In this document: positions 1 to 64,000 of the stretch, one piece after another | How the letters are laid out: every line of letters begins with the position of its first letter | Position numbering within the stretch: the first letter of the stretch is position 1 | Assembly (NCBI GenBank): GCA_947568835.1 | Contig: OX387605.1 | Location: forward strand, 13,210,418-13,274,417 | Reading direction: 5' to 3' | Length of the DNA stretch: 64,000 bases | Origin: Protonemura montana | Lineage: Eukaryota > Arthropoda > Insecta > Plecoptera > Nemouridae | Translations under genes and position numbers: made by a program | Notes under the pieces: model-generated | The model's database searches: none | The model's input: only the letters and a program-made list of their open reading frames with translations | What the model was told of the DNA's origin: nothing

Positions 1-330
1 AGTCTATGGGTAAGCTTTTGAAGAATGCTATTGGTTTTAGATCAGTTAATGACCAAGCGTATTGAACAATTATCATGTTAATATTTTTCTGAAAAATGGC
101 TAGGTAGGTCAATAGTACCAGATCCTGTATAGCAGCAACTAAACTGAAAAGTTACAGGCTAGTGAAATGTGATTTTTTTGATGACACCAAAGCAGTCAGG
201 AATTATATTAACTTTATATAGTTGGAATATAAGTAAAAGATTTGCGCCCAGTAAAGTAAATACCTTTTATAGTCGTGGTCGAAGCTTGTCTGGCTTGCCG
301 TCTCACGTATCTGATCCCTGCAACGTGTAG
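1..330. other. Upstream intron of the NDUFV3-like gene, no exon recognised
   Basis: AT-rich DNA with no reading frame I can support. The stretch ends in a TAG acceptor at 328-330 that opens the first recognisable exon of the NDUFV3-like gene, so this is most likely the preceding intron. The 5' exons of that gene lie outside the window. Confidence 0.5.
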
Positions 331-1044
331 ACATTCTCCACCCGACTATTGGGAGACAAGTCCCCGTCGACAGGGATACCCTGTTCGAACGAGGAGTGTC
401 CCAAGCCATGTCCTGAGGAGAATCCAACGTGCCCCAAGCCTTGCCCGAAGGAAGCGTCCTGCCCAGAATCGAGCCTTAAAGAAAAAAATTGTCTGACCAT
501 GGCTGAGAGTGTTACCGAGGAAGAAGAGTGCAAGGAAGAGGAGGAGGAGAGTGATACAGAGGAGTGCTCGGAGCCAGACGAGATGGATGTGCCAGGTCTC
601 AGCAAGGCAGTGCTTTGCGTGCCTGAGGGAGGTGAGGTTTTCTTCTGTGTTTTTGTGAGAATTGTGCAAAAAGCTGCGTTACACTATCCAACAAATTTTC
701 GAAGAGAAGCGCCCATACATTCTATGTTCCAACAAAAATATTCTTAGCTTCTAAGTTATTGATATTATCAGCCTTTGGTGATAGCATTTACAGTTTAGTC
801 TTTTTCATTTGTTGTAAAACATGCCATTATGTCTAGTTAAATTCAAAAATGATTTTGTTTGAAAATATTGACATCCTGATAATCCTGTGCAGAGGTTGGT
901 CCTGGTGCTTCAAAGTGTGGGGATTACAAGAATCCTGAGTACTTCTCCTTTCATCGCAAGTCGTACTACGAGGCTGAAATAGAGATGAGTTGCTATCGCA
1001 ACCCACAGCCTTCTGCCAAAAAGAAAACTGAAGGACCTGAATAG
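331..1044 (+). CDS. NDUFV3: NDUFV3-like mitochondrial complex I subunit, 3' part (two exons)
   Basis: Exons 331-631 and 893-1044 join in phase 1 (GGA G|AG) and end in TAG. The encoded C-terminus holds YKNPEYFSFHRKSYYEAE, followed by YRNPQPSAKK. This matches the conserved end of NDUFV3 (YKN, a tyrosine-rich stretch, then MPQPS), a small accessory subunit of the NADH-oxidising arm of complex I in the mitochondrial matrix. The first visible exon is a variable, acidic region with Cys-Pro-Lys repeats (CPKPCPEE, CPKPCPKE) and a glutamate run. NDUFV3 is known to have a low-complexity, splice-variable middle region. The mitochondrial targeting sequence must be upstream, out of the window. An AATAAA lies 79 bases after the stop. 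The family call rests on about 30 conserved residues. The exon pair itself is well supported. Confidence 0.78.
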
Positions 1045-1122
1045 TGGGAAGCAAAGTTAAGGTTGTATGGGCTGTAATACTTGATATGCTACTTATACTT
1101 GGACTTCTCTTGTATGGTAGGA

Positions 1123-1128
1123 AATAAA
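1123..1128 (+). terminator. Poly(A) signal of the NDUFV3-like gene
   Basis: AATAAA 79 bases downstream of the NDUFV3-like stop codon, the normal spacing for a short 3' UTR. The convergent MANBA stop is at 1364, so the two 3' UTRs share a gap of about 320 bases. Confidence 0.65.
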
Positions 1129-1363
1129 TACATTAAAATAACAGCATTTCCAAAACTGAAAAAAGTGACCATGCACAGCATCTGATTGCAAACTCATAAA
1201 TGTTATAAATACCTTAAAGAGCACAGAAACTATAACTTTTTCAACAAACTTGTTTAATATTACCAACACCTCCCAATACTGCATATCAGGTAATAACAAG
1301 AAAATGTTATTGTAGCTTTCAGTTCATTACATTGCCAATGCCAGTGTGGTAAACTAATGTAAA

Positions 1364-4300
1364 TTAGATAGTGTCTGCCAGGCACATGATAGTGAGGTTG
1401 TTTCGAATGTCGTCTGCCTGATGGGTTTCGGTTGTTAGCAGAGACACTGTTTTGGTGGCAGTAACCATCAGGAAGCCGTTGGCGGAGAAATATCCCGCGA
1501 CGTTTGGCGTTTCAAGCCAGACAAACGGCGCAACGTTGTCTGTAGACAAAGTGATGTAGAAACGCCAGCTGTCGCCTTCGGGGAATGGACCGGTCACGTC
1601 GGTCACCTGAACAGACAGAGAATCCCCTTCAGGCTTATTTCTTTTATTAGGAAACAAAATAAAATGCCCTTGGTAAATCAGGCATAGGTACTTAGTGTAA
1701 AAATACTTCCCCTGGTCAATGACAGACATTTGTTGTTCTATATTAGAATTTAGGACACACAAGGCATGGTGTTAATAAGTTTCCTTTGAACTATAGAAGA
1801 ACTAAACTAATAAATCAATCACACAAAATGTTTTGCTTAAGATCTAGTAAATTTTACGAAAAAAAATCGAAAGAATTTGTGAGGTCAGCTACAAACTTAT
1901 GCTGCATGCATATTCAAGTACGGCTACAGTAAGTGTTTACAATCCAATCATAAACATCACAAAATAATTGACACTGAAATTCCCTTTAACCAAAAAACAA
2001 ACCGTTATCACAGCTTTCTGCATCCCGACTGCAGCGTGCAGTGGCTCCAGCAGCAGGAAATTGTCTGCGGCGACCTTGGCGCCTACGGAATCCGTGAGAG
2101 TCAGGTACACAAAGCACGTGTTTCGTGCTTCGGTCCCCTGGCCGCAGCCAGCCGTGGAGAGGAGGCTTGATGCCGTCAGATCCCAAGCAACCCCAGCTGA
2201 TGCACCAGTCTGCAATCACCAGGTCACGTGTGAGGTTGTTGATGTCAAAACGCAAGTAATATTTGTTCATTTCTTTTGAGTTGATGTTGCAGGGATTGTC
2301 GTAAAAACGTTGCACCAGTCGGTGCATCAAATTCAGGCCTAGAAGACACTACCCCTTGGGGTATAAAGGCAATGCCCTAGTTTTAACTTAAAAATCAATT
2401 TAATGTACAAAAATTGAATTTTTTCAACTCAATAATTTGAAACCAGAGAGTCAAAAAGGCTGGTTGTTGCACAGATTCCTTGTCGATTCCCTGAAAGAAA
2501 GTATTCAAAATTTGAAAATCATTTTAAGCACCCTAATGTGCAGGTCTACTCACAAGGTCGAGGTTCTGGACCATTGTGTCAGCTGGGACGAGACTTGACC
2601 ACTTGAAGACGCTGAGCGTGAGAGTGAGGTCAGGTAGCGTTTCGAGAGCGTCGGAAACGAGATAGACTTCTATGCGGCCGTCGGCCGTGGCATGTGCTGT
2701 CACGAGTGTGTTGGCAAAGAAGTCTCGTGCAAAGTAGTGCAGCATTTTCCAGCGGCCCCCAAACTCTATTGATGCCCATGAAGGACCCTGTTGCCAATCA
2801 AGAAATTTAGCCAGAACACAAGAATTAAGATGGCTTACCTGGATTTTCTGCCATGTTTGTTTATTCATTAAGTACAATTTTTAGATATCTGATTACAAAG
2901 AGTGATCAAGTCCATCAATTAACAACTGAATTTTATAAATGATTCTTCGAGTTTCAAGAACAAAGATAGCAGTCACAGCTGTCTAGGCTGAGGCATATAG
3001 TAATGTGGACAAGGCATTTCTTGGAGGAAAAATTTCAGATCTAAATGGCATGCATATATATATCCCCAAACATAAACAGTAAATACGTCCTGCCATTTGT
3101 GTACCTGCCAGATGTCATTGAGCTGCCAGTAGAGTGCGCCCATTGTTTGGCCCTCCCCATTAGGCACCAGCAAGTGGCGGCGGGTTCGGTACGTTTCCGA
3201 CTCCACTTTGGTAGACATTGCCTGGTTGATCTGTAGGAGACATAAAAGCGATCAAGCATTCCCTAGATCCAGTGATCTTGACATTTTGGGGCAACAAATT
3301 AACGCACTCAGCAGGGTGGATAGTAAAATGGTATATTTTAGTTTTTATAAATCGACACTTTTCCGGGAACTTATCAAGCTTTAAGGAATGGAATTAATGG
3401 ACAGCTATCCAAATACATGGTTGATCATTAAGATCTAGCATACTAATCTATATTATAAAATACAATTTCTTATAAAAGTAGCAATAATATTTTGGTACGA
3501 TTATGGTATTGGCTATAATAGTTAATTATGATGTACATTGTGCATTCACAATGTAACTTGACCCAGAAATTTATCAACAATGCTAACTAACAGAGAATTA
3601 ATTAAACATTTTTCACTGGCAAGAAAAAAAAAGAAAAAAAAGAAATCAGCAAAATTATTTACTGGATGTTTAGGATAGACTCTGGAAAGACTTAACTTTA
3701 AACTCGGCTGAGCTACTTGCTAATTTTTTAAGAATTCTTTTAGTGGAGATTGGGTCGTGCTTTAAAAACATTCTTGACAAGTTATTTCCATCTATTTCAG
3801 ATCAGTTTTACTTTTCATGATTTACTAAGTGCACAAACATCCAATCCATGCAAATTTCGCACATAAAATAGTTCATGCTGAAAACAAGTACAAGCCTCAG
3901 ACTCTCCAGACGTAACATAAGTCGTCTTTGACTTTTTCAGTAAAATTACTTCCATAAGAATCAATTTATGTTTTTTTTACCTGGCTGAGATAGACATATG
4001 TGGGAAAGCCAGCCACCTCCTGGTAGTCAGTTCTTAGAGTCATGTGCGCTTTGATCTGCGCCGCAATCTCCTCGTACCCTGCAGGGTGGTGTTGGCGGCG
4101 GCGCGAAAATTCGGTGCCTAGCGCCAAGTCATCTGGCTCAGACACAGCACGCAATGCTGTCATCGACGGTAGAGACTGGAAGCCATACTCCGAGACGAAA
4201 CGGCCGCGCGGGTAGATGTTCGGATTCCAGCCGTCCATTATGTAATTGTAATAGTGTACTGGTGAACAATAAAACAAAGTGTAAGCTTGTTGCAATGAAT

Positions 4301-7300
4301 TGTACTAATTTTCTAAGTAATCTGATATTGAACCCTATTTGTGTGCTTGTCTACAAAACACCACAATAACCATCATTCATACCCTCTGGCAAACTCTTGA
4401 CTAAAATAGTGGTTATACATTAAACCAATAATTGCCTAAAGCAGTTTAACAATAGTTTTAGCAACTATGAAAAAATTACGAAGAAGGCTCGATTGTTACT
4501 GCTTGGAACAACCTGCTTCCAAAAATGTTATTCAATTGGAATCAGTTCTTAAGTTTTATAATAGTGCACAAATGCAAGCAAATAATTGTGATTTTAAAAA
4601 TACTTTACAATGGAACTAACTCTTCTCACATGAGACACAACTCCTTATTTTTTTATGAAAGTGCCTATGTTACTTTCAGTACTGATCTACTTTTATAATA
4701 TCAATCACAATGAAGTACTTTGGCAAAGAAACACACTGAATAGATACATATGGGTTAATGAAATTGGAAAATATTTGTAAATTGTACAGGCTCAAATTTG
4801 TTAAAATACTTACATAGTTGAACATTTTTTATTTTGGCCAAAATTAAATTTAAAACAACAACAAGAATTCAAGACAAGAAGTTCAAGAACAAGAATTCGA
4901 CACAGTAGCTATTGATGATAGGGTGCATAATCTCGTTGAAGACTTACTGTCCCCGTAGAGTGGGCTGTATGGGTTGAGAGCGATGTACCCATCCAGCTCT
5001 GACTGGAGCCCATTTGAGGGACTGGACACGATGAAGCTGCGGCTGGGATCCTCCATCAATGCCACTGGTCGTATCGTGTTCACATAGAGCTTGATATAGT
5101 CCTCACGATACAAGGAAAAGTCAGATGCAGTCCCATACCTATCGGCCAGGATATATATAGGTAGTAAAGCCACAGGCTGTCCAATCCTGCTTCAAGTTGA
5201 ATAAATAAACACACAATAATGCCTTTACAAACAAACAATTTTTGAAGAATTTTTAAGCCTTGCATCAAATGATTTAAAGTTTAAACTGAAATCACCTGTT
5301 TGAGCATAAGCTTCACAAAGCTGGTAATTGTCGTCCATGCACAGTATAATAAAATACGGTTTTTAAAGTTTGGCAGATTCATCCAAATTGCAACGTTCGG
5401 AGGCATTTGGTTTCGGTCTTACCAGCTGTCTCTGAGCGCAGCCTCGTTCTCGTTGTTCCCTGCCCACAATGCTATGGACGGGTGGTGCTGCAGACGCCGC
5501 ACTTGCTGCGTCACCTCTGTGCTTACTGAAGCCAGGAATGCTGGGGTTGCTGGGTACATGCTGCACGCAAACATCAGGTCCTGCCAGATCAGCAGGCCCA
5601 TCTCGTCCGCAAGCTGGACGATGCAAAACTGGCGTAAATGGACTTAAAAGATGGACTATGAATCAAAGGAAGAATGGCTGAAAGGTGCTTTGGATGCTGG
5701 CTTGTTTAAACTTTGAGGCATAAAAGCTAGTTGCATTTTCTACTTTATTTGATATTTTGCAGGCATTTGCAAGATTATTTTTTTCTAAAGATGCACTGGC
5801 TGCTAGACTTGTAAAAACCAGGGAATTTAGGAGACTGCATTCAGGGTTGTTGGAGGTTGTACATTTGGGGTTCAGGTTCAGCTGCAAAATTGTAAATACT
5901 TCAGCTACAACCACTGTTGTAACTAACCCTGGACACGGATAATCCGTTTACACAAATATTGGTGATGGACTACAGAAAAATATATAGACCTGATAGAAAA
6001 GATCAGACTCGTAGAGACCTCCGCCCCAAACGCGAAGCATGTTCATGTTGGCGACTCGGGCGGCATTAAGCAGCCGGCGAACAGGTAAGTCTTCGTACGA
6101 GCGTTCGGGTAACACATGGGCAGGGATCCAGTTGGAACCCTTGGCAAACACGGGCACGCCGTTCACCACAAAGTAGAAGCTCAGTCCTGTACACAGCATC
6201 AAAAGGAAGCTATAAATAATTACAATTCTTAATAATTTTTCAATTTAATGGTCGTATTTATTTGTGGAGTCAGTGGAGTAAAATTTTATTTTGGAAGGCT
6301 AGCAAATTATGCTTTGTTTTATGAAATCAAAATACAAACAAATTATTAATTTCTAGAGCTGTGTTGCAAGAAACTTGAAGGAGCAATCTGGCAACAGGTG
6401 CTGAACAGTCTGCACCCAAATGATGAAATGAATCCAACGCGCAGATCATTATCACCTGTATCTGGCGAGGAAGTTACTTGTTCCTGCACCAACTGCAGCG
6501 TGCGGAAGCCAATCCTAATGACGCGCTCGCTTGAAACCTGGTCGGTTCCAGAGAACCGTACGGTAATGTTGTACAGGGGCTGGCTTCCGTACCCATTCGG
6601 CCACCATAGCTGCACTTGGTCCTGCCAGGAAGAGAAGTTAAAAGGTCACTTGACGCATTCAGAGCTTTTTCCAGTTGTTTAAATTGGTGCTACTAGCGGC
6701 ATAGGCCGAGAACATTTTTAGTTATTATTATTATTATTTGTGGTGTTTAACGACGCACTGTTTTGACAACTGGCCCTGCGGCACTGGTCTAATGGCGTCG
6801 GTGAATGAGTGGATGAGGATGAACCTAACCTAGCCTAGAAGGGAGGAGGGGAAACCCGGTGCTGGCACGTAGCCTACTCCTGTCGAAGAGCACCAAGGGG
6901 ACCACCGGCTTCACATCCCTTCCGAAGGACGGTACAACTCGAACAGCAGGATTCCTCCACAAATCCATGCTGTCGAGAGGTTGATAAGCAAGGGGAATGA
7001 AGTTGCTGTACTAACTTTCATCCCTCCAACCTCTCTCCCGAACAGAACTGGTCATGTGTATAATGGTCACCCATTCAATACCTGACTCAGCGCAGTGTTG
7101 CTTAACTTCGGTGATCTAACGAGAACCGGTGTTTCCAACACGCCAAACCGTTCGGTCGAGAACATTTTTAGGTAGACAGTGGAATAGCTACCTACTAAGG
7201 TAGTCTGTTTGTAAAATGCTTTATTTTAATAAAGTTCACTTTTGCAGATATGTACATCCATATACAACTAATCAACATGCACCGAGACCAGACATGATTA

Positions 7301-10300
7301 CTGATAGTGATTACACACCGATACTGATACTGACAGACTGGTACTGACAGACTGATTACTGATTAGACAAGGTTAGTAGAAGAAGTCCGAGTACTATGCT
7401 GAGAGAAAAACGTATCCCATTGGCTTTGATGTGGCTGAGACTTCATCTAATTGCCTTGTTTTTAGTACCAAACATCAAGAGCTATCAGCAGAGTTTGAGG
7501 TAGTCTTTCCGGCAAAAAAATTGAAGTGACAAAAATTGTGAGCTGGACTGGGAGCCAAAACCTCAGTACCTTTGGCACCGTAAGGGTGATGTTGGCCTGG
7601 AACTCTCCAGCAGGTGCTGGGATGATGTCGATTTCGATCGCTGAAGCTATGGTGACATCGCCGTTGACGGCGATCTCAGCTATTAGGTCCCCATGGACTG
7701 CCACCTCGTTGAGTCCCACTTCGCCAAAGACGTTCAGCAGAATTTCCCACTCGCTGGCTGATGACTCTCGCAGCTCTGACGTCACGTCACGCAATATTGC
7801 CGAGTCAAATGCCACCAACTCAACGCTTTGCCTGTGGACCGAAAGCCTAACTTATGGCTAATTCATAATTTTTTTGTAATGATTTTCATCCCTAGAATAC
7901 TATTACTTTGCTTTATGTCTGGTGTAAATCCTATGCAGTGAGCATTGAAATTTGGTCTAATTGTTGGAATGTAAAAAATAGCCAAAAAGGGTCTAAAGAT
8001 TGAGTCATTCAAGTGTCTCAGCACAGATGTTAATAAATCAGCAAAATTGATTAACCAAAAACTATTATTTCGACACAGACGGCAGTCGCCTAGTGATGAA
8101 GTCACCATCATTTTGCTTGCTAATCAAATAAGTTGAGTTATTTCCTTCATTACTTGCATTTGAGCTGGTTTACACTCAATAAATTGTCATTAATGTTGAC
8201 CCAAGAGAAAGATGTGAATGTTGATATTTTGAGTAGTAATTATGTAATTGTAGAGATTTGTTAAAGACAACCGCAAGTGCCATCGGCCACCACAGTTACC
8301 AAGTTTTGGAGGCTTGTTTGCTTAGTAGAACGATGATTAACTATAAGCCAATAGGGTTTAATTCTTCCACTTATTAGAGTGGATTTTGAATTGTTGTCTT
8401 AAGGCTAAGGCAACTGTCCTGAACCTGTCTGCAGCAGCATAGCACAAACAAAACCTGGTATTAGGCTACTTGCCAGAGGCCTACAGAAGGAAAGGCTGGG
8501 CCCCAATCCCAGGAGAAGGATGCCTGCATCTTTCGCAAGTGGTTGACGTGGCATTCGCCCTGGTACTCGGCAGGCACGCACAGTGGAGGCACAACATGTG
8601 CGGACGACACTTGCTCGTTGAAACGCTCTTCCGCTGCCAAAATCGGCGACCGGAACCGCAGAGAGATGGTGTTGGTTCCTGCCTGCCACCAATTCACTTG
8701 GTAGAAATCAAACCAGGGCTTCTAGGCTCGAAATATTATATTTATGGTTATTTTCGTTGTCTACTTAAATGTATCAAGAAGGGGCAAGTGTGCTTTTTTG
8801 CTACCGTATCAGAACTTTTGAAATTCATGAGTTATTAGTGGGGGTTCAACGAAGCACTGATTTAACAACGGGCCTAGTGGCACAGGTTTAATGGCATCAG
8901 TGAATGAGAGGATGCTGATGAACCTAGCCCAGCCTTGGAGGGAAGAGGAGAAACTCCGTCAAAGAGCCCCACAGGTACCACCAGTTTTACGTCCGTTTAG
9001 AAGGACTTTTCTACCCAAACAAGAAAAACAAAATTTCTCCAAAACTCCATGCTGTCAAAAGGTTGATAAGCTGAAGTTGCTGCACTATTGTCATGGAGCG
9101 GACAGGTACTTTTTAGAATCAATAACCCTTTTCCAAATTCTTTACGCTTTGACAAGGGATGATGCTTGCTTTTCACACAGTCTTGGACAATTAGTCTCAA
9201 AGGCCATCCCGTCGGTCATTGCCCGGGCGCTTTAGAAATACATTCACTTATCAATCACACCTGCATTTTGGTATTTCAACTTGCACCCTCCCACCAAGTG
9301 TATCTTGAGTTAGCAATGTGAACCCCGATTTGAGGGCACAAAACATTGTCCAGCTAAAGCAAAAGACACTCTCTGCTCATCCTCGCTCTAGGACGGACGT
9401 GTCCTGATCTTCTCGAAAATGTAAGTCTTTTTACTCACTTGGTGTAGTTTTAGGATTGTGTCATTAAATAAATATCTCAGTTCACCAAATCATTTTTTAT
9501 CACTTATAGACTTTTCACAAAGTCGCCCACGAGCCTTCCGCCGATCATGTCTACCGACTTCTAAATTATCCCTTCAGGAAACAGGGTCCAGATCCCTTAA
9601 CCTCTGGTGGTGGCAGCATGGAACCGCTACCCGGTCCACAACATTTAGGTGGCCGCGATCCACAACACTATCTTCTCTCCAACGTCTCTCCTAAACTGTA
9701 CTGGCCATGCACATAATGGTCACCCATCCAATACATGACACAGCAGAGTGCTTAACTTAGATGATCTCACGAGAACAGGTGTCTCCAAAACGCCAAACCA
9801 TTTGGCATTGAAGTTCATATGATCCACTTTCCAAGCTAGACAGAAGTCAACAATTTCTTGTTGGAACTATCATCAATATTTTTTTTCTTACTGTGAGGTG
9901 TTCCTTCACTGAGAAACGGTGGCGGAGGAACATGTTGTCACACAATCCCACTTGGATGCCATTGACGGTAACATCGGCAACAGTGTCAACACCGAGAAGA
10001 ACCAGGAAGATGTTCCCCTTGGATACGACTTGGTCATCAACTGAAAGGCAGGGCAGCAAGAGATTTACATGGCATATCAAACTTTATAACCAACAAGAAA
10101 TTCTATAAACTGAGGCCAACAAATTTGAAATAGCAACAGTGCGTTGCTATTTTCATAAATTATCACACACATTTTTTTGTTTCCTTACCTTCAAAAGTTC
10201 TCGTATATGTCCAGTCATCCCGTGACACCCAACGGTAATCGAGATCATTGTTGCGATAGAAAATGTCTTTGGTCAGGACATTGGCAGCCAAGAGGTCGGT

Positions 10301-11324
10301 GTAGATGCCTCCTGGGACTTGCCCAGTAACTTTGATAGCTAGCCAGGACACAAGAAAATTTAGCTCACCCTCTTAAAACATATTGAAGGCAGTTAATGAA
10401 TAACGAGTACCTATGACAATGAACGAATCTGTTTGAGAATGCTAACGGTTTCTTTACAAGATCGTAACTATGTATCATTCACATTTCACTCCAAATACCA
10501 TTTACAAAATTGCATTGCAGAAGAATAACTGTCATTTTTGACTGGCCTGCACTAGGGCAGCTTTGAAACTTGCTCTGTGATGTCATGCTCTCCACTGGGT
10601 TTGCACTCCTACCCAAATATATGAACACCACCTGTGATTTACTAGCTGTGCATTTATTTGTTTTTAAATTGGGCTGTCAAATTCTAGAAGCAAGAAAAGT
10701 GCACCAGGAGTGACCCGGGAGTGATCAACTGTGCCAATCAAACACACAAAAGTTGCACTGGAGCAGAGCTACATGTCAAGTTGAACAACATGCAGATCGC
10801 CCCGGTGTACACCCGGGGAAGCCAGTCGAATATGTCACAAGACTCCTTATGCTGTGTTGGCAGAATGCAATGGCAATGATTAATTTTTAATTGTTTTGTA
10901 CCTATATGTGATGTGCACAATAGAGATTGTTTGCACTTTTTCCGTGTAGCAATTCACCAGGACATTTTCACCAAACGAATACATTGTGACATATTAAATA
11001 TGTACTTAATATCATTTATTTGAATAGAAGAATCCAGTGTTGTCTACACTTCAGCAATATTCCAATTTGAATGGCAGCTCAACAACAAAAGATCTTAAAA
11101 ATTGTATCATCTTTGTAACATGCAGATATTCTACATTACAGTTAATAAACACAGTAGTCTTGACATATGATACAGTACCAAAAAATTCTTATCAAGATAA
11201 TTCTTCTGAACTCACATGTGTTTTCATTTTGAACACTCCAGCTACCATCCAAACTTTGTGTCACAGCATTACAACAGACAATCAAGCTGACATTGATAAT
11301 CAAAAACACAACCGAAAGATTCAT
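1364..11324 (-). CDS. MANBA: Lysosomal beta-mannosidase (GH2), complete, 14 exons, about 903 aa
   Basis: Removes terminal beta-linked mannose from N-glycan fragments in the lysosome. Exons, 5' to 3': 11324-11216, 10338-10189, 10040-9892, 8682-8474, 7831-7570, 6621-6456, 6186-5990, 5613-5423, 5138-4948, 4258-3981, 3230-3105, 2787-2554, 2209-2003, 1606-1364. All phases join, giving about 903 residues (human enzyme 879). The start is the ATG followed by a hydrophobic signal peptide (MNLSVVFLIINVSLIVCC). Family landmarks in order: DLDYRWVSRDDWTY, GVDTV, GECHVN, SFSWDWGPAFPS, the acid/base motif GNNENE (Glu about 469), the nucleophile motif SEYGFQS (Glu about 565), RRQHHPAG, MGALYWQLNDIWQ, and NVAPFVWL near the C-terminus. 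Intron 4 appears to be GC-AG. Introns 3 and 5 hold 5S-type SINEs. A weak ATTAAA at 1258-1253 could be the poly(A) signal. Confidence 0.97.
6722..7156 (-). mobile_element. 5S rRNA-derived SINE, full-length copy in a MANBA intron
   Basis: A 435-base element flanked by a perfect 15-base direct repeat, cgagaacatttttag (6707-6721 and 7157-7171), the mark of target-primed retroposition. Read on the minus strand, the first ~95 bases resemble 5S rRNA, with motifs CACCGGTTCTCGTTAGATCA, CCGAAGTTAAGCA and TTGAATGGGTGACC in the 5S order (A-box and C-box equivalents). An unrelated body follows, then a tail ...GTGCGTCGTTAAACACCA and an (AAT)n repeat. This is the layout of the SINE3 class. It lies in the sense orientation inside MANBA intron 5. 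Confidence 0.88.
8829..9807 (-). mobile_element. Old 5S SINE copy split by a nested insertion
   Basis: The outer parts (about 8829-9087 and 9671-9807) align by eye with the 6722-7156 SINE in the same orientation but are diverged. The 5S-like head is at the 9.8-kb end. An imperfect 11-base duplication, ttgaa(a/g)ttcat, flanks it at 8818-8828 and 9808-9818. About 580 bases (9088-9670) interrupt the element, bordered by CACTA at 9083-9087 and 9666-9670. The insert has no coding motif I recognise. All of this lies in MANBA intron 3. Confidence 0.7.
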
Positions 11325-12528
11325 TGTGGTTTTATAATGTACCATGCAAGAACAGGCAATGGCCAAGAAGTTGGGTGAGCACAAAAGCCACACACTAATG
11401 AACCACTCACTTCACACTGATTATTATGTGCACAGATGATTGATTGGTCAGCCAATAAATTTAGTTGGTTAATGATAACAATTTGTGTTACAGATAACCG
11501 ATAAGAATAGTATGCACTTTGGTGGAGTGCTCTTTGATCTTCATCAAGAACAATAACAAAATAAACTAGTATATAATTTAATGATTAGCATATTATATAA
11601 AAATATAAATTCCTATGAGCCAGAGAAGCATTAAAGAATTATGAGAAACCAAATTTCATGACCAAGGAGTCTGGAACCTCAATCTTCTGTGTTGCTTTGC
11701 TCATTTTGTTGTTTCATGTTCTTCTGTTTTGACAGAAAAATGTACATTTACCCAAGGAAATTTGTCTGTATCAGGGACAAATGAAAGCTAACATTGAACC
11801 ATAGAAAAAGGATTAGGTTCTATGATAGAACTTTGCTTTCATTAGTGCTTACAGTGAAAATGGCTTTTAAGGACTTGTAAATGGTTCTTCTCCAAAAATT
11901 ACCTTGACATTTCTTTTATATTCCTATCAACCAGGTTCATTTTCAGACTTGAGATCTAACCTAGCAGTGATTTACAAAATATATCTAGTTTAAACATTTT
12001 TTGAACAGCTTTTCAGTGACTTCTCGTGATAAGTACTAACTCGCGCACGGGTAAGAAAGTTGACCAAGGTGGATACAAAATTGTATTCTAATTTGTCTCC
12101 CTCACTCTTTAATTAATAAAGTACATTACTAACTTACACCATAGAGCTTGGGTATGATAATACAATTTGGTCTGAAGGCCTCCATTTAGGCATTGTGGCC
12201 TAGACTTAGTTGGATGTTTTGGTTTTTATTAAGAGAGTGCCCTCCTCCCCAAACTACCACTAGACAAGCATGTGACCAGCACATATCTGAATAAATTACT
12301 TTTTGTCTGAACTTGGCCAATTCATCAATAAATATTATGTTTAATACACATAAAATATTTAGATACCACTTAACTGCAAGAAGTATTGAATTTGCAGATC
12401 GGATAATAATAAATACTTATCAAAACTAGACAGATACCATTTGAAGACCTACAGTACGTGCAATTCCTTAATTTTTATCATTTTCAATACCATTGTAATC
12501 TCAAATGATAGGAAATATTGCTTTGCTT
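11325..12528. other. Gap between the UBZ4 gene 3' end and the MANBA start
   Basis: Both neighbours are on the minus strand, so this stretch holds the MANBA promoter and 5' UTR and the 3' UTR of the UBZ4 gene. A minus-strand AATAAA at 12230-12225 would end a 3' UTR of about 300 bases. It is AT-rich, and I see no TATA box or further exon that I would defend. Confidence 0.5.
12225..12230 (-). terminator. Candidate poly(A) signal of the UBZ4 gene
   Basis: Minus-strand AATAAA about 300 bases after the stop codon at 12529. It is the first canonical hexamer I see downstream. Confidence 0.45.
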
Positions 12529-15500
12529 TTAGTTCTGATCCATGGCCAAATTTTTGCTTTCCCCTTCACACGATGAACTGTGGTCTGGTAGTTCATCGTG
12601 TGGGAAATTTTGGAAGCAAACTGGACACTGTCCTTCCAAACTTTGGCTTGCTGTCTGATCACAGCATTCATTGACGTGTGCCTGTAAGTAAATACCACAC
12701 TTTCAAAAGTATTCTCGCATTCAGGTGTTTTAAGCATTTGTCCGAAAGAATCAGACTTTCATTAGGGCATGGGCAAACTGAGTAAAGAAAATTTTAATAC
12801 TTAACATTTGCTCTTTGCAACTGTCTTTTTAACAAACCTTTACAATTAAAAAAATTATAACTCAAAATATCAATACGCGCATATTAATTTTTGAGGATTA
12901 ACATTAATGAAGATTGATTAAGCGTAAACCAGTCTCAAATGCAAGTTATCTGCGAGCAATAACCTAATGAAATTTCTCGATACTCCAATCCTCCATTTTT
13001 TTCGGCAAAGAAGTAATTTGGCAGCATTTTTTTGCACAGACAGTTTAACACTAGCTTTATAGGAGTACGCTAGTATATTTGGGGTTTGTCAGCTTCTTTC
13101 AGCTACAACAGATTGGGAGATGTATTATAAAAATACTTCTTTGAATATCTCATTAAGAGAAAATATTATTTTGCTAAAAATTTTAGAGAATACAGAAAAA
13201 AGGAGGAGGGGAAGGGGAGTTTCCCAAGGTACCAGGAATCTGTATTGAAAGTCCACTGATTAAATTGCTTTCTGCAATGCTGGTTATCTGTAAAACAGCA
13301 AACAACATGACGAGGGGATTCATTCCCAGAGCAAATTACCTTAATACAAGACATTTCTGAGTTCGCTTGACCTCACATGCTGGCAAATACCGACATGTGG
13401 CCTGTTCACATTGAGGATCACCAAGCATTAGAAATTGTGTCTCGTTCAATAAAATCTAATCTGCATTCGAGCTTGCCAAGTTTTCGAGTTAGAGGAGTTG
13501 ACGCACTGATTTCAAGCAGTTTTGAGACCAGGGTAGGAATCACTAACTTTTCCGTTAGAGATCACGAATGTTATCTAGGTAAATTTCAGGGTTAATTCAC
13601 GTTACTTAACGAGATAAGGTTCTATATCTCTAACAAACAAGTTACATGATCGATACCCTGATCTAGTTTGATTTGCACAGAAAGGTATTGGTCCCAATCA
13701 TAGTTGTCTCAACTTGGGTGATATCGATTGATATTGATTTTACCAGACATCGAGTTGTCAACATGGGTTTATTAACGAAGTAATGGATGCAGTTGAAACA
13801 TTACAGCCTACCTGGATTTCAGGCTCCGGAAACTCTTCCTTGCAGAGTGGGCATGAAATTAGCTCTGGCATTTGCTCCCCTTGCACTTTATCCGTATCAC
13901 TTTCAGACTCCTGAGAAAAAAGTAAAAAACTATAAGCTAAATGTTTTTTCAAATAGAAAGAACTAGCAATTAGAAACTCTCATTATCTGGATCATGCAGG
14001 TACAAACTGAAGGTAAAGTTCCTCAAAGTAATTCCAACCTTTTTGTTAGCCTGCTTGCCCCTTGCAGGCTTTTGTGAAAATGATCCTTCAGCTAGTACGG
14101 CACGCCGGTTTTTCCCACTGATTGGTGCTGGTTTCAATACATCTGATGGCTTGGCCTGCCTGCGCTTGACAGATTTCATTTCACCTTCACTATCTATCAC
14201 ACTTTGGCCCTTTGGAAGGGCCGAAACCTTGGTTTTAGACATCTTCCATTTGTTTGTGTCATTGGCAACTACAGAGCTATATTGCAACTGGGGCACACAC
14301 ACTTCCTTTCCAGGCACATCTGAATCACTGCTAGTGTCACTATCCACTGTCACTAACTCGTCGTTAACCTTCTGTTCTGCAGCAATTTTTCCCACTGCAG
14401 AACTTAATTTGTTTATCCTAGTTTTTGCAATCGATGGCTTGGTTTCTTCTCTAGGCGAAAATATTTTATCCTTTTCGCTGCGGTAAATTTTTTTGTTTGG
14501 TATAATGCTGTCGCTGTCATCATCATCGCTGATGTCAAATTTGTAATCATCTGCCGTGCGTTTGGTCGTGGTTCGCTGGCGAAGGTTGTACTTGGGATTG
14601 GATGTTGATTCTTCAAGAAAGGGAGGAATATCAAAATGATCATCATAGGCACCAGCTAAATCAATCATTTTTGGGGTATCATTAACAGTTTCTTTGCCGT
14701 CATCATATTTCGCAGGCACCACTTGTACCGGACTAAATCCAAATTTTCTCAAACAGAGAGCAATATAGTCGTCCATTTTTAGAGACAATGCATGTTCTGA
14801 TCTGAAGAATGAAACCGATTTATTCTTTCTCTTAGGAAACAACGACGTTTCTGCAAGGGTTGACAACGCTGTATCTACACAGCTATGTGGGTTCAGTTTG
14901 TAAATTTCTGCTCTTTGTTGGCCATAATCTGGAAACGGTATTACCTCAAGCTGCTCAATGTCTTCTGATGTTGCAGGACTAACTATTTGCTCTTCAACAG
15001 GTTCTTCTAGTTCGATCTTCTTTCTGGCTCTGACAGCGGTACCACTGGATACAGCAGGTGTAACTTTGCTTGTAGGAGTTGATATTACAGGACTGCCGAC
15101 TTGCTTTTTAACAGGTTCTACTAGTGCCTTCCTGGCTTTGACAATGGCACCACTGGACACAGTAGGTGTAACTTTACTTTTAGGAGTTGGTGTTACAGGA
15201 CTGACCACTTGCTTTTCGACAAGTTCTACTAGTGCCTTCCTAGCACTGACGGTGGTACCACTGGACACGGTAGGTGTCACTGTGCTTGTAGGAGTTCTAT
15301 GATGATTACGGACAGCTGGACTCCTATTACCTGGCGAGGAATGGATCGGCGGCCGCTTCAAAGAACTGCACCGTGGACTCTCAAGCTCATTCAGAACGAC
15401 GACCTCGTCAGAGTCGTCGTCAACAACCGATTTAGCTATGAGCGGTGTCATCGACACTCCTGTCTTTTTAAAACGCTGCTGCAACTCATCTACTTGCAAG

Positions 15501-16783
15501 GTTGGAGTCGACACTGGCATTGCCACTTTTTCTCGACTTTCGGTCATTGATAAACGGAATGTTGAGATCAAGACTCCCTTCTCCTTTATACTCATATGTT
15601 TCAGCTCTTCGGCAGAGCAACCAAATTCTGGTGATAAAAAATAGGTACAACTTAATTTGGTACAATCAGTTTTCAACATTTTGGAATGAAATAAAATCAT
15701 ATTAAAAAAAAAAACAATAATAAACATAACAACAAAGTTTTTATAAACCTGAAATGGTTTAAGTGGTTAAAAGGAGAATAATAGATCAATTTTGGGGGCT
15801 CTGCTAGTAGACAGAAGTCGTTTTGAAAAAAAAAATTCTATTATCTTTCAACTTCTAGCATTTGGGGTGCTAGGACTTTTAGCACATCGTCAATGGAATT
15901 TAAGGAAAAATCCGATGTCTAGAAAGGCTTGAAAGAAAAGGCAGCAGTTAGCTGAATGTTAAGATAGAAAAAATTGCATGCTGTGTGGAATTAGTGCTTA
16001 GTTTGTGTACAGGTCAAATTCAAATTTTTTGCTCCAATTGTTAATATGATTTAAAATCTGAGATATCCCCAAATGCAGTCTCTAGTTTCTGCTAAACACT
16101 TTTCTTCACTTTATGAAATCACTTTTTAACAAAATAATGGAAGAAAAACAATGCTATTTGCCCCCAATTTTAACTGAAAAGCATAGATCTGAACCTAAAA
16201 TAACCCTGAAAGATATTTTGGCAAGGGTGGGCAGCCTCAAAATATGTGCGTAAGTGAGGAGGACATATGGACCTTACAACACATTCCTGGACCCTTTCAA
16301 AGCGTCACACATTAAATCTCAAGTTTCAGACATTCAATCCGACGGACGCAACAACGGAATCAACAGCCTACAACCATTTTTAACAGCTTAATATCATAGA
16401 AAAATATTGGTTGTAATTGGACTCGACGATACATCCTATGAGACAACTATAAAAAAAATACCCTTATTCTATGATACGACACTACACAACCCTTAATATG
16501 TTATTCAAAATAAACCTAGGCTAGAGTTGATGTCAATTGAACTGAGCCAAATTCTAAAATATAGTGATGCTGTTACAACATTGCAAAAAAAGTAATATTC
16601 CACATCATTTTTCATCCACTTAAAAAGCATGGGGTAAATAAATGCCCTTCTTGCCGGCACCAATGAGTTTAATGTTGAGTTTAAAAATATTGCTGAAGGT
16701 TGGACTAGCATTAATTTACATGCAGCTGACATACCTGTCAAAACCTTGTCAATTTCATATACCTCGTTGTTGTCTCCAGACAT
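12529..16783 (-). CDS. Unrecognised protein with tandem C-terminal UBZ4 zinc fingers, about 629 aa
   Basis: Exons 16783-16735, 15627-14039, 13910-13812 and 12681-12529 join in phases 1, 0, 0. The last exon has to be read in the frame AHVNEC...CPVC, which ends in TAA. Two fingers follow, both C-x2-C-x11-H-x3-C: Cys566/Cys569/His581/Cys585 and Cys598/Cys601/His613/Cys617. That spacing is the RAD18-type UBZ4 ubiquitin-binding finger, and tandem C-terminal copies occur in RAP80/UIMC1. The rest is disordered, acidic and basic. It has a hydrophobic-acidic patch DEVVVLNE near residue 90 that looks like a SUMO-interacting motif, and three 36-residue repeats (about 128-237). I cannot name an orthologue. 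A DNA-damage or ubiquitin-signalling role in the nucleus is inference. The start ATG has A at -3. The frame stays open 32 codons upstream without another ATG, so a further 5' exon is possible. Confidence 0.8.
12825..13060 (+). repeat. Dispersed repeat, copy A (shared with 36.7 kb)
   Basis: By eye this stretch aligns with 36710-36960. Shared pieces in the same order are tttttaacaaacct, a segment reading accagtc(t/a)caaatgc(a/g)ag, cctccaattt-like and aatcctccattt-like text, and aatttggcag near the end. Identity is moderate, so it is an old, unnamed interspersed repeat. Here it sits in the last intron of the UBZ4 gene. Confidence 0.55.
14966..15295 (-). repeat. Three 108-bp in-frame repeats in the UBZ4 gene
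   Basis: The encoded protein repeats a 36-residue unit three times: TP(T/K)S(T/K)V, TP(T/A)VSSG, a short basic ARK(A/K) stretch, a VE.VE.Q segment and V.SPVT. The third copy is two residues longer. Each unit carries SP/TP sites and a lysine-rich patch. Confidence 0.85.
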
Positions 16784-17525
16784 TTTGATCAAGATGCAAT
16801 TAATTTGGTCTAGGTCAGAAAGGCACGGTAACGAATCCACAAGACCCACGAGGTCCGTAAGATGATTGACTCGGGTTAATTAATCCATTGCTTCTTGTAC
16901 CCCATTGTCAAACTTGGCAACACATATCTGGCTGAATATCTAATGATTAATAAGTATTCACTCTGAGAATATTCGAGCTAAGTACTTTAAAGTATTTCTA
17001 CGAAACAAATAATACCCGACTTATCCTCTTCCCGCACAAACGAGTGACAGATCGAGTCCACTGAAGTCAGCAAGGGAAGAGTATTCTGCCGATTCGGAAT
17101 TCCATCCTTGAAAATTAGTACCTACCTAGAATCTTAGAAACATAATACGTGAAGGAGATAAAGTTTTTTAGCCTTTTAGTAGAAAAATCCACTATGATTT
17201 TTTTTTAATATAGCTGTATTGCTAAACCATACAAAAAGACTTAGTTACACATCAGATTTTTAATCACAAACAAATTTTTATTTTTTTGAAGTTGGTTAAA
17301 ATCTATCCCTAAATCTCATACCAGCTGGAACAGCTGGAACGTGCGTGTGTGCGTTTCAGCTGTCAGTGTCAGTAGGCCAGGCGCAAGTGTTTTAATTGGT
17401 TTTCACCAAAGACTGACTAGTTTTCAGTTATGGAATCGTATTCGTTATAAATCGCAATTCAAAACCAAAAATTTAACAGATAAAGTTTTGCCATTTTTTT
17501 ATTTCGCTAAAGGCTCAGCTTTAAA
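16784..17525. promoter_or_regulatory. Divergent promoter region between the UBZ4 gene and TMEM245
   Basis: The two start codons lie head to head 742 bases apart, so this gap should hold both promoters. The sequence shows AT-rich DNA and short palindromes such as cagctggaacagctgg near 17323-17338 (E-box-like CAGCTG twice). I see no TATA box that clearly serves either gene. If the UBZ4 gene has an extra 5' exon, it lies here. Confidence 0.5.
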
Positions 17526-28877
<11,352 letters not shown>

Positions 28878-30919
28878 TGCCGCGATCAAAAAGAAGGCTT
28901 GCTAAATGGTTTATCAATTCAATGGCATTTCACAAATTCTTCAAGACTGCTGACCTGCAATTATTAATTTCGGCTCTATGCCATACTGCTTGAGCTATTC
29001 CGGGCTTATTACAATATTTATTTTTTTATATAAAGATACACTTTTAATGGCAGCTTTGCCAATGCAGTATAAGTGGTTGGTATGCTAAATCGTTTTCTGG
29101 TTTTTTGTACCAGCCCATGAGTCATCACACTTTTTGCATGATATTCTATTGTTTGTCATCCTAAACTTAGCACTAGGGTACCAAAGCTTTACTAACATTT
29201 AACATTTGGACGATTCTGGTTGGTAAGCACCACAGCACACTGAGAGAACATCAGTCAGCAATCGAATGTTAACCATGACCAAAAAAAATATTTTGTTGCT
29301 GGAGTTCACTCATTGCACCTGGTTGGACTACCAGAAATCGACGATAGCTTAATATAGTTATTAGGAATTAGTTAATTGCATACCATGCACGTAAATTTAA
29401 TTTTTAGGCTCGATTGTAAGTCGAACGTTTCTTGCTACAATATATTGCATTAACCTACCTTTTTCAATTACATATTCACTAGCCAGAGATATCTGATAAT
29501 TTGTGTGAAAGGTGTTGTAGATCACATTGCTAGTTATAACTGCACAGGTGCTATTTATTGTGATTTAGCTGCAAAAATGGAATCAGATCTGAGTGTTAAT
29601 TATTATCCTACTCATTCACCAGAAAATCACTGGGAAATTATGGAATCTATTCCTACGTGAGGAGGAACCTTTTTCTTTGCTTTGTTTGGGCTTTGAAGCC
29701 AGATTATAATGGTACTGGACTCAATTAAATAAGGAAACAAAGTGCAACTAGTGATGCTAGCTCAGACTGAATGCAAATTTATACTACCATATAAAAGTTA
29801 AGTGCGTTTACACATTTTAAATACAATGTTCAAAGAAATGTAATTTTTTACTTATTGCAAATACTAAAATGATCAGAACTAATGTGAATAATAAAAACAA
29901 CTACTTATTTGCTTGATTATGTTTAACTCCTATTGTAGATGAGACAGAGCAAGAGATTAATTGGCTCATTCAACATAACACTACTACACAACCAGCTTAT
30001 TTGTAGGGTAGACTATCTTCAGGTATGAAATATCACAGCAGCAATGTTCATCAAAAGATCTGATAGGATAGAGAGAATATGTAGAACTCAAACTGTGGTT
30101 ATTTATTCACAAAATGTAGAATCACATAGGAATTTGACACATTCGATCTTCTTTTCAATTCCTTTTAGACGCTCAACAGAAACACAACAAAAGATGTACC
30201 ACAGAGCACTTCAAACTTCTGAATTCGTCAGCAGCAGTCTAAACAAACAGCAAACGCCCTCAAAGAAAGTCACGAATTCTTTGGTCACGATCAAAGGCTA
30301 GGAGCGTCTAGGAGTTTGATAGTAAGAATATAGGATTTAAATTGTGGCGGTTGGATCAGCTGAGTGAAAACACTCGCGTTGCGGGTTGCGTACGGCAAAG
30401 GGGCGGTAGCTCACAAAATTAAAAAATACTAAATTCAAAGTTTCGCTTGTATTTTATTATGCAGTGACACTGTCTAACCATCGGAGAAATTTTTTTTTCC
30501 ATTCGTTGCAGACATGCGATTAAAAGCATCCCCGATATTTGCAAGGAACTGTTGGCAAGTTAGGGAAGTGGCAGTGGATCGGCAAACGTCAGAGGGCCAT
30601 CTTTGTTTTAGTTGCTAGCTAGATGTAAGATGATGTAAGGTTAAGTGTCAGGCCTGCCTATGTGGAATAAAACGGAAAACATAAAGGCTTTTCTTATTTT
30701 CCAGGTAATTAAGGGATTACATATTATTTACCATTCGTTTTGTTGTTCTCTTGCCTTTCATCAATGTGGGACCTATGGCAATGTCAAACACCTCTGGGTC
30801 TAGCCTTGGTCTAGCCTGATAAGACTGCCCATAGCCCTTGTCATTATCATCTCTCCTCCCATTGGTACACGTAATTTGCAATTTTCAAAGACTAACTATG
30901 TAATTCTTCTACAGTTAAA
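28878..30919. other. TMEM245 3' UTR and SEL1L promoter/5' UTR region
   Basis: The two genes are in tandem. The first clear AATAAA after TMEM245 is at 29890-29895, about 1 kb past the stop, so its 3' UTR may be long. Near 30.35-30.62 kb the sequence becomes more CpG-rich and includes a GC-box-like ggggcgg at 30398-30404, a likely SEL1L promoter zone. A CTACAG acceptor at 30909-30914 lies five bases before the SEL1L ATG, so the SEL1L 5' UTR is probably interrupted by an intron. I saw no ER-stress element of the CCAAT-N9-CCACG type. Confidence 0.5.
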
Positions 30920-42013
<11,094 letters not shown>

Positions 42014-42072
42014 ATGGCTGCACCGTGATATGGCGTTTATTAAATTTATAAATATATACATAGTGCAATATG

Positions 42073-42078
42073 AATAAA
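42073..42078 (+). terminator. Poly(A) signal of SEL1L (proximal)
   Basis: AATAAA 60 bases after the SEL1L stop codon. A second AATAAA is at 42229-42234. Either could be used. Confidence 0.6.
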
Positions 42079-42228
42079 TGACAGAAAGGGAACTAGTATC
42101 AGCAAGGCTCAGTCTTGTTGTCAACAGATAGGAGTTTTTAATGTGGGGCATATGTCATTGTATTATTGTTTATTTTATTTAAAACTATTGATTGGATTAT
42201 TTGAAAGAGCACTCATACATGATTGTGA

Positions 42229-42234
42229 AATAAA
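42229..42234 (+). terminator. Poly(A) signal of SEL1L (distal)
   Basis: AATAAA about 216 bases after the stop, still upstream of the SINE at 42306. Confidence 0.5.
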
Positions 42235-42305
42235 ATTGTCGGCAATTGAATATTTTATGCTGTCTTGCTAATACAACCAATTCCCCTCAATTCAATCCAG
42301 AGCAT

Positions 42306-42737
42306 TATTTATTTTATGGTGTTTAACTACGCACTGTTTTGACATTTGGTCATGCGGCACTGGTCTAATGGCGTCAGTGAATGAGTGGATAATGATGATG
42401 AACCTAACCTAGCCTAGAAGGTAGGAGGGGAAACCCGGTGCCGGCACGTAGTCTACTCCTGACAAACAGGACCAAGGGGACCACCGGCTTCTTCCGTCCC
42501 TTCCGTAGGATGGTACAACTCAAACAGCAGAATTCCTCCACAAATCCATGCTGTCGAGAGGTTGATAAGCAAGGCGAGTGAAGTTGCTGTACTAACTTTC
42601 ATCCCTCCAACCTCTCTCCCAAACAGAACTGGTCATGTGTATGATGGTCACCAATCCAATACCTGACTCAGCTCAGTGTTGCTTAACTTTGGTGATCTAT
42701 CGAGAACCGGTTTTTCCAACACGCCAAACCGTTCGGT
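42306..42737 (-). mobile_element. 5S rRNA-derived SINE, full-length copy downstream of SEL1L
   Basis: Highly similar along its whole length to the 6722-7156 element and in the same orientation. The 5S-like head is at the 42.7-kb end, and the tail ends in ...TTAAACACCA-like sequence followed by AT-rich repeats. It is bounded by a perfect 12-base target duplication, aatccagagcat (42294-42305 and 42738-42749). Confidence 0.88.
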
Positions 42738-43004
42738 AATCCAGAGCATGTATCCCTGTGCACAACATACTATAACAGTTGAAAAAAAAAAAAAAATCTT
42801 TCTGTGCCATTACCAATTTGAAAACCCCTTGTTAATTGCTGTGAATTATTAAAAGAGTTAGCAGATTTTGAAGCATAGGGATTTTTCAGATGAAACAAAC
42901 TAACCCTGTGGTGCTAGTGAGTATACATGGTAGACTTCGGTGAGTACATGTAATAAACGTTCAAGAACTTTTACTCCACAAGTATGTAGGAACGTAAATA
43001 AGCT

Positions 43005-43137
43005 ACGAGAAGCGCTAACTGATGCCATTTGACTAAGTGTCACAGGGGCCATTGCTAAATAAAATATGTTGTTCAATAAAAAGTTTTAAGGCCCATTGTC
43101 AAAACAGTGCGTCGTTAAACCCCCCGAATCAATCAAT
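43005..43137 (+). mobile_element. 5'-truncated SINE tail with internal insertion
   Basis: The 3' part of the same SINE in the opposite orientation. Recognisable pieces are gatgccatt...gtgtcaca-ggggcc, then an extra ~45 bases, then attgtcaaaacagtgcgtcg and ttaaac. The end is an (AATC)n repeat instead of (AAT)n. The 5S head is missing. Confidence 0.68.
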
Positions 43138-43320
43138 CAATTACAATAGCTGGGGGTAGGCAGCTCGTGATACACATAGACATCACAGAGCTGCCTATGC
43201 GTAGAAAGGCGCGCAATGTAGCTCGAATGACGACGAAAACTAGATGTAAAATTGCCTTTTGGTATCAGGCGCCCATCCGAGAGAAGAGTATCGTCAGTTC
43301 ACTCTGCACCACAGTGCGTG

Positions 43321-43356
43321 TGACGTCATACGCCATACGTCATACGCCATACGTCA
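43321..43356 (+). repeat. 14-bp tandem repeat starting with a CRE palindrome
   Basis: A perfect TGACGTCA at 43321-43328 is followed by two copies of the unit tacgccatacgtca. The CGTCA half-site therefore recurs every 14 bases. Whether it binds CREB/ATF-type factors cannot be told from sequence. Confidence 0.7.
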
Positions 43357-43589
43357 TACTCCCCTCTCCTAAGCGTCTGACGTCTGACAGCTGCTATTAG
43401 TCGATCGCCGCAAACCACCGCAAACATATGGATTAAGTTAAGTGAGACATTAGATTAAAATTAGGGCTTCGCGAACGTAATTTGTGTTGCGTGGTAGACG
43501 AGCGTAGCGATAGTTGTGGTTGGTAAAAATAAAATAATTACATCTCAAGTTCACTCTATAGAGACAAAACGAAAGGCCGTGCCGTAGTC

Positions 43590-43830
43590 ACCTGATCTCT
43601 CTTTGGAACAACAAATGTATCTGTACATAAACGCTAATTTATAAGATCCGAAATTTTTTTCGTAAATGTTCAATAGTTTAAAAACTATAGGACCGATTTT
43701 GCTGAAAATCATACTCGGTCGAAGTTAAGAACACAAAAACATGTCCTGCAAATTTGGTCTCAATTGGTGCAGGCGTTAGGACGCTAGATCGCGAACAAAC
43801 ACATGTACACACAGACATAAAAAGAAAACA
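43590..43830 (+). mobile_element. Possible non-LTR retrotransposon 3' tail
   Basis: The phrases gaccgattttgctgaaaatc, gcaaatttggtctcaattgg and gatcgcgaacaaacacatg, ending in acacacagacataaaaag, resemble the conserved 3' tails of RTE-type elements in many invertebrates. No coding part and no boundaries are visible. Confidence 0.35.
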
Positions 43831-44966
43831 AACGGTAATATAAAAGTTCTTGAGTTCTTACCTTAATTACGAACGGCGTGATTCCGAGCTGTGGCTGGAG
43901 CTTTTGGTTCTAATCGGTTCTACTAGCTAAAACTCATTGTTGCTCATTCTTGGAAGAAAACGTTCACTTGGCATGACACCCAGACTCAGAATGAATTTAA
44001 ATCTATCATCAATTCTACACTCAATTCCATAAGCCGCTTATTCAATTACAAACTTATGCCTGTGTGCAAGTGGGGCCGCGTGGGCCAGAACCCCGCCTTA
44101 TATGTCCAATTACGAAAGTGCGAAAAGCAATTTTGGAATGGCAAATTGATAATATGTAATTTTCTGAAACGCATTGAATTGATTCAGATTTAATTATATA
44201 TTTTTCATTTTGTTATGGCAAAGGATGCTCTCTGCATTGAGGGTTTCCATAATCCATTCCGCTCTGTTTATGCTATCCTTGTTTGCATGTATATTCTTTA
44301 TCAATCAGTCTACAATGTAGTTAGATGCACTGAACAGTTGCAACACCGCAAGTGGTTGGGTCCACCAAATTTTGCATAATTCTGCACACGCTTAAGATGA
44401 GAATATCACTTTTACGGCATTTTTAACCTCCCATGTATGTTGTGAGTAAGTTTGATAAGTGTTAAACCAAATATTCATACCAGAGAATGATTGAGTGCAG
44501 CAAGCCAAAAAGATTAAACGTCAGTGGTTGCCATGCATCGAGGTCTGCGGCAGCTCAGGTTTCCAAAAGCTCATATGCCTCAAGACGAAAGATTGATTTA
44601 GTCATATAAAATTCTCAAACAAAAAAAAACCTATTTCCATGAAAGGAAAGGGCAACTAAATTCCCAATATTACACAAGGATTGTCAGAAGAGAAAAACTT
44701 CAAATCACAACTACTCGCGGAAACCCCGGGTAAACTAATACTGTTGGGTGTGCAATATCTAATATGGGGGTCACATCAGGAAAGTGTGGCTAGCAAAATG
44801 CTGATAAGTTTCAACTGCAAAAATGTTCTCTATTTCTATATCCTGGCTTCTAGTGCCATTTGCCATAACAGCATGCTAGTAAATAGTTAATGCAGCATTC
44901 AGTAGGTTTGGAAGGAGTCAAATGATGAACACAAAATTTAGTTTATACATTTACACAGTACAAAAT

Positions 44967-44972
44967 TTTATT
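44967..44972 (-). terminator. Candidate poly(A) signal of KDM3
   Basis: Minus-strand AATAAA about 780 bases downstream of the KDM3 stop. It is the best hexamer on that strand in the gap. Confidence 0.5.
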
Positions 44973-45750
44973 CTGAGCCAAGGGGCTTACAGAAACACTA
45001 AATACAACTGTACCGTTAGACTGTACAAAAATCCGGGCCGCAGTTTCGCTGAAACATCGGCGGATAGTCAACTCTCGAAACGTAACGCAAACTGTACAAC
45101 ATTAACAGCTCGAAACTCACGACACTTTGGCCGCAGGTCGCAATACGACGAAAAGATCAAAGCACAATAAATAAAATCTCATTAAATTAATAGTTGTATT
45201 CTTTATGTGTAGTCCCCACGTTGAATTCGAGAAAACACGAAATTACACGAATGAAACGTTGGAACAAATATAATATTATAACATATCACTCATTCTCAGT
45301 CGACGTCGAAATGCTGTCTGCCATTCTGTAGATATGCTACGAAAAATGCAATGATTCTCGCCGTTAGCTTTATTAGAACGTAGTTAACAGGTAATAGTAC
45401 TTTCAAAATCGTTGTTTGCTTTACAAGAACTGAGATCAAGGAAATTGTGCAAGTCAGTGTTCTTGGCGACGACATAAAAAACAAATAGGAACTACTCGAG
45501 TCAGTCCCCCACTGCGTTTCTGAGTCCTGTGCTCAGCACTTTCGACTGTTTCGCTCCCCCCGAGAAGCGGCATGTCGCACACAAACAAACTTCTTCAACT
45601 ATCTTTATACTTTTATCACGCGAGCTAAGTCGAGCTTGGTTTGCACTCGCTGCTCCAGGCAGCAATCGGCACTATGTGGACGCAATTCATCGGCGTGCGT
45701 CGAGAGGTAGGTGTGGTGGCGATAACGCTTGGCATTGACGGTCACTTCAC

Positions 45751-48700
45751 TCAAACATCGATTCGCTCTGTCTTGATTTCCGTCTTGATCTCCATCTTGG
45801 TCTCGGGCTCCGTCTTGATCTCGACCTTGGGCACCAGGAGGCTGTCCGTGCTGCTGCTGTCATCTGTGATGGCGGCAGCCGCGGGTGAACACCGTCCATT
45901 CTCCTGCGGCTCCTTGACAACGTCATTTGCGGACAGTTTGGCGAGCACAGCCAGCGAGTCCTTAACTGCATGGTATATGATGTTCTTGATTTGCAGTTTG
46001 TCCTCATGGTTCATGTGATCATTGGTGAGTTCACGGAACTCCTGCGTCAGGTGGAAGCAATGGGAGATGTTCTCCGGTGAGACAAAGTCCTCAGCGACTT
46101 TGATACAGTTGTGCAGGTTGCGCACCTGCCGAGCAAAGAACAAAAACGTTACGATCGTCATTTAGAGAAATCATGATAGGATAATGGTAAAATGGTAGAG
46201 CATTGCCTTGCATCAGTCGGTTAAAAAGCTCTATACAACAACACATCAGAAATCAGCAGTTGTAGTAGGATCATCATAAAAGGCAAGCAGGTAGCACACA
46301 TTCCAATAGATCACACAGAAATCTAACAGGCACATTTTCAAAATCAACTCTCAGAAAGTTAAACTATTCATTCAAAGAAACCATTAATCGAAAAAAGATC
46401 CAAATCAAACCAAGCACAAAAATTCGCAGATTAAGTTCCACTATAAAACAAGTAGGAAAGTGCAACTCCTCTGTCGATTGTGGTGTAGGACTTAATGGTA
46501 TTAAGTTATATAAATCTACCTCACTACTCATCCAATGAAAATCCAATCCCACGCTATCGTTGGTAAGAAACGAAACATTACATTAAACAGCATAAACCAG
46601 CCAATGAGCCTCACCTGATGGGGAGCGCCCGCCGGTATGAACACCGAGTCGCCCAGGCACTGGACAATGGCATAGCCCTGCACTCCATACTCCTTGTAGA
46701 GTCGTTCTCGCAGTACGCTGTCAAGGTACCAGCTCTGGTCGTGGATGGGATCGTTGTGTGGCTCAAGGCCGGAGCCGCGCTCAACGGACACCTTGTTGAG
46801 CAGGTCACGGATTTTGTCGGCATCGCGTGACTGGTAAATGTGCCACAGCGCACCGGGCATTTCGCCGCGCTCGCGAACCCGCCGCCGTGTCAAAATGTCG
46901 CAGCCTGCCTCGTCGATTGCACGGAATGCCTCTGTAAACGAGAGCGGTTTGCGTTAGAATAGGGTTGACCTCCAACTTAACCCAGAGAATAGCTTTTTAT
47001 TTTAGTTTGGTTGAGTAACTTTTCCAGAATTGTTTGCATGGTATAAATCTTTGGCTTTATCGATTATCTGTGAATTTTGTTAAAAAAATAAGCTAAATAA
47101 GAGGTTCCTTGAACCTCTTGTTCTTACAAGAGGTTACCAAGCTGCAAATGTATTTCCTAGCCAAAACTTGTGGTCTGCCTCACCTTTAATGTGCTCATCG
47201 TCATCTCCGTCCTTCGGAATGCCCACGTAGACCATGACGTTGACAGCGTCAGAGATGTCCAGGTGGAGATTTGTAGTGCCTTTGTTCGGGAAGAGTGCCG
47301 AGCCATAGGCGTTGTACATTTTGGGTCCGAGGTCGGGTCGTACGAAGCAGTCGGGCAGACGGCTGGCAAGGTTGAGCTTCCCTGACCTATGTGTGTACTC
47401 AGGCATAGGAAGCACACGCATCAGATCTGCAAACCGCGAAGGTAGCATCTCCGCAAAGTCTTCGCCAGGCGGCCAGTCTTTGAGTTTGAGCAGCATCGAC
47501 GTCCCAGACTCGTCTTTTAGCCGCTTTGAGAAGTGCTCGAACCCGTCCCAAAACTTGCGCATTGGCTGCTGTGGCACCACCTTGCCCGTCATGCAGTTGA
47601 CAAGGTCGTTCTTCTCGTCGCCAAAGTCGCGCGAAAACGAGTCGGGTGACCAGAGCGACATGTCAAGGTGCTTAGAGACGTCGGATACGACAACGGGCTG
47701 CCCGCGTTTCCACTGGTCCTGGAAGATTGCAGAGTTCCCTCGGTGTGTTGGGTCGGTGAGCCGCAGGAGGCGCCCGTCGCAGAGCCACGCGTGTGGGACG
47801 TCTGGGTAGAGTAGCTTGCTGACACCGAGGTTCATCACGCGGATCGGCAGCGGGTCCCGGCCACGCCGCGCAGACCGCCGAACAAAGTGTTTCAGCTCTC
47901 CATCAGCCGCTACTGCCACCGGCTTGACATCGACCGCGTCACCATTCTCATCGCGAGCTACGCTGTGCTCAATCACTGACGAGATGATGTCGTCCAGCGT
48001 ATCCAGCCGCGACTTCTTGGCAGAGGGCAGCGAGCTCGGTGATGACGATCTGCTGCCATTGGGCTTGTGCGAAGGCCGAATCAGCAGCTCCCGCAGCGTC
48101 GAGTAGTTGCCCTCGCGGTCTTCGTCCGATTCAGCGCCGCTGCCGTCGCCCGACTTCTTGTCCTCGTTGGAGAGTGCGACATCGGCCAGCCAGCTTAGCG
48201 TGCTCTTGCCGTCCGCCTTGACATCCCCGTTAGTGGTGCCGTTCTTTTCCTTGAGTTTCTCGTTTTCCTTCCGCACATTGAGCAAACCGTTCAGAGTTTG
48301 CGCGTGGATAAAACTCTCCATGCACGCGCCGTTGGTACCCTCCTTGAGCACGACAAACTCCTCTTTGATTTCAGGACAGCCACAATACTGCGGTATTCGC
48401 CACTGAGTGCGCACTTGGTGGACTTTCCGGCCGAGAGCGAGGAGGGAGTCGCCGGCGATGATCTGCGTGAGCATGAGCTTGTCTTGTTCGTGTGCGGCAC
48501 GGTTGGTGCAGTGTAGCCATGCAAAGCCGTCTTTGCCCTCCTTGCTGGAGTCGCCCCAGATCTTGACAGAGTCGCTCTTGCGTCCACGGTAGCAGTCAAT
48601 GCACACTACGAAGCCGCATTTGCCGCACGCCCAATGAAAGTTAAACAGCGTCGTGTCGCATACGTCGCACATCTCACGGACTCCCTGCACCACTCGCTTC

Positions 48701-51700
48701 CAAGCGATCGTCTTGTCTGCAACAACACACAAAAACAGTCAATAGGATGCCACTTTGACCAATAGGAATGCATCCACAAATGGAAGATCAGCAAAAATAC
48801 TGAGTTCAATTGAAACTTCATAAACATGCTGCAGGCACAAATTTGCCCAAAATAACTTGCCAAACATTAACACAAATAATTACTTTACAAATAACTAGAG
48901 AAACAATAACTCTTAGCTGACTGGTGCTTGCTTGCTAATAATAAACTTAGTAACATATTTTTGTAGATACCAGTTATGTCCTAACTGAATAAATCTGTCA
49001 GTGATTCAAAATAACAATCAACCCATTTAATGAAGACCCAGCCCAGAAGGTCTAGAGACGCACCTTCGGACATGTGGACGTTAATGGCGCCCTTCTCTTG
49101 CTCGAGCAGGTCGCAGAACTGGTCGCCGACCTGCGCAAGAAGGAGCCGCGCCATTTCGACGTCAAGGTCCGCAGGCTGCGTGTCGGGGTACGGCAGCCAC
49201 AGCCTCAGGTCTTCCTGCCAAACACACCGCTGTTAGTAAGTACTCCCTTGTTGTGGTTTCATGCCCCCAAAATCATCAGATGCTACTTAGTACTTTCACA
49301 TCAAGTATATGTTATATAGCCGAAAACATACGAGAACATGGGGGAAACTGTATATTTATACTTTTTTTTTACAGCTATCACAAACTATAGAAAAGTATAA
49401 AATGTTAAAAACCTTTCCAAAATGTTATTTTGTTGTATTTCCAGTCGTCTCCAGTCGTCTCTAAAGACAATTTTATTTCAAGGAAACGAACTCATTTAAA
49501 AGTAGCACAAAAGGACCGCACAAAAGTACACTGGTATTTTACTGTCCTAATTATTGAAATCTCAGCCCTTTTATGCATGCAGTTCAGTGAAACAAGAATC
49601 ATTGATGCTCACCTCTGCAGAATCCCGCATTGGGTCTGAGAAGCCTGCAATTGCCAATTGGCCGTTTTTGGTGTATCTGAGTCGTCGAAAGGCGTAGAAA
49701 CGGCAGAATATGTTTGGGGTGTTCTTTGACCGCTGGTTTGGCGTCCACCGACACTCCCGGCACTTCGCTAGTTTGGGCGCCACCTGTTGAGAGAACATCA
49801 GGTTAGGTTGGCATGATAGTGGAATTCACTAGCCAAAAAGTGAATATAAAAAAGAACCAGTAAAATGTACAATAATGTTTTATCAAATCATCTCTAAAAA
49901 AGTTAATAACTTTACTGTGATTGAAAGATAATATAAGTTGCAATACAACCCAAGATATGGTTACTTAAGGAAACAGCCCTAAAATGATTATAAGAGAAAA
50001 GCTACAAAAATGCCGTCTGCATCAATATTCCTGAAGGGGTTTTGCAAATACTGGGGAAGATGAATTTTGGCTTCACAACATTGTTGGTGCAAGCTGCTCA
50101 TTGATGAGGAAAATATTAAGTGGGTAGCAGATTAAGTAGCTCACCTCAAAGCAGGCTCCGTCCTGCAAAAACGACTCTCCAGTCTTCTTCAGCTGTCCAA
50201 CAGGAGGCTTTTGGAACGGGTCACGGGCAGCTGAGACTGGAGGTTCGGGGCGCCCTTTCTTCGGACGGGGCTCCTCCCGTGACTCGTTTTTTGACGGCTT
50301 AGGCCGACGGCCACGCTTTCTTGCGCTGCCGCCGCCATTTGGTTTCTTTCCACCGCCGGACTGCGTGGCCGATGTGCCACTGTCGGAATCCTTGTCGCTA
50401 CCGGACTCGTTGTCGCTGTCGCTACCGGAGTCGCTAGCAGCAGCTGCAGCCAGCCGCTTGCGCTTCTCCTCGGCGGCCGCCTTACGCGCAGCATTGCCGT
50501 TGCCTTTCTTCCGCTTGGCTTTTGGGGGCTTTCTCTTTGGTGGCGTCTTCCGTGCCTCGCTCTCAGAGCTGGACGAGTCGTCGATGCTGGGCTTGGGGAG
50601 GAGGTCTCCTCCGTGCCCGTTGAGCAGCGGCTCCTTGCCAATGGGCGAGCCCTTGCGCGGTTTGCCTGGGGATCGCTTGGGACCGCCCCCACTGGGGCTG
50701 GACACTGAACTGTTTGACGAGTCCTTCACAGCAACGCTCATAGGCAGAGTGATGCACGTGCCACCACCAACCAGGCCTGTAGTGTCCTCAGCCCCGTCCT
50801 CGCCCGAGTGCCTCTGTAGCCACGCCTTCTTGAGCTTGTGCACAGGGTAGTTAGAGGCCCGTGCTGGGCCTGGACTGTTGCTCTTGTCGGAGTCAGCGTG
50901 TGCCTTGGCAGGTGTGAAAGGTGGGCTGGGGGCAGGGCTATCACGTGCCACACCCCCCGTCGCAGAGCCAGCACTACTGGGTCGCGGTGAGGTGGCAGGC
51001 GGTGTGGCAGTGGGCGCACAGAACGCCGCCGCATTCACTACGGTGGTGATGGTGGTGGCAGCATTGGCAATTAGCGGGCTGGGCTCGCACACTCTTGCTA
51101 GCTGAGGCAGAGGTGGGGCCTCACAGCGGCGGCGCTTCTCTGCGGCTATGGCGGCCACGTTGATAATTGGCGCACCTTTGCGCTTAGGCGAGCCTGCGTC
51201 ATCTCGGCCCCCGGCAACACCCAGGTCCAGGGGCTGCGTCTGGAACGCAACAGGTGGGTGCGCACCGCCCCCCGGCCGGTACTCGAATCGGCCATGTGAG
51301 CTGTGGGCGGGCGGCGGTGGAAGGTGGCTTTGAGGGGGTGGTGCAGTCATGTACGGTGAGGGCGCCTTGGTGGGCGGCGCCGTCGCCACAGCCTCCTGGC
51401 GCGGTAGGTTTGCCGCGATACCTGCTGTTGGCTTGCCGTAAATGTGTGCGGGTGCGGGGCTGCTGACCTTGGGCTTCAGCGCTGCCTGGTTGGCGGCGGG
51501 GGGAGGGTAGTGTGCGGCGGCGGGCGAGGGGTATGGGTAGGACGCCACCGACGCCTTCGGTGCAGAGTACTGATAGCGTTCAGGAGGTGAGGGATGCGGC
51601 GCAGGACGTAGTGCGTGCGGGCTTGGCTGGCCTCCGCGGTGCGCTGTCTTGGCCGGCTCCATAGCGTGGTGAGGGCTTGCCGCGTATCGCTGTCCGCGGT

Positions 51701-51734
51701 GAAACTCATACTGCGCCTTTTGCTGCTGGTAGTG

Positions 51735-51773
<39 letters not shown>

Positions 51774-54700
51774 GTGCATTGGGTGCTTCGGAGAGTGCAG
51801 TTTGTGCTCATTCTTGACAATCACCGAGGAGCCCTTGAGGTCGCTCATGAGTGGTGGTGGGTTGGGCAGCATCATGTCTCGCTCCGACTTGACGCTGATG
51901 GCGGGTTTGGGCTTGCCGTCGTGTGACAGGAAGCCCACAGGTTGGTACGCAGGGTAGCCAAACAGGTTGAAGTTGGGTTCGGCTTTGGGCAGTGATGCGT
52001 GTGACTTTTCGCCATGCGGGGAGGGTTTTGGTTGCGATCGGCTATGCGCCGGCGGCGGGTACTCCGGCTTCGGTACACTTGATCGCTGAGAAGACGCCTG
52101 TGAAGCAAACTGTACCTTTAGAATGTTTGTTGGATGTTCTGCCTCTTTGATGGAAGTGTGGGATTTGAATATGAATAACACTTGGTTTTTTGTCAACCCC
52201 AAAGCTATTCAAGGCAATCAACCCAATCAACTTGCTGGCAAATCCTGGCTATTCCATGTTTCCTTCCCTGCATTGCTCTAAGTACCATCCATGACAAGTT
52301 TTCTTTCGATTCATGAACCATAATGAGGAGATAATTGAGTAGCTAACATTTCTATCTTCTCTGGCACTTCAATACCAAAAGTGGTATTTTGGACATGCCT
52401 GTTGTCGAAGAATAGCATAAACTGCATGATTAGAATGCTTTGACAGCTGGGCTGAGAACTGTGATTAAATATGTAGATAAGGCTTGTGTTGCCAGTGTAA
52501 TGTATTTTGGAATACAAATCTATGGAATGATCTTGAATTGATATTTTTGCACAAGATATTATTTCTTTGTGATTTCCCCTACAAAATACAAAAATTCCCT
52601 TCATCCCAATAGGAGCAATTCACAACTGTAGCAGGCACTTGAACTGCCAATCTGATCCCACTTTAAGTTCAAAGTTAATTTTAACACTAATATCTCAGGA
52701 CAGTACATAATTATGAGAAGACCGAACAATCTCGGGGAACTAGGTTACCGAGGTCTGCGAAATGGGACTGCTACCAAGGCCAGAAAGAGTGTCAAACCAA
52801 GGTCTTTGCTAGGCAAGTGTCCCGCGGCAAATACGTGGACCATAATGGTTTGGGGTGACTTTGGTGGAGTGTGTCAGTTTGGAGACTCACCGGACTTTGT
52901 GCGTAGTAGACTCGCTCCCGTTCCCGAACGGCGTCTTGTCTTAGCCGCTCACTGTTGGCAATCTGCCGCTCGCGCTGGTGGTGCAGCGCGTCCAATTCGG
53001 CTCGTTGTTTCCTCTCTTCGGCTTCGGCGCGGTCTCTCGATGGCACCTGCTGTTGTTGCTGCTGCTGGGGCACCGTGTTTATCACGTTCCACGACATCCG
53101 TTGCTGCAGAGAAAGGGAGGACTAGGTTCAGGCTTATGATAGTTTTTAGACTCATGTCTACTTTATCTAACCTTAGCACTAGTTTTGACAAAAACATATC
53201 CATCAATGCATTTAGGATGCTTGAACTAGGTATAATTCTTACAATTTTTTGTGGTTTTTTTGTTATCAGAAAATTGTCAGGACTGCTCTTTTCTGAAAAA
53301 GTAACAGGTATAAGTTATGAAACGTTGGGAAATTTAGTTGTTCTTCACTTAGCATTCAAAACCCAGTTCAAAAAGTTTTTGTCATGTTTAGGCTTCGCTA
53401 TGTCTGCAGGCTTATTTGCTGTCCTCACATGAACATCATGTTTGCATGAAGTCTTGCAGTTAGCGATAGTGTGTAATGAGTGAGACCAGATAGACTGAGA
53501 AAGCATTCAAAGTATTGAGCATAGGTAACAGCTGTTCCTATTTTTAGTAACACCTTTGATCATGTTAATTGGGTTTGTGACTGGACAAGATTTCTGAAAG
53601 TGAGTGAGATTTTTTGCACAAAATTTTGATGAGTGTTCATTGCAACACGCACATACAAATAAGTGCATGCATGCATGCATGAGAAGCAATGCAGTGGTGT
53701 GAAACAGTTGTTACTAAGTATCTGCTTTGTATAAACTTAATTAAGGAATATACCACTTTCAAGTTGGTAAATATGTAATATTATTAATGCTAATTATCAT
53801 TTAATAACTGCATATTCTTGGAGCAGTTAATTTGCAATTGCCAGGATTAATAGAAAATTGAATGCGTCATGAATATGCATAAAATTAGTTTGCAAAGAGA
53901 AAATACTAGATGAATTGATAAGCATTTTTACACAAAAAGTATCGCAATCTTTGCACACTGATATTTATAATCACAAGTGCATAGTACATTCTGTGCTATA
54001 CACAATCTGATTGGTGTGCTGCCAATCAAAACAGTTCGATTTTGTGCTATTTCAAGTTTAAACAAATTTCCTATGTACTATCTGCTAAACTACACACGTT
54101 ATTGAATACAGCAATCGTGATATTAAGTAATCATTCCAAGCAATTATTTACAATGAGATATGAAAAATTTGTTATCAGCGGCAAGGTTCACAAGCCACAA
54201 TCTTTTTTTAAACCGCAGATAAGCCGAATCGAAACCCGATAGCATATCAGTTATGTTTCAGCATAAACACTGATCACACTTCCTGCATACAACGTCAATT
54301 CCGCAGGCGACCAAGGAAATAGAGGGCACAAACCTTTTGGTGCGCCAGCCTCAGCGACTCCTCGAAGTGTTTGTGGACAGCTTGTTCGGCTGCTCTCTGC
54401 TTCTCCTGTCGCTCTCGCTCCTGTTCACGCTCTTGCCGTTGTTCCCGTTCTCGTTCCATCAGCTTGTCGCGCTCCTGCTTTTCTCGCTCTTGTCGCTCTT
54501 TGTGCTGCTTCTCCATGTCGCGGACCTCCTGGTCTCGCCGTTCCCTGCAAGCAAGAAAACTCTCGTCACACTTCACTTACTCCCGCGGGAGCCATTTGAC
54601 GCTGACCCGACGGTCGGGATAAAATCCGTTTAATTGAAATCGAGCACAGCGTGCACAGCGCAGATCGCAGTGACTGGATCGCCTGCTCTTCAGATTGCAT

Positions 54701-57700
54701 CGCTCGCCTGAATCATTCCCGACAGATGCTACCGGGGGTAGTTACTACAGGAAACGGTCGTCCTCCCCTAGTGAATCGCTTTCCCCTTATATGCGCGCGG
54801 CCCCTTCCACCACGCCGATCACGCAAACTTGACAGCATCATCAATAAAGGGAACACCCAAAGCAGGAATTTGAGCACGCAGCGTTGTCACATAAGCATTG
54901 ATTTAATTCGTGAATAAATTACTACTACGCATATTCCCATGAATACACACGGTGCAGTCAACACTTTGATCAGTTAGAAATAAGCACTCGCTTCCTCGAA
55001 ACAAACACCAACTACGCGTTAACTAACAGATTGCAACGATGACGACAGTGACAATAATGATGATGATGATGGTACTAATAATGAAGACAGGACGGCCGCC
55101 TGATCGCGACCGCACGAGTGTCGCTGACCCACTTGGCTGCTATGATTCACCCTAATCACGACGAGCGGAATAAGTGGTCATTTAACAGCGGGTCACTGCC
55201 GTTTCGCGAGGCGAGAAGACGCAAAGGAGTAGCATCAACCCAAAGCTCCTAGCGTCCAATTAGGTGCACGTCGCAAATCGCCGGACGGCCCCCCGAGGGG
55301 GACGACGTCGTGACCGTCGACTTACACGATCGCGTTCCGCCGGCTGACCGCTAGCACTTCCATGGGTCACAACAACGAAGTATACACTTCGGGAAAGCGA
55401 TGTTTTTGCCGTTCACGAATCGTCACCGGTGAACGCATCTCGAAACCGATTCAGGACGTGAAGTGCACTTTGATATCCAAACGACTTCCTGCGCAATGGG
55501 TATAAGGTCGCTGGTGTTAAGCCGGTGATGAATTCGTCGACGTGCCGTGCACCAAACGAGCAGCAGGTACGAAGACGGCTGCACACGGAGCTGACTGTCA
55601 CTCTCCGAGTGCTTCTGCTCACTGCTGGTAGTAGTCCCAGACGGCAAGCGGAGGCTGTGCATTGGATGGAGCACACAAAGCCGAGACTAGCCGATGTGTT
55701 ACCGACGATCGCTACACCTAAGTCCTCAGGGCCATCAAAGCTTTCAAAGGAAGACTTTCGCCTGTGTTGCCAAAACTGCACTCCTCAGTCGCCGTGAGTC
55801 TCGAGTCGTGACACACATGCGGTTGCTCAGTGTTAGGAGATCAGTCATCCGAGATGATGGGGCAAGGAGCTCGCCTTCTGCTGCGAGTTCGTGCCGCTAG
55901 ACGTCCGTCTGACATCTGCATAAGATCACGGAGGGCGCCTTGCGCTGCCGGCAAGGAGGCAGGCCAAGCACGGAGCTTACATCGGTGAGGAGCTGGCGGA
56001 CCAAGAAGTGCAACGTGGAATGCCTTTCTGGCCGAACAAACAAAGGGCTGGCTGCCGAGAAACTGGTCCGGCCACGGACTGGTTTGGCGACCAAGACTTG
56101 ATGAGCGATGATCGAGGTGACCTCTCCTTCCATCTGACACATGAATAGCTCGCCAATTTGGACGGCTTGTTCGTTTGTGGACGTCGGCCAGCATGTAAGG
56201 AGGTCGTTGTGTAGTTTCAGCGATTGCAGTGAATCATCGATAGATTGCTGTATAAAACGTATTTGCTTAAAGATGCCAAGCATTCTAATCTAACCCTAGG
56301 CCAAGACAAATATTGGGAGTATCAGAAAATGAGCTACGGAGGCAAATTTCGACAAGCGTCTGGCCATCTGTCTAACGACCCTAATCACTTGACCTGATCA
56401 AAAAACGTCCGCAACGAACCAATCAAAGACTATATCATCATCACAAACATCGAAACACAAGACGTAAACATGAAACTTGCGCTCTCTGCTGTAGGATATG
56501 AGACCAGCAAAATGTCGTATTTTGCCGTGCACACGATACAGCACACACAAAAGGGGTTAGTTTTTATTGCTCGACCTCCTCGGCACCAGATGCTCGGCCG
56601 TGCCGTCGTCGCCGTGTTCTTGACAACTCTTGCACCTGCCTTCCCGCACCGAGACACGAGATCCCATTTACCTTCACCTTCGTTGCGCTAGCTGGCTGGC
56701 TTCGAACCAAGCCCCATTAGGCGACCACGGAAAATTGTGATCGTCGCCTCTGTGCCAGCGAGGTGGCGTCGTGAAATCACGGTTACCTAGGATGACATTC
56801 AAAAGTTGCTGTCGGTCCGCCATCTAGCACGTTTTGATTGGGATGCAAAACCAGCGGTCGAGTTGCCGTGACATGGTCGAGTGGAACAAGACCAAGAAAA
56901 CCACGTTTTGACTCTTTCATCCGAAGGACACACAATTTAAGAACGGTGAATAGGATGTTGTCGCAAAGAGCGAGTTCGACGGAAACCTGATAAAAAAAAT
57001 GACGAGGAGTGACTCATCCGATCACGTGAATCACAACAAAGCCACTACACACAACCGCGAAAGGTAACGAAGTGATGGGGGGCACAAGAACCTCCACGTC
57101 ATTCCGGTACAACGGCACGGCACCGATCCCAGGTAATGCAACGCGAGCGAGTAATCGCGTTGGTCCAATTAACACGGCCGGTTCAAGGTGCGCGAGTGCG
57201 ATGAGAATGAACGTGCGACGCTCTATTGTCTGGTAACAAGTTCACATCTAAGAACGCACCAGCGGCTACCTGCCTGCATGTAGCGTGCATGCCTCGACTG
57301 GCTGGCCTCATCAGAAAGCGATATCATCCTCCTCTCGATTATGCAATAAAAATATCACGAACGCAACGGCTCATGAAGCCAAATTAAATATTACTCACAG
57401 CATAACAATGGGTTTTCTGGAGAGGGTTAAGAGGTGTGGAACGGGTGATAAGGGGGGGGGGGGATTTCCTTTGCGCACATGTGGGGAGCGAGATGGCCAA
57501 TGGCTATCGTGACAGGTGCATGCACGCACGGCAATGCAGTTGAGTGCATTTTCGAAGCGATACACCGATGTGGGCGGCACGTGGTTCGAAAGTGAAGTCA
57601 CGAACAAAGTTATAGTCCTCCAACTTCTGACAGAAGCCGAATGAAACGACGCCAGCTAGTGAAATTGTGATTCAATATCCATGAAAAGTAAAACGTACAA

Positions 57701-59677
57701 CCGCTGTATTGTTCCGACAGCGGCGATCGAGTGGCTGAGCGAGGCCAAGTCGTCCACGCTCTATCGAACGGAGTCGCCGTCGAAATGTGCCTCGAGCGGG
57801 CCGAATCGCGACTAGGGCATTACGCAAGAAGTAGTAGCGCGCTTATCTCTCTATTATCCAGCCACTGGAGGACGCCGTCGGAGTCACAGCCGCCGACGCC
57901 CGGGGCATGAACATGGAACAGCCAACTGCAGGCGCTCGATCCAAAGCGTGCAATACTACGGCGGACCGGGTTTCGGCGAAATTACGATAATTGAGGGACT
58001 GGCACGTGGACGAACTGACCCAAAAAGCACCGAAAAAGTAACCAATCGATTTGAACTCAACTGGCACTGGTGGCTGCCAACCATGCTATTGTTTTGTGGC
58101 AAACGATTGCTTGCTGCACCGTCAGAAATGGTGACCTATATTTTCAACGGAGGTCATTATGCGAAACAAGAAGAATTGCAGGACGGCAAAGATAGCGAAG
58201 ATCATCAAAACTCACCTGATTAGTCTTTCGTGGCGGCTCATGTCCTGCGCGTAAGCGCGCTCTCTCTCGAGCTGCTCCTCGGCCGCCGGATGCGCAGAGC
58301 CCATCATGTGAGCGCCGACAGGGAGCGGCGCGTATCGCGGCTTCCACAGCATCTCGGGCATCTGCGCGTACAGCCCGGGCGGAGGTAGGTGGGGGTGGTG
58401 GTGCATGGGGTGCGCTGCAAGCAACGCCGGCGGCTGCGCGTAGTGCGCGGCCAACAGGGCCTGCGCGTTGCGTTCAGACGCGGCGCTGCGCTCGGCTGCG
58501 CTCGCCGCCGACGAAGAGGAGGGCGGCGCGGATGGCTGCGCGGACGCCTGCGCGGACGCCTGCGCGGCTGCCGAATGGGACATCAGCAACGACTGGTGCT
58601 GTACGCTCTGCACGTGGCGCACATGGGGTTCGAGTTGCAGCAGCGACGGATCGCGCCACACTCGCACAGGTTCGGGGGCGCCTAGTTTCGATTCGACGCT
58701 GCCTCCCGCGTTGGCGGCGGCGGCAGCGGCGGCGTTGGCGGCCTGCTGCAGGAACAGCGGCGACCGGTTGCTCGACGACGACGCGTTGGCGGCGGCGTTG
58801 GCAGCGTTGGGTGCGGGCTCGTCCGAGCTGCTTAGCGCGCTGGACCGCGAGCCGCTGCGTTCATCACCGCTTGCGCAGCTTCCGGAGCGCAGCGAGCTCA
58901 CGCCCGAGTCGGACCGGTCGTCAGGGAAGCGCAGCAACGTGACTCCCGGGTCGCCGGCGAGCTCCATCCTGCTGAACGGCGAGGACGAGCACAGTGGTAC
59001 GTCATCGTCCTCCTGACTCGACGACGCGCAGTCGGGCACGCCACTGACGCTGCGCGCGGTCTCGCCGCCGCTGCTCAGGGGACGCGGCACACGGACGACG
59101 GTCTCGGCGGGCGGCACACGCTCGTCGTCGTCGTCGTCGCACGGGGCACTCGGGTCACTCGCCGGGGGGTCGGCGTCGCGGATCACTGCGCTGCAATCCG
59201 GCAGCAGGACATGGCACTCAATGAGGGTCGCGGCACTCGGCACTGCGGACGTTGCGGCCACTGACGCGCTCGTATCCTCGGTCCGGGGCACTTCACCACT
59301 TGGCGACACTGTTAGGGGTGCACACTCGGCGACGGTGGCAACCTCCTCGTCGACCGGCGTCGAACTGGTTGCGTCCGGCGCGGCGGCGGGTTTCCTGTGT
59401 CGGAGCGAGCACCTCTCGACAGCAGGCGTCGGCACTCGGGTCCGGAGTTTCTTCCTGTTCTTTTGCGCGGCTTCTTCTAGCACTTTCTTCCTGAGCTTCG
59501 GCTTCCGCTTGGCGGGCGCCCGCTTTTTGTTCTCAACGTCCTCCTTATTAGCCGGGGGCGGCGGCGGGGGCGGTGTGGGGGGCAGCGGCGTTCTAGGCGG
59601 AGGGTTCACTGATGGCAACTCCTCGGACTTCCGTTTGCCGCGCGTTCGCTTGCTGAGGCAGACGGTGCTCTGGTTAC
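45751..59677 (-). CDS. KDM3: KDM3-family (JMJD1C-like) histone H3K9 demethylase, nine exons, 5' end uncertain
   Basis: Removes mono- and dimethyl marks from H3K9 with Fe(II) and 2-oxoglutarate in the nucleus. Exons: 59677-58216, 54544-54334, 53103-52891, 52097-50145, 49783-49613, 49214-49064, 48716-47184, 46931-46615, 46125-45751. All eight junctions keep frame, giving about 2,128 residues. Order: a long disordered Ala/Ser/Pro region; an Arg/Glu-rich helix; a polyQ-bearing region; [15 protein letters not shown] and [13 protein letters not shown] as in JMJD1C; the C6 zinc finger [18 protein letters not shown]; an LXXLL motif (LRELL); then the JmjC domain. Iron ligands are intact (NLHLD, distal His in [10 protein letters not shown]). 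The tail carries several IKTE SUMO motifs. The first exon starts in phase 1, so at least one coding exon lies further upstream. A 46-base candidate is at 63196-63151. The vertebrate N-terminal Tudor-like region was not found. Confidence 0.95.
51734..51772 (-). repeat. Polyglutamine (CAG)n tract in KDM3
   Basis: About 13 glutamine codons, mostly CAG, within the 651-codon KDM3 exon. A second, shorter Q run lies in the exon at 53103-52891. Confidence 0.9.
53136..53198 (+). repeat. Short dispersed repeat shared with 18.2 kb
   Basis: Nearly the same ~60 bases as 18212-18275, here in a KDM3 intron just upstream (on the minus strand) of the exon starting at 53103, and antisense to KDM3. Confidence 0.7.
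54545..58215. other. Large 5' intron of KDM3
   Basis: A 3.7-kb intron between the Ala/Ser-rich exon and the Arg/Glu-rich exon. It is rich in CpG compared with the rest of the window and contains a poly(G) tract at 57450-57461. Open frames on both strands lack domain motifs. I see no second gene inside it. Confidence 0.6.
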
Positions 59678-62600
59678 CTGGGAACAATTGAAACAAAACA
59701 TCGTCAGTCATTACTTCTCATTTTGAGTCAGCAGTACCTCAACTCAGAGCTATCCGATTTCAAACATTCGCAACGACGGATCCAAGTTCGGTGCCACCGT
59801 GTGGTTAGCTGCAATTTCAGAAACTCATTTAAGAGTCTACGAGTAAATAATACACGTCATTTTCTTAAGCTAGTGAGCGTACATGACAAGAAGTGAATAA
59901 TGCCTGCCCTTGTTTCCTCCACCAAGAGTGTCACTTTCTGTGGGTACTGGCTGCGCCGCTGCGCACGTCGGGAGTATGCAGTAACGGGGCTTCGAACCGC
60001 GACCGGTCTCGCGGCGAGACGCAGACCAAGTCCCTACTTGGGGACACAGACTATCGAGTCGTGGCCGAGTGCGACCACTTTGCAAAATGTCGCTGCCACG
60101 CCGAGGAAAAACTCGTGTGAAATGTGGACTGGAACCGAGCGAGCGTGCAGCATGGAACTCGCAGGACAACGAGATAAATGCACTTGTCGGAGGAAAGGAG
60201 GGGAACGAGAAAGATAATAATTGCAATTTATTTGATTTGCATTTTGGGTGCGTGTCCGAAACGTCGGGCCTACGATCTTGGGGCGTCATGGCAACTGCTT
60301 TCGGCACATTATAACAGCGAATAAAAACGAGCTCCGAGCGGCAAGACAATTTCGAATGACGTAGTTTACGTCGCTGTAAAAACGCGAGAGAGCGGTAAAA
60401 ATCGCGCCGTCAGAGTAGTTCACAGCGCGCAAGTACAAGTCGTATTACAATGAGTTCACGACATACGTACGCAAACAATTGACAGCAACGAGTTATGCAA
60501 AGAATTAAACCAGCTCGAATAGCATTTTAGACACCGATCGCGACGGGGCGTCGACCCCGGCCGTAGACTTCGTCCTGATTGCTCTCGATCGACTCGAAAC
60601 TGTAAACTTTCGTTTCGCCGCGCTCGATCCTGGCGATCGATCGTTCAAGACGGATAATCGCCCACACTCTCGGCACCTCCCCCCCCCCCCCCCCCTGCTG
60701 GTCGAACTTCCTAGGGCGACCGTTTAACCGACACCGGTGCACGCCAGATCGAGGTCAACGGGGCTTAATTGCACCGCTAAGCCAGTTCACTTGCTCGAAA
60801 CTTATACACGGTAAGGCACGCAAACCAGTCATTACTGATGCAGGAGTGTGCAGGTTATATAGCCTGGTGACGTGTCGCTTACATCCTACGAGCATGCGGG
60901 GTGCATTATGGAGCGAGAAGCAAATATTTATTCAGATGTGTGTAACATTGTGCGAGATGCACGGCGCTCATTCATAAGCAGGTCGTGAAAAGCGGAGAAG
61001 CAATTTGCCGAACCTTGGATAAACTTTACTGGCGAACGATGTTCTAAATGTCTATGAGAAGGCAAATGGCGGACGCGAGAGGTGACGTTTGCGATTCACC
61101 AAGAGTCGGTTGGAAACTTTCACGGATCGCTGGTCGGTGCAGAGATCGTCAGCCCCGAGGGGCATTTTGGGCTCTGGCTGCCTGCTGCATCATTTGTCTG
61201 TGTCGTGTTGTGTTATAGTGGAAGGTGCAAGATCATGCTCGGTAGGTGTGCCTTCATCAATCGCGCTCGTGAAGGGCACTCAGAGGGCAAACCGAGGAGA
61301 GCACCACTCGACAGCGACGCGTCGATTCTCTTCGCGGCGAGTTTTACACAAATGAAATATAATTGATCGGACAAACAATCGCAACTCGTTATGGCCGATG
61401 GCGTTTCCGCCTTGCATAGCTGTCACGGCGTCGTGCGCAGCTAAAGATTGCAATACATATAAAGTTTATTTTGTTTTGCTTTTTCTCCTTGCTTCCAAAG
61501 ACTGAGAAATGCCGCTGGCCGCCATGTTTAAAAGTTTCGAGTATCTAGCGCAGTTGTTCTTGTTATGGAATAAAAATTGAGAAACGAGTTTCGCGGCCAG
61601 TGGAGCTGCAAACTTGAAAACGTAACGGCCCGCTGGAGTCGACTTCGTGCGCTGCGGTTGTTATTACGTGTAATGGTAGCATGAGAAAATGCACCTCAAC
61701 TTTCTTCAGTGCAGCCCCCCCCCCACACTCGCTCTATCTCTCTCGGTCGCCTCGTGACTTCCTATACACTTGCAAACTAATAACCATCTTTAACTCCGGG
61801 CAGTCCCATTTACTATAAGAGCCAGCAATTTAACTAGCCGGCTACTTGTGTGTAAGGTCGATGATTGCAAGTTGTAATTTCAATAGTAGTAACTCATAAG
61901 ACTGTGATTGCTTTCCAGCTGAAGACGCTACAATTGCTAGTTGACTCATGCTGATGCCTCTATCGTTTCATCGACTCAATTTTCCGTCTCCTTGAAACTA
62001 TTACACAATTGCGAGAATAATAAGAACGAAAGATAGACAGCAGACCAATCATGCGATTAGGCCTAAAAGGCTGGCAAAGACTTGCACAAAACGTGACCGG
62101 AATAAAGAGATGAACGGGAAAAAAATAGACCGACATAAATAACATGGTTTCTTAGAGCACGTTTAGCGAAGACAAAAGCCCGTGAAAGATATTTCATAAC
62201 TCGGACTACGTCATGTTAGGCACTCTCGCAGCTCACCGGCAAACATTGGCGTTGTCACCTGCACACCAGTCAAGGAGCACGCATATGTCGCCGCCATTAA
62301 AGACGGTAGGAGTACAATTCCGATCGCATCGCCAAGCGGTGCTATCCGATAAAATGTGTCAGGGTCCGCTGGCGCCGCTGTTAAAAATTCCGCTAGAGGT
62401 AGATTACTTTCACTGTAAAATGCATGTAGAATTAGTGAAGCGATTTTCACTGAACATTCACACCACCGACCGGCTTCTCGGCTGACGACTGGAATTTTTT
62501 CATCTGGTGCGTGCGCCAGGCTAATAAACTCATAATCTAGTTGTAATTACGCTGAACGACAGCGTGACCGTCGAATGGGGCGGTAAGCCCCACCACGAGC

Positions 62601-64000
62601 ACTGCATCAACATTGTGAGGATTATACAAGCCGAAACTATAAAATATAGTACTGTTAATGCGATTAATATGCAAAATAAAAACATAATACTACTATCGAG
62701 CAATGTTGACAAAATAATGAAATACGATACGTTTAAAACATACTAAGCTCTAGTAAACAACACAAGACCGAAATGTCCGACACAATCGTCTTGTGCTACT
62801 TTCGCATAACAATCCCATGCCGGTGCATGCAAATGGACGTGACGAGATTAGTAAGAAGTTCCCTCGGGTTAAACTGACTTGTCGTTATTGGTTGTCATCA
62901 ATCATTTAAATTTAACACCGGGGATAGCGCGGCTCGGGCGGCGCTAATGGTGTATATCGAGTGTGACGAGGACAGTCGCCGCTGTACGAGTTGACGGTCA
63001 CATTGTGCAATCGCCAAGGGACGTCGAATTGTTATTTCATTTCGATCGAAAAAAAAAATCACGGAGGGAAAGTCACTTGGCTCACAGAGTTAATCCGTTC
63101 CGCAGCATGCGGTTCTCGAGGCAGACATAGCCACGCACCTTTGCACTTACTGTGCTGAGGATGCGTTGTTTTCAATACTCTACGGGGACACTGCATAAAT
63201 ATTCATGGACGCACGCAGCAGGCAAAAGGTAATTCAGATGCGTAACAGATGGTGGTAACACGTTATTTTCTTGAATCTAGATCGACGTGTTTTTTAAACC
63301 CATCCGGTCTCATTGTTTAACATCATTCAACGTCGTTATGTAATTACAGATAATCACACACTCCAATTAGTAACTGCGAGACAAATAATTGCGAAACGCA
63401 ATGTAAGAGAGCTATAGATGTAAAGTTTGTGGAATTGTCGGTCAAGCTGACTAATGTGACGCGAAAGCAAAAAGCGAATCTCTTGCCAACGCTACATGGA
63501 AACAAGATGATCTGTGCGATCTTTTAATCTCTTCCCAAGTCGCGCCGTTCGAACTTGTTTCCCAGATTTCCGCGAAGAACACCACTGGGGGAAATCTTGT
63601 ACTTTACCACGTACACCGCACATACGTGGTGCAACTGTAATTGCATGTAAATAATCTACCGCGTACATTCTTAGAACGCGGTTGGTGTCACGAATGCGTG
63701 AGCTATTTTCTTGCGTCGCGGGCCTGTCATTGCAGCAGCCGGTGATGTTTACGAGTTGCCGTCACGTCACTTCCGAGCCGAAATCGATCCTGGGGCGAGG
63801 CGCTTGCATGTCAGGATGGGGGTCGTGCCTGTCGACGACGCCGTGCGAGAGGACGAAGAATGGAGTACAAGTTTGCATGATTGCGATGGTCAAGTTGATT
63901 GCCAGCCGACAGAAAAGTCAGCATGCAACCCATGGCATCGAATAACACGGTTTCTTTTGCTAGTTCGTTCGACGCGGGAAGTCGACGATGCATTACTTTA
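59678..64000. other. CpG-rich 5' region of KDM3
   Basis: Upstream of the first secure KDM3 exon. The stretch is CpG-rich with scattered GAGA/CTCT and GC-rich motifs and a poly(C) tract at 60680-60694, in keeping with a promoter and first intron. The only coding candidate I can argue for is 63196-63151 on the minus strand. Other frames look like chance openings. Confidence 0.55.
63151..63196 (-). CDS. KDM3: Candidate first coding exon of KDM3 (15 codons)
   Basis: Minus strand: an ATG preceded by an in-frame TGA, 15 codons reading MQCPRRVLKTTHPQH, then one base and a perfect donor A|GTAAGT. It ends in phase 1, exactly what the exon at 59677 needs, and would continue as [11 protein letters not shown]. 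The context at the ATG is weak (T at -3). With so short an exon the agreement could be chance. A second phase-compatible candidate is 60895-60883 (ATG CTC GTA GGA T|GTAAGC). Transcript data would decide. Confidence 0.35.

Follow-up and report, generated by a model that had tools for sequence, protein, structure and literature searches.

Several mobile elements are known that carry a promoter derived from 5S rRNA. HaSE3, PxSE4 and PxSE5, 5S-derived SINEs of moths, are described in the available parts of PMC3272025 and PMC8010984 as dispersed elements that start with a 5S head containing the boxes A, IE and C. As further characters, target site duplications (TSDs) for part of the copies, short tails of trinucleotide or other type and a proposed partner LINE are given there, and the family reported here shares these traits, its partner LINE likewise being no more than a proposal. 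The same parts of PMC3272025 and PMC8010984 list promoter regions of PxSE4 and PxSE5 that are ~63% identical to silkworm 5S, as well as 4,415 and 1,952 copies, and assume that a 5S promoter, owing to its dependence on upstream signals, has little or no activity once it is retroposed. The SINE3 elements of zebrafish and red flour beetle (SINE3-1_TC), as far as these papers mention them, have the same 5S-derived promoter and SINE architecture. The LTR elements Cassandra and Ajax likewise use a 5S-derived promoter, which lies in the LTRs according to the available part of PMC10886601, whereas our copies have the 5S head first, an (AAT)n end and duplications of variable length. Finally, SVA is, in the part of PMC13174262 at hand, a further non-autonomous mobile element, one that contains a variable tandem repeat in its interior.

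Here, we report on a SINE located in the window, i.e., the whole stretch of 64,000 nucleotides that was analysed. In all probability, it is a young member of a SINE3-type (5S rRNA-derived SINE) family that exists in one-module and many-module forms, the tandem forms being insertable as a whole. The window copy itself carries one module and belongs to the youngest group seen. The window holds the following features, with consensus positions referring to the 447-nt family consensus:

6707..6721: target site duplication CGAGAACATTTTTAG on the 3' side of the element, exact in 15 of 15 bases
6722..7156, minus strand: full-length single-module SINE, 435 nt
6722..6738, minus strand: (AAT)n tail
6736..6808, minus strand: 3' tail region, in which a stem (CGACGC...GCGTCG) is predicted ahead of GTTAAACACCACA
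6745..6758, minus strand: tail 14-mer GTGCGTCGTTAAAC, which also occurs at non-SINE sites
6809..7011, minus strand: SINE body (approximately consensus 146-360), without Rfam match at gathering
7012..7108, minus strand: stretch repeated as a module in other copies, single here (consensus 49-145), with AAGTTA at both ends
7036..7156, minus strand: 5S rRNA-derived head, according to Rfam, the alignment to the genome's own 5S and the fold as a 5S three-way junction
7059..7108, minus strand: internal promoter region with box A, IE and box C (consensus 49-98), from the alignment to the own 5S gene
7157..7171: target site duplication CGAGAACATTTTTAG on the 5' side of the element, exact in 15 of 15 bases
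8832..9087, minus strand: SINE body and tail, 67% identical, 579 bp from the head at 9667-9805
9667..9805, minus strand: head of an old, interrupted SINE copy, 80% identical
42304..42737, minus strand: second, older full-length single-module copy, 6.5% from the consensus
43090..43129, plus strand: fragment of a further copy's tail, with AATC repeats after it

The perfect 15-base duplication around 6722-7156, the 5S-like start on the minus strand and the (AAT)n tail had all been part of the original prediction. The duplication is indeed exact at 6707-6721 and 7157-7171, with correct coordinates, and CGAGAACATTTTTAG is unique to these two sites within the whole window on both strands. The tail reads GTGCGTCGTTAAACACCACA(AAT)n, as claimed, and the start matches the full Rfam 5S model with 64.4 bits. 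Compared to the consensus, the window SINE lacks 12 nt at approximately consensus 337-348. The exact limits of boxes A, IE and C in this copy are presumed by us, and the box positions were assigned via the alignment to the genome's 5S gene. For the names of the 5S promoter boxes, we follow the usage in the available parts of PMC8010984 and PMC10886601.

The older copy at 42304-42737 has a 5S head at 42618-42736 (Rfam, 40.0 bits), and a 12-bp duplication, AATCCAGAGCAT, was read by eye at 42294-42305 and 42738-42749. The two fragments at 8832-9087 and 9667-9805 probably belong to one old, split copy. Rfam matches at gathering are restricted to the two SINE heads (7036-7156 and 42618-42736) in this window, with no 7SL match among them. 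A tRNA-derived head was ruled out, as ARAGORN lists no tRNA gene in the window, and a lone 5S pseudogene is ruled out by the body, tail and TSDs that are common to the family copies. The window SINE is located ~5 kb from a beta-mannosidase-type exon (Ig_mannosidase, 1367-1771, minus strand).

A DNA search in the 258.5-Mb genome shows a dispersed multicopy family with TSDs of variable length, as in SINE3. The best 40 of 3,001 candidates are near full length with 95-100% identity; the window copy is one of them and the other 39 are its best matches, so that the set is picked by likeness to the window copy. Exact TSDs of at least 9 bp (median 12) directly at the element ends were found in 34 of the 40 copies, one of which (L039) is ambiguous as it sits in tandem repeats, while only 0.1% of 7,791 shuffled pairings reach this length. 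Divergence from the consensus over the non-tail part is 0.0-1.95% in these best 40 copies, two of them being at 0.0%. This is in good agreement with the suggestion of a recently active SINE3-type family. The 40 copies occur as 435- and 447-nt forms, 12 nt apart, and thus have the shortness of SINE3 elements; multi-module forms are longer, with arrays of up to ~3 kb. All 40 are single-module copies, with L050 adjoining part of another copy. Older members are also present: 16 sites found with the exact tail pattern include copies with 78-93% identity to the consensus, many of which have AATC instead of AAT tails. Exact k-mer matches, which are lower bounds for the copy number, amount to 7,704 for a body 15-mer (reversed control 1), 5,384 for a tail 15-mer (non-SINE sites included; reversed control 0) and 2,164 for a head 17-mer (some within a tandem array; reversed control 0). 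Thus, the family is far from the handful of copies that would have spoken against it: it counts at least 7,704 exact body 15-mers, with the above TSDs in most of its best copies.

In other copies, the stretch of consensus 49-145 is repeated. As the module starts and ends in AAGTTA (49-54 and 140-145), each extra unit adds 91 bp and, with it, boxes A, IE and C. The 5S internal promoter therefore serves as the 91-bp unit of a VNTR in this family. Genome-wide, the 17-mer of the tandem junction has 17,962 exact matches vs 5,258 for the single-form 17-mer, with reversed controls of 0, which corresponds to ~4.4 modules per single-form junction by exact counts. The first 100 junctions listed, all within C1:1-2.3 Mb, form 28 arrays of 2 to ~35 units. 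A body 15-mer lies downstream of 22 of these arrays and no exact one downstream of the other 6; conversely, 22 of the 43 bodies in this region have a tandem junction upstream. Array loci are C1:990210-993303, C1:62183-63926, C1:267175-268177 (L173), L172, L174, L123, L164-L167 and L175-L181, and the long arrays seen have ~13, 20 and 35 units. In a comparison of 30 complete modules taken from eight loci, identity is highest in box A (0.996, vs 0.955-0.965 in the other parts). Two further repeat types were noticed, a second kind of array made up of consensus 1-93 with a period of 92 (L084:34-301, L089:512-1057 and C1:1225175-1225559) and a 15-bp micro-repeat of the box C region (approximately consensus 88-108) at L180:48-159, ahead of a SINE copy.

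We know of no tandem promoter modules in the SINE3 elements of zebrafish or red flour beetle. Likewise, no description of a SINE with tandem 5S promoter modules was found in the accessible portions of the open-licence PMC literature. Compared to PxSE4 and PxSE5, which we know by description only, the present family differs in the tandem promoter modules, found in about half of the bodies in C1:1-2.3 Mb, and in a head that is identical to the genome's own 5S at 92 of 119 positions and folds as 5S.

Of 15 tandem copies examined, L173, L176 and L180 are without a recognisable tail, which leaves 12 with both ends readable. L172 has a complete head, two modules and an exact 14-bp TSD. L174 comprises seven complete modules and part of an eighth, has its 5' end inside a module, and is also flanked by an exact 14-bp TSD. 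These two cases imply that tandem forms can move. L179 (complete head, two modules) has a 12-bp TSD with one mismatch. For L177, again with complete head and two modules, the duplication of 10 bp with one mismatch is weak, as 2 of 156 mismatched pairings of tandem copies reach 10 bp; none of these pairings exceeds 10 bp or contains an exact match of at least 9 bp. A TSD is absent from the other eight readable copies (L088, L123, L164, L165, L166, L167, L178 and L181), of which L166 and L167 are apparently the same locus in duplicate; L086 and L175 are outside this tally. The tandem copies examined have bodies with 82-96% identity to the consensus, and recent activity is thus established for single-module forms only. 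As mobile elements with an internal VNTR, L172 and L174 resemble SVA. The VNTR of SVA, however, is GC-rich and accompanied by Alu-like and LTR-derived parts in the available part of PMC13174262, whereas the present unit is the 5S promoter itself. Moreover, the present head is 5S and not Alu-like (7SL-derived), and we do not class the family as SVA.

These observations have to be weighed against two other views of the modules. The repeats could be a satellite that has grown in place, by unequal exchange or replication slippage, in single-module insertions and has no part in mobility. The long arrays of ~13, 20 and 35 units, the eight out of 12 readable tandem copies without target duplication and the six out of 28 arrays without an exact body 15-mer downstream are what such a satellite would leave behind. 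Module identity is also slightly higher within arrays than between them (0.960 vs 0.947), although this gap is too slight to decide for or against growth in place. What such a satellite explains poorly are the exact 14-bp TSDs around the whole units L174 and L172, the 12-bp TSD (one mismatch) of the two-module L179 and the recurrence of the same junction in 22 of the 43 dispersed bodies of C1:1-2.3 Mb, and we regard it as rather unlikely. At the other extreme, the family may be an ordinary new SINE3 family, with tandem forms as rare oddities. The window copy and its 39 best matches, all single-module, fit this view. It is nevertheless most improbable, as the exact 17-mer of the tandem junction outnumbers that of the single-form junction 3.4-fold, unless the assembly has wrongly expanded arrays, and as 22 of 43 bodies in C1:1-2.3 Mb are tandem. 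We therefore retain a SINE3-type family with insertable one- and many-module forms as the best explanation, and the 5S-derived 5' head with boxes A, IE and C places it among the SINE3 elements.

The head of the window SINE comprises its first 121 nt and is the same as the consensus head. It covers positions 1-120 of the 120 positions of the Rfam model 5S_rRNA (E 3.1e-11; gathering score 38), and 92 positions are identical to the genome's own 5S gene of 119 nt. The local alignment between SINE head and own 5S gene scores 114, and the best of 2000 dinucleotide shuffles reaches 51.5; the predicted relationship to the species' 5S rRNA thus clearly exceeds shuffled sequence. A 5S family search of the same genome gave 47 scored matches with a best score of 117.5 bits. 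Thirty of these genes were read, of which 28 are identical and two have a one-base difference. In Rfam, the own 5S gene scores 116.7 vs 64.4 for SINE copy L044, which equals the consensus outside the tail. The consensus head alone is predicted to fold as a 5S three-way junction (-43.3 kcal/mol, z -3.15), with equal stability in 3 of 200 shuffles, while the stability of the whole 447-nt consensus is unremarkable (z -0.84). The consensus contains one run of four T, at 268.

The covariance-model alignments contain 33 ungapped 5S pairs, and 30 of these remain canonical in the SINE head, despite 22 paired positions changed relative to the gene. When 22 changes are placed at random, 18.8 canonical pairs remain on average and 30 were never reached in 20,000 trials, a comparison in which the alignment leans towards structure, the random model ignores that the promoter part is constrained for other reasons, and the paired changes may be older than the SINE. 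Helix I, aligned one position shifted, has six changes and all eight pairs intact (P 0.0025). When 2000 random mutants with an equal number of changes were folded, at least eight helix I pairs were present in 6.4% of the minimum-energy structures, and 2.8% of the mutants equalled the SINE head in stability. Judging from these predicted folds, the SINE head retains the shape of 5S rRNA.

To look for a partner LINE, the best 150 of 1,781 candidates from a reverse transcriptase family search of the genome were scored, and the downstream flanks of 10 and then 12 more LINEs were read, several of the 12 repeating earlier groups. The SINE tail 14-mer, within 2 changes, occurs in none of the first 10 flanks, and none of the further 12 has GTTAAAC at its end, the flank of L146 falling short of the 3' end. 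The ends of three LINE groups (L120-L122) consist of a GGCRC/GYGCC stem, one of the motifs GTTAAAC, GTTAAGC and TATAAAC, a CCC and, last, a tetranucleotide repeat, and thereby resemble the SINE's stem, GTTAAACACCACA and microsatellite. RNase H was found in both of the two groups checked among these three.

Two questions of origin follow from these data, one concerning the head and one the tail. The 5S-like fold may not be under selection on the SINE RNA at all, but inherited from a divergent functional 5S gene whose paired changes predate the SINE. Helix I of 5S differs among lineages, copies of a single age cannot tell the two histories apart, and the covariance-model alignment is biased towards structure, all of which counts in favour of this possibility. 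Against it, the 30 5S genes read of the 47 scored represent three sequences, none of which has the helix I of the SINE. We give such an inherited fold a little less than an even chance. Regarding the tail, our best guess, and a tentative one, is an I-superfamily LINE (EN, RT, RNase H) of this genome. Apart from the SINE-like ends of L120-L122, this is suggested by the L120 end, which aligns to consensus 411-432 with a score equalled by only 6 of 1000 shuffles, and by the AATC tails of many older SINE copies. The matches of L121 and L122 to the SINE tail, on the other hand, are equalled by 610 and 78 of 1000 shuffles, respectively, and another LINE group (L123, L149) has a score of 27, equalled by 0 of 1000 shuffles, over an A/T-rich stretch. 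It also speaks against the I-superfamily that, where an I-LINE-like stretch precedes the tail (11 sites), 10 sites carry further SINE similarity and one is too short to call, and that tblastn of these 11 sites to LINE ORF ends gave no match.

The tail 14-mer GTGCGTCGTTAAAC is not confined to the SINE. In a context that excludes the two upstream SINE letters, it has 234 sites in the genome (reversed control 0). We sampled 40 of 100 listed sites (L094-L113 and L124-L143). Twelve of them show SINE similarity beyond the motif, in some cases a weak one (L101, L102, L133), or are part of a minisatellite, and four of the other 28 were judged SINE-like tails (L105, L111, L113, L141), which leaves 24. 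These non-SINE sites prefer GA before and A after the motif, with C excluded at one place by the pattern, and have CpG-rich flanks (observed/expected 1.10 vs 0.85 in the whole window). Among 17 short motif words tested in the flanks, GCGTCG stands out (17 vs 5.2, 0 of 200 shuffles); a few words overlapping it are weaker and most of the remaining ones show no enrichment. Six longer loci, picked as genic-looking, include four with a likely splice acceptor 15-26 nt downstream of the motif and a coding-like exon, and these four are the only clear splice-acceptor cases among 26 sites. A reading of the non-SINE 14-mer as a promoter element, based on the GC- and CpG-rich flanks, was dropped in view of these acceptors in 4 of 6 loci. 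L110 (C4:25588524-25589300) is a minisatellite with a unit of ~56 bp that contains GTGCGTCGTTAAAC.

Some observations concern the genome's own 5S genes. In L012-L038, within the first ~100 kb of C11, 5S genes occur every ~9.5 kb in both orientations, together with TTAGG repeats, and a histone 3' stem-loop lies beside the 5S genes in two of four loci searched. The start of C11 is thus a linked 5S-histone array with telomere-type repeats. Runs of (TTAGG)n occur in the genome, one of 1305 bp at most 9 kb from the start of contig C15, and suggest an arthropod host. A universal COI primer pattern, with up to 3 mismatches allowed, gave no match. Many of the best reverse transcriptase matches crowd at C11:54367-932285 and C16:29486730-29528256, where 5S genes are located as well, which would fit a preference of a LINE group for such regions.

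As for the mechanism, RNA polymerase III would transcribe the SINE from the 5S internal promoter in the head. The reverse transcriptase of a LINE would recognise the 3' stem, GTTAAAC and the microsatellite tail, and the SINE RNA would be copied at the nicked target. Extra modules may arise most simply by slippage or template switching at AAGTTA. Multi-module forms can be reverse transcribed and inserted whole, as the two cases with exact 14-bp TSDs show, and arrays likely grow further in place, a point that the module identities do not decide. Going beyond this, one may speculate that the SINE made its own pol III promoter a mobile tandem repeat, via AAGTTA slippage during reverse transcription and reinsertion of multi-module RNAs, whose repeats would compensate for the upstream sequences missing from a retroposed 5S promoter. 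The head would have been kept 5S-shaped for a role at the RNA level, e.g., binding of a 5S-binding protein and travel to the ribosomes where the LINE protein is made. We consider this scenario doubtful.

From a biological point of view, the family is distinguished by a multiplied 5S promoter module in forms able to move, combined with a 5S-shaped head. Single and multiplied modules stand side by side in one genome and would allow a direct test of promoter number against SINE transcription and spread. With them, nature offers a gradation of 5S-type internal promoters, from a single one up to ~35 copies, in a SINE whose head, by its predicted fold, may still act as a 5S-like RNA.
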